Shown here one piece after another: positions 1-64,000 of a DNA stretch of 64,000 nt (the stretch's first letter is position 1; every line of letters begins with the position of its first letter). The translations under genes and the position numbers were made by a program. The notes under the pieces were generated by a model. The model saw only the letters and a program-made list of their open reading frames with translations. It did not search any database and was not told where the DNA came from. Origin of the DNA: Akkermansia muciniphila (GTDB lineage: Bacteria > Verrucomicrobiota > Verrucomicrobiia > Verrucomicrobiales > V1-33); assembly GCA_945900785.1 (NCBI GenBank), contig CAMDJM010000018.1, positions 1-64,000 of the forward strand. Direction: 5' to 3'.

Positions 1-244
1 ACGGAATGACCGGGGTTGAGTCCGGTCTCACCATTGGTTTGGCGGCCTACACTCCGGCGCAAGGACACGCGTGGTATCGTGCCGGAGGTCACGCCGTGCA
101 ACAGAGTTACTCCCCGTCCCCAGCGGCAACGCCGGTTCTTTGCTAAAAATGTCCGACGGGGAAGCTGCCAAGGGTATCCTCCATAGCGTATCCACCATCG
201 CCGCAGAACTCACCGCCTGCGGTCTGGTCACCCGGGTTTCCTGA
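1..244 (+). other. Unassigned 3' end of an upstream gene
   Basis: No complete gene fits here. One forward frame is open from base 3 to a TAA at 144-146 and another is open from 20 to a TGA at 242-244; the second contains an ATG at 149 giving a 31-residue peptide (MSDGEAAKGILHS...). Either may be the C-terminal tail of a gene that starts outside the window, or a single gene whose frame shifts near 146. I do not recognise either peptide. The last stop lies two bases before the start of the next gene, which suggests they belong to one transcript. Confidence 0.25.
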
Positions 245-245
245 C

Positions 246-1160
246 ATGCGCTGTCTGGCCGTCTGGCTCTTCAAAGCCGCCTGCACGGTAGGCCTGCTGG
301 GGTGGCTGCTGTCCCGGCCGGATGTCAAGGCTGGGCTTGGCAGCCTCCATCATCTCGCTCCCGGGTGGCTGGCTGCCGGATTTTGTTTGGCGGGGCTAAC
401 CCAAATCTTCTCCGCATGGCGCTGGCTGGTATGTTTACGCACCACCGGCGTGCCGTTATCTCCGGGCACGACACTCAGGCTGACTTTGATCAGCACAGCT
501 GCGGGATTCCTTTCCATCGGCACTCTCGGGGCAGATGCGATGCGGGTGACATTGGCCGCCCGGCGGTATCCGGACAACAAAACCGCTCTGCTGGGCTCCA
601 TCGGCTTGGACCACACCAGTGCCGCTCCTGCTTTTGTGCTCATGATTCTGATCCTCTTCACTTCGGTGCACACGGGTTTCCAGATTGGACCCTGGACCGG
701 ATGGACCATTATTCTCAGCCTTGGGGGATTTGCCGGCATCGGACTGCTGCTGCGCCGCTTCCGCCCGGAAATGCATGACCGCTTGCTTCATTTCCTGCTG
801 GAGCGCACCACCCGCCGCGGTTTTGCCAAGGCAGCATTGCTCTCTATGCCTGTTATGTTGACCCACTATGCGGTATTTTACTGCGCCGCGCGGGCCCTTG
901 GGATCAATATTCCATTGATCGGCTTCACAGCAGCGGCGGCCAGTGCTGATGTGGCTGCCGCCCTGCCCATTACCATTGCCGGCTTGGGAGTCAGGGAAAA
1001 AGCCTTTGAGACCCTGCTGGGACTTTGGCATCAGGTCCCGCCCGCTTCGGCGATTGCCCTGTCTCTGGCGGGATTGGGCCTCATTTTCCTCTGGGCTATC
1101 GCCGGGGCGGTCTGCTTTCTCCTGGAGCCGGCCGGAAAACCGGCCTTCAACGCCGCTTGA
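246..1160 (+). CDS. YbhN/LPG-synthase-type integral membrane protein (UPF0104)
   Basis: A 304-residue polytopic membrane protein resembling the transmembrane half of lysylphosphatidylglycerol synthases (PF03706, YbhN/UPF0104). The sequence is mostly hydrophobic segments and carries two characteristic stretches of the family: LSIGTLGADAMRV near residue 95, which corresponds to the usual 'PGxxGGDxxR' segment, and ALPITIAGLGVREKAF near residue 240. The cytoplasmic aminoacyl-transfer domain of MprF is absent, so lipid lysinylation is not implied; members without it are usually called flippase-like proteins of unknown substrate. The ATG at 246 follows the previous stop by one base. Family assignment is fairly sure, function is not. 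Confidence 0.75.
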   Translation: MRCLAVWLFKAACTVGLLGWLLSRPDVKAGLGSLHHLAPGWLAAGFCLAGLTQIFSAWRWLVCLRTTGVPLSPGTTLRLTLISTAAGFLSIGTLGADAMRVTLAARRYPDNKTALLGSIGLDHTSAAPAFVLMILILFTSVHTGFQIGPWTGWTIILSLGGFAGIGLLLRRFRPEMHDRLLHFLLERTTRRGFAKAALLSMPVMLTHYAVFYCAARALGINIPLIGFTAAAASADVAAALPITIAGLGVREKAFETLLGLWHQVPPASAIALSLAGLGLIFLWAIAGAVCFLLEPAGKPAFNAA

Positions 1161-1250
1161 GACCTGATTTTTCTCCTTTTTGCCAATCTGAAATTTCCCC
1201 TGGAATTTCCCGGCACCCCTCGTTTAGTGCTGGTTCTGCCTTGGCAGTAT

Positions 1251-1326
1251 GGTGACCGTAGTTCAGCGGTAGAGCGCCAGATTGTGATTCTGGTTGTCGC
1301 GGGTTCGAATCCCGTCGGTCACCCCA
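1251..1326 (+). tRNA. tRNA-His (GTG anticodon)
   Basis: A full cloverleaf can be drawn: the acceptor stem pairs GTGACCG (1252-1258) with CGGTCAC (1316-1322), the anticodon stem CCAGA/TCTGG encloses loop TTGTGAT with anticodon GTG at 1284-1286, and the T arm has GGTTCGAAT. An extra G at 1251 faces C at 1323, the G-1:C73 pair that identifies histidine tRNA. The CCA end is encoded at 1324-1326. Confidence 0.96.
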
Positions 1327-1383
1327 TTTCCTTCAACCCCTCCGGGGACCCGTATTCCTGTGATCCCTTCCCCACCGCAACTC

Positions 1384-2085
1384 ATGGAGCCGCTGGAAGT
1401 GCAGATAGGCTATCAATTCAGAAATCAAACCTTGTTCGTTGAGGCCTTGACCCATCCCAGTCTGGCTTACGAAACCCAACGCGACCAGCCGGACAACCAA
1501 CGGCTGGAATATCTGGGGGATGCCGTCCTGGAACTGATTTTTTCGGAATATCTTTATTCCACATTTCCTGAAGCCGCCGAGGGCCTGCTGACCAAATTAA
1601 GAGCCCGGTTGGTCTCCCGGCCGGCCCTCGCCAATTACGCCAGAAAGCTCGGACTCGGCACCTGGTTAAGAATGGGCCGGGGAGAGGAAAGCAGCGGAGG
1701 CCGCAACCGGGACAGCTCCCTCGCGGATGGCATGGAAGCCTTGACTGCCGCCGTGTATCTGGATGGAGGTTGGGACGCTGCCCGCGCTATGATTTCGCGG
1801 GTCTGCAAGGAAAGTATGGCCCTGCTGGAGGCAGAACCCACCGAAGTGAATCCCAAAGGCCAGCTCCAGGAGATTCTGCAAGGGGTTGGACTGGGCCGCC
1901 TGAAATACGTCATCATCAGGGAAGACGGCCCGGACCATCAGAAAAACTTCGTGTGCCGGGTCGAATGGAATGGCCAGCCGTTGGGCGAAGGCGCAGGTTC
2001 GAGCAAAAAAGAAGCTGAAACCGCTGCCGCCAAAGACGCCTTGGCTGGAGAATCCCTTGCCCAATTCAATTCAAACGCCGCCTGA
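1384..2085 (+). CDS. rnc: Ribonuclease III
   Basis: Double-stranded RNA endonuclease that matures rRNA precursors and processes structured mRNAs in the cytoplasm. The 233-residue protein has the usual length and order: an N-terminal catalytic domain with the signature QRLEYLGDAVLEL (about residues 38-50) carrying the metal-binding Glu/Asp residues, then a C-terminal dsRNA-binding domain starting near NPKGQLQEIL and ending with GAGSSKKEAETAAAKDAL. The frame is open further upstream, but that extension lies inside the tRNA-His gene; I therefore chose the ATG at 1384, which gives the normal N-terminus. It sits 57 bases after the tRNA. Confidence 0.95.
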   Translation: MEPLEVQIGYQFRNQTLFVEALTHPSLAYETQRDQPDNQRLEYLGDAVLELIFSEYLYSTFPEAAEGLLTKLRARLVSRPALANYARKLGLGTWLRMGRGEESSGGRNRDSSLADGMEALTAAVYLDGGWDAARAMISRVCKESMALLEAEPTEVNPKGQLQEILQGVGLGRLKYVIIREDGPDHQKNFVCRVEWNGQPLGEGAGSSKKEAETAAAKDALAGESLAQFNSNAA

Positions 2086-2373
2086 CCCTTTGGGCGCAAC
2101 CCGGTGAAGAGTTTGGGAATCAAAGTGGGGAAACCTTCCAAACCTGAGAATCAGCACTGATATTCGGACCTGTCCCCAAGGTTGTGCACCCCCCTGAAGG
2201 CTGTGGAACTACAGCTGCTAAAATGAGGAACACGGTTGTTCCACTTATTCACCGCCCATACTATGAATGAGTTTTATATCTGATAAAGATTCTCTTATTC
2301 AGGAACAGTGGACAAGTTGCCCTTCTGCAATTCAGGTTGCTTTTAAAGAAAGGTTCATGTTATTTACTGCAAG

Positions 2374-2619
2374 ATGAGTAACGAATCAAACAAGTGGACC
2401 CGGATGCAGCGCGTCCAGAGTGACTCCTCCAACCCCGAACGCTTTCAGGCCAAGGCATCACCTGTCAGCTTGCACATGGATGCCTCGCGCCGCCGGAACC
2501 TTGACAAGGAGGAGGCGGCCCGCGACCGGATGATCTTCCGTTGGGTCATGGTGATTGTTGGCATCCTCTGCTTTACCGCACTGCTCCTGTTTATCATAAA
2601 CCGGATCAGCGGTCCTTGA
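2374..2619 (+). CDS. Small single-pass membrane protein, hypothetical
   Basis: An 81-residue protein with a polar, charged N-terminal half (about residues 1-52, rich in Arg, Lys, Asp) and one strongly hydrophobic segment, RWVMVIVGILCFTALLLFII, followed by a short tail. It would sit in the inner membrane with the N-terminus inside by the positive-inside rule. I do not recognise a family. The 288 bases before it hold no gene and are AT-rich, as expected for a promoter region. It is read towards the convergent metal-binding lipoprotein gene, 28 bases away. Confidence 0.55.
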   Translation: MSNESNKWTRMQRVQSDSSNPERFQAKASPVSLHMDASRRRNLDKEEAARDRMIFRWVMVIVGILCFTALLLFIINRISGP

Positions 2620-2647
2620 AGCAGCCGCACCTTGGCGGGATAGTCCA

Positions 2648-3592
2648 TTACGCGCCCGCCAGACGGCTCAGAATCGCTTCAGCGGTATAAAGATGGGCTG
2701 GGAGCAGACGATCCACTTCCAGCTCGCTGGTGAGGCCCGGAAGCCGCATTCCCGGTTTCCCTAGGCTGAGGCTGAAAATTTCCAAATCCGGGGTGACATT
2801 CAGGATGCGGGCCAGATCCTTGATAGTCTTGAGATCTGTAATGGATTCCCGGAACAGGATTTTCACCCGGTTCAGTTCCAGCCAGGAACTCAGTTCCGGC
2901 AGGGATTTTTTCGAGGCCTCTCCTTCCTCATTGGCGACGCTCCGCATTTCCATCCCGTAGGCCCGGCCAAAATAAGCCATGGAGTCATGACTGGTCAGGA
3001 GAAAATGCGTCCTTGCCGGCATTTCAGCAAACCGGTTGGCCATAAAGGCAAAATCCCGCTCCAAATCCGTGCCGTAGGCATGGCTCTGATCCTCAAACCA
3101 TGCCGCCGCCGGTGGGGAACACCCGCTCAAAACCAGCGCGGCTTCAGCCGCCGCCTTTTTCCAAAGGCGTGGATCCATCCAAAAATGCGGATCATTACTC
3201 CCATCCGGCCGGATCAGGATATCGTTGTCGCTCAAACCATTGGCCAGCACCCCGACCTGCAGCCCCTGACTGCGCAGTGAATCCAGACTTTCTGTAAACC
3301 GCTTTTCCAGGCCCAGTCCGCTCAGGAAAAAAGCATCCGCAATCCGAATGGTTGTCAGGTCCGAGGCGGTGGGTTGCCACAGGTGCGGATTGCTTCCGGC
3401 AGGGATCAGATGGTGCACCTTCACCGCTTCCTTGCCTACCTCCCGGATCAAATCCGCAGCCTGCACCGTAGTGGTGATCACCAGCAATGGTTTTTTAGGC
3501 AACTTGTATCGGGGTGGTGCGGGAGGAGGGTGGCACCCCGCCACGGATACCGCAGCCAGAGGAAGCGTGCGGAGCAGGTGGCGGCGGGTCAT
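2648..3592 (-). CDS. Metal ABC transporter substrate-binding lipoprotein (ZnuA/TroA-like)
   Basis: Periplasmic binding protein for a divalent metal (zinc or manganese) of the cluster 9 / ZnuA family (PF01297), 314 residues. A basic N-terminus and hydrophobic stretch lead to a lipobox ending VAGC at residues 17-20, so it is probably lipid-anchored. Candidate metal ligands in the expected order are His in GSNPHLWQP, His in NDPHFWMDP, His in LLTSHDSMAYF (the conserved 'HxAfxYfa' region) and an acid near the C-terminus. The long His/Asp-rich loop of many ZnuA proteins is missing. No ATPase or permease gene is adjacent, so its transporter partners must lie elsewhere. It reads in the same direction as bioB, 55 bases downstream of it. 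Confidence 0.82.
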   Translation of the reverse strand: MTRRHLLRTLPLAAVSVAGCHPPPAPPRYKLPKKPLLVITTTVQAADLIREVGKEAVKVHHLIPAGSNPHLWQPTASDLTTIRIADAFFLSGLGLEKRFTESLDSLRSQGLQVGVLANGLSDNDILIRPDGSNDPHFWMDPRLWKKAAAEAALVLSGCSPPAAAWFEDQSHAYGTDLERDFAFMANRFAEMPARTHFLLTSHDSMAYFGRAYGMEMRSVANEEGEASKKSLPELSSWLELNRVKILFRESITDLKTIKDLARILNVTPDLEIFSLSLGKPGMRLPGLTSELEVDRLLPAHLYTAEAILSRLAGA

Positions 3593-3647
3593 GATGCAGA
3601 ATGGAACGTTGGACAGGTGAAAACAGGGCGGTGTTTTTTAAAAGATC

Positions 3648-4649
3648 CTATGTTGTGGCAATGGCTGGTGAACAGGCCCGCTCCCCACAGGCAAGCGGTG
3701 CCATCATGGAGGGATTTGGTTCCTGGGCCATCAATCCCAGATCCTGCAGGAGACGCTGATCCTCAGCGGCCGCAGGATTGGCTGCAGTCAGGAGTTTGTC
3801 GCCATAGAAAATACTGTTGGCACCCGCAAACATCGCCAGCGCCTGGGCCTCACGGCTCAGCCGGGTGCGGCCGGCGGAAAGGCGCACCTTGGCTTTCGGA
3901 ATGGAAAGGCGGGTCACCGCGATCATCCGCACCAGATCAAAAACATCCACCCCACCATTCCCGGAAAGCGGAGTTCCCGGCATCGGCATCAGACTATTGA
4001 TCGGCACGCTTTCCGGCTGGGGGTTGAAGCCGCTGAGAATTTCCAACATCTTCAGCCGGTCTTCCACCGTTTCACCCAAACCCAAAATCCCGCCGCTGCA
4101 CACACTCATCCCGGCATCCTGCGCATGCCGGATGGTGCGCAGCCGGTCCTCAAAAGTGTGCGTGGTGACGATCCTGGTGTAATGCTCCGGAGAAGTATCG
4201 ATGTTATGATTGTAAGCCGTGACCCCCGCTTCCTTCAGCGCGGCCGCCTCCTGCGGACCCAGTTCCCCCAGGGTCACGCAGACTTCCATCCCCAGCTTGC
4301 TGACGTCTTTGACGATATCGATCACTTTCTCAAACCGGTCTGTGCCCATGCGCACCCCACGCCAGGCGGCTCCCATGCAGAAACGGGTGCTGCCATTGTC
4401 CCGCGCGGCCTGGGCGCGGACCATGATGTCCTCCTTCTCCATCAGCTTCTCCGCCTTTACGCCGCTGGAATACCGGGCGCTCTGGGCGCAGTAGGAACAA
4501 TCCTCGCTGCATCCGCCGGTCTTGATGCTGAGCAGGGTGCAAAGCTGCACCTCCCGCTCCGGCCAGTGGGCCTGATGCACAACACGGGACTGCTGGATGA
4601 GATCGAAGAAGGGCAGGTGGTAAAGGCGGTGGAGTTCGGCGTAAGTCAT
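3648..4649 (-). CDS. bioB: Biotin synthase
   Basis: Radical-SAM enzyme that inserts sulfur into dethiobiotin in the last step of biotin synthesis. The 333-residue protein has the typical length. The SAM-cluster motif CSEDCSYCAQ is at about residues 47-56 (Cys47, Cys51, Cys54), and the conserved YNHNIDTSPEHY segment, the GGILGLGE segment and ANSIFYGDKLLT, which form the barrel and bind the auxiliary cluster region, are all present. No other biotin genes (bioA, bioD, bioF) are nearby, so it is a stand-alone gene here, as is common in this phylum. Confidence 0.97.
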   Translation of the reverse strand: MTYAELHRLYHLPFFDLIQQSRVVHQAHWPEREVQLCTLLSIKTGGCSEDCSYCAQSARYSSGVKAEKLMEKEDIMVRAQAARDNGSTRFCMGAAWRGVRMGTDRFEKVIDIVKDVSKLGMEVCVTLGELGPQEAAALKEAGVTAYNHNIDTSPEHYTRIVTTHTFEDRLRTIRHAQDAGMSVCSGGILGLGETVEDRLKMLEILSGFNPQPESVPINSLMPMPGTPLSGNGGVDVFDLVRMIAVTRLSIPKAKVRLSAGRTRLSREAQALAMFAGANSIFYGDKLLTAANPAAAEDQRLLQDLGLMAQEPNPSMMAPLACGERACSPAIATT

Positions 4650-4692
4650 GGGAACGGGGGAGGGAGGGAAATTATTGGGGACTGGTTATCAG

Positions 4693-4869
4693 TTATGGGG
4701 ATTTGGTTTCGGGAGGAGTGGCGCTCATTCCGTGGATCCATTCATCGATTTCGGTGCGGTTTAAAGCTGTTTTGCGTGTCTCGCGTAAACTCGCGACGGC
4801 GAGGTCCCCGCGGCCCTGGGTCAGATAAATCCGGGCTGCCAGGCTTGGGGGAAGTTCCGGTAAAACCAT
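4693..4869 (-). CDS. Small hypothetical protein upstream of bioB
   Basis: A possible 58-residue protein beginning MVLPELPPSLAARIYL and ending ATPPETKSP. The body (LTQGRGDLAVASLRETRKTA, then LNRTEIDEWIHGM) looks like an amphipathic helical domain and its composition is credible for protein, but no family is recognised. It reads in the same direction as bioB with 43 bases between them. The frame also stays open 21 codons upstream of the chosen start. No clear ribosome binding site helps the choice. It may be spurious. Confidence 0.35.
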   Translation of the reverse strand: MVLPELPPSLAARIYLTQGRGDLAVASLRETRKTALNRTEIDEWIHGMSATPPETKSP

Positions 4870-4947
4870 GCAGTTGAAAAGAACGACTTGGGAAGGGGAG
4901 CACCAGCCCAACAACTTATTACAATTAACCAATAATTCCTTCGAACC

Positions 4948-5688
4948 CTACTGCCCCCAGCGTCCATTCACGGTTGGCAGGGTCACATTGTCCTTGATCG
5001 CGGAAAAATCCGTCTTCCCGATCGCGCCGATCATGGGCATGCCTGTGCAGCTTTTCCAGGTGCGGCTCATGTATTCGCCAGTGTGGCAGCCGTAGCTTTG
5101 CACATGGGCATCGCTGGTGAAAAGACCGCGATGGAGGCGTTTCAGATCGGACACATGAAGATAGCAGGAAGAAACTCCCAGGATATCGTTGCTGTAATCA
5201 AAGAGGAAACAGAACTTGTTCGAATGTCCGTAGAACTCAAAACCGCTCAGCTTCCGCTCGCCCCGGTTATTCAAATAGCTGACGAGGAAATTGCTATTGC
5301 TGAACCAGAGCAGACGCACTCCACGTTCCGCAGCGAGCGTGGTGATTTCAGTGAGGGTGCAAAGGTATGGCGGGCGTTTCACCGCATCCTCCTGCTGGCG
5401 GGTTTCATAAGCCGGACGGTATACCAGCCAGGTAATACTGATCGCAGGCCCATGCTGCGCCCGGAGTTGGTCAATGCGGATGCGGGCGGCGCGGATGAAG
5501 TTCCCCCAGTAACGGTCATGCTGATCTCCTGGAGCCCGGTATTCCTCCCAGCCACGCAGGGCCGGCCCTCCGCTGGTGATCACGTATTCCTCTGCGGCGT
5601 AATTCCGCTGCGCCTGCGCCGTCAGCGGCAGGGCACCGCAGCCCAGCAAAAACAAAATACAGAAGCGGAAAAAAGCTCGGGTCGTCAT
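4948..5688 (-). CDS. Secreted hypothetical protein with caspase-like His and Cys motifs
   Basis: About 246 residues. A signal peptide is clear (MTTRAFFRFCILFLLGCGAL, then cleavage near AQAQ), so the protein is exported. The mature part has alternating predicted strands and helices, including ISITWLVYR, GVRLLWFSNS, FEFYGHSNKFCFLF and VQSYGCHTGEYM. A His in a 'GH' turn after one hydrophobic strand and a Cys in 'SYGCHTG' after another is the arrangement of the catalytic dyad in clan CD peptidases (caspases, gingipains, C80, CHAT). That is an inference from pattern only; no whole-length family is recognised. A start 7 codons further upstream is also possible. It is divergent from the 5918 gene. 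Confidence 0.6.
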   Translation of the reverse strand: MTTRAFFRFCILFLLGCGALPLTAQAQRNYAAEEYVITSGGPALRGWEEYRAPGDQHDRYWGNFIRAARIRIDQLRAQHGPAISITWLVYRPAYETRQQEDAVKRPPYLCTLTEITTLAAERGVRLLWFSNSNFLVSYLNNRGERKLSGFEFYGHSNKFCFLFDYSNDILGVSSCYLHVSDLKRLHRGLFTSDAHVQSYGCHTGEYMSRTWKSCTGMPMIGAIGKTDFSAIKDNVTLPTVNGRWGQ

Positions 5689-5917
5689 ATAAGAAGGAAG
5701 TGGCGGCATCTATAATCACAACCCGCGTCTGATGCAAGGCGCGTAGCACACCCTGAGCGGCAGGTCTTCAGGCAGCCATTGAAGCGCCAGAGCCATTTCA
5801 ACAGACTGTCCCCACCGCAGGAACGCAGCGTCAGGCTGCAGCGTCCGGGGATTCTCCCGAAATAAGGGCACCCTTGCTCCCGTTTTCACTTCGCCCACCC
5901 ACCTTCAACCCGACGCG

Positions 5918-8569
5918 ATGACGACCCAATCCCCTCTTCTTCTCACCCTGCTCAGTCTGGCCACGGTTTTGGCCTCAAGCCCCGCCCCGGCCCAGGACCA
6001 GCCTACAGAGGTGCCGGTGGACCGCTTTTCGCTGCCGGATGATCTTGAAGTCACGCTCTGGGCAAAAACCCCCCTGTTGCGCAACCCCACCAATATCGAC
6101 TTCGATGCCAAGGGCCGGCTCTACGTCGCAGAAGGAGTCAACTACCGTGGCAAGTCGGGCCGTCAGCCGGAGGGCGACCGTATCATGATTCTGGAGGACA
6201 CCACCGGCGCAGGAAAAGCAGACCGCTCCACCGTTTTTGTTCAGGAAAAGGCTTTGGAATCACCCCTGGGGGTGGCTGTGTTTGGGAACCGCGTAGTGGT
6301 TTCCATGCCTCCTGACATGATCGTCTACACCGATGTGAATGGCGATGGAAAATTCGAGGCGGCCACTGACAAGCGCGAGGTCCTCCTCACTGGATTCAAT
6401 GGACGCCAGCATGACCACAGCCTGCACAGCGTGACCGCCGGTCCGGACGGCCTGTGGTATTGGAATCAGGGGAACACCGGGGCGCAATTCGCCGACCGCA
6501 ATGGGCGGAAATTCTTCATGGGCAGCGCTTACGCGCTCGATAACATCGCCGGGCAAAAAAGCGATGACGGCCATGTCTGGGTCGGGGGCTTCGCCGCCCG
6601 CATGGAGCCGGATGGCACCGGCGTCAGCATCATTGGACACAATTTCCGCAATAGTTATGAGCAAACCGTCACCTCCTTTGGCGACGTATTTCAAAGCGAC
6701 AACGATGACCCGCCCGCCTGCCGAGTCACCGCCATGATGGAAGGCGGCAATGCCGGGTTTGCCTCTGCGGATGGACATCGCTCCTGGGAGGCAGACCGCC
6801 GCCCTGGCCAGGACACCCCCACTGCCGAATGGCGTCAGGAAGATCCTGGCACCATGCCCTCCGGCGATGTCTACGGCGGGGGTTCCCCCACCGGGGTCGC
6901 CTTCTATGAAAACGGCGCCCTCGGTGAAAAATGGCGCGGCCTGCTCCTCGCCTGTGAGGCCGGCAAGAATGTCATTTTTGGTTATCTCCCCAAGCCGGAA
7001 GGTGCCGGATTCAAGCTGGAGCGCTTCGACTTCCTCACCTCCAACAAGGAAAAGGAATGGGCCGGCTCCGACTTCCTCGGCGGGCGGGCCAATAACGAAC
7101 TAAAAACCAAATTCCGGCCCAGCGACGTTTGCGTCGGCCCGGATGGAGCGATCTATGTTGCGGACTGGTTCGATCCAGGCGTCGGCGGCCATGGCACCGC
7201 TGATGACGGCACCACGGGTGCCATCTACCGCATCGCGCCGAAGGGTTTCAAATCACAAATTCCAGCCATTGACCTGAACACGGTGGAAGGTCAGCTCACT
7301 GCCCTCCGCAGCCCGGCGGTGAATCTGCGCCATGAGGCTTTCAAGCGGCTGCAAGCCCAGGGTGCTGCTGCCGTGCCCGCCGTCGCCGCCCTCATGGCCG
7401 ACCCCAACCCCTATTTGGCCGCCCGCGCCGTCTGGCTCCTTGCCAAAATGGGTGAGGCCGGCCAGGCCAAGGCAAAAACCTGGCTGGATTCCCCGGATGA
7501 AACCCAGCGCCTCGTCGCCTGCCGGGCCCTGCGCCGGGCGGGTCAGGACGTGCTGGCCCTCGCCACCCGCATGGCCGCAGATCCTTCCCCTGCCATCCGC
7601 CGCGAGGCCGCCCTCAGCCTGCGCGATATCAAATCGGAGCAGTGCATCCCCATTCTTGTCAAAATCGCCTCACAATTCGATGGCCGCGACCGTTCCTATC
7701 TCGAAGCCCTCGGCCTCGGCAGCGAAGGCCGAGAAGGAGCCGTCTTCACCGCCCTTGCTCCCGGCTTTGGCCAGGATCCCCTCACCTGGAGCGATGCCGC
7801 CGTCTGGATCGCCTGGCGTCTCCACCCCGTGGAAGCCGTCTCTGCTTTCAAAGCCCGGGCCCTTTCTGCCAAGCTCAGTCAGGACCAGCGCCGGCAAATG
7901 CTCACCGCCCTGGCCTTCACCCCGGCCCGTGAAGCCGCCCAGGTCATGCTGGCCATCGCCGCCGATCCCGCCTCGCCCTCCAAGGACCTCGCCCTCTGGT
8001 GGCTCCTCAACCGGAAGGGCAATGACTGGGCTTCCTTTGATCTGGACCGCGCCCTGAAGGAACGCGGCATCTACGATCCTGACAAGGTGCAGCTCACCGC
8101 CATCGCCATGCCGCAGCCCCCCGCCAACGCCCCTGCCTTCCCCTCCGCTGCAGAAGTCGCCGCGCTCCAGGGTGATCCTGCCAATGGCAGCGTCTCCGCT
8201 GCCCTCTGTTATACCTGCCACCGCATCGGCCAGGCCGGCGTGGAATTCGGTCCTGATCTTACCGCCTTTGGCAAGCAGCAGACCACCGCCATCATGGTCG
8301 AAGCCATCGTCAACCCCTCCGCCTCCATCTCCCACGGCTACGGTGGCACGGAGATCACCACCACTGATGGCCTTACCATCACCGGCATGGTTCTGAAGCA
8401 CGGAGATCCCCTCCTGATTAAATGCATGGGCGGCACCCTCCAGACCATCCCCAAATCCCGCATCGCCTCCACCAAACCGCTCGGCCGCTCCCTCATGTAT
8501 GACCCCGCCACCCTGGGCCTCACCCCCCAAACCATCGCCGACATCGTGGCTTATCTGAAAAAGCTTTAA
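5918..8569 (+). CDS. PVC-type haem-binding beta-propeller/HEAT protein
   Basis: An 883-residue exported protein of the membrane-bound dehydrogenase-like family common in Planctomycetota and Verrucomicrobiota. A signal peptide (MTTQSPLLLTLLSLATVLAS) is followed by a glucose/sorbosone dehydrogenase-like propeller (about residues 30-440; NPTNIDFDAKGRLYVAEG, then GPDGAIYVADWFDP), an alpha-helical HEAT-type region rich in 'AVWLLA...' and 'RREAALSLRDI' repeats (about 450-720), and a C-terminal cytochrome-c-like domain with CYTCH at residues 764-768, the covalent haem site. The domain ends LTPQTIADIVAYLKKL, typical of this family (TIGR02603). It probably oxidises sugars or related polyols in the periplasm; the substrate is unknown. 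Confidence 0.9.
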   Translation: MTTQSPLLLTLLSLATVLASSPAPAQDQPTEVPVDRFSLPDDLEVTLWAKTPLLRNPTNIDFDAKGRLYVAEGVNYRGKSGRQPEGDRIMILEDTTGAGKADRSTVFVQEKALESPLGVAVFGNRVVVSMPPDMIVYTDVNGDGKFEAATDKREVLLTGFNGRQHDHSLHSVTAGPDGLWYWNQGNTGAQFADRNGRKFFMGSAYALDNIAGQKSDDGHVWVGGFAARMEPDGTGVSIIGHNFRNSYEQTVTSFGDVFQSDNDDPPACRVTAMMEGGNAGFASADGHRSWEADRRPGQDTPTAEWRQEDPGTMPSGDVYGGGSPTGVAFYENGALGEKWRGLLLACEAGKNVIFGYLPKPEGAGFKLERFDFLTSNKEKEWAGSDFLGGRANNELKTKFRPSDVCVGPDGAIYVADWFDPGVGGHGTADDGTTGAIYRIAPKGFKSQIPAIDLNTVEGQLTALRSPAVNLRHEAFKRLQAQGAAAVPAVAALMADPNPYLAARAVWLLAKMGEAGQAKAKTWLDSPDETQRLVACRALRRAGQDVLALATRMAADPSPAIRREAALSLRDIKSEQCIPILVKIASQFDGRDRSYLEALGLGSEGREGAVFTALAPGFGQDPLTWSDAAVWIAWRLHPVEAVSAFKARALSAKLSQDQRRQMLTALAFTPAREAAQVMLAIAADPASPSKDLALWWLLNRKGNDWASFDLDRALKERGIYDPDKVQLTAIAMPQPPANAPAFPSAAEVAALQGDPANGSVSAALCYTCHRIGQAGVEFGPDLTAFGKQQTTAIMVEAIVNPSASISHGYGGTEITTTDGLTITGMVLKHGDPLLIKCMGGTLQTIPKSRIASTKPLGRSLMYDPATLGLTPQTIADIVAYLKKL

Positions 8570-8600
8570 CCTCCGGGGAGAACAGGCGTCCCGGGTGTCC

Positions 8601-8640
8601 CACCATGACCCACCATGACCCACCATGACCCACCATGACC
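8601..8640. repeat. Four tandem copies of a 10-base repeat
   Basis: The decamer CACCATGACC is repeated four times without a mismatch, 31 bases after the stop of the haem protein. It is preceded by GAACAGGCGTCCCGGGTGTCC, a mosaic of the hairpin repeats seen at 18473-18510. No function is evident. Confidence 0.9.
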
Positions 8641-8929
8641 TGGCGTGGACCAGCGCAGTAGCATACTCCCCGGAGATCAGTCCAGTTTCTTTGCGCAGGG
8701 CGTGCGACAGCTCCTGCATCACATCGTCCAGCAAATCATCGGCTTCTGGACGTAAACCGGCGGCTGCTTTTTCGGCCACGCGCACCGCTGCGTCTGCCGG
8801 AACCACTTCCTCCGATTCCTTACTCTTACGGGTGGGAGCCGTGGCCACTTCCGCCGCTGAAGGGCTGACCATCGCCGGGAAACCCGTTTCCACAGCTTTC
8901 ACATCGCCAGCCACAACCACTTTCGCCAT
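8641..8929 (-). other. Possible small gene or gene remnant
   Basis: On the minus strand an ATG at 8929 opens a frame (MAKVVVAGDVKAVETGFPAM...) with protein-like composition: rich in Ala, Glu, Val, Lys and ending in a helical stretch, DLLDDVMQELSHAL. It has no natural stop here; the frame runs on through the 10-base repeats and then antisense to the haem gene. That suggests a gene whose 3' end has been lost, or a chance frame. No family recognised. Confidence 0.25.
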
Positions 8930-9295
8930 CGATTCCAATTCCGATTCTTTGCCCACTGCGGCCCTGCGGTGACTGGTGTGCGTGTTTTCCCAAAAAACAA
9001 CGATTTCCACCTGCCGATGGGCGTCTTTTCGTCTGCAGCGTGCGTTTAATTTTGGCAATGATTAAAAAACCCCATTTGTCCTCTATGATCGGTTTATAGC
9101 CTCATGGGCAGCAATCCCTCCTGCGACTAATCTTCCAAACGCGAAACCTTGAGCCTTGTCCGATCAACCACCCCTTTTTCCATCTCCCGTCTTGTTTAAA
9201 GTTGTAGAGGAATTTTTTCTTGACGATGTGGAACCTAAATCACATTCTCATTGCCACAATTGGATCACAATTCAACCAAACCCAAAAATCACCAT

Positions 9296-10114
9296 ATGAA
9301 CCTAACTCCACCGTCCCTAATCTCTAAAGCATCCGGGCTTGTCCTCCTGGGCTTGCTTTCCGCCAGCAACGCATTTGCCGCTGCCCCTGATGGGGGTGGT
9401 GATCTCAAATCTGATGATATTGTCGGAATTTCCTTCTGGATTATTTCGATGGCCCTTGTGGCAGCGACGGCCTTCTTCTTTTTGGAGACTCAGCGGGTTA
9501 CCCCGAAGTGGAAAACTTCCCTCACGGTGTCCGGCTTGGTGACCATGATAGCCGCCACGCACTATTTCTATATGCGCCAAGTGTGGGTGACCACGGGAAA
9601 CACGCCCACCGTTTTCCGCTACATTGACTGGTTGATCACGGTTCCTCTGCTAATGGTTGAGTTTTATCTGATTCTCTCAGCGATCACGAAGGTCCCTGCC
9701 GGAGTGTTTTGGCGCTTAATGATCGGGACAATTGTTATGCTCGTCGGTGGTTATGTCGGCGAGGCCGGATACATGAACGCCTGGCTCGCATTCATCATCG
9801 GAATGGCTGGTTGGGCATTTATCCTTTGGGAAATCTTTCTCGGTGAGGCTGGAAAGATTAACGCGAGTTCGGCACCTCCAGCGGTGCAGTCGGCTTTCAG
9901 CGTCATGCGTTGGATCGTTGTGATTGGTTGGGCGATTTACCCGATCGGATATTTCCTCGGCTATCTCACTGGAGCGAGTCCGGAGAAAAGCATGGTGATG
10001 CTGAACGTTGTCTATAACTTGGCAGATGTGGTGAACAAGATCGCCTTTGGAGTGATCATTTGGATCGCTGCAACGAGCGAAAGCGATAAGTCCCTAAATC
10101 CTTCCAAAGCTTGA
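9296..10114 (+). CDS. Proteorhodopsin, light-driven proton pump
   Basis: Seven-helix retinal protein of 272 residues that exports protons on illumination. An N-terminal signal peptide ends near NAFAAAPDGGG. Helix C reads RYIDWLITVPLLMVEFYLIL, giving the proton acceptor Asp111, Thr115 and proton donor Glu122 (the D-T-E set of proton-pumping proteorhodopsins) and Leu119 at the tuning position, which predicts green absorption. His89 matches the counter-ion partner histidine of helix B. Lys248 in NLADVVNKIAFG binds retinal. Trp173 in helix E fills the place where carotenoid-binding rhodopsins have Gly, so an antenna is not expected. The sequence is close to marine proteorhodopsins throughout. The ATG at 9296 was chosen over a TTG at 9251 because it begins the signal peptide. 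It heads the retinal-synthesis cluster. Confidence 0.96.
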   Translation: MNLTPPSLISKASGLVLLGLLSASNAFAAAPDGGGDLKSDDIVGISFWIISMALVAATAFFFLETQRVTPKWKTSLTVSGLVTMIAATHYFYMRQVWVTTGNTPTVFRYIDWLITVPLLMVEFYLILSAITKVPAGVFWRLMIGTIVMLVGGYVGEAGYMNAWLAFIIGMAGWAFILWEIFLGEAGKINASSAPPAVQSAFSVMRWIVVIGWAIYPIGYFLGYLTGASPEKSMVMLNVVYNLADVVNKIAFGVIIWIAATSESDKSLNPSKA

Positions 10115-10178
10115 GTGGGCTCATAAGGAGGGGAATTGGATGTTGATTGCTGCTACTCCCTGGCATTGACGAAATACA

Positions 10179-10213
10179 CATCATTCACTGCCAGCACGTG
10201 GCAGTGAATGATG
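10179..10213 (+). promoter_or_regulatory. Perfect 15-bp hairpin between proteorhodopsin and crtE
   Basis: CATCATTCACTGCCA (10179-10193), loop GCACG, and its exact complement (10199-10213) form a 15-base-pair stem. It lies 64 bases after the rhodopsin stop and its right arm contains two ATG codons in frame with crtE (10208, 10211). A run of A/T including GTTTTT follows a few bases later. It could be a terminator or attenuator between the pump and the pathway, or a block on the upstream start codons. Confidence 0.6.
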
Positions 10214-10231
10214 AAAATTTGTTTTTCATTC

Positions 10232-11137
10232 ATGAATGCTCCTTCCCCAACGCACTCCGGTTTGTCGTCGGCAGCGGCGGACAATTTGCTTGATGAGGTG
10301 GAAAGAGTGATGCGCCGCTTGGTCACTCACGGGGAGCCTTCCGGAGAAGACATGTTATCGGATTCCGCCCGGGCCGCCGTCGGTCATTTGGCTGCAGGTG
10401 GACAGCGGGTGCGGGCGCGCCTTGCGCTCGGAGCAGGCATCGCGCTCGGCCTTTTACCGCAGGACTCCATCGCGCTCGCTGCAACTTCCGAACTTTTGCA
10501 CAACGCGTCGCTCGTGCACGACGACTTGCAGGACCGCGAAAATGTCCGGCGGCGCAATCCGACGGTATGGGTGAATTATGGCGATGATGTGGCGATTTGC
10601 ACAGGGGACCTGCTCCTGTCTGCCGCTTATGGTGCGCTTGCTGCGGTAAGTGATCGTCGGCTACTGCCGGATTTGATCGCCCTCGTTCATGCCCGCACCG
10701 CGTTGGTGGTCCGCGGGCAATGCGCCGAGTTCTCTGCAAAGGGGCAACAGGTCACTGACATGGCGATGTATGAGAAAATTGCCGTCGGGAAATCCGGCGC
10801 TCTGCTCAGCCTTCCACTGGAGCTGGCCTTTGCAGCGGCTGGCAAAAAGGAGTGGATGGGCGGGGCGAGGCGCGCGGCGGAGGCTTTTGGCATCGGCTAT
10901 CAGATCATGGACGACATGGAAGATGTCGAAAGTGATGCCGCCGGCGATCACGGGCCGCGTGCTGTCAATGCGCTTTTGGTTTTGAGGGCCGCTGGTCACG
11001 GAACGAATGCCGAAGCGATGGCTCGCGAAATCGGTCTGCTGCACCTGCGCACGGCTATCGCATTGGCGGATCGGCTCCCGAACGAAGCGGGCGCATTTCT
11101 CCGTGGTATGGCCTTGGCTTTATGCCAACAGCTTTAG
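10232..11137 (+). CDS. crtE: Geranylgeranyl diphosphate synthase-type polyprenyl synthetase
   Basis: Condenses IPP with allylic diphosphates to make GGPP, the C20 precursor of carotenoids. The 301-residue protein contains the first Asp-rich motif DDLQD (97-101, after LVH) and the second, DDMED (227-231, in IGYQIMDDMED), plus RGQCAEF, which lies in the region of the substrate pocket. The frame also contains ATG codons at 10208 and 10211, but these sit inside a stable hairpin; the ATG at 10232 gives a normal N-terminus. The assignment as GGPP synthase rather than another chain length rests mainly on its place in the crt cluster, 18 bases before crtI. Confidence 0.92.
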   Translation: MNAPSPTHSGLSSAAADNLLDEVERVMRRLVTHGEPSGEDMLSDSARAAVGHLAAGGQRVRARLALGAGIALGLLPQDSIALAATSELLHNASLVHDDLQDRENVRRRNPTVWVNYGDDVAICTGDLLLSAAYGALAAVSDRRLLPDLIALVHARTALVVRGQCAEFSAKGQQVTDMAMYEKIAVGKSGALLSLPLELAFAAAGKKEWMGGARRAAEAFGIGYQIMDDMEDVESDAAGDHGPRAVNALLVLRAAGHGTNAEAMAREIGLLHLRTAIALADRLPNEAGAFLRGMALALCQQL

Positions 11138-11155
11138 GTTTGAGGAAACAATTTC

Positions 11156-12625
11156 ATGCAGGCAATCGTTATTGGAGCAGGTTTTGGGGGAATGGCAGCG
11201 GCACTTCGGCTACGCGCAAAGGGCTATGAAGTCACGCTGATGGATCGCTGCGCAAGTCTGGGTGGCCGTGCCCAAGTGTTTGAACTCGACGGTTTCCGTC
11301 ATGACGCTGGTCCGACCGTCATCACCGCGCCTTTTTTGTTGGAGGAGCTGTTTGAGCTTTTTGGCGAGCGCCTCGCCGATCATGTCGCGCTGGTGCCCTT
11401 GAAGCCTTGGTATCGCTTTCATTTCGCCGATGGCGACACCTTTGATTACGGCGGCAGTCTGGAGGAAACCCTCGCGGAAATTGACCGTATTGAGCCGCGC
11501 GACCGGGCAGGTTACCTTGCCTTGCTGGCGCACAGTAAAAGGATTTATGACGTGGGTTTCACGGAACTGGCCAGCCTGTCGTTTCACCGGCTGTTCACGA
11601 TGCTGCGCCAGATTCCCCGGCTGATCGGATTGCGAAATTACGAGACGGTCTGGAGCATGGTATCGCGTCATTTGCACAGCCCGAAACTCCGGCAGGCGTT
11701 CTCGATACAGCCCTTGCTGGTGGGTGGCAATCCTTTTGATACCACCAGCATTTACGGGCTGATTCATTTCCTGGAACGCGCTTACGGGGTGCATTTCGCG
11801 ATGGGAGGCACCGGGGCGATTACCCAGGCCCTGGAGGGTCTGATGCTGCGTCAGGGCGTTGACCTCCGGGTGAATACCACGGTCGGGCGCATTGTGATAG
11901 AGCACGGGACCGCCAAAGGGGTGGAACTGGCCGATGGCACCGTGCTCGCCGGGGACGTGATCGTTTCCAATGCCGATGCCGCGCATCTTTACCGGCAGAT
12001 GATTCCGCCTGCGCAGCAAGCTTTTTCGACCCGCCTGAAACTGGCCGCCGCGCATTTTTCCATGGGTCTCTTCGTGTTGTATTTTGGAACCAGACGGATC
12101 TATCCCAGCGTGGCGCATCACACCATCTGGCTGGGCGAACGGTATCGGGAGCTGCTGGACGATATTTTTCACCGGCAGGTGTTGTCAGAAGACTTTTCAC
12201 TTTACGTGCACCGGCCCACGGCGACCGATCCGGGCTTTGCGCCACCGGGTTGCGATAGTTTTTATGTGCTCTGTCCGGTGCCGAATTTGCAGGCGGGGAT
12301 CGACTGGGAAACGGAGGGGCCGCGCTTGCGGGACCGGATCGTGGCCGCGCTGGACCGCACGATCCTGCCGGGTCTAACCTCCACGATTACGGCGGACTTT
12401 TTCAAAACTCCCGCTGATTTCCAGCACGATTACCTCAGCGCCTACGGAGCAGGATTCTCGGTGGCACCGCTCTTCCGCCAGTCCGCCTGGTTCCGTTTCC
12501 ACAATCGGGCAGAGGGCATCAAAAACCTCTATCTCACTGGAGCAGGAACCCATCCCGGAGCTGGTCTGCCGGGCGTGCTTTGCTCCGCCAAAGTGGTGGA
12601 TGCGCAAATTCCCCACGCCGTATGA
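11156..12625 (+). CDS. crtI: Phytoene desaturase (CrtI type)
   Basis: FAD-dependent desaturase that converts colourless phytoene into lycopene. 489 residues, the usual length. The N-terminal dinucleotide-binding motif is GAGFGG at residues 7-12, followed by the conserved GGRAQVFELDGFRHDAGPT. The C-terminal CrtI signature LTGAGTHPGAGLPGVL is near residue 462. Nothing is missing. The product set by cluster context (crtY follows) is lycopene, although the number of desaturation steps cannot be read from sequence. Its stop overlaps the crtB start (ATGA at 12622), so the two are translationally coupled. Confidence 0.96.
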   Translation: MQAIVIGAGFGGMAAALRLRAKGYEVTLMDRCASLGGRAQVFELDGFRHDAGPTVITAPFLLEELFELFGERLADHVALVPLKPWYRFHFADGDTFDYGGSLEETLAEIDRIEPRDRAGYLALLAHSKRIYDVGFTELASLSFHRLFTMLRQIPRLIGLRNYETVWSMVSRHLHSPKLRQAFSIQPLLVGGNPFDTTSIYGLIHFLERAYGVHFAMGGTGAITQALEGLMLRQGVDLRVNTTVGRIVIEHGTAKGVELADGTVLAGDVIVSNADAAHLYRQMIPPAQQAFSTRLKLAAAHFSMGLFVLYFGTRRIYPSVAHHTIWLGERYRELLDDIFHRQVLSEDFSLYVHRPTATDPGFAPPGCDSFYVLCPVPNLQAGIDWETEGPRLRDRIVAALDRTILPGLTSTITADFFKTPADFQHDYLSAYGAGFSVAPLFRQSAWFRFHNRAEGIKNLYLTGAGTHPGAGLPGVLCSAKVVDAQIPHAV

Positions 12626-13563
12626 GCGGGGCCATTTCCGACAAAACACTGGCAGCAGCCGGGGAGGTGCTGGCGGCAAAAGGACGCAGCTTCCACTGGG
12701 CGCGCCGGTTGTTGACTCCGGTCCACGCCCGGCGGGCAACGCGGCTTTACGCCTTCTGCCGGCACCTTGATGATCTGGTGGATGAGGCCGCCACGCCGGC
12801 CGGAGCGGAAGCAGCCCTAACGGCGGCCCGCCTTGCCATCCAAACCGGGCAAACCACCGACCCGCAGCTGCACGACGGATTGAATCTGATAGCGGAATGC
12901 GCCATCGATCCGGAGATTGTTTTGGAACTCATCCGTGGCCTGGCCTCAGACCTTGGCCCCGTGTGCCTCGCCAACGAAGCGGAGTTGCTGCGATATTGCT
13001 ACCAGGTCGCCGGGACGGTGGGTCTGATGATGTGCCGGGTCATGGAAATCAGCGATCCGGCAGCCTTGGCGCATGCGGTCGATTTGGGGATCGCGATGCA
13101 ACTGACCAACATCTGCCGGGACGTGGCGGCGGATGCGGCGGCCGGAAGACGTTATTTACCCGCGACTCTCGTTGGGGAAATCGATCCCGCCGTCTTGATT
13201 GCGCCGACGGCATCCCTGCAACCCATGCTCCGCCGCACGCTGGCCAACCTGCTGGAACAGGCCGGTTTTTACTATCAAAGCGGAGAACGCGGCCTGCCGT
13301 ATCTGCCGTTCCGCGCCCGCTGCGGCATCCTCGTGGCCGCGCGGGTTTACCGCGCCATCGGCACCCGGCTGCAGCAGCGGGATTTTGCGTATTGGCAGGG
13401 CCGGGCCGTGGTCCCGGATTGGGCAAAAGCAGGCCTTTCCCTGCGTGCCTTGGTGACCCAGCCCCTGCGCTCCCGTTTCTGGCGCTGCCGGCCCCCGCAC
13501 GGCGGAGCATCCCATGGTCATTCCGCAGGACTAACCGGAACCGGAGGGCCTGATGCGCCCTGA
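12622..13563 (+). CDS. crtB: Phytoene synthase
   Basis: Joins two GGPP molecules to form phytoene, the first committed carotenoid step. 313 residues. Both Asp-rich motifs of the squalene/phytoene synthase family are present: YAFCRHLDDLVDE (DDLVD at about 50-54) and LTNICRDVAADAAAGRRYLP (about 157-176). The ATG at 12622 overlaps the crtI stop, and the gene's end overlaps the crtY start by 11 bases, as expected inside a tightly packed operon. The frame is open upstream into crtI, but that part belongs to crtI. Confidence 0.96.
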   Translation: MSGAISDKTLAAAGEVLAAKGRSFHWARRLLTPVHARRATRLYAFCRHLDDLVDEAATPAGAEAALTAARLAIQTGQTTDPQLHDGLNLIAECAIDPEIVLELIRGLASDLGPVCLANEAELLRYCYQVAGTVGLMMCRVMEISDPAALAHAVDLGIAMQLTNICRDVAADAAAGRRYLPATLVGEIDPAVLIAPTASLQPMLRRTLANLLEQAGFYYQSGERGLPYLPFRARCGILVAARVYRAIGTRLQQRDFAYWQGRAVVPDWAKAGLSLRALVTQPLRSRFWRCRPPHGGASHGHSAGLTGTGGPDAP

Positions 13564-14707
13564 CCTTCTGATCCTCGGGGGCGGCTGCGCGGGCTTGAGT
13601 CTGGCACGCCGGCTCTCCTCCGCGCCCGGCCAACGTTGTCCGGAAACCGTGGTTCTGGAAAGCCGCCAGGCGTATGCGGACGACCGCACCTGGTGCTTCT
13701 GGAGCGAACCCGGTGCCCAGTTGACCCATCTGGTCAGGCACCGCTGGCCGGGCGTTTATGTCGCAGCAAATGGGATCGTAGCCAACGTGGACTGCCGCGC
13801 CTTTCCCTATGCGATGATCCCCTCCCCCGCGTTTTACGGGGAATCGGTCAGCATGATAGGAAAAACAACGCAGATCCAGTTGGAATTGGGCGTTTCCGTG
13901 CTCTCCGAACCGATCAAAGCGGGAAAGGAATGGCACCTTGAGACCACCGCCGGGACGCGCTCCGCCCGGATGATTGTCGATACCCGCCCGCCCGGACCGC
14001 CGCTACGTGGGGAGGCCCTCCTGTGGCAATCTTTTGTGGGCCACGAGATCGAAAGCGCCGAGCCGGTCTTCCAGCCGGATCTCGCCGGGATCATGGACTT
14101 CGCACCTGTGCGCGGGGGGCGGATTCTCTTTTTTTACCTCCTGCCTTTTTCGGCGGACCGTGCCTTGCTGGAAGTCACCATCCTGGCAGAAGAACCTCTT
14201 GGGCCGGGCGTCTTTCACGACGAAATGCAACAGTTTCTCACGCGCACCCTGCGGGGGCGGGCCTACACCATCAGGCGTTCCGAGCACGGCATTCTGCCCA
14301 TGGGGATGCCTCAGCCGCCGGCGCCTGCCGACCCGACCTACGTCAAAGCCGGCGTCTTTTCCGGCGGCGCGCGCCCCAGCAGCGGGTATGCCTTTCAACG
14401 CATCCAGCGCTGGGCCAAGGACTGCGCCAAGGCACTCGCTGACGGCTTGCCGCCTTTGCCGCACCCCCGCGACCCGCTGCCACTCCGCGCGATGGATGCG
14501 CTTTTCCTGCGGGTGCTGCGCCACCAGCCGGAGCTGGCCCCGGAGCTGTTCCTGACCTTATTTCAAAAAGTGGACAGTGCCCGCCTGATCCGCTTCCTGA
14601 GCGATGGCGGGACTCCGCTTGATTTCGCCGCGATCATTTCGGGTTTGTTGCCCGGCCCTTTTTTGCGCGGAGCTTTTTCCGCGCTGACTTCATCACGCCC
14701 GCCATGA
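13553..14707 (+). CDS. crtY: Lycopene beta-cyclase
   Basis: Closes both ends of lycopene to make beta-carotene, the substrate for retinal formation. 384 residues, typical for bacterial CrtY. It starts with a flavin/dinucleotide-binding motif, LLILGGGCAGLSLARRL (residues 5-21), and shows the family hallmark DDRTWCFW near residue 43. The segment HGILPMGMP and the later VKAGVFSGGARPSSGYAF correspond to other conserved parts of the family. It overlaps crtB at the start and blh at the stop (ATGA at 14704). No ketolase or hydroxylase gene is present, so beta-carotene should be the end product before cleavage. Confidence 0.95.
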   Translation: MRPDLLILGGGCAGLSLARRLSSAPGQRCPETVVLESRQAYADDRTWCFWSEPGAQLTHLVRHRWPGVYVAANGIVANVDCRAFPYAMIPSPAFYGESVSMIGKTTQIQLELGVSVLSEPIKAGKEWHLETTAGTRSARMIVDTRPPGPPLRGEALLWQSFVGHEIESAEPVFQPDLAGIMDFAPVRGGRILFFYLLPFSADRALLEVTILAEEPLGPGVFHDEMQQFLTRTLRGRAYTIRRSEHGILPMGMPQPPAPADPTYVKAGVFSGGARPSSGYAFQRIQRWAKDCAKALADGLPPLPHPRDPLPLRAMDALFLRVLRHQPELAPELFLTLFQKVDSARLIRFLSDGGTPLDFAAIISGLLPGPFLRGAFSALTSSRPP

Positions 14708-15594
14708 ACGCCCAACGTCTCCAAGGCACGCTGTTTTGTCTGCTGGCTTTACCCATGGCACTGGCGGCATCTGCGGTTAGCCATTCTGCTCCGCAGATCG
14801 GAGTCATCCTGCCCGCCGTGATGATCGCCGTCTTCGGCATTCCCCATGGGGCGCTCGACCCCATTTTTGCGGATCGGCTCTACGGCATCCGCTCCCTCTG
14901 GGATTGGCTCCGGTTTGGCCTCATCTACCTGTTGCTGGCTGCTTCCGTGGTCGCCTTTTGGAGGGTCGCGCCGGTCTGGTTTTTGATCGGCTTTTTGATC
15001 ATCTCGGTCCTGCACTTTTCCGGTGATCCGGCGGAGGGCACGCCCTCCGTTTCGCGCCTCCTGTATGCGGGAGCCATCATCATTTTGCCTGGGTTCCTGC
15101 ATCAGGGGGAAATGGCCCGCCTCTTCGGGCAACTTATCGGTAGCGGTCCGGCCCAGGGGCTCAGCGCCGGACTCACGTGGCTCGCTTGGCCATGGGCCAT
15201 CAGCCTCGTTTTGGCGGCTCTGGAATGCTGGCGTCGCGACAGGTTGACGGCCTTGGAAATGATTTCCACCGGCCTGCTGGCCGTGCTTTTCCCGCCCCTC
15301 GTATCCTTCACCATTTTTTTCTGCGGCATGCACAGCGCGCGGCACATCATCCGCACCGTCGCCTACGCCGGGCGTTCCCCGCTGCGGGTGTTGATGTCAG
15401 CCGCGCTCCTCCCCCTGGCCGGCACCGGCCTCCTGTTTGCGGTGGCTTGGCACTTCCTGAAAAACACGCCGGCGGATGCCCGCGTCCTGCAAATCGTCTT
15501 CATTGGCCTCGCCGCCCTCACCGTTCCCCACATGCTTTTGGTGGAACGGGTGCGGCTCTCCGGCTGGTCGAAAATTCCCCCGCCCCCTTGCTGA
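14704..15594 (+). CDS. blh: Brp/Blh-type beta-carotene 15,15'-dioxygenase
   Basis: Integral membrane iron enzyme that splits beta-carotene into two molecules of retinal, the chromophore of the proteorhodopsin. 296 residues with many hydrophobic helices. Conserved iron-ligand histidines are visible in FGIPHGALDPIF (about residues 46-57), VLHFSGD (about 102-108) and CGMHSARHIIR (about 205-215). It is the last gene of the pump/retinal cluster, overlaps crtY, and ends 28 bases before the convergent FG-GAP gene, so the operon boundary is sharp. Known activity of this family plus context makes the assignment firm. Confidence 0.95.
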   Translation: MNAQRLQGTLFCLLALPMALAASAVSHSAPQIGVILPAVMIAVFGIPHGALDPIFADRLYGIRSLWDWLRFGLIYLLLAASVVAFWRVAPVWFLIGFLIISVLHFSGDPAEGTPSVSRLLYAGAIIILPGFLHQGEMARLFGQLIGSGPAQGLSAGLTWLAWPWAISLVLAALECWRRDRLTALEMISTGLLAVLFPPLVSFTIFFCGMHSARHIIRTVAYAGRSPLRVLMSAALLPLAGTGLLFAVAWHFLKNTPADARVLQIVFIGLAALTVPHMLLVERVRLSGWSKIPPPPC

Positions 15595-15622
15595 GAAACG
15601 GGGGTGATTTTCCTTTCCAGGC

Positions 15623-16828
15623 TCATTTCCGATTCCAAAAGATCACGAGATTCTTCGTGCCCCGTCCCGAGACGACGATGTCGAGCCGGCCATCCTTGTC
15701 CAGATCGACCACCTTCAGATCCTCGGCCGCGACGAGATCCCGCGCGACCCAGAAGGTGTTCTCCCATCCGCCGTCGGCCTTCTGGAAAAAGAGCTTCACC
15801 CCGACGTGGCCCCCGGCATCCGGATTGCGCCAGCCGACCACGACATCCTCGCGTCCGTCGCCGTTGAAGTCCCCCACCCCGAGAGCGTGGCCTTGATTGA
15901 GGCTGTCCGTCAGCAAAGTGCGCGTCCACTTCCCGCCCGCCTCCCCGGCAGGGGCCGCCCGATAGATCACCAGATCGTTGCCGTGAAACGGCTCCACCGC
16001 CGCGATGAAATCCGCCCCCTTCGCGATCTCACCCACACCTCGCGTGGGCGGGGTCGTATTCCCGGGCGAAATCAGCACCGTCGACTCCGCGGCACCGATC
16101 TTCTCACGCACGATGCCTCCGGCCCCACCGAGGTAGAGATAGCCGTCGCGATGGTCGAGATTGTGCGCGACGTGCAGCTTCGCCCCGAGCACCTCGTGCG
16201 TCCACGCCGCCGCATCGCCCGACTTCGCCGGATCGACCCGATACGTCCTGACATTCGCCGTATTTTCCCCGGCCCCATTCTTGTTTCCGATACCGTGGAG
16301 CGGCAGCACGACGAGGACGTGCCCCTTGTCGGACGGCACCCAACGCATCCGGTGGGTCGTGGGATCGTGGTAGAGAGGCACCGGCTTCCAGGGCGCGCCC
16401 GCCTCAGTGGGACGCTGGAGGAAAAAGACCGCGCCCGACTGAGTCTTGTCCGAGGTCTCACCCGGATTCCATTGCGCCCCGGCCGCGATCTCCACCTTGC
16501 CGTCGCCATCCAAGTCGGCCGCGGCGAGGCAGACATGGTCGCGCAGGGTGAGATTCTTCACGATAGACGTCTCCTTCCAATCTGGATTGTGGAACCACGA
16601 GATCTCCCCCTTGTCGCAGAGCAGGACATCCGCCGCCCCGTCGCCATCGACATCGCCGATCGCGAGACCGTAGCCGATCTCGACGGAAAAATCGATGGTC
16701 TGCGGCTCGAACTTCGGCAGGCCGCCCGGCGGAGCGGCGGCGAGAGTGGCGGGGAGAACTGCGGCGGAACACAAGAAGCGGGTCGCTGCTGCGTAGCGAA
16801 AGCAAAGGAGGGAGTAGGAAAGGCGCAT
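15623..16828 (-). CDS. Secreted FG-GAP/VCBS repeat beta-propeller protein
   Basis: 401 residues from the ATG at 16828, which begins a signal peptide (MRLSYSLLCFRYAAATRFLC) with a likely cut at LAAAPP. The mature part contains repeated calcium-loop motifs of FG-GAP/VCBS propeller blades: IGDVDGDGAADVLL, AADLDGDGKVEIAAG, VGDFNGDGREDVVVG and VDLDKDGRLDIVVSG. Such proteins are abundant in this phylum and act outside the cell, often in binding; no enzyme motif is seen. The frame is open 87 codons upstream of the chosen start, but that stretch has no protein character. The 326 bases between this gene and the one at 17155 hold nothing else I can name. Confidence 0.8.
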   Translation of the reverse strand: MRLSYSLLCFRYAAATRFLCSAAVLPATLAAAPPGGLPKFEPQTIDFSVEIGYGLAIGDVDGDGAADVLLCDKGEISWFHNPDWKETSIVKNLTLRDHVCLAAADLDGDGKVEIAAGAQWNPGETSDKTQSGAVFFLQRPTEAGAPWKPVPLYHDPTTHRMRWVPSDKGHVLVVLPLHGIGNKNGAGENTANVRTYRVDPAKSGDAAAWTHEVLGAKLHVAHNLDHRDGYLYLGGAGGIVREKIGAAESTVLISPGNTTPPTRGVGEIAKGADFIAAVEPFHGNDLVIYRAAPAGEAGGKWTRTLLTDSLNQGHALGVGDFNGDGREDVVVGWRNPDAGGHVGVKLFFQKADGGWENTFWVARDLVAAEDLKVVDLDKDGRLDIVVSGRGTKNLVIFWNRK

Positions 16829-17154
16829 GGGATGAAGGGGGTTGGGTTTGCGGCACTCAGTGAAGCGGATCAGGGCGGGATGTGACAGACAAAATCCGGA
16901 GAAGGAAGGGGCGCGAGTGCGGGCTTCGAGCGGGATCGTGCGGGTGGATTGGGAATGACGAACCGATGGCACCCCTGCTACTGGGATCGCTTGTCCGGTC
17001 CAGGTTTCGTTTTCTGAATATCGTCCGGCTTTGATACAGCTGGAGCGCAGCGGAGACAGCCCGCTACTATAACTGAAGTAAGAAATCACAAATACCTAAT
17101 CGGCCTCCCGCAATATCACTGATCTACCCTCCCCAAGAGAAGGCGAAACCTGAC

Positions 17155-17754
17155 CTATTGAGGGGCAGGGCAATTCGCCCTCTCCTCCGGTGTCAGCCGC
17201 GTCATCGCAGCCTCCACATCATGAACAAAACCGGGCGCGTATTGCACCTTGGTCTTCGTCCACCAGGGCGCCCCGCCGGGTGAGCAAAGCCACCTGGCCA
17301 GCGATGGACCGGCACCCCTTTCGAAATTGCTGGCCTCAAACACGCCGGTAACCGTCCTATCCCAGATGTGGAACGTCGCCCAGGTATGTTCCGAGAGCAG
17401 GCTCTCAAACCTTAACCTATCGATAGCATCCAGTGTCCCCCCGTTCAGCCCCGCGACCCAGAGCTGCGCGACGTCGCGGTCACCGGCCAACGTGAGTCGG
17501 ATCGCCTGCCACTGGGCTTGCGTAGCGTTGCTCTCTTCGCGCTGAAGTTGGCTCGTGTTCAGCCGCAACTGAAGCCCGACGTAGATCAGCGAAGCCACGA
17601 CGGCGATTGCACCGACGACTTGGAAGGCGTTCGAGAGGTCTTGCAGCCATCCGCAGGCAGGCCTCCCGCCCACGTCGGCAGGATTGTTGTCTTGCGGCGA
17701 ATCCTGGGTCGCATCGGTTACGGCTTCAGCCATCTCTTCTTGTGCTATGCTCAT
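17155..17754 (-). CDS. Cassette-borne hypothetical membrane protein
   Basis: 199 residues from the ATG at 17754. An acidic N-terminus (IAQEEMAEAVTDATQDSPQ) precedes one membrane segment, VVGAIAVVASLIYVGLQL, then a mostly helical region (LNTSQLQREESNATQAQWQ...). This layout resembles a common family of bacterial proteins with 'ASLIYVGLQLRLNT' followed by a helical domain, known from many environmental genomes but without assigned function. It starts 36 bases after attC-like element 1, so it is the last cassette of the array. The frame runs upstream through that element, which is not part of the protein. Confidence 0.65.
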   Translation of the reverse strand: MSIAQEEMAEAVTDATQDSPQDNNPADVGGRPACGWLQDLSNAFQVVGAIAVVASLIYVGLQLRLNTSQLQREESNATQAQWQAIRLTLAGDRDVAQLWVAGLNGGTLDAIDRLRFESLLSEHTWATFHIWDRTVTGVFEASNFERGAGPSLARWLCSPGGAPWWTKTKVQYAPGFVHDVEAAMTRLTPEERANCPAPQ

Positions 17755-17789
17755 AATTTTTCGGACGTAGGTCTGACCCTCATTAAGGT

Positions 17790-17882
17790 GGCTAACGACT
17801 CGGATCAGGCGACGGCGAGCGGGAAACGTCGATGACACGACAGATGCCATTCGAGCCGTTGCCTGCATCCGTTTTGTTGAAC
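17790..17882 (-). repeat. attC-like palindrome, copy 1
   Basis: Imperfect palindrome. Plus-strand arms GGATCAGGC (17802-17810) and GCCTGCATCC (17861-17870) pair except for one extra base, and the stem continues as GACGGC against GCCGTT. The outer boxes are GGCTAAC (17790-17796) and GTTGAAC (17876-17882); the latter fits the GTTRRRY core of integron recombination sites. The unpaired extra base in one arm is a hallmark of attC sites. Two near-identical copies lie at 19751-19858 and 21052-21144. Confidence 0.65.
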
Positions 17883-19191
17883 GGGTTCGCTCTGCTCAAG
17901 CGCTTCGCCAGGCCGTGGAGCGGGGTTTGAAGGAGGTGGGTTGCCATGGCGGCGGGATGGGGGAGATGGCAGGCGTAGGAAAAAACATCCATTACTAAAA
18001 TATCCTATCCCTCTTTAGCCCGTTTCGCTGGTCATGTCCAGTTCAAAGGAGTGCGGTCACAGACCGCAAAGGGGAGCACACGCGCCCTGCGTGTCGTGGA
18101 GGGCGCCCCCGCCCTCCACCTGAAAACCGCCCGGCGCAGCCGCACTTTAATTCCACCGAGTCCGGGCGGTGCCCCCCATCTCACTTCAAGACCGCTTCAG
18201 GCTCCACCGCATCCGTCACGATGCGGCGCGGATGGATTCCCGACGTTTTGCCATAGCGCCAACCGTGGCTGCACAGGGATCAATTAGCCGCTTCGCGGAA
18301 AGGTGGCAAGTCTTCCGCGCGGTGCGAAAGACGACACGTGGGGCGCGTGTGCTCCGCATTGATTGCCCTGCAGGTTGATTCACTCCGTTCACCCCTGCGG
18401 GGCTGCTCCTGCGTCGCAGTCTGTCTCCGCTGCGCTGCGGCTCACGCGGGTGCGGCGGCATGAGGGGGGAGAACAGGCGTCCCGCCTGTCCCGCCGGGTG
18501 TCCCACCCGGTGCCAGTGCCTTGGCAGGAACCCACTGCAAGGATACATGGACCGGTGCCTTGAATTCCCATAGCTCCGGCACCCGGCAGGATGCCGGGCG
18601 GGACAGCCGGGACGGCTGTTATCCCCGGCACTTGCAGCCTCCCCGGCACGGGTGAGCCAGCTCCTGCGGGCGGGCGACGTGGTAGTGTTTCTCCCTGACA
18701 AGGCGGAAATCCTCTGTCCCTGCTGCGGTCACGTCATGATTTTTTTCCACGCCCTGCGCACCCGCGCCCGGCCTCCGCCGCCGCTACCGCTACCGCCACC
18801 GCTACAGCCGCTGCTACCGGTAAACTGCTGCGCCACCGCCATCCCCGCATGAAGCAGTCACCGGCAAATCTAATTTCCGCCCAGCCGGTCCTGACGCCAT
18901 CAAAACGCGTCAGGCCCGGCTCTGGTGGATCATGCCCGGAGGCGGCGGATTTTGCGTTTTGGCCCTGGAAGTCCAGGCCCAGCCACTGCTTCCAGGCATC
19001 AGCAGAGCCCCTTCCCGGAGCCATTCGGGTGGTCAAAGGCTCCGCCCGCCCGTTCAGCCTGACCCGATGGAAGCCGAAACCGGATTTAAGAGAGGAGAAG
19101 CGCCGGGAGGCTTTACCCACTGACGCCCCGGCCACAAACCGGTCCTGAACCGGACCATGCCCAAAGGCCAACCGCGGATCGTTCAACAACC
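17883..19191. other. No convincing gene; hairpin-repeat-rich stretch
   Basis: About 1.3 kb between two cassette genes. Open frames here have low-complexity, Arg/Pro-rich translations on every strand and I support none as a gene. The stretch holds a cluster of short GC-rich hairpins (18473-18619) and a run of alternating CCG/CTA-type triplets near 18770-18830. Confidence 0.5.
18473..18619. repeat. Cluster of hairpins with a GGA/TCC triloop
   Basis: Three perfect 7-bp hairpins share the same three-base loop: ACAGGCG-TCC-CGCCTGT (18473-18489), CCGGGTG-TCC-CACCCGG (18494-18510) and ACAGCCG-GGA-CGGCTGT (18603-18619). Two more of the same design are inside 23890-23990, and a mosaic of the first two is at 8583-8604. 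They look like a REP-type family. Confidence 0.75.
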
Positions 19192-19221
19192 GTTATCATC
19201 GGGGCTGCGCCCGATGATAAC
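19192..19221 (-). terminator. Strong hairpin after the cassette genes
   Basis: GTTATCATCGGG (19192-19203), loop GCTGCG, and its exact complement (19210-19221) form a 12-bp stem 33 bases after the stop of the minus-strand gene at 19255. There is no long T run, so it may be a terminator or only an mRNA-stabilising structure. Confidence 0.45.
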
Positions 19222-19254
19222 CATGGTCATTCGGGGTTTTCGGGTGTTGGAAGC

Positions 19255-19554
19255 TCATAGTGTGCCCGCCTCGAGTTGTTCCAAGTAGATGAAATCGGGA
19301 GACCTGACGCCCGCCTCTTCACGGATTTTGACGAGCTTGGGTGACTCGAAAAAACGCCTGGCATCGTCAATGGATGTCCAGACAGAGAAATGAACAATAC
19401 GGTTGGGGTTGTTCTGATACTTGAGAACCTGATAAGACCGCTCGCCAGCCTCCCTGCGAATATCGGCAGCGCCGTCGAACACCTTCTTCCACGCAGGGTA
19501 GTCCGCGACCTCGTGGATAATGAGAACGTGCTGGATGGCTGATTGTGGGGTCAT
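19255..19554 (-). CDS. Cassette-borne ABM-like dimeric alpha-beta barrel protein
   Basis: 99 residues beginning MTPQSAIQHVLIIHEVADYP. The pattern of a first strand (HVLIIHEV), DYPAWKKVFDGAADIRREAG helix, YQVLKYQ strand, RIVHFSVWTSIDDARRFFES and a final strand FIYLEQLEAG is that of antibiotic biosynthesis monooxygenase-like ferredoxin folds (PF03992 or a relative), small enzymes or stress proteins that act as dimers. No catalytic residue is obvious. The start overlaps the stop of a small upstream reading frame (ATGA at 19554), so the two were translated together. Fold call is moderate; substrate is unknown. Confidence 0.68.
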   Translation of the reverse strand: MTPQSAIQHVLIIHEVADYPAWKKVFDGAADIRREAGERSYQVLKYQNNPNRIVHFSVWTSIDDARRFFESPKLVKIREEAGVRSPDFIYLEQLEAGTL

Positions 19555-19741
19555 TCTTCGTTGGCGTAGTAATCGGCTTCCTGGAGCGTGAAGCACTTGC
19601 GATATAGCTTCACGAACGTTCGTAGTCCTCCCACAATGATTCAATCGTGAACTCTTCAGTGATTGGTATGTATTGCTGACTGTGCACCGGAGCGTGGGTA
19701 TTCGGCTTGAGCGCAAGAAGTTCTCTAAAGCGTTGGAACAT
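19551..19741 (-). pseudogene. Small cassette gene split by a frameshift
   Basis: From the ATG at 19741 a frame encodes 43 residues (MFQRFRELLALKPNTHAP... ending EEFTIESLWEDYERS) and stops at 19610-19612. A second frame, overlapping that stop, continues with VKLYRKCFTLQEADYYANEE and stops at 19551-19553, overlapping the start of the next gene. Joined, the two make a smooth acidic protein of about 63 residues (WEDYER|VKLYRKCFTL), so one base was probably lost or gained. No family is recognised. It follows attC-like element 2 by 10 bases. Confidence 0.5.
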
Positions 19742-19750
19742 CAGTTTCTT

Positions 19751-19858
19751 GGCATTACGTCCCGGATCAGGCGACGGCGAGCACAAGACGTTGCTGGCAC
19801 GACAGATAGCCTTCGAGCCGTTGCCTGCATCCGTTTCGTATTTCGTTGGTTGTTGCGC
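19751..19858 (-). repeat. attC-like palindrome, copy 2
   Basis: Same palindrome as at 17790-17882: arms GGATCAGGC (19764-19772) and GCCTGCATCC (19823-19832) with one unpaired base. The outer core boxes are degenerate here (no clean GTTRRRY), so the copy may be inactive. It begins right after the stop of the gene at 19863. Confidence 0.6.
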
Positions 19859-19862
19859 GTGT

Positions 19863-20210
19863 TCACGATGGGAGGGCGGTCTGGGTCCAAGTCTCGTCGT
19901 GTGTTGACGGATAACTCTCGTCGGTCAGTATGCGTCGAACTCCAAATAGCCAAACCAACAGTCGTATCAGCCGTCTCTCCCGGTTGGGATCCATACAATC
20001 AAGCTCGACGATGGTAAACTCCGTCTTCACCCCTGACGGTTCAAATGCCATTCCTGCTCGTGAGCGAACGACCCTGAGGCCACGGCAACGGCAATATCTC
20101 TTCCCAAAAGAGATGCAGATGCGGTCGAGCGTGCAATGAACCAACCAGCCCAAGCCAAGTATGGCAGGAACAGCAACGACTGCGGCAATGACTATCAAAG
20201 CAGTTGGCAT
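19863..20210 (-). CDS. Cassette-borne hypothetical protein with N-terminal membrane segment
   Basis: 115 residues. The N-terminus is hydrophobic (MPTALIVIAAVVAVPAILGL), then a cysteine-containing middle (CTLDRICISFGKRYCRCRGL) and a strand-rich C-terminal part with GVKTEFTIVELDCMD. No family is recognised. It is followed directly by attC-like element 2 and preceded by element 4 (33 bases), so it has the layout of an integron cassette: one short gene plus one palindrome. Confidence 0.55.
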   Translation of the reverse strand: MPTALIVIAAVVAVPAILGLGWLVHCTLDRICISFGKRYCRCRGLRVVRSRAGMAFEPSGVKTEFTIVELDCMDPNRERRLIRLLVWLFGVRRILTDESYPSTHDETWTQTALPS

Positions 20211-20242
20211 TCTGATGTGAGTATTGCGATCGGAGATGCGGA

Positions 20243-20371
20243 GTTAGGCGAGCGCTGGCACCGCTGGGGCGGGGGTGGGGGTGGGCGTCGAAACGGGTTG
20301 GCGGGTTAAAGCTACGGAAAGCAAGGCCGACAGAGCAGCCCCAGCGGTTGTCCAGCCGCGCCTTGTTAGAC
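20243..20371 (-). repeat. attC-like palindrome, distinct type (copy 4)
   Basis: The plus strand has GCTGG-CA-CCGCTGGGGC (within 20253-20270) pairing with GCCCCAGCGG-TTGT-CCAGC (20338-20355), that is, two paired blocks with an unequal internal bulge. Outer boxes are GTTAGGC (20243-20249) and GTTAGAC (20365-20371); both fit GTTRRRY. They are direct rather than inverted, which is unusual. The right box lies four bases after the stop of the gene at 20376, the normal place for an attC site. Confidence 0.6.
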
Positions 20372-20375
20372 ATTT

Positions 20376-21041
20376 CTAGGATGCGAGATCCCATATCGGT
20401 TTTCCCAGGAACGCCGAAAGAGTGCCGACATCAGCCCGCATTCTGGTCAGGTCTCCGTGATCCACGACATTGATGCGCCGTCCATCCTCCAAAACCAGAT
20501 TCAACTCAAAACTATAGTAGGATCTATCGGAACGGGTTGAACTTAGGTATTCAGGAATCAGCTGCAACGCATGGATGTCGTCAAGTTTGGCCCGATTTTT
20601 CAGCGGCTCCGTCTCCAATAACGCATTCGGGGTCTTGCGCCCCTTCCAGAAATACCCAGTCCCTTTATCAAACACGATTGACGCCGTGCCGGAGTAAAGA
20701 AGGCAAGCTCCCAACGTCGCGACGACAATACCCGCCACGAAAAGCACTCCTTCGCGGACATGGAACGCGAATCCGCCGGAGGGAAGCTTCGTGACCGAGG
20801 CCGCCCACATCAACGCCCCCCCGATCAAGAGAACAATGAAGTAAAATAGCAGGGCTCCGGATGAGGCGCGGAATTGCAATCTGGAACCAACCATGGTCGC
20901 TTTGTGCGTTCTGAAATTATTGCCCCCACTTTTTAGCGGTGACCATTGAGTCTGCATGGCAACCGCGTCACCAATACGCGATGGATCAAAGAAACCGCGT
21001 TCGTTCGGCTGATTCACAACGATGTTAACATTCATGGGCAT
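20376..21041 (-). CDS. Cassette-borne hypothetical membrane protein
   Basis: 221 residues. A polar N-terminal 60 residues are followed by two membrane segments (ALLFYFIVLLIGGALMWA and GVLFVAGIVVATLGACLLY) and a strand-rich C-terminal domain of about 110 residues (ASIVFDKGTGYFWKG, SYYSFELNLVLEDGRRINVV), which looks like a PH-like or DUF-type beta domain on the membrane face. No named family. It starts 11 bases after attC-like element 3 and ends 5 bases before element 4, so it forms a complete cassette. Confidence 0.62.
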   Translation of the reverse strand: MPMNVNIVVNQPNERGFFDPSRIGDAVAMQTQWSPLKSGGNNFRTHKATMVGSRLQFRASSGALLFYFIVLLIGGALMWAASVTKLPSGGFAFHVREGVLFVAGIVVATLGACLLYSGTASIVFDKGTGYFWKGRKTPNALLETEPLKNRAKLDDIHALQLIPEYLSSTRSDRSYYSFELNLVLEDGRRINVVDHGDLTRMRADVGTLSAFLGKPIWDLAS

Positions 21042-21051
21042 GGATTCTTGT

Positions 21052-21144
21052 GTTTAACGCCCCGGATCAGGCGACGGCGAGCGGGAAGCGTCGATGACAC
21101 GACAGATGCCATACGAGCCGTTGCCTGCATCCGTTTTGTTCCGC
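21052..21144 (-). repeat. attC-like palindrome, copy 3
   Basis: Arms GGATCAGGC (21064-21072) and GCCTGCATCC (21123-21132) as in copies 1 and 2. The box GTTTAAC (21052-21058) fits RYYYAAC on the plus strand and reads GTTAAAC on the minus strand. It sits 15 bases after the stop of the gene at 21159. Confidence 0.65.
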
Positions 21145-21158
21145 CTTTTTGATCGTTG

Positions 21159-21524
21159 TCATAAATCGCGAAACGGGTTTCCAATTGCACGCCAAGTAAA
21201 TAGAAGCGTCGCAATATGGAATCCTGCGATTCCAATATTGCTTATCACGACAGGGTTCTTAAACGTTCCGACGGTTATAGGCGTGGTGAGTTTATAAATG
21301 ATCTGGATTATCAATAGTGCAGCGACGGACCGCGGATCTCGAAATACGAGCAAGATGGCGGATACAGCAAGGATACTCAAATAGATCGACAGAAGAATTC
21401 CACGCGCAGGCGTTGCTTCTCCGTAGCTTACCTGGGTCCATCCTGCCTGCATCATGAGACCTACGCAGACTGGAACGAGAACGGCTATGTTCAAGAGCAG
21501 TGAAAGTATGAGCATTGTATTCAT
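21159..21524 (-). CDS. Cassette-borne small polytopic membrane protein
   Basis: 121 residues with about four hydrophobic segments: MLILSLLLNIAVLVPVCVGL, GILLSIYLSILAVSAILLVF, SVAALLIIQIIYKLTTPITV and VVISNIGIAGFHIATLLFTW. It resembles small four-helix proteins of unknown function that are frequent in environmental genomes. It is the first gene of the minus-strand array. The 398 bases upstream, up to 21922, hold no gene I can support; they are AT-rich and include the divergent promoter region for the DUF429 gene. Confidence 0.6.
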   Translation of the reverse strand: MNTMLILSLLLNIAVLVPVCVGLMMQAGWTQVSYGEATPARGILLSIYLSILAVSAILLVFRDPRSVAALLIIQIIYKLTTPITVGTFKNPVVISNIGIAGFHIATLLFTWRAIGNPFRDL

Positions 21525-21922
21525 TGAAATCCTCGAGTTAATCGTCCCGAATGCGCATCAACGACTATGTTGGAAGTAGGTGCTTATTTGTTTGCCGAAT
21601 AGTCTATTATACCACCAGATCTGGTGGGATATCCATATGGGGAATTGCCTTCATTTGGCGGGTTGGCAGGGGTTAAGGGCTTGATTTCCAATGGATATGG
21701 TTTCTAACGGAACAGCATATCCAGCCCAACAGGATTTGCAAGAAATTTTAAGGGTTTCAAGGGTTTGCTGAAGGTTCAGTTTTATTGGTTTTCCGGGGTT
21801 GGCGGTTGGCTGGAAGTGACTTTTGCGTGCGGGCGGATTCCCGGATTCCGCTTTTTGATTTCTCCTGCGGAGCGTTGCCTTTTGGGTCTTGCTGTGGGGT
21901 GGATTGCGCCTTGGTTGGAGAG

Positions 21923-22765
21923 ATGCTGTATGGACTCGATTTTACTTCCCGGCCGGGCCGGCGGAAGGGGCTTACTCTGGCGGAGTCTTCACTGGAGGGG
22001 GATCGGGTGCGGGTCTCGGGAGTGCGGCGGCTGGAATGCTTTGAGGCGCTGGAGGCGGTTTGGGCGGGCGCGGGGCCCTGGGTGATGGCCTGTGATTTTC
22101 CCTTTGGTCTGCCGCGGGATTTGATCCGGTTTCTCGGGTGGCCGTCGGAGACATGGGCTGCGGTGGTGGAACACCTGGGCGCGATCCCGCGCGGGGAGCT
22201 GGAAAGCCATTTCAGGCGCTACCGGGAAGCCCATCCGGCGGGCGCGAAATATGCGCACCGGGCGACGGATCTGGCGGCCGGGAGCAGTTCTTCCATGAAG
22301 CTGGTCAACCCACCCGTGGGTCTGATGTTATACGAGGGGGCTCCCCGGCTGCTGCGGGCAGGGGTGAGCCTGCCGGGTCTCCATGCGGGGGACCCGGAGC
22401 GGATCGCCCTGGAGGGGTATCCCGGGCTGATAGCGCGTCGGGTGCTGGGGCGTGAGTCCTACAAAAATGATACCGTAAAAAAGCAGACGGAAGCGCAGCG
22501 GAACAATCGCAGACGCCTGTTGGGGGAGGCGGATCAGGTGCTGGGACTGCGGTTGGAGCTTCCGGACAGGACGGCCCGGGAAGCGGTGGAGGACCCAACG
22601 GGCGATGTGTTGGATGCGATCCTCTGTGTGCTGCAGGCGGCCTGGGCCGTGCAGCGGGCCGCAGCCAATTATGGATTACCGACCGTGGTGGATCCGCTGG
22701 AGGGCTGGATCCTGGCGGCGGGGACGGAGCCCTGCCAGGGAGCGGGGAAGGTCAGTGCCCCTTGA
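21923..22765 (+). CDS. DUF429 family protein (predicted RNase H-fold nuclease)
   Basis: 280 residues. The N-terminus has the family signature MLYGLDFTSRPGRRKGLTLA: a strand with an acidic residue then 'FTSxPxxxK', as in DUF429 (PF04250) proteins, which are predicted to have an RNase H-like fold. Further acidic residues that could complete the site are in VMACDFPFG and DPTGDVLDAILCVL. The frame extends 46 codons upstream without protein character, so I placed the start at 21923. Activity has not been established for the family, to my knowledge. The 3' end overlaps the convergent small gene. Confidence 0.75.
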   Translation: MLYGLDFTSRPGRRKGLTLAESSLEGDRVRVSGVRRLECFEALEAVWAGAGPWVMACDFPFGLPRDLIRFLGWPSETWAAVVEHLGAIPRGELESHFRRYREAHPAGAKYAHRATDLAAGSSSSMKLVNPPVGLMLYEGAPRLLRAGVSLPGLHAGDPERIALEGYPGLIARRVLGRESYKNDTVKKQTEAQRNNRRRLLGEADQVLGLRLELPDRTAREAVEDPTGDVLDAILCVLQAAWAVQRAAANYGLPTVVDPLEGWILAAGTEPCQGAGKVSAP

Positions 22766-22874
22766 TGAAATAGATGATCAGGAGCACCGGCAGGGGAATG
22801 CCCAGCAGCCAGAGCAGGATCCATCCAATTTTGCCGGACTGTTGGCGGGCGGAGAGGTTTTTGCGGGATTTCAT
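22752..22874 (-). CDS. 40-residue membrane peptide
   Basis: Starts at 22874: MKSRKNLSARQQSGKIGWIL then LWLLGIPLPVLLIIYFIKGH and stop. A basic N-terminus and one membrane helix with a 'GIPxPxLL' kink match a widespread type of tiny membrane protein annotated as hypothetical in many bacteria. Its 3' end overlaps the end of the DUF429 gene by 14 bases on the opposite strand. Basic/hydrophobic design and recognisable pattern make it likely real; function is unknown. Confidence 0.6.
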   Translation of the reverse strand: MKSRKNLSARQQSGKIGWILLWLLGIPLPVLLIIYFIKGH

Positions 22875-22917
22875 ATATTAGGGAAGGTTGGGTTTTTGAA
22901 GTGAATCCGTGGGGGGA

Positions 22918-23421
22918 TCAGGCCGGGGCGACGACTCCATGGCTGCTGGGGTTGTTGATTTCGGGTGTGGTGCCGGAGAGCTGGGCCTTGACGATTTCAT
23001 ACAAATAGCGGACGCCCTGGGTTGCGGAGTTGTCCCAGTATTCCGCCCGGAGAGGAATAACGTGGACCAGCCCAAGGGTGGGATCCTGCAACCCTTCCGG
23101 AAACCAAACCCGATAGGATTCCTTCCAAAAGGCGGTGAGGGTGGCCTGGTCCGTGACCAAATCTGCGGTGCCGATGATGGAGAGGTATTTTTGGTGATCC
23201 TTCTGAAAGGTGAGGAGGACATCCTGATCCTGACGGATTTCCTCTGTTTTGGGGCTGATGGTGCTGGTGAAGAACCATACATGGGATCCGCTGCCGGCCT
23301 GGGCGATTTCCATGGGGCGGGCATGGAGGCTGCCGGTGGAGGTATGGGTGACCAGCATGGCGGTATGGAAGGATTGGAGGAGATCCTGCACTTTGTCTGA
23401 GGCGGGCGATGGAGGGGTCAT
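22918..23421 (-). CDS. Pyridoxamine 5'-phosphate oxidase-like / general stress protein 26 family
   Basis: 167 residues from the ATG at 23421 (MTPPSPASDKVQDLLQ). The split-barrel flavin-binding fold is suggested by FHTAMLVTHTSTGSLHARPM (first strands with the conserved 'RPM'), HVWFFTSTISPKTEEI, LLTFQKDHQKYLSIIGTADL and a C-terminal aromatic strand, VIPLRAEYWDN. This is the pattern of GSP26-type proteins (PF16242), which bind FMN or FAD and are linked to general stress. A start 21 codons upstream is possible but adds an unconvincing sequence. It reads in the same direction as the 40-residue peptide gene, 43 bases upstream of it. Confidence 0.8.
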   Translation of the reverse strand: MTPPSPASDKVQDLLQSFHTAMLVTHTSTGSLHARPMEIAQAGSGSHVWFFTSTISPKTEEIRQDQDVLLTFQKDHQKYLSIIGTADLVTDQATLTAFWKESYRVWFPEGLQDPTLGLVHVIPLRAEYWDNSATQGVRYLYEIVKAQLSGTTPEINNPSSHGVVAPA

Positions 23422-23484
23422 AAGCAGTCCTGGTGGGAGTTGGGTCACGGCGGGGAATCCCGCGCCGTGATTCTTTTGCTGCAT

Positions 23485-24127
23485 GGGGTATGCCCTGCGG
23501 CTCTTACGGGGAAAAGTGTGTCAGGACTGGTAAAACAACAGGCGTTTTGCCGGGAAGGTCCATGGCGCGTGTGGCAGAATGCAGGGCGGGGATTTTCCAT
23601 CCGTTCCTGCTTTGGAACCGGTAAAAGCGTTGCCCGGCAGGAGGCCGTCCCGGCCATATCAGCCGGTGGTTGAGCGCCAGTGACACCACCGGAAAACATT
23701 CATCACGATGGCCGCTCCAGCGGCTTTGGAGCGCGGATGGCTTGCCTCCGCTTTCCCGAAGGCAGCTTGCTGCCGTTTTCGGTGGGGCTGCGCGCGAAGG
23801 GGGAAACGCCCCCCGTCGGTCCGCGGGGCAAGCCCCGCTGGCGAAAGCGGAGACAAGCCGTCCGCACTCCAAAACCGGGCCGCTGCCGCTTAATTCTACT
23901 TTGTTAAATTGGGGAATCAGCGGGCTGGAAGCCCGCTGGCCGCACAGGCTGGAAGCCTGCGCCACGGGGAACTTAACAAAGTAGAATTAAAAGTGCGGAT
24001 GGCTTGCCGGTCGCCTTGGCATTTGGCGGTCTCCAGGATCACTGATCCCGGAGAGATCCCAGCAGATAGCCGCTGTCAAGCCTCCGGCTTGAATGCCGCA
24101 AATGGGTTCATCCATTTTCCCGGCAGG
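23485..24127. other. Gene-free repeat stretch
   Basis: No gene is supported in these 640 bases. The stretch contains GC-rich direct and inverted repeats, including 'GCGGATGGCTTGCC' twice (about 23735 and 23995) around the palindromic element at 23890-23990. Confidence 0.55.
23890..23990. mobile_element. MITE-like element with 18-bp terminal inverted repeats
   Basis: TTAATTCTACTTTGTTAA (23890-23907) recurs as its exact complement at 23973-23990. The 65 bases between hold two hairpins with GGA loops: CAGCGGGCT-GGA-AGCCCGCTG (23918-23938) and CAGGCT-GGA-AGCCTG (23945-23959). AT-rich ends on a GC-rich core are typical of a miniature mobile element. I see no clear target duplication and no transposase. 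Confidence 0.5.
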
Positions 24128-24811
24128 TCAGGATGTCTGAGGCTCAGATTCCGGGCTTGGCTCAACTTCCGGGGTTTCATCCGGCTCAGGCTCAGGTTCT
24201 GGCTCAGGCGCAGGTTCGCTGCTGGCTTGGGGAGCGGCGGTGGCTTCAACGGCAGCAGGCTCAGCCGCAGGGGGTTCCAGGCTGGGGGGCCCGGCTGGTT
24301 TTTCCCCGCTGAGGAGGCGGGAGACTTCCTTTTGGACTTCCTCGATCTGGGCGAGCTTCAGCTCTGGGTCGCGGATGATGTAGACCTCGCCGCTTTTCGG
24401 GTGCTCGTAGACGAGGAAGGTATCGTCCCCGGTTTCGCGGGTGCCGGTTTGCTTGAGTTGTTTTTTCCGCTCCAGCATGACGGCCAGAATGTAGCGGGTG
24501 TTTTCGGTGAGGATGGAGTCTTCCTCAATGAGACGGCGCAGCAGGACTTCGGCGGATTCCTTTTCCGCGATTTCCGGGCGGCTTTCGGTCTTCACGCCTT
24601 CGTATTCGCTGCGCCAGACGGAGAAGGCAAGTCCCAGCCCGGGCTCCACCTCGGGCCAGGCTGCGAGGGAATAATCCCGGCGGAGGAGTTCACCGCTTTT
24701 TGGATCCTCCACCAGCACGGTCATAAAAACGTCTCCGTCCCTGAAGGGTTGGGCCGTGTGGGAGCAGGCGTGAGCCCTTGAGCGGATGTTCCAGTTTTCG
24801 TTGATAGCCAT
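24128..24811 (-). CDS. Conserved hypothetical protein with Pro/Glu-rich tail
   Basis: 227 residues from the ATG at 24811 (MAINENWNIRSRAHACSHTA). The N-terminal part, 'WNIRSRAHACSHTAQPFRDG' followed by VFMTVLVEDPKSGELLRRDY, resembles a PVC-specific family with a single Cys and a beta-rich core. A helical middle (ESAEVLLRRLIEEDSILTEN) follows, then DDTFLVYEHPKSGEVYIIRD, and a disordered tail of Pro, Glu, Ala and Ser (about residues 165-227; 'EPEPEPEPEP'). No enzyme motif is visible. The start was chosen because the upstream 49 codons lack protein character. Confidence 0.68.
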   Translation of the reverse strand: MAINENWNIRSRAHACSHTAQPFRDGDVFMTVLVEDPKSGELLRRDYSLAAWPEVEPGLGLAFSVWRSEYEGVKTESRPEIAEKESAEVLLRRLIEEDSILTENTRYILAVMLERKKQLKQTGTRETGDDTFLVYEHPKSGEVYIIRDPELKLAQIEEVQKEVSRLLSGEKPAGPPSLEPPAAEPAAVEATAAPQASSEPAPEPEPEPEPDETPEVEPSPESEPQTS

Positions 24812-24967
24812 GTAAAAGACCGGGCCCACCGGATGAGGCGGGCAGGGGAAGGGCCTGTAAGCCAAGTGCGGTTTCATCTCAAGCCGTTTCGCGGAAGGCG
24901 CGATCAGGAGCATCAGGACGCTCCTTTCCCGCTTGCCCGTTTCCTTCCAACCGCCCATCCTGCTTGG

Positions 24968-25456
24968 ATGAAACCCTGGCTACTGAGCCTCATTGTGATT
25001 GGCCTCTGCGCGGGAACGTTTGGTTGGCTGGTCCGGAAAAAAGTCATCCCTCAATTTCTGGCCAGCGCGAATGCGGAGTGCGTTGCGGACTGGCATGCGG
25101 CCTTGACGGAGTGCCGGCAGGAAACCGGATCCTGGCCGGATCTGGCTGATATTCCCGATTTCGAGGATCGGGTTTTTGTCGTCAAGTCCAGCAATGGCCG
25201 CCGGGTGGATCGCGGTTACATGACCGGCCGGCCGTGGAATTACAGCAATGGGGTGCTGCTGGATGCCTACAATCAACCGATGCGGATCGCCCAGGCGGGT
25301 GGGCAGGTGGTGGTGTCCAGTTCAGGGGCCAACCGGGTCTGGGGCGATGCGGACGATGTCACCTCCGACCAGGTGCAGGAGCGCTATCAGCCGATCACGC
25401 TGGCTGATGCGCGCGCCGCCGCCGAAGCCGAAATTCTGCGCAAAAAGAAAAAGTAG
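24968..25456 (+). CDS. Pseudopilin-like (GspG-like) membrane-anchored protein
   Basis: 162 residues. One N-terminal membrane helix (MKPWLLSLIVIGLCAGTFGW) is followed by a small soluble domain whose C-terminal part, LLDAYNQPMRIAQAGGQVVV then SSGANRVWGDADDVTSDQVQ, resembles the calcium-binding C-terminal loop of type II secretion major pseudopilins ('D.wG.py.....g..v.S.G.Dg..gt.DDi'). There is no canonical type IV prepilin cleavage motif (no Phe/Glu after a Gly), so it may be an anchored relative rather than a true pilin. It is divergent from the 24128 gene and 156 bases before the GT39-like gene. Confidence 0.6.
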   Translation: MKPWLLSLIVIGLCAGTFGWLVRKKVIPQFLASANAECVADWHAALTECRQETGSWPDLADIPDFEDRVFVVKSSNGRRVDRGYMTGRPWNYSNGVLLDAYNQPMRIAQAGGQVVVSSSGANRVWGDADDVTSDQVQERYQPITLADARAAAEAEILRKKKK

Positions 25457-25612
25457 GGCGTTCCCGGCGGGCCGTGGAGGATCCGGCCCGGTTTGAGAGG
25501 GTGGGCTTTATCCGGGACTGGATGAGCCGGGCAATGCCCAGGTGCTGTGGCGCATGGTGGTGCCTGCGGTTCCCGCTGGCGGGTCGGTTCAAGCACGGTA
25601 GTAACTGCCAAA

Positions 25613-27517
25613 ATGCCATTTCCAGAGTCCCCTCCCCGCTTCCTGCTCCTGATCCGCGCCCTGCTGGGGGCCGTGCTGGGTTTGCTGGGGATTTTCCTTC
25701 TGGCGGCGCAGCGGTGGCGGCCGGGAGCCAGCCGCTGGTGGAATGGAGACAAGGCGAAATTGCAAACGCTGGTGGAGAGTTGCTGGTGGTGGGCTGGATT
25801 GGGGATGGCGGTGCTGGTGCTGGGATTGCTGCTCACCAGCCGGTGGTGGGCCCGGCCCTGGCCGGCGGTGCTGCCCCGGGAAATCGTTAGGATGCCGCGC
25901 TGGCTGGTGGGGGCGGTGCTGGCGGTCATGGTTGCGGGCGCGGCGGTGCGGGTGCCCCGCCTCGACCTGAGTCTTTACAATGACGAGGCTCATGTTTTCC
26001 GGGCCCAATTGGCAGGGGAGGTCCCGAAGGCATTTCTGGGCCAGCCGGAGAAGTTCCGCGCCTTGACCTGGTGGTCGACCCTCTATGAAAACCGGGCGGG
26101 GAACAACTCCCTGCCGTTTTCCCTCCTGTCGCGGACCAGTTATGGGATCTGGCGCAGCTTCACGGGAGCCCCGGTCGGACAAGTGAACGAAACGGCGCTG
26201 CGGCTCCCGGTGCTGGTCTGCGGCGTGCTCGGGATCGGTGCCATCGCGTTGCTGGGCTGGCGGCTGGGGGGAGCGGCACCAGCCCTGCTGGTGGCGTGTT
26301 TGGCCGCCTTCCATCCCTGGCATCTGCGCTACAGTGCGGAGGCGCGGTGCTATGGGATGTTGCTGTTGGCCATTCCCTTATTGTTTCTGGCCCTGGACAC
26401 TGCCCTGCGCATCGGGCGCTGGCGGGTATGGCTGGCCTTTGGAGTGGTGCTGGGAGGAACCGTGGTGCTGTGGCTGGGATCGGCCCATTTTTTCACCGCG
26501 CTTTACCTGACACTGCTGGCGATGGCCTTCCTTCCGGCGCTGCGGGAGCGCCGCGCCGCCTTGCTCATCCCTGCCACGGTGGCCGGAGTGCTGGCCTTGG
26601 GCCTGTTTTTGATGGTAAGCCTCCCGCAGTTTGTGCAGCTCAGCAAAGCGCTCCAGGATCCTGGTTTCTTTAAGAGTCCCCACCCTTTCCCGGTGGAGTG
26701 GTTTCAGGATGTGGCGGGTTTTCTGGGATTTGGCATCCCTGGCCTGGCGGTGGATCCGGGGCATTCTTTCCAGCCTTCCGTTGAGCAGGCCTTTGCTTCC
26801 GGCTGGGGGCTGGTATTGGGGTGCAGCGTGGCGGTGTGGCTCGTGGGTCTGGTGGCTGGCACCGGGAGCGCATTCCGTCAGGGCGGCGCGGGGCTGGCCC
26901 TGCCAGGCTGCTTCGCCGGCGGCGCATTTCTGACCTGGGCCTACTGCTCTGCCAAGGGGATTGTCTATCTGAAATGGTATCCGCTATTTCTCCTGCCTGG
27001 TTTGCTCCTGCTTCTCGCGATGGGCCTGTCCAGGTTATTGAAAAACCGGTCTGCCGCCTGGTGGGTGGTGGCCCTGATTCCTCTGGCCGCGTCCTGGTAT
27101 CCTGGCCTGACGTATTACCAGGGTCACGGACGGGAAAATCTGAGACGCCCTGTGGAGCTGGCCCGCGGAGCTGCCTATCCTCTTTCCCTGACCAATCCCA
27201 ACCGGACCCTCTACGGGGTGACCTGGTCCGAATCCCCCGTCTATGATCCGGCCGCCGTCACCTTGAAAAACGCCGCCAGCCTGGAGGATCTGATCCGGCA
27301 GGCCCGCCAGGAAAAACGGGCGCTTTTTGTGGCCCACGGCCACACCCCGGAAGCCGAAGCTGCCTCCGGCGACATCCTCGCCCAACTGCGCAATCCGGCC
27401 CTGTTCCGCAGGGTGGGGATGCTGCCCGGATTGGACGATGCCTCCTACGCCCATTACGTGTATGAACTGCTCCCCGGGGCCTCCGGCCCGTCCCCGCCCA
27501 ATCCGGATGGAAAATGA
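25613..27517 (+). CDS. GT39/ArnT-like polytopic glycosyltransferase
   Basis: 634 residues with about a dozen hydrophobic segments, a GT-C fold layout. Just after an early transmembrane segment comes LDLSLYNDEAHVFRAQLAGE: the 'DE' pair in the first periplasmic loop is the catalytic acidic motif of the dolichyl/undecaprenyl-phosphate mannose family (PF13231/PF02366). The C-terminal part (DLIRQARQEKRALFVAHGH) is soluble. These enzymes transfer sugars from polyprenyl phosphate to proteins or lipids outside the inner membrane; acceptor is unknown here. The start at 25613 (MPFPESPPRFLLL) was chosen over one 22 codons upstream. Confidence 0.75.
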   Translation: MPFPESPPRFLLLIRALLGAVLGLLGIFLLAAQRWRPGASRWWNGDKAKLQTLVESCWWWAGLGMAVLVLGLLLTSRWWARPWPAVLPREIVRMPRWLVGAVLAVMVAGAAVRVPRLDLSLYNDEAHVFRAQLAGEVPKAFLGQPEKFRALTWWSTLYENRAGNNSLPFSLLSRTSYGIWRSFTGAPVGQVNETALRLPVLVCGVLGIGAIALLGWRLGGAAPALLVACLAAFHPWHLRYSAEARCYGMLLLAIPLLFLALDTALRIGRWRVWLAFGVVLGGTVVLWLGSAHFFTALYLTLLAMAFLPALRERRAALLIPATVAGVLALGLFLMVSLPQFVQLSKALQDPGFFKSPHPFPVEWFQDVAGFLGFGIPGLAVDPGHSFQPSVEQAFASGWGLVLGCSVAVWLVGLVAGTGSAFRQGGAGLALPGCFAGGAFLTWAYCSAKGIVYLKWYPLFLLPGLLLLLAMGLSRLLKNRSAAWWVVALIPLAASWYPGLTYYQGHGRENLRRPVELARGAAYPLSLTNPNRTLYGVTWSESPVYDPAAVTLKNAASLEDLIRQARQEKRALFVAHGHTPEAEAASGDILAQLRNPALFRRVGMLPGLDDASYAHYVYELLPGASGPSPPNPDGK

Positions 27518-27687
27518 CCGTCCGGGAATGCAGTCAGGCCTCCAGCGCTCCTGTTCAGTGCGGCGGCTCTGCAGCGGACCGGGATTTCCCCCGCCGCTGG
27601 ACCACCCAGCCGGACGGCATCACCACCCGTCAACTGCTGCCTGGCCGCGCCCACTGCAAGGAGGAGGACTCCTGACCCGGAACCCTT

Positions 27688-29184
27688 CTAGCCATTCGAA
27701 TCCTGACGGTTCTTCATCTGCGGGAACAGCACCACATCCCGGATGCTTTCGCTGCCCGTCAGCATCATCACCAGACGGTCGATCCCGATGCCGATGCCCC
27801 CGGCGGGCGGCATGCCGTGTTCCAGGGCAAGCAGGAAATCCTCGTCGATCTTCTGCGTCTCCTCCCCGGCCTGATGCTCCAGGCGGGCGCGCTGCACCAT
27901 GGGATCGTTCAGTTCGGAATAGCCTGGGCTGACCTCCACGCCGTTGATGATCAACTCGTAAACATCCACGAGGGTGCCATCCGCCCGGTTTTGTTTCGCC
28001 AGCGGCACCAGTTCGGTCGGCACGTGGGTGACGAAGCAGGGGTTGAATTGCTTCTCCTCAATCTTCTTCTCGAAAACCTGTTGGGTGACCTCGTAGTCCT
28101 CCATCCCGGCCGAGATTTCGACGCCGATGTCCTGACATTTGGCCCGGCGTTGCTCCGGGGTGTAGTCCCACCACTGCGGGTCCACCCGGCGCAGCAGATC
28201 CCGATAGGGGGTGCGCTGCCAGGGACGGTTCAGGTCAATCGTCCGCGTCACTTCACCCTCCTCGTTTTTGTGCTCAATCGTCAGGGTGCCGCAGAACTTC
28301 ATCGCGAGGTGGCAGACCAGTTCCTCCACCAGATCCGCCATCACTTCAAAGTCCGCAAAGGCCTGATAGGCTTCCAGCATGGTGAACTCCGGATTGTGCC
28401 GGCGGCTGATGCCCTCATTCCGGAAATTACGGTTCAGTTCGAACACTTTCGTAAAGCCACCCACCAGCAGCCGCTTCAGGTAAAGTTCCGGCGCGATGCG
28501 CAGGAAGAACGGTTGGCCCAGGGCATTGTGGAAGGTCTCGAACGGCCGCGCCGCCGCCCCGCCAGGCACGCTTTGCAGCATCGGCGTTTCCACTTCCAAA
28601 TAGTCGCGCTGCGCCAGCCAGACCCGGATTTCCGCCATGATCTTACTGCGCATCAGGAAAACCTCCCGGCTCCGCTGGTTCGACATCAGGTCCAGGTAGC
28701 GCTGGCGGTATTTAATCTCGCGGTCCGCCACCCCGTGCCATTTGTCCGGCATCGGGCGCATCGCCTTCGACAGCACTGTCAGGGTTTCCACCTTGATGCT
28801 GGGCTCCTGCGTTTTCGTCAGGAAAGTCGATCCCGTCACCCCCACCCAATCGCCCAGGTCCACACATTCCTTGAACATTTGGAAGGTTTCCTCCGGCACA
28901 TTCTTCGCATTGAAGAAACATTGGAAGCGCCCGCCGATGTCCGCCACATCAAAGAAAATCGTCTTCCCCATATCGCGCGAAGCCGTCACCCGCCCCGCCA
29001 CGCTCACCGCCATCCCTTCCGCAAAAACCTCCTGCAAGGCGCCCGGCGCATGGGTCGTCTCATACTTCCCCCCAAAAGGCTCCACCCCAAACTCCCGCAT
29101 CTTCGCCAGATTGGCACGGCGGTTCGCGAGGAGTTCGTTCTCATCGGGCGGAGTCACAGCGGCAGCATCAGTCGGGGCATTCAT
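27688..29184 (-). CDS. lysS: Lysyl-tRNA synthetase, class II
   Basis: Charges tRNA-Lys with lysine. 498 residues from the ATG at 29184 (MNAPTDAAAVTPPDENELLA). An N-terminal OB-fold anticodon-binding domain (VSVAGRVTASRDMGKTIFFD) is followed by the class II catalytic core with motif 2, FELNRNFRNEGISRRHNPEF, and motif 3 near the C-terminus, GGIGIGIDRLVMMLTGSES. All core motifs are intact. The first 14 codons and about 400 bases of upstream sequence recur twice elsewhere in the window (33139 and 43957), so the 5' end and leader of this gene have been duplicated. Confidence 0.97.
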   Translation of the reverse strand: MNAPTDAAAVTPPDENELLANRRANLAKMREFGVEPFGGKYETTHAPGALQEVFAEGMAVSVAGRVTASRDMGKTIFFDVADIGGRFQCFFNAKNVPEETFQMFKECVDLGDWVGVTGSTFLTKTQEPSIKVETLTVLSKAMRPMPDKWHGVADREIKYRQRYLDLMSNQRSREVFLMRSKIMAEIRVWLAQRDYLEVETPMLQSVPGGAAARPFETFHNALGQPFFLRIAPELYLKRLLVGGFTKVFELNRNFRNEGISRRHNPEFTMLEAYQAFADFEVMADLVEELVCHLAMKFCGTLTIEHKNEEGEVTRTIDLNRPWQRTPYRDLLRRVDPQWWDYTPEQRRAKCQDIGVEISAGMEDYEVTQQVFEKKIEEKQFNPCFVTHVPTELVPLAKQNRADGTLVDVYELIINGVEVSPGYSELNDPMVQRARLEHQAGEETQKIDEDFLLALEHGMPPAGGIGIGIDRLVMMLTGSESIRDVVLFPQMKNRQDSNG

Positions 29185-29592
29185 GGGGCGGCAGACCTGC
29201 CACAACAGGGACGGATTGCAAGAGGTGGGAAACTTCCGGTGAATCGCCCGGAATCACCGGGCTGGTGCTACGGCTGATGACCTCGCCGGAGGGCCGGGTG
29301 CGGGTGAGTGTTTTGGTCCGCCGGGTAGCATTTCGCATTTCACGCGGGGGTGATGCGATGTTCGGGAGCCGGGCGTTCTTGGAGGATGGCTTCGGGGCGA
29401 ACCGGGATAAGAGGCAAGGCCGTAGCCGGACGATGCGGAATCGTGTTTTTTGGAGCTTGGGCTGTGCGGCGCTAAAAAGACTCGATTCCCTGCCTGTTCC
29501 GCAGGCCAGAGGGATTGCTTGAGCGGAATCGCGTCATCCGAAACATCGAAGAACAAGCAAATTTACAATCAATTAAACTGATTTATTGAACG
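29146..29592. repeat. lysS leader, copy A of a dispersed duplication
   Basis: This covers the first 14 lysS codons and about 400 bases upstream. It matches 43957-44395 along nearly its full length (landmarks: CGGCAGACCTGCCACAACAG, GGAGCCGGGCGTTC, GGCGAACCGGGATAAGAGGC, GGGATTGCTTGAGCGG) and 33139-33342 in part. The frames are not conserved between copies, so it is non-coding outside lysS. It fills the gap between lysS and the J-domain gene. Confidence 0.8.
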
Positions 29593-29643
29593 CTCATTCC
29601 GGAAGAAAAGTAAAACACCGTCCGACCGAAAATTTGCAGGCGG

Positions 29644-30591
29644 TTAAAATTCAGATTCGTTGATTGTTTCGGTTTGCATGTTTCCATTAATTACCTCATA
29701 AAGAGCAAGTGTGATATTGCTGTATTCCGTGCCTGTAGGGGTTGGGTTTTCCTGCAAAGTAAACTCTTCGGTTTTTGAAAGCGTTCCGTCAGATAGGTCT
29801 CTGTAGCGGACATCAAATTTTCCTTTTATTATACTTTTAAAGGTGAATTTAGCTTGTGCGGGTATAAAGCAGTGTCGCACTAGATAGGCGGTAGTTCCAA
29901 TTGAGACTAATTTAAGGTGAACATCCGAAGTATTCTTGCTGTTATCAATTGTGACGGAAGAAAGCCCGCCGTATCCTCCTTGCTCTACACCTTCAATGTA
30001 GGAAGCCCTCATTGGCCAAGGAAAGCCATAAGGATTTGTTTTGGGGCAAAGATACGCCGGTTTTTTTGGTCTGGTCGGTGGAGGATAACCTTCATTCAGT
30101 ATTTTTCCCCAATCAAATCGGTCCTGTGCGAGCTTTGCCGGGGAGTTGATTTCAGATGAAGGATAAGTTTGCTGATAGGTTGTCTTTGGCTTTTGTTCTC
30201 TGAAGAAAGAATCCCCCCACATCCATATTAAGAATCCTAGGCAAAAGGTGAGTCGAAGGTCAAAAAGAAGAATTTTTACTAGGAAATGAAAGAAACCTTT
30301 CTTGGGGGTTGTTACTAAGTTCTGGGGTGTTGGTTTGGGATCTTTATGTTGTTCGTCCTTTAGACGCTGTGTAGCCCTAATGGCTGCCAATCTCTCATCA
30401 TACTGTCGCCTTTTTTCTGTATCCGAAAGGATGGCATATGCTGAATTTAGGATTTGCATAATCCTGTGAGATTCAGAACTATTGCCATTTTGATCTGGGT
30501 GATGTCTTAGTGATAATGCTTTGTATGCGGCGCGGATTACTTCCAAAGGAGCATTTTCTGAAATTCGGAGATTATCGTAGTGAGTCTGCAT
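29644..30591 (-). CDS. J-domain (DnaJ-like) membrane protein
   Basis: 315 residues from the ATG at 30591 (MQTHYDNLRISENAPLEVIR). The N-terminal J-domain is complete: HYDNLRI, AAYKALSLRHHPDQNGNSSE with the HPD tripeptide that activates Hsp70, and AYAILSDTEKRRQYDE. After a charged linker comes one membrane helix (LLFDLRLTFCLGFLIWMWGD) and a strand-rich C-terminal domain with an aromatic/Pro segment (CPKTNPYGFPWPMRASYIEG) and SYIEGVEQGGYGGLSSVTID. The usual DnaJ Gly/Phe and zinc-finger regions are absent. The gene is clearly more AT-rich than its neighbours and lies next to toxin-antitoxin repeats, so recent acquisition is likely. Confidence 0.78.
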   Translation of the reverse strand: MQTHYDNLRISENAPLEVIRAAYKALSLRHHPDQNGNSSESHRIMQILNSAYAILSDTEKRRQYDERLAAIRATQRLKDEQHKDPKPTPQNLVTTPKKGFFHFLVKILLFDLRLTFCLGFLIWMWGDSFFREQKPKTTYQQTYPSSEINSPAKLAQDRFDWGKILNEGYPPPTRPKKPAYLCPKTNPYGFPWPMRASYIEGVEQGGYGGLSSVTIDNSKNTSDVHLKLVSIGTTAYLVRHCFIPAQAKFTFKSIIKGKFDVRYRDLSDGTLSKTEEFTLQENPTPTGTEYSNITLALYEVINGNMQTETINESEF

Positions 30592-30746
30592 AAAATCATA
30601 AATTGGGAAATGTGTCAACACTTTCAGATCGCCAAGCAATTATCAGGATTGAAGAAATTTGCAAGTTTAATAAAGCGGTTCGCATTGACCCAAAAAGAAT
30701 TAGGAGCTCAATAAATCAGATTAATTGCAGAAAAATGCTTTGACAG

Positions 30747-30780
30747 GAATTATTGAGACAGAATCCAAGCTCAATAATTC
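30747..30780 (+). promoter_or_regulatory. Inverted repeat upstream of antitoxin copy 1
   Basis: GAATTATTGAG (30747-30757) and its exact complement CTCAATAATTC (30770-30780) flank a 12-base spacer about 85 bases before the antitoxin start. The same repeat with one mismatch occurs at 32299-32332 before antitoxin copy 2. A perfect -35-like TTGACA is at 30740-30745. This is a candidate operator for autoregulation. Confidence 0.5.
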
Positions 30781-30864
30781 TGCCGATTTATTTCAGCTTC
30801 AGTTACTGCGGCCATCCAGGATTATAAAAGTCGCTCATTGACAAAACCCCTTTTGAGACCTGGG

Positions 30865-31137
30865 ATGGCTCACTTGAAAACAGCCACGGTCAGAGAACTT
30901 CGGTATGAATTTCCCCGCATCGAGGCGTGGGTCCATGAAGGCGAATCCATCAACATTACCAAGCGGGGCAGGGTGATCGCCACTTTAGTCCCCGCCCAAA
31001 GAAACGTTCTGTCCAAGCCGCGACCTCCCAAAGTGGACATCATGGCCAGATTGCGCGAAAGGTGGGGAGGACGCGTTTTCACCATGGAGCGCGTGGCTGC
31101 CCTGCGTGCGGATGAACTGGCTCAGGATTTGGGCTGA
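30865..31137 (+). CDS. Phd/YefM-type antitoxin, copy 1 (orphan)
   Basis: 90 residues. The N-terminal part, KTATVRELRYEFPRIEAWV then HEGESINITKRGRVIATLVP, is the DNA-binding core of the Phd/YefM family (PF02604). The C-terminal part, MARLRERWGGRVFTMERVAA, would wrap around the toxin. It is about 90% identical to the antitoxin at 32416. The toxin gene that should follow is reduced to a fragment with a stop after 12 codons (31137-31240), so this copy has no partner of its own and may act on the intact copy. Confidence 0.82.
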   Translation: MAHLKTATVRELRYEFPRIEAWVHEGESINITKRGRVIATLVPAQRNVLSKPRPPKVDIMARLRERWGGRVFTMERVAALRADELAQDLG

Positions 31138-31240
31138 TGAAGGCGTCTCCTGACACTTCGTTTCTGTGCGCATAGTTTCGGTTTCAGGTTAATTCTGCTG
31201 AAGCCGCAGCCCGTCTGAGGTGCAATGCGCAATGGATGTT
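31137..31240 (+). pseudogene. Truncated PIN toxin fragment
   Basis: The start ATG overlaps the antitoxin stop exactly as in the intact pair at 32688. The peptide begins MKASPDTSFLCA and then hits TAG, whereas the intact toxin reads MKAYPDTSFLGA. Nucleotide similarity to the intact gene continues to about 31240 and then ends. The rest of the toxin is missing. Confidence 0.7.
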
Positions 31241-31285
31241 TGAACCAAAAAATTAGTTGAACAAGTATGCCGCTTTCTGGTTGAG

Positions 31286-32071
31286 TTACTGGGCGTTGGA
31301 TTTGGCCGGGGTGGCCGGAGCTGGGGAATCCGGCACCGGAGGCCCGCCTGCGAGGGACTCAGACAGCTTCACGAGGATAGCTTTGGCCCATTTTTGATAA
31401 CCAAGTTCGGTCAGATGCACCCCATCGGGTGAGACGTCCGGATTCAGGTTGCCGTCCTTGTCGAGGAACCCGGCACCGATATCGAGAAAGCGGATCCACT
31501 GGCCATCGTTGAGCTGGGCGATGATGGAATTCAGCTCCTGAATCTTGCGCCGGTCCGGCGTGTTGGGAGCGTGGTCCTTGGGAAAAGTGCCGAGCAGCAG
31601 GATCCGGGTGTTCGGGAGTTTCCCGCGCAGCTTGGTCACGATGGCGGAGATGCCACGCGCGATGTCTGCGGCGGACTGCGACGGCGAGGCGACGATGTTG
31701 TTCACACCAATCATCAGGACGGCCACGCGCGGATGGATCCCGTCGATGGCACCATTCTCGAATTGCCAGAGAAGGTGCGAGGTCTGACTGCCGGCAATGC
31801 CGATGTTGACTGCGTGCAGGGGAGCAAACTCCTTCTCCCAAACCGCCTTGCCGATGTCAAGCCAGCCGCTGGTGATGGAATCTCCGATGAACATCACATC
31901 CAACTGGTCCGCGTGACTTCTCACGTCAGCCACCCTCTCGGCGTGCCGCATGCGCCATTCGTCATTGCCGCGGTCGGGTTTTGCGGGATCAGGAAGTTCC
32001 GCCGCAGAAACATTCAGGGCAATGAGCAGAACCCCGGCGAGAGACGCAAGCAAAGGCGATGGATTTAACAT
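31286..32071 (-). CDS. SGNH/GDSL-type hydrolase, copy 1
   Basis: 261 residues; secreted esterase-like fold. The signal peptide is MLNPSPLLASLAGVLLIALN with a likely cut at SAAE. Block I is FIGDSITSGW (nucleophile Ser), block II is near AVNIGIAGSQTSHLLWQ (Gly), block III is IGVNNIVASPS (Asn), and block V is DGVHLTELGY (Asp and His of the triad). This is the layout of platelet-activating-factor acetylhydrolase-like GDSL enzymes that deacetylate carbohydrates. AGGAG precedes the ATG at 32071. It is nearly identical to the gene at 44675, which shows a duplication. C-terminal tail: APATPAKSNAQ. Confidence 0.85.
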   Translation of the reverse strand: MLNPSPLLASLAGVLLIALNVSAAELPDPAKPDRGNDEWRMRHAERVADVRSHADQLDVMFIGDSITSGWLDIGKAVWEKEFAPLHAVNIGIAGSQTSHLLWQFENGAIDGIHPRVAVLMIGVNNIVASPSQSAADIARGISAIVTKLRGKLPNTRILLLGTFPKDHAPNTPDRRKIQELNSIIAQLNDGQWIRFLDIGAGFLDKDGNLNPDVSPDGVHLTELGYQKWAKAILVKLSESLAGGPPVPDSPAPATPAKSNAQ

Positions 32072-32097
32072 AATATTGATTCTCCTAAAGTTCATTG

Positions 32098-32210
32098 AAG
32101 CAGACTCATTGCAGAAAAATGGTGCGACAGGAATTTAACGAACCAGGACGCGTTTTCACCATGGAGCAAGTGGCTGCGATGCGTGCGGATGAATTGGCTC
32201 ATGGGTTCAG
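32098..32210 (+). pseudogene. Antitoxin remnant
   Basis: The sequence 'CATTGCAGAAAAATG' (leader) is joined to a piece coding for GRVFTMEQVAAMRADELAHG, matching the C-terminal end of the antitoxins at 30865 and 32416. The whole DNA-binding part is deleted. It is a third, broken copy of the antitoxin gene in this cluster. Confidence 0.6.
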
Positions 32211-32298
32211 TAAATTCACGCAGAACCTCCCCAGGAGGCCCCATGTTGCACAGGGGAGTTCAAAAAATCAGAATAATTGCAGAAAAATGCCTTGACCG

Positions 32299-32332
32299 GA
32301 ATCATTGAGTCAAAATCCAAGCTCAATAATTC
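32299..32332 (+). promoter_or_regulatory. Inverted repeat upstream of antitoxin copy 2
   Basis: GAATCATTGAG (32299-32309) and CTCAATAATTC (32322-32332) pair with one mismatch and have the same 12-base spacer as the repeat at 30747-30780. It lies about 85 bases before the antitoxin start. Its conservation between copies supports a role as operator. Confidence 0.5.
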
Positions 32333-32415
32333 TGCCGATTTATTTCATTTTCCGTTACTGAGGCCATCTGGGTATTTGAAGGAGGTCATTGATAAACCCC
32401 CTTGTGAGACCTGGG

Positions 32416-32688
32416 ATGGATCACATGAAAACGGCAACGGTCAGAGAACGTCGAAATGAATTTCCCCGCATTGAGGCGTGGGTCCATGAAGGCGAATCCA
32501 TCAACATCAGCAAGCGGGGCAAGGTGATCGCCACTTTAGTCCCAGCCCAGGGAAACGCTCTGACCAAGCCGCGCCCTCCCAAAGTGGACATCATGGCCAG
32601 ATTGCGCGAAACGTGGGGGGGACGCGTTTTCACCATGGAGCAGGTGGCTGCCCTGCGCGCGGATGAACTGGCTCAGGATTTGGGCTGA
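32416..32688 (+). CDS. Phd/YefM-type antitoxin of the intact TA pair
   Basis: 90 residues, starting MDHMKTATVRERRNEFPRIE; an internal ATG at 32425 is an alternative start. It has the Phd/YefM fold core (EGESINISKRGKVIATLVP) and a toxin-binding C-terminus (MARLRETWGGRVFTMEQVAA). Its stop overlaps the toxin start in TGATG at 32686-32690, the usual coupling of TA operons. Like other antitoxins of this type it should bind its own operator (see 32299-32332) and neutralise the PIN ribonuclease. Confidence 0.87.
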   Translation: MDHMKTATVRERRNEFPRIEAWVHEGESINISKRGKVIATLVPAQGNALTKPRPPKVDIMARLRETWGGRVFTMEQVAALRADELAQDLG

Positions 32689-33140
32689 TGAAGGCGTATC
32701 CTGACACTTCGTTTCTTGGCGCATTGTATCGGCTTCAGGATAATTCTGCTGAAGCCGCGGCCTATTTCGCGGCCATGCCGGGTCCATTGGAGGTCACCAC
32801 GCTGCTCCTGTATGAGTTCAGGCAAGCGGTGCGGTTCCAGATCAGGTTGCACCGGCATGATGCTTCCAAAGGCTATCCCCGGGCCGAAGGGACCAAAATG
32901 CTGGCAGACTTGAAGGCGGATTTAGTCAGTGGCGATGTCATCACCATCCCCGCCCCTTGGCAGCAGATCCATCTGGCTGCCGGGCGCCTCAGCGAACTTT
33001 ACACGGATGCCAGCGGTCACCGCTCCATGGACATCCTCCACGTGGCCACGGCCATGGAGCTGGGCGTTAAAGAGTTCCTCACTTTCGACGGCAATCAAAA
33101 GAAACTCGCTGAGGCAGAGGGCCTCGTCGTGCCGGTATGA
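32688..33140 (+). CDS. PIN-domain toxin (VapC-like)
   Basis: 150 residues; predicted metal-dependent ribonuclease toxin. The acidic site residues expected in PIN domains are visible: Asp6 in AYPDTSFLGALY, Glu in LLLYEFRQAV (about 44), Asp in HRSMDILHVATAMELG (about 110) and Asp in FLTFDGNQKKLA (about 133). The sequence is complete and has the normal length. Right after the stop the DNA switches to a copy of the lysS 5' end (33139 on). Fragments of this gene are at 31137 and 43823. VapC family members cut tRNA or rRNA; the target here is unknown. Confidence 0.88.
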   Translation: MKAYPDTSFLGALYRLQDNSAEAAAYFAAMPGPLEVTTLLLYEFRQAVRFQIRLHRHDASKGYPRAEGTKMLADLKADLVSGDVITIPAPWQQIHLAAGRLSELYTDASGHRSMDILHVATAMELGVKEFLTFDGNQKKLAEAEGLVVPV

Positions 33141-33342
33141 TCGGGCGGAGTCACCGCCGCAGCATCAGTCGGGGCATTCATGGGGCGGCAGACCTGCCAC
33201 AACAGGGACGGATTGCAGGAGGTGGGAAACTTCCGGTATCTCCCGCATTTCACGCAGGGGAGATATTCGGGAGCTGGGCGTTCGTGGAGGATGCTTCGAG
33301 GCCAACCGGGATAGGATGCAAAGCCGGAGCCGGACGGAGCGC
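33139..33342. repeat. lysS leader, copy B (shortened)
   Basis: Starts at the toxin stop codon with GATCGGGCGGAGTCACCGCC, the complement of lysS codons 5-14, and continues through CGGCAGACCTGCCACAACAG and GCGTTCGTGGAGGATGCTTC. A block of about 100 bases present in copies A and C is deleted in the middle. The next gene, the sensor kinase, starts 78 bases later. Confidence 0.75.
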
Positions 33343-33419
33343 GTGGATCAGTGGACCAGTGGCGGGAAAATGCAGAGGCCTTCATTTAGTATTCGCCTGA
33401 ATGGCAATTCGTTCGTAGC

Positions 33420-34337
33420 ATGAAAGGCCTGAGCCTCATCCACTTCCGCGCCCTGCCTGCCTCGAAAATGTTATTTTTTTGTCATCACGGACTGCTGGCC
33501 GCCTGCTGGCTGGCGTCCCTGTTTGTTTTTCCGGGCGTGGCATCCGCCTCAGCCATGGCACCGGCCGTGCTGTTTTTGGAGGATGATGATGCGGGGCGTC
33601 CAGGGTGTGTGGCGGTGATGAAGGGCTTCCGCCAGTCGCTGGAGCAGGGCCGGCAGGGGATGGTGGCGATTTATCAGGAAAATCTCGATCTGGCGCGGTT
33701 TTCCAATGCGGACTATAGTGCTCAATACTGCCAGTGGCTCCGGCAAAAATACCGCAGCAAGGAAATCAATGTGGTGGTGGCTTCAGGCAGGGTGAGCATG
33801 CAATTGGCAAGTGGATTCCGGGACGAACTCTGGCCCGGCGTCAAAATTATCGTCCTGGGTGGAAACATTCTGGAAGGGGAACTCCCTGCGAATCCCGTGT
33901 CTTATTTGTCTGTGAAACTTGATGTTGGGGGCACCCTGAAAGCAGCCCGCGAGCTGATGCCTGCTGCCTCAAGGCTGGTGGTGGTGTTGGGTGCAAGGTC
34001 GGCTTACGCGGGGATGAATGACTTTTTTCTGCGGGAGGCGGAAGCGGCGGCCGCACGCCACGGCCTCGCCATGGAGTCTCTCGTGGGGCTCCCGCTGGAC
34101 GAGACCCGCCACCGCTTGTCCCTGCTGCCCCGCGATGCCATTGTTTTATACGGTTCCATCAGCTTGGATGGCGCTGGCCGGGCCTACACCCCCCGTGACG
34201 TCCTGGTGGACCTCTCCCGCGCCTCCGGGGCCCCGATCTTTGGTCTATCGGAAACCTTCATGGGCTACGGGATGACTGGCGGAGTGGTGCTGCGGATGGA
34301 AGAATTGGGACGGGAGCTGGCCGACATGACGGCGTAG
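33420..34337 (+). pseudogene. Sensor kinase, N-terminal sensing half (cut by in-frame TAG)
   Basis: 305 residues up to a TAG at 34335-34337. After a signal segment (residues about 17-45, FFCHHGLLAACWLASLFVFP) comes a periplasmic-binding-protein-like domain of the ABC_sub_bind type (PF04392): VFLEDDDAGRPG, INVVVASGRVSMQLA, SYLSVKLDVGGTLKAARELM, DAIVLYGSISLDGAGR and APIFGLSETFMGYGMTGGVV. Such domains are used as input domains in histidine kinases with a FixJ-type partner. The frame is the same as that of the kinase half, which follows without a gap after one stop codon. Either it is a nonsense mutation or the TAG is read through. Confidence 0.8.
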
Positions 34338-35333
34338 GCGCTGACGGCACCTCCAGGAAAGGCCCCGGCCTCACGCGAGTCCCGGGCCCAGGGCATCCTG
34401 TTCGACTGGCGGGAGCTTCAGCGATTCGGCCTGCCGCAACGGAGGCTCCCCGAAGGAGCGGAAATCCGCTTTGCTCCTCCGTCCCTGTGGAAAACCCACC
34501 GGAACGCGGTGCTGGGCAGTGTCACTCTCCTTGTGGGGCAGTCTGCCTTGATCGTGGCCTTCATGGTTCAGCTCCGGCGGCGGCGGAAGGCAGAGCAAAA
34601 AGTCCTGATGCAGCGTGACCAGCTTGCGCACGTGGGCAGGGTCTCGTCATTGGGCCAGCTGGCGGCATCCATCGCGCATGAGTTGAATCAGCCCTTGGGA
34701 GCCATCCTGCGGAACGTCGGGGCCGCCGAGTGCCTGCTGCAAAAGGCGGATCCTGACATCCGGGAGCTTCGCGCCATCGTTGCCGACATTCGCGCGGATG
34801 ACCGGCGCGCCAGCACCGTCATTGAGCGGATGCGCGCGCTGCTCACCCGCCATTCGCTGGATTTCGAGGCCTTGGATCTGAAAGAAGTGTTGCAAGAGGC
34901 GGCAGGTCTTCTGAAGTATGAGGCCATGCAGCGGGGAGTTGCTTTGAAGATCGTGACGGCTCCCGGCCTGCCATCCGTCCATGGGGACCGGGTGCACCTC
35001 CAACAGATGGTCATCAACCTCGTGCTCAATGCCATGGACGCCCTGCAGGGAAAACCCGACGGGGCCGTGGTGATTGAGGCGGAGTCCGATGCCTCCACCG
35101 GCATGATCGCGTTGCGGGTCCGGGACAATGGCCAGGGCATCACAGAGTCCATCCGCAGCGCCCTGTTTGAGCCCTTTCAAAGCACTAAACCGGCCGGAAT
35201 GGGAATGGGACTGGCGATCAGCCAGACCATCGCCGAGGCCCATGAGGGAGTTTTGCAGGTGGAAAGCTCCAGCCCCGCAGGAACTTGTTTTTGTTGCACC
35301 CTCCATCCGTCCCCTTTCCCCGTGCCGGCATGA
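34338..35333 (+). pseudogene. Sensor kinase, transmitter half (after in-frame TAG)
   Basis: Reads on in the same frame as the sensing half. First comes linker QGILFDWRELQRFGLPQRRL, typical of ABC_sub_bind kinases just before the membrane helix (VLGSVTLLVGQSALIVAFMV). The histidine kinase core is intact: H-box SIAHELNQPLGAILRN (phosphorylated His at codon 420 of the joined frame), N-box QQMVINLVLNAMDAL, G1 VRDNGQGI and G2 GMGMGLAISQTI. If translated alone it could start at GTG 34509. Its stop overlaps the regulator start (ATGA at 35330). The kinase half shows no decay, which argues for a recent mutation, sequencing error or readthrough. Confidence 0.82.
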
Positions 35334-35944
35334 CTCCGACCCATGGCCTGGTTTATGTGGTGGACGATGACGACTCCTTCCGCCGGAGTGTTTCACGCCT
35401 GTTGTCCGCCGTAGGTTATGAAGTAGCCACTTTCGCCTCCGGTCCCGACTTTTTGGCCCAGCACACTTCCTTGAGCCGCGGATGTGTCCTCGCGGATCTG
35501 CATATGCCCGGATGCAGCGGACTCGAATTGCAAACCCGTCTGGCCTCCTCCGGAAACCCCCTGCCTCTGGTATTCCTCAGCGGGAACGGAACGATTCCGT
35601 TCACCGTGAAAGCGATGCGTCAGGGAGCGGTGGATTTCCTGACAAAATGCGCGCCGGACCGCGAACTCTTGGCAGCGGTGGCCCAGGCCTTGCTGCTGGA
35701 TGGCGTCCAACACGCCCGGCGCGGTGCCCTTGCAGAAATGCAGTCGCTCTACGGCCAGTTGTCCCCGCGCGAATGCGAGGTGTTTGCCGGGGTGGTGGCC
35801 GGGCAGCTCAACAAGCAGATTGCGGGGGATCTCGAAATCGCCCTGCGCACCGTCAAGCTGCACCGCACCCACATCTCCCGGAAACTCGGGATGCCCTCGG
35901 TGCCCGAGTGGATCCAGCTTTGGAACGCGGTCCGCACGAAATAG
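35330..35944 (+). CDS. FixJ/NarL-type response regulator
   Basis: 204 residues. Receiver domain: acidic cluster VYVVDDDDSFRRS, phosphoacceptor Asp in CVLADLHMPGCSG (about 54), Ser in VFLSGNG and Lys in AVDFLTKCAPD. The C-terminal LuxR-type helix-turn-helix is LSPRECEVFAGVVAGQLNKQ, then IALRTVKLHRTHISRKLG. This is the FixJ subgroup that pairs with PAS or ABC_sub_bind kinases. Its ATG overlaps the kinase stop, so the two form one unit. The next gene downstream, in the same direction, is the first AttH-like gene after a 206-base gap holding a palindrome, which makes that operon the likely target. Confidence 0.92.
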   Translation: MTPTHGLVYVVDDDDSFRRSVSRLLSAVGYEVATFASGPDFLAQHTSLSRGCVLADLHMPGCSGLELQTRLASSGNPLPLVFLSGNGTIPFTVKAMRQGAVDFLTKCAPDRELLAAVAQALLLDGVQHARRGALAEMQSLYGQLSPRECEVFAGVVAGQLNKQIAGDLEIALRTVKLHRTHISRKLGMPSVPEWIQLWNAVRTK

Positions 35945-36044
35945 GCGATTCACACCGGTGGCGGATGATGGCAATTCCAGGGAAGGACGGGCTGTCCCAC
36001 CATCGGGTGCAACACCGTCCGCCAAGAGCCTGTTTAGGGACCAC

Positions 36045-36060
36045 CTGCCCCAAGGGGCAG
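36045..36060 (+). promoter_or_regulatory. Palindrome before the AttH-like operon
   Basis: CTGCCCC-AA-GGGGCAG is a perfect 7-bp inverted repeat in the only long gap between the response regulator and the operon at 36151. LuxR-type regulators bind short inverted repeats of this kind, so it is a candidate site. I find no second copy before the other genes of the cluster. Confidence 0.45.
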
Positions 36061-36150
36061 TAGCCGCACAGCATAAATGGCTTTATTTCGATACCAGGTG
36101 AGCACCTTATAGTTAGCATCCGAAAGCACTCACAATCATCCCAAACGGTC

Positions 36151-37569
36151 ATGAACCCCTCTGCTGATTCCCAAAATACCGAACTGAGCCGCCGTCTTTT
36201 CCTGAAATCCGGCGTCGGCACCATGGCCGCGGGAGCTGCCGCCGGCATCGCTGCGCAGGGCGGTGCCCATGCCCAGACCGCTGCCGCTCCCGCAGCAGGA
36301 ACCGATCTGGGCAATTACACCAAAAGCGGATTCCCTGCCGCCAATTTGGGTTCGGTCCGGGATTCCCTGGAAAAGCTGTCGCTGTCCGATGAGCTGGTGT
36401 GCACGACCCAACAACCGGTCTATGTGCTGCCGCGGGACCACAAGTTCCATGGCGGACAATTCTACGCCACCAATCACTTCTGGGAATGGCATTACTTCTC
36501 GGGATTCGCGAAAGACGCGGCGGGCAATGAGTATGCTTTGTTCTTCGGGACCGACCCCGTGGGCTATGATCCCAAAACCGGTGGCTACGCCTTCCTGCCC
36601 GCGGTCGTTTCCATCTCGCCGATCAAGGAAGGGAAAAAATACTACTATTTCAACAACTTTCCGGTATTCGAGCCGAAGCGCCCGGATGACGCCACGTCGC
36701 CCGCGGACTTCCAATATCTGTTGCGCAACGATGAGGCCGGCTGGGCCATTGATGAACGGTATTACGCCAACGAGGAACGCTGGATGTTCAGCATGAAGTC
36801 CAAAAACCCAAAGGATCCCTGGTGTGACTTGGATATCCGCACCGCCGCACCAGGTTATGTGCCCCGCACTCCTACCGGCATTGAAGAGGAGGGATTCAAC
36901 GAACAGGGCCGCTACAATCCGCAGACCATGCATGGGCTGTCCTACTACTACATTGCGCCCAATATGCCGTTTACCGGCAAGATTGGCTTCGACGGGAAAG
37001 AGGTGGAAGTAACGGGAAGCGTGTGGTTGGAGCACCAGTGGGGAAATATCAAGAGTCTGGATCAGGAGAACTGCCGTTGGCGCTGGTTCAGCTTCCGGTT
37101 TGACGACGGGCGCAATCTTGCGTTCCGCCATTGGGTGGTGCCGCCGGACAACAGCCCGGTGCATGAGCGGAACCATTATTGCATGATGCACCCGGATGGA
37201 AGAATCGAGTATGGCTTTCCCAACCGGGAAATGCGTTTCACGCCCACACGGTCGTGGCAGGTTCCCGGCGTGGAAGATCAGTGGAATGCCGAAGGTTTGA
37301 TGGAAACTCCTTTTGGGGACTTCTTCCTGAAATCATTGGTGGACGATTCTGTTTTTGTCAGCAAAACCGGGATGACCTTCTGGGAAGGTCCTATGTCCAT
37401 GCATGAGGGCGACTCCAATGGGAAAAAGATCGGAATGGCCTACGTGGAGCAATATTTCCAGCCGAAGGGAGGCCCTGCCCGAATGCGCACCCTGCCGGAG
37501 CAGGATATGGCGAGGGAGCTGCCATTCTCGGGCCGCGCACCCGGGGCAGGCACCAATTCCAAGAAGTAA
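36151..37569 (+). CDS. Tat-exported AttH/CrtC-like lipocalin-fold protein 1
   Basis: 472 residues. A twin-arginine signal (SRRLFLKSG, Arg14-Arg15, then an Ala/Gly-rich segment ending AHAQ) predicts export of a folded protein. The mature part has the two marker motifs shared with AttH and carotenoid 1,2-hydratases: FWEWHYFSGF (111-115 W-E-W-H-Y) and LEHQWGNIKS (E294-H-Q-W-G298), followed by WRWFSFRFDDGRNLAFRHW. That family has two lipocalin-like barrels and acts on hydrophobic molecules; CrtC members add water to acyclic carotenoids. The first of three tandem paralogues, it carries an extra segment of about 60 residues after the signal (residues 45-95). Confidence 0.8.
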   Translation: MNPSADSQNTELSRRLFLKSGVGTMAAGAAAGIAAQGGAHAQTAAAPAAGTDLGNYTKSGFPAANLGSVRDSLEKLSLSDELVCTTQQPVYVLPRDHKFHGGQFYATNHFWEWHYFSGFAKDAAGNEYALFFGTDPVGYDPKTGGYAFLPAVVSISPIKEGKKYYYFNNFPVFEPKRPDDATSPADFQYLLRNDEAGWAIDERYYANEERWMFSMKSKNPKDPWCDLDIRTAAPGYVPRTPTGIEEEGFNEQGRYNPQTMHGLSYYYIAPNMPFTGKIGFDGKEVEVTGSVWLEHQWGNIKSLDQENCRWRWFSFRFDDGRNLAFRHWVVPPDNSPVHERNHYCMMHPDGRIEYGFPNREMRFTPTRSWQVPGVEDQWNAEGLMETPFGDFFLKSLVDDSVFVSKTGMTFWEGPMSMHEGDSNGKKIGMAYVEQYFQPKGGPARMRTLPEQDMARELPFSGRAPGAGTNSKK

Positions 37570-37618
37570 TAAAACGCCTCATTAAAAACACACTACCAAC
37601 AACAAATCCAAAACCACC

Positions 37619-38974
37619 ATGAACTCCCCATCTAATCCCCAGGACAGCGAATTAAGCCGCCGTCATTTCCTGAAGTCCGGAGCCGGCGTGGCCGCCGGAG
37701 CCGTGGCCGGCATTGCCGCGCAGGGCGTCGCCCAAGCCCAGGCGCCAACTGCCAATCCAACGGGCCAACCGCCCGTTGGCGGGCCCGGCATCGAGACCCA
37801 AACCGGTCAGGCGATTTACCAATTGCCCCGGGATCATGCCTGGCACGGCGGGGCTTTCTACCAGAGCAACGAATACAACGAATGGCACTACATCACCGCG
37901 TTGGGACGCGACCTCAAGACGGGTCAGCGGATCTCCATCTTCTGGGTTCCGCTGGCGCAGGGCTGGCAGACTTCCGAGGGCCGCCCTTTGCACAACGTCC
38001 TGTTTGCTTTCCATAACCTCGAAACCGGCGAATTCCACACTTCGCTGTGCTATATGACGGGCAAGTTGAAAACCGAAGGCTCGGCCCCGGATGCGAAGGA
38101 CTTCTGGTTCAAGTATGCCATCGACGACGGCAAGAACGGTTTCACCACCGAATACGACTATCAAAAAGAAACCTGGAGGTTTGCCGGGTATAATACCAAG
38201 GACGACAAGTGGAACCAGCCTTTCAAGTTGGACATGACCGCCACCTTGAAGACACCCGGCTACGTGCCCATGGCCTACTGGGGTCTGGAAAGCATCGGGG
38301 TCGATCCGCAACAACGTCAGAACCCCGAAACGATGTTCGGGCTTACCTATTATTACACCGCGCCGACGATGGCCTGCAAAGGGTCCGTGGACGTCGGCGG
38401 CCGCACGGTCGAGTTCGAGGCTGACGGTTGGTTCGAACACCAATGGGGCAATTTCCGGAATACCTATCAATACAGGTATTTCTGGGCGTGGTTCCGGTTC
38501 ACCAATGGCGACTTGATGACGTTCCGCCAGTATTACCAGGGCTTGGATTTCAATGACGTGCAATACAACGTCGGTCGGTATTTGTTCATGGACGGCGCCA
38601 CCCACCAGCGCTCCTATGGCTTCGGTCCCGCGATCAAGGTCATCCCATCGAAGATGTGGAAGTCGCCCAAGTCCGGGAAGTCGTATCCATGGTATGGTCG
38701 CATCGAGACGCCCCAAGGCACCTACTACTACGAGCCGACCCATCCCGAGCAGGAAGGCTACGGCCTCGCGGGTGCCTACATCGAGGGCGTCCTCCAGTTG
38801 CGGCAGGGCTCTCCGACAGGGCCGATCGTGGCCACCGGGTTCACCGAGATGATCATGCTGACCGATCCGTTTGAAGACGGTTCCGACCCGTCGATGGGGC
38901 CGCCGATCTCCCGCCCATTGCCGAATAAACCGGGCGAGCCGTGGAGCCCGAAAGTGACCCTCCCCAGGCCGTAA
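37619..38974 (+). CDS. Tat-exported AttH/CrtC-like lipocalin-fold protein 2
   Basis: 451 residues. The Tat signal (SRRHFLKSG, Arg14-Arg15) ends near VAQAQA. Family landmarks: LPRDHAWHGGAFYQSNEYNE then WHYITALGRD, MFGLTYYYTAPTMACKGSVD, and FEHQWGNFRN (E273-H-Q-W-G277) followed by YFWAWFRFTNGDLMTFRQYY. The later half repeats the same barrel pattern (WYGRIETPQGTYYYEPTHPE). It is a paralogue of the genes at 36151 and 39081, sharing signal peptide, marker motifs and length, but the bodies have diverged strongly, so each probably acts on a different substrate or step. 49 bases separate it from protein 1. Confidence 0.8.
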   Translation: MNSPSNPQDSELSRRHFLKSGAGVAAGAVAGIAAQGVAQAQAPTANPTGQPPVGGPGIETQTGQAIYQLPRDHAWHGGAFYQSNEYNEWHYITALGRDLKTGQRISIFWVPLAQGWQTSEGRPLHNVLFAFHNLETGEFHTSLCYMTGKLKTEGSAPDAKDFWFKYAIDDGKNGFTTEYDYQKETWRFAGYNTKDDKWNQPFKLDMTATLKTPGYVPMAYWGLESIGVDPQQRQNPETMFGLTYYYTAPTMACKGSVDVGGRTVEFEADGWFEHQWGNFRNTYQYRYFWAWFRFTNGDLMTFRQYYQGLDFNDVQYNVGRYLFMDGATHQRSYGFGPAIKVIPSKMWKSPKSGKSYPWYGRIETPQGTYYYEPTHPEQEGYGLAGAYIEGVLQLRQGSPTGPIVATGFTEMIMLTDPFEDGSDPSMGPPISRPLPNKPGEPWSPKVTLPRP

Positions 38975-39080
38975 CGCCAGCCCGCTATCCCCTTCTTTTA
39001 TCTCCACTGTGCGGCTGCGTTGCGCCATGCAGCGTCGGCCGCAGTAGCAGCCTTTTGCCAAACTATCATTCACAACAACC

Positions 39081-40451
39081 ATGAGCGCACCTGCCGACTC
39101 CCAAAACACCGAGCTGAGCCGCCGTCATTTCCTAAAATCCGGCGCCGGCACCATGGCCGCCGGAGCCATCGGCGGCGTTGCCACGCAGGGCGTTGCCCAG
39201 GCCCAGGCCGCCGAAGCAGCCACCGCATCCGCTTTTGAAACCGAAACGGGCAACCGGATTTACAACCTCCCGCGGGACCATGCGATGCACGCCGGCGATT
39301 GGTATAAGGGCGCGGAGTATCAGGAAACCAACTACTTCACCGGCTTCTTCAAGGAGAAAAAAACCGGCAAACCCTATTCCGTTTTCTTCTGCTGGTCCGT
39401 GTATGGATGGGACGCCAAACTCCAGCGGCCTTTGTGGGTGGCGCTCTTTTCCATGTGCGACATCGAGCGCAAAAAATTCTATCAGGCAGTTCAGCCCATG
39501 CCCGGCCCGGTGACTGGTGTTGGTTCCGGCCCCGCTGTGGACCCCAAGGACTTTTTTGCCGAGTATAAAATTGGCAAGGGAGCTGATGGCAGCGAAGGGC
39601 TTTTTTCTTATCATAGCGCCGGCGAAGCATGGCGCTGGATGGCGAACGTCCCCCAACCGACCAAAAACATCCCGAATCAAACTCCTTTCTTCATGGATAT
39701 CCGGGGCAAGGTCATGAAGCCAGGCTACCAATGCCCGGTGCCCTACGGATTCACCCAGGAGGGGCTCGGGACGGATGTCACCAATAACCTCGCGAACCCA
39801 TTCACCGGTGCCGCGCTTTCATGGTATATCATTGCTCCCTGCCAGCAGGCTGAAATGAAACTGCAGTGCGCTGACATGGATCTCGAGTTGGAAGGCCAGT
39901 TCTATCATGAACACCAATGGGGCCGCATTCGCATTCCAGGGATGGAACAGGCGCGCTATTTCTGGGGCTGGGCCCGCATGGACAATGGGGATATTCTCAA
40001 CTGGCGCACCTACCGTGATCCCAAAACCGGAAAGTATGTCCCCTCGGACTCTGCCAACCGCTTCAACGTGATCCGCCCGGATGGCACGATCCAATACTTC
40101 ATGGGCCCGGCTTTCACCTTCGAGCCCACCAAGTCCTGGAAGTCTCCGGAAACGGGCGTGGAATACCCGCTTTATGGAAAAATGGACACTCCGTTGGGTG
40201 TCTTTTATGTAGAGCCCCTGATTGACGTGGCCGAAGCCCAGTTGCTCAACGGGGGCATGTGGGAAGGAGCCGCCCGCCTCCGCAAGGAGACTCCCGACGG
40301 TCCTTATGTCGGCCGTTCCTTTATCGAACACATGTGGGCTCCCTTCGATTCCCCTGTGGGCAAGGATATCCCTTACGATCCCAAAATCACCGGTCGCCGC
40401 GACACCGACCTGCCTGACGCCCCGGATTTCAAGCAATACACCAGCTGGTAA
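39081..40451 (+). CDS. Tat-exported AttH/CrtC-like lipocalin-fold protein 3
   Basis: 456 residues. The Tat signal (SRRHFLKSG, Arg14-Arg15) ends near VAQAQA. Markers: LPRDHAMHAGDWYKGAEYQE, then NYFTGFFKEKKTGK, and YHEHQWGRIRI (E277-H-Q-W-G281) followed by YFWGWARMDNGDILNWRTYR. The first 'EWHY' of the other two is replaced by ETNYF here, so a residue that may matter for catalysis is missing in this copy. The end of the protein (HMWAPFDSPVGKDIPYDPKI) is also similar to copy 2. It is followed after 40 bases by the first outer-membrane protein gene. Confidence 0.78.
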   Translation: MSAPADSQNTELSRRHFLKSGAGTMAAGAIGGVATQGVAQAQAAEAATASAFETETGNRIYNLPRDHAMHAGDWYKGAEYQETNYFTGFFKEKKTGKPYSVFFCWSVYGWDAKLQRPLWVALFSMCDIERKKFYQAVQPMPGPVTGVGSGPAVDPKDFFAEYKIGKGADGSEGLFSYHSAGEAWRWMANVPQPTKNIPNQTPFFMDIRGKVMKPGYQCPVPYGFTQEGLGTDVTNNLANPFTGAALSWYIIAPCQQAEMKLQCADMDLELEGQFYHEHQWGRIRIPGMEQARYFWGWARMDNGDILNWRTYRDPKTGKYVPSDSANRFNVIRPDGTIQYFMGPAFTFEPTKSWKSPETGVEYPLYGKMDTPLGVFYVEPLIDVAEAQLLNGGMWEGAARLRKETPDGPYVGRSFIEHMWAPFDSPVGKDIPYDPKITGRRDTDLPDAPDFKQYTSW

Positions 40452-40491
40452 TAAAGCGGTCAGGCAAATCCATCTAGCTAAACTTTGTCAA

Positions 40492-41253
40492 ATGAATACT
40501 CGATTCCTAACTACCCCACTTTTTGTCTTGGCCCTGCTTCCGTCCGCGTTGCAGGCTCAAACCGCTCCCCCGGCGGGTCCAGATAACAGCGATCTGTCAC
40601 GCAAAGTGGTCGACCCCACCGCCTCCCTTATGACCTTCGGATTCAGGTTCATCCATGTTGATGGCTATCATGGGAACGGGGACGAGTCCGCCAATCAGAT
40701 TCAGTTCCAGCCGGTGATTCCCTTTGAGGCGTTTGGGGTGCCTAATATTCTACGGATCACCGCGACTTCCACCCTCGACGGGCCGGGGGATTCCGGATTC
40801 AACGATGTCTCCATCTTCAACCTTTTTGTCATCAACGAGAGCTGGGGCCGCTGGGCTTTTGGTCCGGTGGTGGATTTCATCAGCGAGCGCCCGCCCGGAG
40901 GCGACTCCTTCACGGCCGGCCCGGCCGTCGGAGCGGTGCTCAGCAAGGGCAAGTGGACGTATGGCATTTTCAACCAGAACTTCATCGGGAGTGAAACCGA
41001 ACTCTCATCGCTCCAGCCGGTGATTGGCTATCAGCTGGGAAATGGCTACTCGTTGAGTGCTGGCGACGCCCAGTTCACCTATGATTGGAAGGGCGGCCAA
41101 TGGGTCAACCTTCCGCTAGGAGTTTCACTCAACAAGGTCATGGAAGTCGGCGGACAGCCCCTCAAGCTGAGTATCAATCCCGAGTATAACTTCAGTGACA
41201 TCGAGAGTTCCAGTCAATTCACGGTCCGCTGCGGACTCTCCCTGATCTTTTAG
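40492..41253 (+). CDS. Probable outer-membrane beta-barrel protein (MetA-pathway porin-like) 1
   Basis: 253 residues. Signal peptide MNTRFLTTPLFVLALLPSAL with cut at LQAQ. The mature part consists of alternating amphipathic strands (FGFRFIHVDGYHG, NILRITATSTLD, VSIFNLFVINESWGRWAFGP, WTYGIFNQNFIG) and ends with SSQFTVRCGLSLIF, a C-terminal aromatic residue as required for barrel insertion. The overall look fits the putative outer-membrane transporters of PF13557 (Phenol_MetA_deg) and relatives. The next gene starts 2 bases after its stop. Its role is probably to let a substrate or product of the Tat-exported proteins cross the outer membrane; that is inference. Confidence 0.7.
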   Translation: MNTRFLTTPLFVLALLPSALQAQTAPPAGPDNSDLSRKVVDPTASLMTFGFRFIHVDGYHGNGDESANQIQFQPVIPFEAFGVPNILRITATSTLDGPGDSGFNDVSIFNLFVINESWGRWAFGPVVDFISERPPGGDSFTAGPAVGAVLSKGKWTYGIFNQNFIGSETELSSLQPVIGYQLGNGYSLSAGDAQFTYDWKGGQWVNLPLGVSLNKVMEVGGQPLKLSINPEYNFSDIESSSQFTVRCGLSLIF

Positions 41254-41255
41254 CC

Positions 41256-42167
41256 ATGATCCGCCTGTCCCGTCCGACTCTCCTGGCCGCCGTTTTGGCG
41301 GTCATCGGCACCCCGGCCATGGTTTCGGCCCAGGGTTATGCACGGATGTTCCTCAATGCGCCGAAGGACACGGATATGCTGATGTTCACCTACCTGAACA
41401 CGCGCTCCAATACCGAAGGGGATCTCGATATCAGCAGTCCGGGCACCGAAGCCAGAATCAACGTCGGCAGCTTCGCCTACGCGAGGATCATGAGTATTTT
41501 CGGGCGGACCGGTGGCCCGGGCTTTTCCATTCCCTACCTATCCGTGGACAGCTCCGATTCGGCCACCGGGCAGTCCCTCGTGGATTTGGAGGGGTGGGGA
41601 GATCCGGCCCTCACCTTCGACGTGAACCTTTTCGGTGCGGATGCCATGACCCGCGAGCAATTCGTCCTTACGCCCTCCGAAACCTATCTGAGTCTTCATC
41701 TCGCGCTCGGCACTCCCTGGGGAAGCTACGATCCCGCCGAGGCATTGAACACGGGAGGGAACCGGTGGAACGGGAAGGCCACCCTCAATTACAGCCTCAC
41801 CGCGGACGAAGGGGTTTCGTGGTTCGACTTCTACGCCGCCGCCAAGATCTTCGGGGACAACGACGAATATTTCGGCGGACGCGAGCGGTCGCAGGAGCCC
41901 ATTTTTTCCTTGGAGGCACACTACAGCCATAACGTGAATCCCCGGATCTGGCTGGGTGGTGGCTTGGCCTACAACAATGGCGGGCAGGTGGCGGTCGATG
42001 GTCTGGAAACCGGCACGGCACAGAACACCGTCAAGGGAATCGCCAGCGCCGGCTTCCGTCTCTGGAAGGGAAGCACGGGTATCATCAGCTACAACCACAC
42101 GCTGATCCGGCCTGATGAAGCGCCCAAAGAGGGCACTCTGATGCTGCAACTCATTATGACATTCTAA
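41256..42167 (+). CDS. Probable outer-membrane beta-barrel protein (MetA-pathway porin-like) 2
   Basis: 303 residues. Signal peptide [20 protein letters not shown], cut near SAQG. The body is a series of strands separated by polar loops ([54 protein letters not shown]) ending MLQLIMTF with a terminal Phe. This matches the MetA-pathway phenol-degradation outer-membrane protein family (PF13557) better than the first barrel does. Members are thought to move aromatic or other hydrophobic compounds, but evidence is thin. The two barrels are translated from nearly overlapping genes. Confidence 0.75.
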
Positions 42168-42264
42168 CACACAAAATTTCCCGTCCTCCAGTCCGGCCCG
42201 ATGGCTGTTTCAGGTGCCAAGCCGGCAAAAACAAAACCCTGGCAGTGATGCCTTTTATATAATC

Positions 42265-42954
42265 ATGAAAAAATACCTTGCTGAATTCATTGGAACCTTC
42301 TGGCTGGTCCTCGGCGGCTGTGGCAGTGCGGTCCTTGCCGCGGCATTCCCGGACGTCGGGATCGGTCTGGCTGGCGTGTCGCTGGCCTTCGGCCTCACGG
42401 TCCTGACCATGGCCTATTCCATCGGTCACATTTCCGGCTGCCACCTCAACCCGGCCGTTTCCATTGGCCTCTGGGCAGGCGGTCGATTCCCCGCCAAGGA
42501 TCTCGGACCTTATATTCTTTCGCAGGTCCTCGGGGCCATCGCGGGGGGCGGGGTGCTTTACCTCATCGCCAGCGGGCAGGCCGGATTCTCTACCGCCGGC
42601 GGTTTTGCCTCCAATGGCTTCGGGGAACACTCGCCGGGCAAATATTCAATGGCTGCTGCACTGGTGACGGAAGTCGTGATGACCATGATGTTCCTGTTCA
42701 TTATTCTCGGAGCGACATCCAAACGTGCCCCGCAGGGATTTGCCCCCATTGCCATTGGCCTCGGGTTGACCCTCATTCACCTGATCAGCATTCCGGTGAC
42801 CAATACCTCCGTCAACCCGGCCCGCAGCACGGGCGTGGCTGTTTTCGTCGGTGATTGGGCGGTCTCCCAGCTTTGGCTCTTCTGGCTGGCACCGATCGCC
42901 GGTGCTGTCATCGGGGCCATGCTTTACCGCGCCGTGAAAGGAAACGAAGACTGA
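42265..42954 (+). CDS. aqpZ: Aquaporin Z
   Basis: Inner-membrane water channel, 229 residues. The two NPA boxes are present: [18 protein letters not shown] (first half) and [13 protein letters not shown] (second half). The aromatic/arginine filter fits water-selective AqpZ: Arg after the second NPA. It starts [20 protein letters not shown], the typical AqpZ N-terminus. The preceding 17 codons of open frame are not part of it. It follows the second barrel gene by 97 bases, probably in the same transcript, which ties the cluster to osmotic or solvent stress. Confidence 0.95.
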
Positions 42955-43026
42955 CCCACTCCCAAATCATCCTTGTAATCAAACTCGAACCACCCATCCC
43001 GAATCCCTGACCACTCCTCTATTCCC

Positions 43027-43452
43027 ATGACCACACTCTTACGACCACTCCCCGCCGGAACCGCCCTTTTGCTGCTGGCATCCTGCGCTACTCAGGAAAC
43101 CGACCGCGACTTCTTTATCAAGGCTGATGCCAACAAGGACGGACGCCTTTCCCTGGAAGAAGTCAACAAAGAGGGCCTGCCGAGGCTCTTCAACCGCTTC
43201 GATGGCAACGGTGATGGATCCGTCACCCTCGTGGAGGCGCGGGTGGTCGAGCCCGGATTTGATGAAAAAGTCTTCGCGTCGCGCGATCTGAACAAGGATG
43301 GCAAGGTCACTATGGCGGAGAACGAAAAGGTGGCGCTGAGCAGGGGCGGGTTGAAAAAGCAGTTCGCGGAGGTGGACACCAACCATGATGGCGTCATCGA
43401 AAAGGCCGAAGCGGAAGCCTACGTTGCCAAAACAGATGCGGCCCGGAACTGA
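43027..43452 (+). CDS. EF-hand calcium-binding lipoprotein
   Basis: 141 residues. The N-terminus has a signal and lipobox (LLLLASC, Cys at about 20), so it is probably attached to a membrane on the periplasmic side. Four EF-hand loops follow in two pairs: DANKDGRLSLEE, DGNGDGSVTLVE, DLNKDGKVTMAE and DTNHDGVIEKAE, each with the full set of acidic and Asn ligands. It should bind about four calcium ions. It lies 72 bases after aqpZ in the same direction. A calcium-dependent role in envelope stability or sensing is possible; no enzyme motif. Confidence 0.9.
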   Translation: MTTLLRPLPAGTALLLLASCATQETDRDFFIKADANKDGRLSLEEVNKEGLPRLFNRFDGNGDGSVTLVEARVVEPGFDEKVFASRDLNKDGKVTMAENEKVALSRGGLKKQFAEVDTNHDGVIEKAEAEAYVAKTDAARN

Positions 43453-43484
43453 TCTGCCCCAGAACCCTTAATTTCCACCTACCC

Positions 43485-43763
43485 ATGAAAAAAATGATTC
43501 GTTTTCTCCTGCTTTTCCTCATTGCCAGTCTCTTCACCAGCTGCGTGGCCCCACATCCCAGTCCTGTCGTCCGTGGCCGCCGACATGGTGGCGTGGCCGG
43601 CGCGGCGATCGGCGGTGCCGTCGGTGGCTGGGAAGGAGCTGCTGCGGGAGCCCTCATCGGCGGTGCTGCCGGTGGCATGACCGGCCGCGCGCGCCGCAGC
43701 TACTATACCGGAACGCCTTATTATGCGCCCGCCCGCGGCTATTACCGCAGAGGGTATTATTGA
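43485..43763 (+). CDS. Glycine-zipper lipoprotein
   Basis: 92 residues. Lipobox LFTSC at about residues 17-21, then a glycine-zipper segment (GGVAGAAIGGAVGGWEGAAA, then GALIGGAAGGM) of the type that inserts in or spans the outer membrane, and a Tyr/Arg-rich tail (RRSYYTGTPYY). Such proteins belong to the glycine zipper 2TM/OmpA-like group. It follows the EF-hand gene by 32 bases and closes the cluster; directly after it the duplicated toxin-antitoxin debris begins. Confidence 0.8.
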   Translation: MKKMIRFLLLFLIASLFTSCVAPHPSPVVRGRRHGGVAGAAIGGAVGGWEGAAAGALIGGAAGGMTGRARRSYYTGTPYYAPARGYYRRGYY

Positions 43764-43771
43764 AGAAATGG

Positions 43772-43957
43772 CGAAGCGCGGCTGCCCATGCGTGCTGATG
43801 AACTGGCTCAGGATTTGGGCTAATGAAGGCGTATCCTGACGCCTCGTTTCTATGCGCATTGGTTCGGCTTCAGGTTAATTCTGCTGAAGCCGCTGCCTAT
43901 TTCGACGGTAATCAAAAGAAACTCGCTGAGGCAGAGGGCTTCGTCGTGCCGGTATGA
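43772..43957 (+). pseudogene. Degenerate antitoxin/toxin copy with internal deletion
   Basis: Begins with the last codons of the antitoxin (ADELAQDLG then stop), followed by ATG at 43823. The toxin frame is open: MKAYPDASFLCALVRLQ, AAYF joined directly to DGNQKKLAEAEGFVVPV, stop at 43957. That is 44 codons: the first 27 and the last 17 of the PIN toxin, with about 106 codons deleted in frame. Only two of the acidic site residues remain. It then runs into copy C of the lysS leader. Confidence 0.75.
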
Positions 43958-44395
43958 TCGGGCGGAGTCACCGCCGCAGCATCAGTCGGGGCATTCATGG
44001 GGCGACAGACCTGCCACAACAGGGACGGATTGCAGGAGGTGGGAAACTTCCGGTGAATCTCCCGGAATCGTGTCGGGCTGGTGCTGCGGCTGGATTATAG
44101 TGCCGGAGCGCCGGGTGAAGGTGCTGGTCCGCTGGGTCGCGCATTTCACGCGGGGGTGATTTTCGGGAGCCGGGCGTTCGTGGAGGATGCTTCGGGGCGA
44201 ACCGGGATAAGAGGCAAAGCCGGAGCAGGACGAAGCGGATACGTGGTTCCAGGAGTCTGGTCCGTGCAGCGCACTTGGGACTCTATTTCCTGCCTGTTCT
44301 GCGGGTCTCAGGGATTGCTTGAGCGGAATCGCGTCATCTGAAACATCGAATGACAAACCAAAATGCAAACAATTAGGCTGATCTGTTGAATTCGA
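43957..44395. repeat. lysS leader, copy C
   Basis: Same sequence as 29146-29592 in nearly full length, from GGGCGGAGTCACCGCCGCAG through GGGATTGCTTGAGCGGAATC and the AT-rich end. It starts exactly at the toxin stop codon, as copy B does. There is no lysS body after it. Confidence 0.8.
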
Positions 44396-44672
44396 GTTCT
44401 TTGCTGGCCGGATTCCAATGCTGCCAGATATTCAGTGTGCCTTCGCTCCACTCATCCTGGTTGTCTCTGCTTAGCGGGCCGAAGTTCTTCTCCGGAATGA
44501 CAGATTGAAGGTTGAAAGGGACGGGCACCCGGTTGGCCTCCCGGGGCGCGATGAATGACTGAGCCATGCCGGTGACGGTGCGCTTACGGAAAGTCAACGA
44601 ACCGCAGCCGTTGCACGTTGCACAGTTGCAAGTCGTTGAAATTGAGGGGATTCGCCGGCGCGGTAGAGCCAT
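44373..44672 (-). pseudogene. Possible gene fragment downstream of SGNH hydrolase 2
   Basis: The minus strand carries a frame with protein-like content in its second half (GMAQSFIAPREANRVPVPFN, then NQDEWSEGTLNIWQHWNPAS). It begins two bases after the stop of the SGNH gene and ends at the edge of the duplicated leader. Without a credible start or full domain it looks like the remains of a larger gene. Not identified. Confidence 0.3.
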
Positions 44673-44674
44673 AG

Positions 44675-45424
44675 CTACTTCGGCGTCAGATGCCCGCCTG
44701 CGGGAGACTCAGACAGCTTCACGAGGATAGCCCGGGCCCATTTTTGATAGCCAAGTTCGGTCAGATGCACCCCATCGGGTGAGACGTCCGGATTCAGGTT
44801 GCCGTCCTTGTCGAGGAACCCGCCACCGATATCGAGAAAGCGGATCCACTGGCCATCGTTAAGTTGGGCAATGATGGAATTCAGCTCCCGAATCTTGAGG
44901 CGGTCCGGCATGTTGGGTGCCGGGTCCTTGGGAAATGTGCCGAGCAGCAGGATTTGTGTGTTCGGGAGTTTCCCGCGCAGCTTGGTCACGATGACGGAGA
45001 TGCCACGCGCGATGTCTGCGGCGGACTGCGACGGCGAGGCTACGATGTTGTTCACTCCAATCATCAGGACGGCTACGCGCGGATGGATCCCGTCGATGGC
45101 ACCATTCTCAAATTGCCAGAGAAGGTGCGAGGTCTGACTGCCGGCAATGCCGATGTTGACCGCGCGCAGGGGAACAAACTCCTTCTCCCAAACCGCCTTG
45201 CCGATGTCAAGCCAGCCGCTGGTGATGGAATCGCCAATGAACAGCACATCCAACTTGTCAGCGTGACTTCTCACGTCAGCCACCCGCTCGGCGTGCCGCA
45301 GGCGCCATTCGTCATTGCCGCGGTCCGGTTTTGCGGGGTCAGGAACCTCCGCAGCAGAAACATGCAGAGCAAGGATCAGAACACCGGCGAGAGACGCAGG
45401 AAAGGGGGATGGATTTGTTATCAT
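44675..45424 (-). CDS. SGNH/GDSL-type hydrolase, copy 2
   Basis: 249 residues. Nearly identical to the gene at 31286: signal peptide ending HVSAAE, block I FIGDSITSGW, IGVNNIVASPS and DGVHLTELGY. The sequence differs at scattered positions and has a shorter C-terminus (ends SPAGGHLTPK, without the Pro/Ala tail of copy 1). A good ribosome binding site (GGAG) is 7 bases before the ATG. Upstream, on the same strand, is the C-terminal piece of another secreted protein (45445-45792), so the duplication took this gene out of a carbohydrate-active operon. Probably a sugar esterase. Confidence 0.85.
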   Translation of the reverse strand: MITNPSPFPASLAGVLILALHVSAAEVPDPAKPDRGNDEWRLRHAERVADVRSHADKLDVLFIGDSITSGWLDIGKAVWEKEFVPLRAVNIGIAGSQTSHLLWQFENGAIDGIHPRVAVLMIGVNNIVASPSQSAADIARGISVIVTKLRGKLPNTQILLLGTFPKDPAPNMPDRLKIRELNSIIAQLNDGQWIRFLDIGGGFLDKDGNLNPDVSPDGVHLTELGYQKWARAILVKLSESPAGGHLTPK

Positions 45425-45444
45425 ATTGATTCTCCGGAAGGTTT

Positions 45445-45792
45445 TTACCCAGCCGGCACAATGGAAATTGCCTCGTTATTCCCAAGCGACAAGGTTAACT
45501 TTCCATCGGTGATCGGAGCGCTCTGCTTCAGCGGAACGCAGCCCTCCAGAGTGATCCGGAAGATATCAACACTCTGGACGTTGCTCCAGTCATCCGGCAA
45601 CTGCCACGAATTGCCAGCATAGCCCGCTTTGCTGAAGGCGGTGATTTCCCTCTTCCCGCTCCACAGGGCGGGAACGAAGAGACTGGGGACGTGCAACCAG
45701 GATTCCCAGCAGGCGTGGGAAGAGGAAGCTTGTTCACTACTAACGCAGTTGATATTGACAGAAAGGCTGGAAGCAGGCGATAAGGAGATAGT
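45445..45792 (-). pseudogene. C-terminal fragment of a probable glycoside hydrolase
   Basis: The minus-strand frame is open with good coding character: SSEQASSSHACWESWLHVPS, LFVPALWSGKREITAFS, WQLPDDWSNVQSVDIFRITL and ending LTLSLGNNEAISIVPAG. That ending ('lsl..neaisivPaG') is seen at the end of large secreted glycoside hydrolases of this phylum. The upstream part of the gene is missing; the frame runs into the divergent gene at 45793 and meets a stop near 45836. It is therefore a truncated gene, 20 bases before the SGNH hydrolase. Confidence 0.55.
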
Positions 45793-47820
45793 TTGACATT
45801 GGCTCCCGGAGTGATAATGATGAGTGCCCCAGCGGGGCTACTCAATTCGCACTTGGAAAAAGAACTTGCGGGCGGCAGCGCGTTTGGGAGAATGAACAGA
45901 AACCACAGGCCAGCGGGCAGCACCGCGCCTGGGCCGCTCGATCCCGTGGCAGGTGACCATGTGCGCTGGAGCCGGCTCGCGACGTGGGATAACTGGGGCC
46001 CATCCAACGCGAAGACCGCCAGGGTCACAGGCACAGCGGAGGATGTGTTTGTCATCTTTCCCTCACTCGTCACCCACCAGCCTATCATGCGTGTGGGTGC
46101 CAAAGGGGATGTGGTGTGGACAAAAGCCGGAGCTGGCCTTTCGCCAGAGCAGATCGCTTCCACACCGGACGGTGGTTTTGTCATGGTGAGCAACTTCATC
46201 GACCGCTTTCTCTCCCGTCATGATGGGCAGGGAAACGTGCTCTGGTCACGCGCCTTCAATGTCATCGAAGAGGACAACTCTTCGAAGACCTTTGATATCA
46301 GCTCACTGATCACCACCGGGGCCACACCTGGCCAACTTCTGGTGCATGTCATCGGTTACGCGAACAACAACGAGCAAACCCTGGACGCCGATCCGGTGAT
46401 GCTTACCTTCAACGCTGCGGACGGCACGTTCATCCGCGCCAAGCGCTATGCTTCCTTCAACATGGCTGAGACCACACGCCAAGCCATTGTTTCCCATGAT
46501 GGAAACATCCTCCTCTGCGGCACGGCCAAAGGACCACGCGAACAAGACCCGATACAGCCAATCGGCGCGGGTTCTGAGTATGGTGCCCTGCTCATGAAAG
46601 TGCAGCCTGACAGCACACTGATCAGCAACAGTCGCGTGCGCGGCAGTCTCGAATACTACTGCATGGCTGAATCCCCCGATGGCACACTTTTCACCGGCGG
46701 TAGTTTCGCCCGCAGCGTGATCCTTGATGACATTCCAGCCTTCCTGATCGGGCGTCACCCAGTTGGTGGCCCTTCACTCTTTTTCGGAGTGGGGGAGGAC
46801 ATCGCTAATGACAAGTATGATGTGATCACCCGCAGCACGGGTGGCGACATTCTGCCCAACGCCGGCAACACCCCGTGGGACTACTGCGCCAAGCTGGTGT
46901 GGACCCCTGTCGGACTCGTGGCCATGGAAAACACTGGCCTCGGCCCTGACCGCGCAGTCACCGTCATGTGCTTCACGGAAAAAATGAGCCTGCGCTGGTG
47001 GAACACCATCGAGAACACAACACAGGAAGACACCTTCTTCGACGCCACGCTAACCAATGATGGCATCTTCACCGTCGGTCAGACAAAGTCATTCGGCACC
47101 ACTCCCAGCGGCTTCTACGCCGCCATGATCAACAAGCTGCCATTCGAAGGCAAGGTGGACCTGCATCCTGGAGTCGCCGGCTTCAGTGGCTATATGGCGC
47201 CGGGAGTCCAAGCCATCCCCACCGTTGGTGGCCTTGATCCTGGCATCGCGCATCCTGAGACCGGCATTGGTGGCAGCGACACCATTCCATTCACCGTCGT
47301 CGATCAGCCCGTGGCCTTTCCGTCATCCGTGACCATGCCCGCGCTCGGCCTCATCGCGCTGACCTCATGGCAGACCATGGAAGCTGGCGACAGCTCCGCG
47401 CCGATGACCTTTGCCCAATGGGCCACCTACCATCGACTCCCCGCAGGCATGAACGGTCCCAACGATAACCCCGATGGTGACCAGCGCACCAACCTCGAAG
47501 AATACTACTTCGGTGGTGATCCCTGGACGCTGCAAAGACTGAAACCCAGCCTCGAAATCTTCCAGCGCCCCGACACAGGCATGAGCCTGCGGGTCCAGCG
47601 TTCACTCACCTCACATGAACTCCCTTTTGGACTTCAATTCACCAACACTCCCGGCACCGAAGCCTGGCTGCCCGTCGGCGAAACCCCGCCCGATTGGCAT
47701 ACCGAGCCTTCAAATGCCGGCGACCCCGGCGGCACCCAGCGCTACCGCCTTGATCTCCTGCCCGATGCAGCTCCGCGCCGGTTCTTCCAGCTGGACTATC
47801 CAAATGTCGGCGGCCCATAG
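45793..47820 (+). CDS. Large secreted-type beta-propeller protein, possibly 5'-truncated
   Basis: 675 residues. The body has repeated propeller-like strands (DVFVIFPSLVTHQPIMRVGA, GGFVMVSNFIDRFLSRHDGQ, GNILLCGTAKGPREQ, FTGGSFARSVILDDIPAFL), so an extracellular binding or structural role is likely. The C-terminal part, WATYHRLPAGMNGPNDNPDG then QRTNLEEYYFGGDP, is a module found at the end of many secreted verrucomicrobial proteins. No signal peptide is seen at the N-terminus (MTLAPGVIMMSAPAGLLNSH), and a truncated gene lies directly upstream on the other strand, so the true 5' end may be lost at a rearrangement junction. The start is uncertain. Confidence 0.6.
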   Translation: MTLAPGVIMMSAPAGLLNSHLEKELAGGSAFGRMNRNHRPAGSTAPGPLDPVAGDHVRWSRLATWDNWGPSNAKTARVTGTAEDVFVIFPSLVTHQPIMRVGAKGDVVWTKAGAGLSPEQIASTPDGGFVMVSNFIDRFLSRHDGQGNVLWSRAFNVIEEDNSSKTFDISSLITTGATPGQLLVHVIGYANNNEQTLDADPVMLTFNAADGTFIRAKRYASFNMAETTRQAIVSHDGNILLCGTAKGPREQDPIQPIGAGSEYGALLMKVQPDSTLISNSRVRGSLEYYCMAESPDGTLFTGGSFARSVILDDIPAFLIGRHPVGGPSLFFGVGEDIANDKYDVITRSTGGDILPNAGNTPWDYCAKLVWTPVGLVAMENTGLGPDRAVTVMCFTEKMSLRWWNTIENTTQEDTFFDATLTNDGIFTVGQTKSFGTTPSGFYAAMINKLPFEGKVDLHPGVAGFSGYMAPGVQAIPTVGGLDPGIAHPETGIGGSDTIPFTVVDQPVAFPSSVTMPALGLIALTSWQTMEAGDSSAPMTFAQWATYHRLPAGMNGPNDNPDGDQRTNLEEYYFGGDPWTLQRLKPSLEIFQRPDTGMSLRVQRSLTSHELPFGLQFTNTPGTEAWLPVGETPPDWHTEPSNAGDPGGTQRYRLDLLPDAAPRRFFQLDYPNVGGP

Positions 47821-48035
47821 AGCCGCTTATCCTGGCAGTCTCCTGTAATAGGCAATACCAGCACATGTATGGAACTCACGGATGCCGCGCGGATCATGAT
47901 CGAAGCCCCGCCGCCGCCGGGCTGATCCTTCTCATTTGGCAGGAAAGCAGGAGGCTCCATCCCGGGCCTTTGGGTAGGCATGGCTTGAATGGAAATGGAA
48001 AGAAGGGGGAAGGTGAATCTGCGGACGGGATCCGG

Positions 48036-48072
48036 GCATAAAAAACGCCTGCCCCTGGGAGGCAGGCGTTTT
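48036..48072 (-). terminator. Intrinsic terminator of ilvC
   Basis: AAAACGCCTGCC (48042-48053), loop of 7, and its exact complement (48061-48072) form a 12-bp stem. On the minus strand it is followed by a run of T (48036-48045 are mostly A on the plus strand). It lies 45 bases after the ilvC stop. On the plus strand it is also flanked by TTTT, so it could work in both directions. Confidence 0.85.
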
Positions 48073-48116
48073 GGAATGGGGACTTACGGGCCGGAGCCCC
48101 GTGCTCCCTTTGGGGG

Positions 48117-49145
48117 TTACTTGTAGCTGGCCTGGCTGCCTTTAATGTCACGCTTTTTGACCCAGGGCATGAGGGCGCGGAGCTTGGCTCCGGTTTTCTC
48201 GATGGGATGGTTTTCGCCATCCTTGAGGAGCTTGTTGTAAACGGGGTAGCCGTTTTCGTATTCCTTGATCCATTCCTTGGCGAACTTGCCGGATTGGATG
48301 TCCTTGAGGGCGGCCTTCATGCGCTTTTTCACGCCAGCGTCGATGATCTTGGGTCCGACGTGCACATCGCCCCATTTGGCGGTTTCGGAGATGGAGAAAC
48401 GCATCCCGGCGATGCCGGATTCGTTCATGAGGTCGACGATGAGCTTCAGTTCATGAAGGCACTCGAAGTAGGCCATCTCGGGGGAGTAGCCGGCTTCGAC
48501 GAGCACTTCAAATCCGGCTTGGACGAGGGCGCTGGCACCGCCGCAGAGCACGGTCTGCTCGCCGAAGAGGTCGGTTTCGGTTTCTTCCTTGAAGTCGGTT
48601 TCGATAACCCCGGCCCGGGTGCCACCCACGCCCTTGGCCCAGGCGAGGGCGATCTTCTTGGCCTTTTTGCTGGGGTTTTGATAGACGGCGATGAGAGCAG
48701 GGACGCCTTTGCCTTCGGTGAACTGGCGGCGGACGATGTGGCCCGGGCCTTTGGGGGCGACGAGGATGACATCGACATCAGCCGGGGGCACGATGGTTTT
48801 GTAGTGAATGGCGAAGCCGTGGCTGAAGAGGAGGGTCTTGCCCTTCACGAGGTGGGGGGCGATGTCCTTGTTATAAACGGCGGGAATCTTGGTGTCGGGG
48901 ACGGCGACGAAGATGACGTCGGCTTTTTGCACGGCGGCGGCGGTGTCCATGACTTCGAAGCCGAGTTCCTTGGCGACGGGGATGGATTTACTGCCTTCGT
49001 AGAGGCCGATGATGACGTGGGCACCGCTTTCCTTGAGGTTGAGGGCGTGGGCGTGGCCCTGGGAGCCGAAGCCAATCACGGCGAGGGTTTTTCCTTTGAA
49101 GAGGGCGAGGTCGGCGTCTTTGTCCGTATAAACTTTAGCGGCCAT
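48117..49145 (-). CDS. ilvC: Ketol-acid reductoisomerase
   Basis: Second common step of valine, leucine and isoleucine synthesis: isomerises and reduces acetolactate or acetohydroxybutyrate using NADPH and magnesium. 342 residues, class I length. The dinucleotide-binding motif [18 protein letters not shown] is near residue 24. Catalytic region: [20 protein letters not shown] and the metal-binding acids in [20 protein letters not shown] and [17 protein letters not shown]. Nothing is missing. It follows ilvN with 110 bases between. Confidence 0.97.
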
Positions 49146-49255
49146 GTAGGGTGATGTTAGTTAGGTTGGTGAGGGGGTGAATCGGTGGGAGCCCTGGATG
49201 GTGCGCCGGAGCCCGGCGGGTGGCAGTCTGCCAGGGAAAGGCGTGCCGGGAAGCT

Positions 49256-49768
49256 TCAGTCCAGGACTTCCGAGGAATCTTCGGGGACTTCGTTGAGACG
49301 GGGCAGGGCGATGCGGCCGGTGCGGGTGAGGTCGATGATGCCAAAGGCTTCCATCAGGGAGGTGAATTTCTCGATCTTGCTGGTGTTGCCGGTGATCTCG
49401 ATGGTGAGGACACTGCGGCCCACGTCGATGATTTTGGCACGGAAGAGCTGGCAGATTTCGATGGCTTCCGGGCGGGTCTGGCGGTCGACCTGGATTTGGA
49501 GGAGGACGAGTTCGCGGTCCACGTAGTCGCCTTCGCGGAAGTCGATCACCTGGATGACGTCGATAAGTTTATCGAGCTGTTTGATGATCTGGTTGAGGAC
49601 GTTTTCCTTTTCCTTGACCACGATGGTCATGCGGGAAATTTTCGGGTCGTGGCTGGGGCCGACGTTGAGGCTGCGGATGTTATAGCCGCGGCCACTGAAC
49701 ATGCCGGCGACGCGGGCGAGCACGCCGAATTTGTTTTCAACGAGGACGGAAATGGTGTGGAAAGTCAT
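49256..49768 (-). CDS. ilvN: Acetolactate synthase small (regulatory) subunit
   Basis: 170 residues from the ATG at 49768 (MTFHTISVLVENKFGVLARV). The N-terminal ACT domain, which binds the feedback inhibitor valine, is clear: VLVENKFGVLARVAGMFSGR, GYNIRSLNVGPSHDP and SRMTIVVKEKENVLNQIIKQ. The C-terminal half (ELVLLQIQVDRQTRPEAIEI, VLTIEITGNTSKIEKFTSLM, IDLTRTGRIALPR) is also typical. The frame is open 47 codons upstream without protein character. The catalytic subunit gene (ilvB/ilvG), usually just upstream, is not here; the adjacent minus-strand gene is a TIM-barrel protein instead. Confidence 0.95.
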   Translation of the reverse strand: MTFHTISVLVENKFGVLARVAGMFSGRGYNIRSLNVGPSHDPKISRMTIVVKEKENVLNQIIKQLDKLIDVIQVIDFREGDYVDRELVLLQIQVDRQTRPEAIEICQLFRAKIIDVGRSVLTIEITGNTSKIEKFTSLMEAFGIIDLTRTGRIALPRLNEVPEDSSEVLD

Positions 49769-49973
49769 GGGAATCAGGAACCGGATAGACCGGGAAAAAG
49801 AGCGTAGAGACTCAGCCGCGCTTTCCCAGTGGTCAATGCGGATTTTAGCGGAGTTGCCGGGGGATTTGGAACCTCCAACAGGGCAGGGGATGATCCGGGA
49901 AACTTCCATGGGAGGATGGAAGCGCTGCCGGGATTTCCCCTGCCCTGGGCTGGTTGGAGCTGTGAGGGCTGGC

Positions 49974-50858
49974 CTAGCCTTCCATGAAGGCTTGGGCGGC
50001 GGGGGCTTTGAGGGCTTTGAATTCGCGGGTCAGATTCGTCAGGGAAGCCTCCACGCCCATGCGCTCGAGGCTGCTGGCTCCGACGAAGCCGACGGCATCG
50101 GTGGAGGACATCACGCGCCTGGCGTCCTCCGGGGTGTTGATCGGGCCGCCGTGGCAAAGGAAGAAGATGTCTTTGCGCACGGTGCGCGCGGCATCAATGA
50201 TGTCCTGGGTGCGTTTGATGGTTTCATCCCAGGGGACGAGGGCGTTGGTGACCCCGATGCTGCCGCCGATGGTGGTGCCGACGTGAGCGATGATGGCGTC
50301 CGCGCCGGCTTTGGCCATCTCAATGGCTTCCTGCGGGCTGCCGACGTAGACGACGCTGAAAAGGTCCATGCGCCGGGCGAGGGCGACCATTTCATATTCC
50401 TTGACCACGCTCATGCCGGTCTCCTCCAGGACGCCCCGGAAGTGGCCGTCAATGATAGTGTGGGTGGGAAAATTGTTGACGCCGGAGAAGCCCATTTCCT
50501 TGATCCTGCCCAGCCAATGCCACATGCGGCGGCGGGGGTCGGTGGCGTGGACGCCACAGATGACAGGACATTCCTCGACCACGGGGAGGACTTCGTATTC
50601 ACCGATTTCCATGGCGATGGCGTTGGCGTCGCCATAGGCCATCATGCCGGCGGTGGAACCGTGGCCCATCATGCGGAAGCGCCCGGAGTTATAGATGATG
50701 ATCAGGTCTGCACCGCCTTTTTCGATGAATTTGGCGCTGATGCCGGTGCCCGCTCCGGCGGCGATGATGGCGTCGCCCTTGGCGGTGACGGCGCGCAGGC
50801 GTGCGATGACTTCTTCTCGGGTGTAGGGGTTTCCTTTTCCGGTCCAGGGATTGGGCAT
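49974..50858 (-). CDS. Phosphoenolpyruvate hydrolase family TIM-barrel protein
   Basis: 294 residues. Family PF09370: IAAGAGTGISAKFIEKGGAD, LIIIYNSGRFRMMGHGSTAG, PVICGVHATDP, GVNNFPTHTIIDG, FFLCHGGPINTPEDARRVMS and VGFVGASSLERMGVE. The order of strands matches a TIM barrel. Members are commonly found fused or next to a Tm-1-like ATP-binding protein; no such neighbour is visible here, so the partner must be elsewhere. The exact reaction in bacteria is not settled. It reads in the same direction as ilvN and ilvC but is separated by 205 bases. Confidence 0.88.
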   Translation of the reverse strand: MPNPWTGKGNPYTREEVIARLRAVTAKGDAIIAAGAGTGISAKFIEKGGADLIIIYNSGRFRMMGHGSTAGMMAYGDANAIAMEIGEYEVLPVVEECPVICGVHATDPRRRMWHWLGRIKEMGFSGVNNFPTHTIIDGHFRGVLEETGMSVVKEYEMVALARRMDLFSVVYVGSPQEAIEMAKAGADAIIAHVGTTIGGSIGVTNALVPWDETIKRTQDIIDAARTVRKDIFFLCHGGPINTPEDARRVMSSTDAVGFVGASSLERMGVEASLTNLTREFKALKAPAAQAFMEG

Positions 50859-50961
50859 GGGGGTGGTTTTTAGTTATTAGTTGGCAGTAAACGGTATTCC
50901 AGTCTGGCCGGGGACGCTGTTGGCATTTTTGTGCGTTCAGGTCCTTTCGGCACCCGCCTGG

Positions 50962-51396
50962 TCAAACCGGTGGGTATTCGATGGGAGTAAAATGGCTGAC
51001 CCAAGGCTCCTCGCGGAAGCAATCCACTACCATGGCCTCGGGACCCCGGATGTTATTCAGAATGGCGAGAAACTTCAGCGTGGCAGGACCTGGATTCAGC
51101 GTCATATGGGGCACGCCGGCGGGGATGAGCGCCATCTCACCGGGATTGAGGAGGCGTTTTTCCCCGCCCACCCACTGCTCGGCCTGGCCTTCCAGGACGT
51201 AAATAATTTCCTCGCGGCCAGGGTGGTAGTGAAAGAGGTGGGCTTCCCCAGGAGGGAAGCTGGCGCGGCAGAGGTAGAGATCGTCACTTCCGGCGTTTTC
51301 CACGGAGACGAATTCCGCCACCTGACACCACGGCAGGGCGATGTGTTTCGCGTCGTCTGCAGTCAGGAAGTTTTTGGGCTGGGCTGGTGGGTTCAT
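50962..51396 (-). CDS. Cupin-domain protein
   Basis: 144 residues from the ATG at 51396 (MNPPAQPKNFLTADDAKHIA). A single small barrel with the two cupin motifs: motif 1 HLFHYHPGREEIIYVLEGQ (His, His, Glu as metal ligands) and motif 2 NPGEMALIPAGVPHMTLNPG (His). It is likely a metal-binding enzyme or sugar-binding regulator of the small cupin group. The reading frame is open further upstream antisense to the next gene, but that part is not credible. It starts 98 bases after the beta-helix protein gene on the same strand. Confidence 0.85.
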   Translation of the reverse strand: MNPPAQPKNFLTADDAKHIALPWCQVAEFVSVENAGSDDLYLCRASFPPGEAHLFHYHPGREEIIYVLEGQAEQWVGGEKRLLNPGEMALIPAGVPHMTLNPGPATLKFLAILNNIRGPEAMVVDCFREEPWVSHFTPIEYPPV

Positions 51397-51494
51397 ATTG
51401 AAGCTGTGGGAGAGAGGAGAACATGCCAGTTTCCTTTTGTCCAGAAGACAAGTCCGACGTCTGACATATGAATTTGCGCAGTCTCCCCGCAAGG

Positions 51495-52190
51495 TCAGGA
51501 AGGCCGTCGTTCCACTACGTCCAATTCCTGCCGTAATTTCACGATTTGATCCGCCGGGAGCACTCCCCGCCAGACCACCCCGCCATAAACCACGCTGCGC
51601 CGTCCGATCAGGCTGCCGGGGTTCAGCACGGCATGGGCCCCGAGGTCGGCATGGTCGCCGATGATGGCCCCGAATTTCGTCAGCCCAGTGGCTACCTTCC
51701 CTCCGGCTGCCCGGGCGTCCAGGACGGGAATGCTGCCATGATCGTGCCGCCAATTCGATAAAATCACGCCCGCCCCGAGGTGGGCTTTGTGTCCAATCAC
51801 GGAGTCGCCGACATAATTCCAATGCGGGATTTCCGCACTGTCGGCGATGATGCAGTGTTTCAACTCGCAACTGTTCCCGACGATGACATTTTCCCCAATG
51901 ATGGTATTCGCCCTCACGTAACAGCCGGGTCCCACAAAACTCCCCGCTCCGATGTAAACCGGACCCATGATCACCGCCCCGTGCATGATTTTCGCCCCCG
52001 GGCCGATGAAGACGGGTCCTTCGAGGTGGACTTCCCCATGGATGTCGCCCTCCACCGAGGGCTCCAGCCATTCCTTTAAAAAAGGCCCAATGCGGGGAAG
52101 CACCTCCCAGACCTCGCCCACCCCTTCAAAAATCCGGGGAAACGGCGTGTGCACGACATCAATATAATTCTGAACAGGGTGTAGCAGCAT
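51495..52190 (-). CDS. Left-handed beta-helix protein (GlmU C-terminal-like)
   Basis: 231 residues. Many hexapeptide turns of the left-handed beta-helix are visible: VFIGPGAKIMHGAVIMGPVY, IGAGSFVGPGCYVRANTIIG, ENVIVGNSCELKHCIIADSA, VGDSVIGHKAHLGAGVILSN and LGAHAVLNPGSLIG. It resembles the acetyltransferase half of GlmU or sugar-nucleotide acyltransferases, but has no uridyltransferase domain. The segment SNWRHDHGSIPVLDAR varies in the way GlmU 'TsNydg..K' loops do. Likely acyl- or nucleotidyl-sugar metabolism, not certain. Confidence 0.85.
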   Translation of the reverse strand: MLLHPVQNYIDVVHTPFPRIFEGVGEVWEVLPRIGPFLKEWLEPSVEGDIHGEVHLEGPVFIGPGAKIMHGAVIMGPVYIGAGSFVGPGCYVRANTIIGENVIVGNSCELKHCIIADSAEIPHWNYVGDSVIGHKAHLGAGVILSNWRHDHGSIPVLDARAAGGKVATGLTKFGAIIGDHADLGAHAVLNPGSLIGRRSVVYGGVVWRGVLPADQIVKLRQELDVVERRPS

Positions 52191-52291
52191 GCCTCAGAAA
52201 AGGCCGCCCCCTTTGGATTCCAAGTGAAAAGGCGCAGTGAGTGCAGGAAAACACAAAGCGCTTCCCCGGGGAATCATCTGACGAGTGCCCC

Positions 52292-53261
52292 TCAGGCCCG
52301 GCGGCGGCGGGAGAGAAGTCCCAAGGCGGCAAGGGCGGTCAGTCCCATGGCCCCTGGCTCAGGGATGGCTTCCACTTTGATGTTGTCGATCAAGGTGAAG
52401 AGCAGTGCCGCGTCGTTGGCATCGGCGGAAGAAGTCCCGTTGATGTCGCTGTGGCCGAAGAAAATATTGGTGCCTCCCAAGGTCACGGTGCTGCGGTCCA
52501 CTGAAGCGAGTTTTTTCCCATCTACGGTCCAATCAATCACGCTGGCCGTGAAATCGATGATGACTTGGTGCCATGCAAAAGCCATGGCACCTGCTACTAC
52601 GGTTCCGGTTTGGTTGGGAAAAAGGGCCGTCTGGGCAGCGGGGGGAGTCACACCACCGAAGGAGGAATAAAAAGAGTTCAAGTTGCTCCTGGTGGTAGCT
52701 CCGAGATATACGGCATTTCCGTCCCCATAACTAGCTGTTGCGGCGGAGGAATAAGAACGGAAATCGGCGGATGTCGTGCCGCCGTCCCCATTCGCAGCGA
52801 ACCAGACGCTATCCTGGGCGGATCCAGGAAAAGCGGCACTGGTGGTAGAGGCAGCAGTCCCCACGCCAAAAGTCGATAGGTTGGCTGAACTGCTGCCCCC
52901 AACAGGAAAGCCAGGGGAGGTGGTCGCCCCGATCGTATTTGCCCACCAGTCAAAAGTGAGGGTATAGTTTGATGGCAGGACAACGGAGGTCGGAGTGACG
53001 TTGATGGCCCCCCAGGACGCCGGAACTCAAATTGGCTTGAAGTTTCATGCCACGGGTTCCGGAACCGTTAGGCGCCGAGGGAATTCCGACTGTGCTGTAG
53101 TCGAAGAAAAAGTTCGCTGCGACATCAACGGTGGAAGGGCCAGCCCGCACGGCCCAATTCGCGGTATCGTCCGTGGTGAAATCCTGCTGGTAGAGCGCCG
53201 CTCCGGCAGGGCCAGCAACAACCAGGGTGGAAGCGACAAGGGTTCTGAAGGGAGAGATCAT
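52292..53261 (-). pseudogene. PEP-CTERM protein with a one-base frameshift
   Basis: The 5' part from the ATG at 53261 encodes a signal peptide (MISPFRTLVASTLVVAGPAG) and a beta-sandwich start; the frame changes near 53008-53013, a run of six C (six G on the coding strand). Removing one G joins it to the downstream frame as VLGAINVTPTSVVLPSNYTL and gives a continuous protein of about 322 residues. The C-terminus is IPEPGAMGLTALAALGLLSR then RRRA, a PEP-CTERM sorting signal cut by exosortase. The fold of the body (TLTFDWWANTIG, WHQVIIDFTASVIDWTVDG) is lectin-like. It is a phase-variable gene, a recent pseudogene or a base-call error. Confidence 0.75.
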
Positions 53262-53353
53262 GGGGTAGACAGAGGGGTTTTAAGGGACGGTTAAGGGAGC
53301 ATGAGGGATGACCCGTCAAGGAGTCAAAGCAATTCGCAGGCCACGGTATTTGT

Positions 53354-54745
53354 TCATTCCACCGACTGGACGACGCCGCGCACTTTTCCTTTGCCAAGGT
53401 GGGTGGTGAATTCCTCGCCGGGGGACAGTTCACGGGCTTCGCGGATCAGTTTGCCTGCTTTGTTCTGCGTGTAGGAAAATCCGCGGGAAAGCACGGCCTG
53501 GGGACCGAGCGCCTGAAGCTGGCTGCGGCACTGCTCCAAGCGGCTCCGGCGGGTGGTGAGGGCGCTTTGGAGGCGGGTGACAAGGCGTTCCTGGCAAAGC
53601 TGGAGCCGGGTCTGCCGCTCGGCGAGGATCCGGTCGGGACGGCGGCGCTCCAGGCGGTGGGCAAGGAATTCCAGTTTTTGCTGGAGGCGGCTGGTGGCGG
53701 AAGAAACGGCACCATGGAGCGCCTCCCCGGCATCATCCACCTGTTGCCGCCACGGCAGCAGCAGGCGCTCGCCGTCCCGGCTGAGGGGGCCCCGGGAAAA
53801 GTGCTCCAGCTCCCGCCGCCAGGTCTGAAGCGCCTGTTGGACACGCCGGGCGAGGGTGCTGTGCAGTTGAGTCAGAGTGGCCCGGAGTTCGCTCCCCTCG
53901 GGGGCCAGCAGTTCCGCCGCCGCGCTGGGGGTGGGGGCGCGGAGATCCGCCACGAAGTCCGCGATGCTGAAATCAATTTCATGCCCCACGGCGGAAATGA
54001 CCGGCAGGGGGCAGTCCGCCAGGGCACGGGCCACGATTTCCTCGTTAAAGGCCCACAGGTCCTCCAAGCTGCCCCCGCCCCGGGCGATGACGATGGTGTC
54101 CACGGCGGGCAGGCCGGGCGGGGCATTGCTGAGATGCCGGAGGGCGGCGGCGATTTCCCCGGCGGCTTCAGCACCCTGCACCCTCACCGGATAGACCAGC
54201 ACCCGCAGCCACGGGGCGCGGCGGCGCAGAATATGCAACATATCCTGCAGCGCTGCCCCGGTGGGAGAGGTGATGATGGCTATCGTGAGGGGAAAGCGCG
54301 GTATGTCCTGTTTCCTCTCTTCATCAAAAAGTCCTTCTTCGTAAAGGCGGCGCTTCAGCGCCTCAAACTTCGCCTGCAGGGCACCCACGCCCGACTGACG
54401 AACCTGCCTCACGATCATCTGATATTGGCCGCGTGCCTCGTAGACCGTTACCTCCCCAAAGACCTGCAGCGCCATGCCATCGCCCAGGGCGACCTTCAGG
54501 CTGCCGGAGTTTCCTTTGAATAAAACACAAGCCAGCTGGGCCCCGGAGTCTTTCAGCGTGAAGTAGTGGTGACCGCTGGTCTGCTTCCGGTGATTGCTCA
54601 CTTCACCCTCCACCCACACCGCACCAATGCCGTCCTCAAGCAGGTTTTTAATGCGCCGGGTGATCTGGCTCACGCTGACTATGCGTTCGTCAGAATCCGG
54701 CCGGGTTTTTTGTTGGGAAGCAGGTGTAAAATTGAACAGGTCCAT
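53354..54745 (-). CDS. xseA: Exodeoxyribonuclease VII large subunit
   Basis: 463 residues, normal length. Catalytic subunit of exonuclease VII, which degrades single-stranded DNA from both ends. N-terminal OB-fold (IGAVWVEGEVSNHRKQTSGH then FTLKDSGAQLACVLFKGN), then the conserved core with IAIITSPTGAALQDMLHILR, VDTIVIARGGGSLEDLWAFN, PVISAVGHEIDFSIADFVAD and RAPTPSAAAELLAP, which includes the active-site Asp and His residues, and a long coiled-coil before a C-terminal strand domain. The small subunit xseB is not adjacent. The gene is preceded by about 100 bases without any gene. Confidence 0.95.
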   Translation of the reverse strand: MDLFNFTPASQQKTRPDSDERIVSVSQITRRIKNLLEDGIGAVWVEGEVSNHRKQTSGHHYFTLKDSGAQLACVLFKGNSGSLKVALGDGMALQVFGEVTVYEARGQYQMIVRQVRQSGVGALQAKFEALKRRLYEEGLFDEERKQDIPRFPLTIAIITSPTGAALQDMLHILRRRAPWLRVLVYPVRVQGAEAAGEIAAALRHLSNAPPGLPAVDTIVIARGGGSLEDLWAFNEEIVARALADCPLPVISAVGHEIDFSIADFVADLRAPTPSAAAELLAPEGSELRATLTQLHSTLARRVQQALQTWRRELEHFSRGPLSRDGERLLLPWRQQVDDAGEALHGAVSSATSRLQQKLEFLAHRLERRRPDRILAERQTRLQLCQERLVTRLQSALTTRRSRLEQCRSQLQALGPQAVLSRGFSYTQNKAGKLIREARELSPGEEFTTHLGKGKVRGVVQSVE

Positions 54746-54846
54746 GATTATTAAGGGGTCATAAGCTGCTCAGTCTATTTCTTCTGAGGCGCCGCAAATC
54801 GAAATTGGCCCGGAACTCCGATCCGGTGGCGGGCGTCGCTACCCGC

Positions 54847-57168
54847 CTACTTCAGCCAGATAGCCTGGCCGCTCAGTTGCGCCATCAGCCCGGCCAGGGC
54901 CGCCGCGATGAGAACCACCAAGAGGAATAACATCCACCGCCTGCCGGAGCCGGCCGGCCGGCCTTCTTCCTCCTCATCCGGATAGGCATCGTAATCCTGC
55001 TGGTTCCAAAGCGGGCGGGATTGGCCGGCGGCTTCCATGAATCCTAATGGATATTCATCCTGAGGAGCCCCGGGAGGAGGATCCCCGTGGTCAGAGCGTG
55101 CTCCCGCACCAATGGGGCCAGCAGGCCAGGAAGCGCCGCTCAGTTCACCGGAACTTTGGTCGAGGGAGGCTCCGAACAGGGCTTCGGCGAATCCCATAGG
55201 GGGCAGTTCCGCTTCCTCCAGCAGCACATCACGGCCGACAGGAAAATTTCCGGCCGGCTCCGCTTCGGTAAGGACAGGGTCCTGACCGTGCATTTCCAAG
55301 GCATTCAGTCCCGGCGGCAGGGAGAGCAGCCCGGCAGCGGCAGCCGGAGCGGGGGCCATGGCACTTTCCGGGGCCGGGGTGGCTGGAATAGGAATCCCGG
55401 AGGTTTTGAGACGCGCTTTGTTTTTCGGTTTCCCCAAAGTCAGGGTCGGCACTGGAGCCGTGGCCTTGCGCCCGGGAGCGGCCGCTGGGGTGACCGGGGC
55501 GGTGGACCCGCCATGAACCCGCTGGCGGAAGCGCCCGAGGAATTCCGGCCGGGTGGCCGGCGAAGCTCCACGGGCGCTGATCGCGCTGTAGAGCAACGAC
55601 TTATAAGGATCCGGAACCCGGGGAGTGCCGCCCAGCAGCCAGGTGGTGAGCAGGGCAAAGTCCCTTCCGGAGGGCAGGGCGCCGGAGGCCGCCCGTGGGG
55701 CAGGCGCTTCGCCGCTCAGGGCCGGATCGCGCAGCAGCAGGCGTTCCAATTGGAACCGGTCCGGCTGGGTGAAATCCAGGGTGATGGGCCAGGTGCGCAC
55801 TTTCAATTGAAACGGCGGCCATTCCGTCAGGGGAAGGCGGGCCAATTGGGCAGCGGGCGGCAGCGCTTCCTCCCCGCCTGGGCCGGTAAACTGCACAGGA
55901 ATCAGGACCGGCGAGCGCCAATGCAGGGGCAGGCCCCGTTCCCCGGCCGCGGTGGCGGCAGCATCGAGTTGGGTGAGGATCAGCAGCACTTCCGCCGGTT
56001 CCAGCGGGTGGCGCAGCCGATGCAGGGTGTCCAGGGTATATTTGCCAGGAAGCTCCTCCACCAGGAGCGGGCTGGGGGATTCCGGATGATAGGCCAGAGG
56101 CACCAGCAGCGGCGCCGGGGGAACCGCCGCCGGACCAGGGGCCAGGCTGGTCCAGGCTTTTTCCAGCGCCGGCAGCAAAAAGGGAGCCGGCATCAGATTC
56201 GCGGGCGGGAGCAGTTGCACATTGACCGCACGGCGGGTGGCGCGCTGCGTGGCCCGCTGGCGGTAGGGATCCGCCGAGTCGCCGGCGCGGGTGTCCACCG
56301 TGTAGTCATTGCTCAACCAGTCTGCGGTGGCCATCGGACCGGAAAGATGCGGCGTGAGGGGCAGGCGCGGCCGGCAGGCGGCGGGCAGCAGATCCGGCGG
56401 GGCCGTCAGTTCCGGGGAAAGATCCTGCGTGCAGCGCAACGTCAGGGTGCGCAGTTGCTCCAGGGTGCGCGGGTGGTGCGGCTGGGTGGCCGTGAAGATG
56501 GTGCCCAGCAGAAATCCCAGCTCCGGCGGAATGTGATACCCGGCGAGGGAATCCGCCGTCACCGCCCCTTCGGTGAGCGATCCTGTCAGCATATAAAGCA
56601 GCAGCCTGCCCGTGTCATGGATCGCGCGGGCTTCGACGAATTGCGGCTCCGTGCTCACGGGCAGGACGCCAGACAGGCCGAGGTCACACACCTTGACCAC
56701 GAGATCGCTGGAATGCGGGCCGGCCAGGGTCAGCCCGGCGTGGAAAACCTCCACCCCGGCGAGCAGACGCGGATGGCTGGCCAGAGCCGCCAGGCCTTCC
56801 ACCAACTGCCGGATCACCAGGAGCGCCAGCCAGGGCGGCACCGGATGATTCCGCGCCAGCCAACTGTCCAGCCGCTCCCCATCCAGGAATTCGGAAACAT
56901 GATAGTTCGCCCCCTCATCCTCACCGCCCTCGATCACCCCCAGCAGATGCCGGTGCCGCAGCGGCGCGGCCAGTTGCACCAGATTTTGAAAAGCTGGCGC
57001 ATCCCGCTGGCGTTCCGCCGGGCCGATGGCCACGTGCAGTTCCACAAAAAGCTGCTGCTTGTTGTCGAAGGCCAGGCAAGCCACCTCCTCCGCGCTGCGC
57101 CAGACCTCGACCGTCGCCCCCTGCTGGTCCTGACAGATGGTGTAATGGCGGAAGGTCTGGGTCGACAT
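54847..57168 (-). CDS. Tail-anchored protein kinase-like protein (pseudokinase)
   Basis: 773 residues. The first 270 follow the kinase fold: FVELHVAI (beta3 region), APLRHRHLLGVIEGGEDEG, LDGERLDSWLARNHP and WLALLVIRQLVEGLAALASH. Catalytic motifs are degenerate: the HRD loop is replaced by GVEVFHAGLTLAGPHSSDLV and DFG by CDLGLSG. A second helical/kinase-like repeat (about 330-480), a Pro/Ala-rich low-complexity linker (about 590-720), acidic residues (YDAYPDEEEEG) and one C-terminal membrane helix (WMLFLLVVLIAAALAGLMAQ) follow. It probably signals or scaffolds at the cytoplasmic face without phosphotransfer; inference. Confidence 0.7.
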   Translation of the reverse strand: MSTQTFRHYTICQDQQGATVEVWRSAEEVACLAFDNKQQLFVELHVAIGPAERQRDAPAFQNLVQLAAPLRHRHLLGVIEGGEDEGANYHVSEFLDGERLDSWLARNHPVPPWLALLVIRQLVEGLAALASHPRLLAGVEVFHAGLTLAGPHSSDLVVKVCDLGLSGVLPVSTEPQFVEARAIHDTGRLLLYMLTGSLTEGAVTADSLAGYHIPPELGFLLGTIFTATQPHHPRTLEQLRTLTLRCTQDLSPELTAPPDLLPAACRPRLPLTPHLSGPMATADWLSNDYTVDTRAGDSADPYRQRATQRATRRAVNVQLLPPANLMPAPFLLPALEKAWTSLAPGPAAVPPAPLLVPLAYHPESPSPLLVEELPGKYTLDTLHRLRHPLEPAEVLLILTQLDAAATAAGERGLPLHWRSPVLIPVQFTGPGGEEALPPAAQLARLPLTEWPPFQLKVRTWPITLDFTQPDRFQLERLLLRDPALSGEAPAPRAASGALPSGRDFALLTTWLLGGTPRVPDPYKSLLYSAISARGASPATRPEFLGRFRQRVHGGSTAPVTPAAAPGRKATAPVPTLTLGKPKNKARLKTSGIPIPATPAPESAMAPAPAAAAGLLSLPPGLNALEMHGQDPVLTEAEPAGNFPVGRDVLLEEAELPPMGFAEALFGASLDQSSGELSGASWPAGPIGAGARSDHGDPPPGAPQDEYPLGFMEAAGQSRPLWNQQDYDAYPDEEEEGRPAGSGRRWMLFLLVVLIAAALAGLMAQLSGQAIWLK

Positions 57169-57432
57169 GGAGGGAAGGGTTCAGTTTTCAGAGGTTGGAA
57201 TGGCAGCGCCCGCCGCTGCAAGGGCAGGCCCACAGCCAGCCGCCGGAGACGTCCCTAAAGCATATTCCCCGCAGACTAAAGACGAAAGGCTGCTTTTTGA
57301 TGGGGAATTGCCCAGCCTGACTGCGGTGGAATCCCACGCCCGGCGAACTCCAACCCGGCTTCGGCCAGGTTGCCAGCCGTATGGGGGAAAGACCCCATGG
57401 ATTTGCGGGCCGCAGTGTGCTATGATGACGTC

Positions 57433-57591
57433 ATGAATAAATTATTACTTATCATTGTCCTGCTGCTTGTTTTCGGAGGCGGCGGGTTTTATTTTGGTGG
57501 TCCTGTCATCGGCGGCAGCGGCCTTGGCTTGGTTTTGCTGATCTTCCTCATCTTCTATTTTATGGGAGGATCCCGCACCGGACAAAGTTAA
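57433..57591 (+). CDS. DUF3309-like small membrane protein
   Basis: 52 residues: MNKLLLIIVLLLVFGGGGFY then FGGPVIGGSGLGLVLLIFLI and a short polar tail. The pattern of a membrane helix, a Gly-rich hairpin and a second helix is that of DUF3309 peptides, widespread membrane proteins of unknown role. The frame is open 21 codons upstream, but an ATG at 57433 gives the typical start. It is divergent from the pseudokinase, with a 264-base gap that holds no gene. Confidence 0.6.
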   Translation: MNKLLLIIVLLLVFGGGGFYFGGPVIGGSGLGLVLLIFLIFYFMGGSRTGQS

Positions 57592-57789
57592 TCCGGTAAT
57601 TCAGCCTCAGCTCATTTTGGGGAATTCCATTTATCCTGTCATTGCCGGGCGGAGCGCCCTTGTCAGCCTGCCGCAAAGATATTGCGGAGGGCTGATCTGC
57701 TGGCAAACCGCATTTTTACGCAACCTATCAGAGTTGGTGCGCTTATACTGTATAGTGAAATCGTTGAATCCCGCACCCAGTTCCGCACG

Positions 57790-59100
57790 ATGAAATTTCC
57801 TCTGATCCCTCATGGCACGTGGAGTCTTGTTGCTTTGGGCACCTTTGCTGCGGGCTATCTGCTGGCCCGGCCCTCCGGCCCGGATGCCGCCACTGGGTCC
57901 CGGACCCTCACGGTGGCGGCAGCAGCCGGCTTGGCGGGTGGCGGGATCTCCCCGCTGGCTCCTCCAGCCATCAACAGCAGCACCAACCCCGGCAAGGCCG
58001 CAGTCAACCCCGCCCCTCTGGCATTGCTGGAGCCCAGGGAAATTGATGCCCTGGTCAAAGCGGCACTCAACGATCCCAATCCCCTGACCCGCAATGCCGC
58101 CTTCACCCAATTGCTGGCTTCCATGACTCCTGAAAATGTGCAGGCCCTCATGGAGTCTATGAAGACCAACCGTGCCGGTGGCGATCAATGGCGGCTTTTT
58201 CTCTATGCCTGGGGCACAGTGGATAGCGCCGGGGCCCTCGCCCATGCCGCAACCCTCAAGGGCGGGGCCAGGGACCGCTTTCTCCAATCCACCCTGCCGG
58301 GTTGGGCCGCCAAAGACCCGTCCGGTGCCACCGCCTGGCTGGACAAAATGGAGGATGGGGACGCCAAAAACCGCCTGCGCGGCAGCTTGGTCGCGGGCTT
58401 GGCCGACCACGATATCGCCATGGCCACCTCTTACGTCCTGGCCCGCTCGGCTGCGGGTGATCCGCGGGCGGGGGAATACCTTCGGACCGTGACCACGGAA
58501 CAACTCCGAAAAATCGGCCCGGCGGCAGCCACAGCATGGGGCGAACGCCTGCCTGACAGTCCCATGAAAGGCGATGTTCTCAATGAAATCGCTGGAGCCT
58601 ACACCAACGAAGACCCCAGAGCCGCCGCAGCTTGGGCCACCCAGTTCGCCAACACCGACTACGGTGCCCGGGTGGTTGGCGAGGTCGGGGATGAGTGGGC
58701 GGAAAAGGATCCGCAGGCCGCCATCGCCTGGCTTGGCAATCTGAGCGAAGGCCCGGCCCGAGCGGAAGGCACCTACTCTGCTCTCCGGGAGTGGACCCAG
58801 CGGGATCCCACCGCTGCCAGCCAATACCTGGCCAACATGCCCCCTTCTGCCTCCAAGGACTCCGCCGTTAGCGGCTTCGTCCGCAGCCTTGCCCGCGAAG
58901 ACCCGGAATCCGCCGTCATCTGGGCGAAAACCATCAGCAATGAGACCTCACGGATCCAAACCCTGACCCGGGCCGGACAATCCTGGTTCCGCCGCAATCC
59001 TGTCGCCGCCACCTCATGGCTCCAAAACGCCAACCTCCCCGCCGATGCCCAGCAGGCCATCCTGAATCCGCCCCCCGACGAACGCGGCCGGCGCGGCTGA
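57790..59100 (+). CDS. Secreted DPxAAxxW repeat protein
   Basis: 436 residues from the ATG at 57790 (MKFPLIPHGTWSLVALGTFA), which begins a signal peptide or anchor. From about residue 150 the sequence consists of helical repeats of about 30-35 residues: GGARDRFLQSTLPGWAAKDP, SGATAWLDKMEDGDAKNRLR, VGEVGDEWAEKDPQAAIAWL and EWTQRDPTAASQYLANMPPS, with the recurring 'W..kDP.aA..Wl'. Such repeats form a super-helix for protein binding and are frequent in Verrucomicrobiota. No enzyme motif is seen. The upstream 36 open codons are excluded. Confidence 0.75.
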   Translation: MKFPLIPHGTWSLVALGTFAAGYLLARPSGPDAATGSRTLTVAAAAGLAGGGISPLAPPAINSSTNPGKAAVNPAPLALLEPREIDALVKAALNDPNPLTRNAAFTQLLASMTPENVQALMESMKTNRAGGDQWRLFLYAWGTVDSAGALAHAATLKGGARDRFLQSTLPGWAAKDPSGATAWLDKMEDGDAKNRLRGSLVAGLADHDIAMATSYVLARSAAGDPRAGEYLRTVTTEQLRKIGPAAATAWGERLPDSPMKGDVLNEIAGAYTNEDPRAAAAWATQFANTDYGARVVGEVGDEWAEKDPQAAIAWLGNLSEGPARAEGTYSALREWTQRDPTAASQYLANMPPSASKDSAVSGFVRSLAREDPESAVIWAKTISNETSRIQTLTRAGQSWFRRNPVAATSWLQNANLPADAQQAILNPPPDERGRRG

Positions 59101-59500
59101 GCGAAGCCAAGGGAAAGGATGACACACCGGAAACCAACGATTTCAGGAACGGATTTGGAGCCATCAGTCAAAGTATTTAGACTCCGTTGGATTCAGAGGG
59201 AACAGCCATGGCGCTCACCTTGTCCTGGAGCGGCTTTGATCGCAGACCACGGCTGGGCGATGGCGGGTTTTCCACCTCGAATCAGGCAAGCTTGCGCCTC
59301 TTTTCCATCCTCTTGGGGCGCGCCCCTCTTCCAGCGTGGAATCCTGGCCTGATTCACGATGCCTTCATGGCGTGAATGGGATGGTGTTGGGGTTACCCGG
59401 AGGGTCCGATGTGCGTTTTATTTATAACCGTCTCCAATCGTCCGGAACCTGTGGCTTTGGTTTCAGATTTTAATGCCTCCCCCGGCGTTCCCCCTCCGCT
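59101..59500. other. Gene-free gap
   Basis: About 400 bases before the secreted Ig/lamin-tail protein gene. I see no gene, RNA or strong repeat here. Confidence 0.5.
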
Positions 59501-61447
59501 ATGAAAATTCCTCTCCGTGTTCGGGGATGCGCGCCTGCGTGTCCCCGGTTCGTTCATTTGGCTGTCCTGCCGTTGGCTTGGATGGGGTGGCTTTGGCCGG
59601 TCCAAGCAGGGATTTGCACGTCTTTTGCGCCAGGAGTATCGCTGGGGACAGTCGGCTTTTCCACCTTGAACGAGGCTTCGGGACTGGGGATCAGCGTGCG
59701 CAATCCGGGCGTGATCTGGACGCACAATGATGGGGACCGGAAGAAGGTGTTTGCGCTGAATCTGGAGGCGCGTCTGCTGGCGCGGTATGATTTTGGCGTG
59801 CCGGTGGATGATGTGGAGGATATGGCGGTGGGGCCAGGGCCAGTGGCGGGGACCAGTTATCTCTATCTGGCAGATACGGGCGGAGCCGGAGCGGCTTCAG
59901 GCTTGAGGAGCACGGTGCGTATCGTGCGGGTGCCGGAGCCGATGGTCAGCGCGGCGGCGCCGGCGGCGGCTCCATCGCTGGACCTTGCAGGGGTGGCATC
60001 CTTCACCCTCACCTATCCTGACGGCAGCTACGATGCAGAGACACTGCTGCTGGATCCGCTCACGGCGGATGTGCTGATCCTGACGAAAGAGAACGGCGGG
60101 GGCCGCCTTTTCCGGGCCAATCTCAATGCCGCAGCGCCCGGGGCCATCCTGGCACTGACGTTTGTGATGAGGGTGGCTTTCCATGACCCAGCAGGCGGCC
60201 ATATCGCGCCGGATGGCAGTCAGATCATGCTGCGCCGCGAGGATGCGGCCATGATCTGGAACCGCTCCGGAGCCGAACCGGTGGAAACCGCGCTGGGACG
60301 CCCCGGGGTGCCGGTGCCGGTGATCGGCCCGCCCCTGGAACCCAATGGGGAAGCCATCGCCCTGCTGCCGGGCGGGGGCGGCTACCTAACTTTGAGCGAG
60401 GAGGCGGATCCTCTGCTGTATTTTTTCAAATCCCAGTGCCCGCATCCGCCAGGAGTGCTGGTGCCGCTGACGGATCAGACAGGGGTCACCGGCGGCGCGG
60501 CGGCCTTTACGGCGCGGTTCACAGGAGTGCCGGAACCGGTGTATTCATGGAAATTCAACGGCGCATCACTGCCCGGCCAGACTGCGGCCACCCTGGTCCT
60601 GAAGGGCCTTACGGCGGCGCAGGCGGGGAGCTATGAACTGAGCGCCGTAAATCCGTCAGGAATTGTGATCCTGACAGCGGATCTGGCCGTGCCGCAGATG
60701 CCGGACCTGCGCCTGACGGAACTCCAGTCACTACCGGCGGCGGGCAATGCGAACAGCGCGGACTGGTGGGAACTGACCAATTTCGGGGCGCTCCCGGTCA
60801 GTCTGGCGGGGTGGCGCTTCAATGATGATAGCGGCGGCCTGGGCTCCGCCTTCACCCTGCCCGCCGGGCTGAGCATCGCTCCAGGGGAATCCGTGGTCTT
60901 TGTGGAGGACCGGACGGCCGCCCAGTTCCGCACCTGGTGGGGCGCGGCCAATCTGCCTGCGGCCCTGCAGATCATCCGTTACAACGGCAGTGGTCTTGCC
61001 TTTTCTGCCAGCGGGGATGGCCTGCGCCTGTGGAATGCCACGGCGGCTGAAGCTGCGGATACCGTCCAGTCCACGGATTTCGGGGCCGCCACCATGGGGA
61101 CCACTTTTAACTACCATCCGGCGACCCGGCAATTTGGGATGGCAGGCGAGGCGGGAGTGCATGGCGTCTTCAAGGCTGCCACGGCTGGGGATCTTGGATC
61201 ACCGGGCCGCTACCGGGCTGCCCCATCCGTGCCTGCCATAACCCTCACTCCCACCAGCGGACAAATGCTCCGGCTGGCCTTCAGCACCATGGCGGGGTAT
61301 CGTTATGAACTGGAAGTTTCCGATGATCTTGCTTCCGATGGCTGGAGCCCCACCGGCGACGTGTTCGTGGCCGGGAATGGCGACGGCGGCAGCTTCGACA
61401 AGCCTGCCTCCGCCATACGCCGCTTCTACCGGATCCGCGTGCGCTAG
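59501..61447 (+). CDS. Secreted propeller/Ig/lamin-tail domain protein
   Basis: 648 residues. N-terminal signal peptide (about residues 1-37, HLAVLPLAWMGWLWPVQAG). The first 300 residues form a propeller-like part (PGVIWTHNDGDRKKVFALNL, VEDMAVGPG, YLYLADTGGAG, TLTYPDGSYDAETLLLDP). An Ig-like domain follows (FTARFTGVPEPVYSWKFNGA, LVLKGLTAAQAGSYELSAVN), then a lamin-tail domain (LRLTELQSLPAAGNANSADW, WELTNFGALPVSLAGWRFND, IAPGESVVFVEDRT) and a C-terminal strand-rich end (RYELEVSDDL). It is a modular extracellular protein, probably adhesive or involved in calcium or polymer binding; no catalytic motif is seen. Confidence 0.8.
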   Translation: MKIPLRVRGCAPACPRFVHLAVLPLAWMGWLWPVQAGICTSFAPGVSLGTVGFSTLNEASGLGISVRNPGVIWTHNDGDRKKVFALNLEARLLARYDFGVPVDDVEDMAVGPGPVAGTSYLYLADTGGAGAASGLRSTVRIVRVPEPMVSAAAPAAAPSLDLAGVASFTLTYPDGSYDAETLLLDPLTADVLILTKENGGGRLFRANLNAAAPGAILALTFVMRVAFHDPAGGHIAPDGSQIMLRREDAAMIWNRSGAEPVETALGRPGVPVPVIGPPLEPNGEAIALLPGGGGYLTLSEEADPLLYFFKSQCPHPPGVLVPLTDQTGVTGGAAAFTARFTGVPEPVYSWKFNGASLPGQTAATLVLKGLTAAQAGSYELSAVNPSGIVILTADLAVPQMPDLRLTELQSLPAAGNANSADWWELTNFGALPVSLAGWRFNDDSGGLGSAFTLPAGLSIAPGESVVFVEDRTAAQFRTWWGAANLPAALQIIRYNGSGLAFSASGDGLRLWNATAAEAADTVQSTDFGAATMGTTFNYHPATRQFGMAGEAGVHGVFKAATAGDLGSPGRYRAAPSVPAITLTPTSGQMLRLAFSTMAGYRYELEVSDDLASDGWSPTGDVFVAGNGDGGSFDKPASAIRRFYRIRVR

Positions 61448-61645
61448 ACCGGTGGCTTTGGAGAAAGGACCTGATGGAGCGTGCCAAAGCGGAATCATTA
61501 TGTCCTGGCTGTGGTTTCCATGGCGGGATGAGGGCGTCTGCGGTGACTCCGGCAATTTGACGCGCCGCGCTGCTCATCTCCTGATAATTTCCGGCTGCAT
61601 GCTGGCGGATTCCTGCCAGCATGGGCCGGTGAACTCCCCCTCTTT

Positions 61646-63040
61646 ATGGCTGATCTGAATACCCTGCGTGCCGCCGTCGCGGTTGCCCCTGACAATATCC
61701 CTCTGCTCCTGCTCTTCGCCCAGACTGCTCTGGAGGAATGGGCGATCGAGGAAGCGAGGCAGGCCTGCGAACACGTGCTGAAGCTGGAGCCGGATCACAA
61801 GGAAGGAGCCTTGGGCCTCGCCCGCGCGCTCTTCCAGGAAGGCCGCCCCAGTGAGGCGGCGGTGCGCCTGGAACAACTGCTGATGCGGGCCCCGGAGTTC
61901 TCCCCTGCCTGGCTGCAACTCGCCCGCATCCATCTGGCCGAAGACAGCCGGAAGGAAGCCGCCGAGGCTTACCGGAAAGCGGTGGCCCTGGACCGAAAAT
62001 CCATGGACGAAGGGCTCGCCCGCGAATTGGGAATGGATCCAGCGGGCCGGGACTTGAACGATCTGCCCCGCGAAACCATGGGGGGATCCGGCAGTTTTTC
62101 CTTTGCCAGCGCGGGCGCGGAACCCGAAGATTTCCGTCAGTCCGGCGGCCGGGAGCTGCCGGATTTTGAAAAACTGGCCGAACGTCCGAAAACCACCTTT
62201 GCCGAAGTCGGGGGCATGGATGCGCTGAAGGAGCAGATCCGCATGAAGATTCTCTATCCCATGCAAAATCCTGACCTCTTCCGGGCTTATGGAAAAACCA
62301 TTGGCGGTGGGGTCCTGCTCTACGGCCCGCCGGGCTGCGGCAAGACCTTGATCAGCCGCGCCACTGCCGGCGAAATCAAGGCGACCTTTTACTGCATCGG
62401 CCTGCACGAGATCCTGGACATGTGGATCGGGAACAGTGAGAAAAATCTCCACGCCATCTTCGAAAGCGCCCGCCGCAATGCGCCCAGCGTGCTGTTCTTC
62501 GACGAGATTGACGCCCTCGCCGCCGACCGGAAGGACATGCGCATGTCCGCCAACCGGAATGTCATCAATCAATTCCTCGCTGAAATGGACGGCGGCGTGA
62601 GCAACAATGACGGCGTGCTCGTGCTGGGCGCGACGAATGCTCCATGGCACATCGATCCGGCTTTCAAGCGTCCTGGCCGGTTCGACCGCAGCGTCTTTGT
62701 GCCGCCGCCGGATGAAGGAGCCCGCGAGGCCATCATTTCCGTCATGGCAGAAGGAAAACCCGTCGCCGAACTCGACGCCCGTAGCCTCGCCAAAAAAACC
62801 CGGAATTTCTCCGGCGCTGACTTGAAAGCCGTCTTTGATCAAGCCACCGAGACTGCCATCACCGCCGCGATGAAAGAAGGCCACATTGTGCCTATTACTA
62901 CCAAGCTCCTGACGAAAGCCGCCGGCGATCTCAAGCCCACCACCACCGCGTGGTTTGAGAGTGCCAGGAACTATGCCCTCTATGCGAACCAGGATGGCTT
63001 CTACGATGAGATCATGCAGCATCTCGGTTTGAAAAAATAG
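61646..63040 (+). CDS. TPR-AAA+ ATPase
   Basis: 464 residues. Residues 1-130 form three TPR-like helical repeats (LLLFAQTALEEWAIEEARQA, LGLARALFQEGRPSEAAVRL, LARIHLAEDSRKEAAEAYRK), then a linker (about 130-190) and a classical AAA+ domain: FAEVGGMDALKEQIRMKI, Walker A LLYGPPGCGKTLISRA (about residues 228-243), pore region HEILDMWIGNSEK, Walker B VLFFDEIDALAADRKDM and SRH segment IDPAFKRPGRFDRSVFVPPP with Arg finger. It resembles Cdc48/SpoVK/FtsH-type ATPases without protease. The TPR part probably recruits partners. It is followed after 6 bases by a TPR membrane protein gene, its likely partner. Confidence 0.9.
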   Translation: MADLNTLRAAVAVAPDNIPLLLLFAQTALEEWAIEEARQACEHVLKLEPDHKEGALGLARALFQEGRPSEAAVRLEQLLMRAPEFSPAWLQLARIHLAEDSRKEAAEAYRKAVALDRKSMDEGLARELGMDPAGRDLNDLPRETMGGSGSFSFASAGAEPEDFRQSGGRELPDFEKLAERPKTTFAEVGGMDALKEQIRMKILYPMQNPDLFRAYGKTIGGGVLLYGPPGCGKTLISRATAGEIKATFYCIGLHEILDMWIGNSEKNLHAIFESARRNAPSVLFFDEIDALAADRKDMRMSANRNVINQFLAEMDGGVSNNDGVLVLGATNAPWHIDPAFKRPGRFDRSVFVPPPDEGAREAIISVMAEGKPVAELDARSLAKKTRNFSGADLKAVFDQATETAITAAMKEGHIVPITTKLLTKAAGDLKPTTTAWFESARNYALYANQDGFYDEIMQHLGLKK

Positions 63041-63046
63041 CCAGCC

Positions 63047-64000
63047 ATGAACGAAGCCCAAAACTTCCGCGTGACGCAGCTTCTGCAGCAGAGCCGCTAT
63101 CCCGATGCCGAAGCCTTTCTGAGAGGCGTCCTCACCCAGGAGCCTGACAATCCGCAGGCGCTGCTCCTCATGGCCATTGTCCTCACCAGCATGGACAAGC
63201 ACACGGAAGCCCAGGGGGCTGTGCTCATGGCTCTGCGGCAGGATCCGCAGAATGCCATGGCCATGAGCTGGAAGGCCCGCATCCTCCTCGCTCTGGACCG
63301 GCACCAGGAGGCCATGCAATCTGCGGACGAAGCCATCCAGCTCGATGCGGATGAACCCTTCCATTGGACTACCAAAGGCCTGATCCACGCCAACCGCCGC
63401 CAATGGAAGGAAGCCGAAGCCGCTGCCCGCTCCGCGCTCGAACTGGATCCGGATGATGAAGGAGCCCACCACCTGCTTTCCCAGTCATTGCTCTATATGG
63501 GAAAGACCCATGAAAACGAGGCTAACATCAGCTCCCGGCTGGCGGACGATCCGGAAAATCCAATCGCCCACTGCAACCCTGGCTTCGCTGCGCTGCGCAG
63601 GGGTGACCACCTGAAAGCCTCGGTGCACTTTGCTGAGGCGTTGCGTCTCGATGCCTCCTGTGAAATGGCCCGCGACGGCCTGATCGAAAGCTACCGCGCC
63701 CGATCCGCCTTTTACCGGCTCTACCTGGCCTTCAATTTCCGGATGGCGTCTTTTTCCGAAAAGTATGGCTCCGCCCTGATGATCGGCATCTGGCTGCTCT
63801 ACAGCGCCATTCGCAGTTTCCTCAAAGGTCTGAGCCCGACCCTGGCCACGGCTTTTACGTTTCTCTATCTCATGTTTGTCTTTTGGAGCTACGTGGCCCG
63901 TGGACTCAGCACCTTTTTTCTGTTGACGGACCGGCTGGCCCGTCAGGCTCTGCGCCCCCGTGAAAAAACCGAAGCGGTTCTTGTCGGGGGCGGATTCAGC
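63047..64000 (+). CDS. TPR-repeat membrane protein (partial, runs off window)
   Basis: The frame from the ATG at 63047 stays open to the end of the window (318 codons). The N-terminal 230 residues form TPR repeats (LLQQSRYPDAEAFLRGVLTQ, LLLMAIVLTSMDKHTEAQGA, AMAMSWKARILLALDRHQEA, GLIHANRRQWKEAEAAARSA, ALRRGDHLKASVHFAEALRL). Two membrane segments follow: ALMIGIWLLYSAIRSFL and LATAFTFLYLMFVFWSYVAR. This pattern resembles a family of TPR membrane proteins with 'SR...' segments found beside AAA+ genes. It is 6 bases after the TPR-AAA+ stop and very likely in the same transcript. The C-terminus is outside the window. Confidence 0.85.
   Translation, partial: MNEAQNFRVTQLLQQSRYPDAEAFLRGVLTQEPDNPQALLLMAIVLTSMDKHTEAQGAVLMALRQDPQNAMAMSWKARILLALDRHQEAMQSADEAIQLDADEPFHWTTKGLIHANRRQWKEAEAAARSALELDPDDEGAHHLLSQSLLYMGKTHENEANISSRLADDPENPIAHCNPGFAALRRGDHLKASVHFAEALRLDASCEMARDGLIESYRARSAFYRLYLAFNFRMASFSEKYGSALMIGIWLLYSAIRSFLKGLSPTLATAFTFLYLMFVFWSYVARGLSTFFLLTDRLARQALRPREKTEAVLVGGGFS

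Follow-up and report, generated by a model that had tools for sequence, protein, structure and literature searches.

The window analyzed here, a stretch of 64,000 nucleotides, lies on contig C18 of a Verrucomicrobiota MAG, the assembly of which comprises 172 contigs (5.08 Mb, 86% complete). An integron cassette array occupies positions 17155–21754 of the minus strand and is made up of ORF and attC units in one orientation, with three attC sites of one type (type 1) and one of a second type (type 2) (Table 1). As originally predicted, palindromes follow the stop codons of minus-strand ORFs, and in general each lies directly after its gene; the exception is the last, which is separated from the cassette 4 gene by a repeat of 1.36 kb. 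In contrast to the original description of short genes separated by palindromes, this segment (17879–19242) lacks any obvious gene and belongs to a repeat present in multiple copies. The array also extends beyond the end first assigned to it at 21524, its true upstream limit being 21754 with inclusion of the attI leader. No attC was seen after the last gene (17155–17754), which is thus either a cassette whose attC has been lost or a resident gene. Searches of the cassette proteins with PADLOC and NCBIfam returned no family, and a search of the array against Rfam yielded no match.

Table 1 Features of the cassette array, listed from the attI end (window coordinates)
Feature	Position	Strand	Details
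attI leader (remnant)	21590..21754	-	6 full copies in genome; lies between intI and cassette 1 in G004
Cassette 1 gene, 121 aa, membrane-like	21159..21524	-	No Pfam family above cut-off
attC type 1	21050..21148	-	Crossover GTT at 21058-21056 intact; covariance score 118.5 bits
Cassette 2 gene, 221 aa, membrane-like	20376..21041	-	No assigned family
attC type 2 (fourth palindrome)	20243..20371	-	R'' GTCTAAC; 3' crossover GTT missing compared with relatives
Cassette 3 gene, 115 aa	19863..20210	-	No assigned family
attC type 1	19750..19848	-	Crossover changed to GTA at 19758-19756
Cassette 4 gene, 99 aa	19255..19554	-	Antibiotic biosynthesis monooxygenase (ABM); Pfam PF03992, E 2.7e-06
Non-coding interspersed repeat E	17879..19242	-	Between cassette 4 gene and last attC
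attC type 1	17788..17886	-	Crossover GTT at 17796-17794 intact; covariance score 118.1 bits
Last gene, 199 aa	17155..17754	-	No assigned family

The type 1 palindromes are 91 nt long (21140–21050, 19840–19750, and 17878–17788, minus strand), and the first and second share 93% and 79% identity, respectively, with the copy at 17878–17788. We folded the palindromes as plus-strand single-stranded DNA, the strand that IntI would use. Those of type 1 paired into arms GGATCAGGC/GCCTGCATCC, leaving a single base extrahelical (z-scores of -2.0, -3.5, and -2.1), and the fourth palindrome (about 20371–20243) differed in sequence but was equal in design (z-score of -1.8). Alignment and folding thus bore out the prediction of three near-identical palindromes with one extra base, as did folding that of a fourth, unrelated in sequence and of the same design. 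The hallmarks of attC (an imperfect palindrome, an extrahelical base, an internal spacer, and a variable terminal loop) were all apparent, and the predicted outer boxes GTTTAAC, GTTAGAC, and GTTGAAC were found in the array. With z-scores no better than modest (-1.8 to -3.5), the identification relies on conservation across genomes and on the cassette ends.

A search of the genome recovered a total of 16 type 1 palindromes on 10 contigs, as well as five matches to type 2 on four contigs. Alignment of the 16 copies revealed a core of constant length, CGGAT-g-CAGGC ... GCCTGATCCG, and a lineage covariance model with 14 stem pairs built from this alignment matched in 11 of 13 family genomes. Among the matches listed for an exact 19-base piece of attC, most were from Verrucomicrobiota (Verrucomicrobiaceae, Akkermansiaceae, Spartobacteria, Prosthecobacter, and Luteolibacter), with a few titles from other phyla, which may reflect chance or misbinning; type 2 was also recurrent in many of the listed Verrucomicrobiota loci. 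Given the 16 copies on 10 contigs and the recurrence of both types across Verrucomicrobiota, the palindromes are not due to chance. Copies situated away from small genes had been named as evidence against an integron; at the inspected loci around attI leaders, to which this result is confined, all attC sites detected shared the orientation of the leader.

Crossover in integrons takes place at G^TT; whatever follows the G is thus part of the next cassette, and these letters are expected to pair with the R'' box at the other end of that same cassette. In 70 related cassettes flanked by type 1 sites, the left end (TTNNNN) was indeed complementary to the cassette's own R'', with a full six-letter match in 74%, compared with an average of 35% and a maximum of 54% in 2000 shuffles. 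The two boxes of a single site matched in 43%. When the test was restricted to pairs of a leader and its first attC, the signal was weak (perfect in 5 of 12, with a shuffled mean of 2.6 and about 2% of shuffles as good), the perfect matches including those at C84 and C3 in the window genome and in G004, G010, and G011. A GTT at the same offset was present in 164 of 186 related attC sites and in two of the four in the window, and the window array retains only partial complementarity of cassette ends, with three of six letters matching for cassette 1. The protein encoded by cassette 1 has counterparts of 74–75% identity in the arrays of G009 and G011; its gene follows attI in the window array but a type 2 attC in those genomes, and the sequences diverge at the crossover.

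These data also bear on whether the array is not an integron at all, with a palindromic REP or MITE-like interspersed repeat having come to lie between small genes by chance. The genome does contain additional interspersed repeats, including one within the array, which would fit such an explanation. Copies of the palindrome, however, have the R'' and R' boxes as their limits, matches between cassette ends are more frequent across the gene than inside a site, and in relatives this attC is found next to both intI and attI. We consider this explanation extremely improbable.

The attI leader, of about 165 nt, is located ahead of the first cassette gene and contains a TATAAT box at 21611–21606. Its crossover triplet, at 21600–21598, has changed from GTT to ATT. 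Within the window genome, the leader recurs on contigs C46, C3, C25, C84, and C15. Conservation of the leader ends at GACTGTT, with the loci being variable beyond this point, and the limit of homology thus coincides with the G^TT crossover. In G004, which belongs to the same genus, the order is a divergent intI, the leader (73% identical), a cassette, and a type 1 attC, and the final 40 nt of the leader are conserved at the same place in G010 and G011. The window leader corresponds to the attI that relatives carry next to an intact intI, but its triplet reads ATT. We also considered that the leader might be an ordinary promoter repeat, but dropped this notion because relatives have it in the interval from intI to cassette 1.

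With four attC sites on a contig without intI, the array corresponds to a CALIN (at least two attC and no intI nearby). Given that the leader has been retained and resembles the attI that accompanies intact intI genes, however, the array appears, from its sequence, to be more than a bare CALIN; the description that fits it best is a decayed integron of which the attI end is preserved. The original prediction of a CALIN or the far end of a chromosomal integron was thus correct as to the integron type and the lack of an integrase, but the end preserved is that of attI, with the leader retained. A CALIN might also arise by off-target insertion, in which case an IntI encoded elsewhere would have placed cassettes at a chance site that was never attI. 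This process may apply elsewhere in the genome, given that the attC loci on C76, C1, C123, C29, and C22 showed no leader in the stretches inspected; for the window array, which begins with the leader just described, it is very improbable.

A search with the TIGR02249 profile detected no intI on the window contig, so that intI does not adjoin attI as it does in a complete integron, and only Xer-like partial matches in the rest of the bin. A tblastn search with the G004 integrase revealed NH2-terminal remnants with stop codons beside the leaders at C3 and C46, and no relic beside the window attI. The predicted absence of an integrase from the array therefore holds, with relics being present elsewhere in the bin. 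Given that the MAG is 86% complete, an intact intI may sit in the missing part, and its product might still move cassettes in the window array in trans. The array on C84 of the same genome, in which attI and attC are intact and the cassette ends match perfectly, is consistent with such activity, as is the intact intI of G004. On the other hand, three of five crossover triplets in the window have been lost (ATT in attI, GTA in one type 1 attC, and deletion in the type 2 attC), and the bin contains intI relics only; a live array here is unlikely.

With these triplets lost and no intI on the contig, the window array is most likely a fossil. We conclude that it is very probably the remains of an integron, with attI and a promoter-like leader, four or five cassettes, and intI gone. 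Points that weigh against this conclusion are the incompleteness of the MAG, the merely partial match of cassette ends in the array, the lack of an intI relic beside its attI, and the lack of an attC after the last gene. A lineage-specific IntI would once have cut at G^TT and inserted circular cassettes successively at attI, and the leader promoter would have driven the first genes. The intI gene would then have been lost from this locus, after which the sites drifted and the array became frozen. Given that there are at least six full attI copies in the genome, two of which (C3 and C46) adjoin truncated, 5' intI relics, the array would be one of a set of related and mostly decayed platforms.

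We counted attI-like leaders in 13 family genomes with a sequence-only leader model. The window genome contained eight matches (six of them full), G003 two, G004 one, G009 20, G010 28, and G011 30, with none in the seven other family genomes; the carriers of many leaders are related, freshwater-type Verrucomicrobiota. A search of 142 genomes of the order, performed with stricter filters that lead to undercounting, identified the leader in seven, six of which are from two genera of the window family. Leaders of G009 and G011 mostly end in CTGTT and are followed by cassettes that start with CGCC, CTGC, AGGC, or CGGC. A recognizable attC was present within 3 kb for 20 of 50 leaders inspected. On the same strand as the leader, 30 attC sites were downstream and seven upstream, and there were none on the opposite strand on either side. 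For the remaining leaders, the attC was decayed or of another type, there was no cassette, or the contig end was too near. Some leader loci were at the same place in G009 and G011 and others were not, and comparison of five copy pairs revealed no common left boundary or terminal repeats of a leader-bearing unit. Tandem leaders of the same subfamily, 1.4–4.6 kb apart on a given contig, were observed at L209, L210, L216, L219, L232, L235, and L236, in some cases with few or no recognized attC in between.

The intI genes of G004, G011, and G009 scored above the TIGR02249 cut-off, and at E ≤ 1e-30 one intI was found in each of G009, G010, and G011. The integron integrases of the family (L050:796-2157, L053:1126-2451, and L049:1180-2439) possess an NH2-terminal extension of about 105–135 amino acids, without a Pfam match, before the SAM-like domain, and the first part of this extension is conserved in relics. 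Remnants of intI were present upstream of at least eight leaders, several comprising only the first 40–60 and last 25–80 codons. At L229 (G009), the flank past the remnant is the intact-intI flank of G010 and nearly that of G011, indicating an in situ deletion of intI at this locus. A join near residues 43 and 353–360 is common to L233 of G009 and to L226 and L221, which occupy separate positions in G011, and C3 and C46 have about 530–560 bp of upstream sequence in common, including the remnant. Given that intI remnants thus share a deletion, comparison of these sequences suggests that platforms from which intI had already been deleted were copied. The shared deletion also weakens the notion that the dispersed leaders reflect complete integrons acquired one by one. 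In the upstream flanks of L221, L226, and L233, a hairpin-rich repeat (GGCGTTCCTACAGAACGCC, GTGTCCCGTTGGGACAC) begins at the end of the intI remnant.

The usual description of an integron is that of a single integrase with a single docking site and a single array. A tentative possibility for this Verrucomicrobiota family, which we would not yet call probable, is a distributed integron, with the platform having been copied, also after internal deletion of intI, to as many as about 30 chromosomal places and a single intact IntI loading cassettes in trans onto these promoter-bearing attI docks. Known chromosomal integrons, by comparison, have only one intI-attI platform. If so, the unit of attI and deleted intI would be akin to a non-autonomous mobile element. 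The combination of many docks, most of them with a deleted or missing integrase gene, with one intact integrase found per genome offers a natural setting in which to examine the origin of arrays that lack an integrase, and the lineage also allows study of whether attI platforms spread within a genome and whether an integrase acts in trans on remote attI sites.

Previous studies have described clusters of cassettes that lack intI, the loss of intI, its pseudogenes, and duplication within a genome (PMC9024848, PMC8618304, PMC12444791, PMC2426708). The window array resembles CALINs, which have been proposed to be degraded integrons, in having several attC without intI nearby, but it differs from them in retaining the attI leader, one of at least six full genomic copies. 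Xanthomonas pseudo-integrons (PMC12444791) and the arrays of a genome survey (PMC2426708) share with it the loss of intI and a frozen cassette array, and the latter study inferred that intI pseudogenes had been duplicated within genomes; here, by contrast, about 20–30 attI-like leaders per genome are present in three relatives, many with an internally deleted intI. The Delta-attI cassettes of class 1 integrons (PMC12901181) similarly place attI away from its single position adjacent to intI, and class 1 attI sequences or fragments in cassettes still recombine away from intI (PMC12901181). Those are resistance cassettes of mobile integrons, however, whereas nearly whole leaders are spread over chromosomal loci here. 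In taxon-specific attC families (PMC8352920), the chromosomal attC type is likewise nearly uniform within a taxon, but the present Verrucomicrobiota lineage has two attC types. Verrucomicrobiota are listed among integron-bearing phyla (PMC8618304) and are absent from the 11 taxa with attC models in PMC8352920; they now gain two conserved attC types and an attI. We found no published report of tens of dispersed attI in one genome, in a search that covered subscription journals thinly. Integrons and CALINs are a known kind of system; what is new here is that attI has been retained and, especially, that attI platforms are dispersed in such numbers.

Repeat E, of about 1.36 kb, contains internal inverted repeats and has many copies in the window genome (for example, L024:4809-5963, L028:5716-6881, L031:1-766, L040, and L041), several of which end exactly at the R'' box of a type 1 attC. 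A gene-less cassette was considered, given that GTTGAAC at 19187 would pair with the other end, but was not adopted as an interpretation because other copies begin upstream of this box. A DUF429 gene that neighbors the array has no counterpart in the family genomes, and an empty site could therefore not be demonstrated. Also beside the array is a complete-looking retinal/rhodopsin cluster (window 9251–15594, plus strand) with genes for rhodopsin and then polyprenyl synthase, a phytoene desaturase-like protein, phytoene synthase, lycopene cyclase, and beta-carotene dioxygenase.
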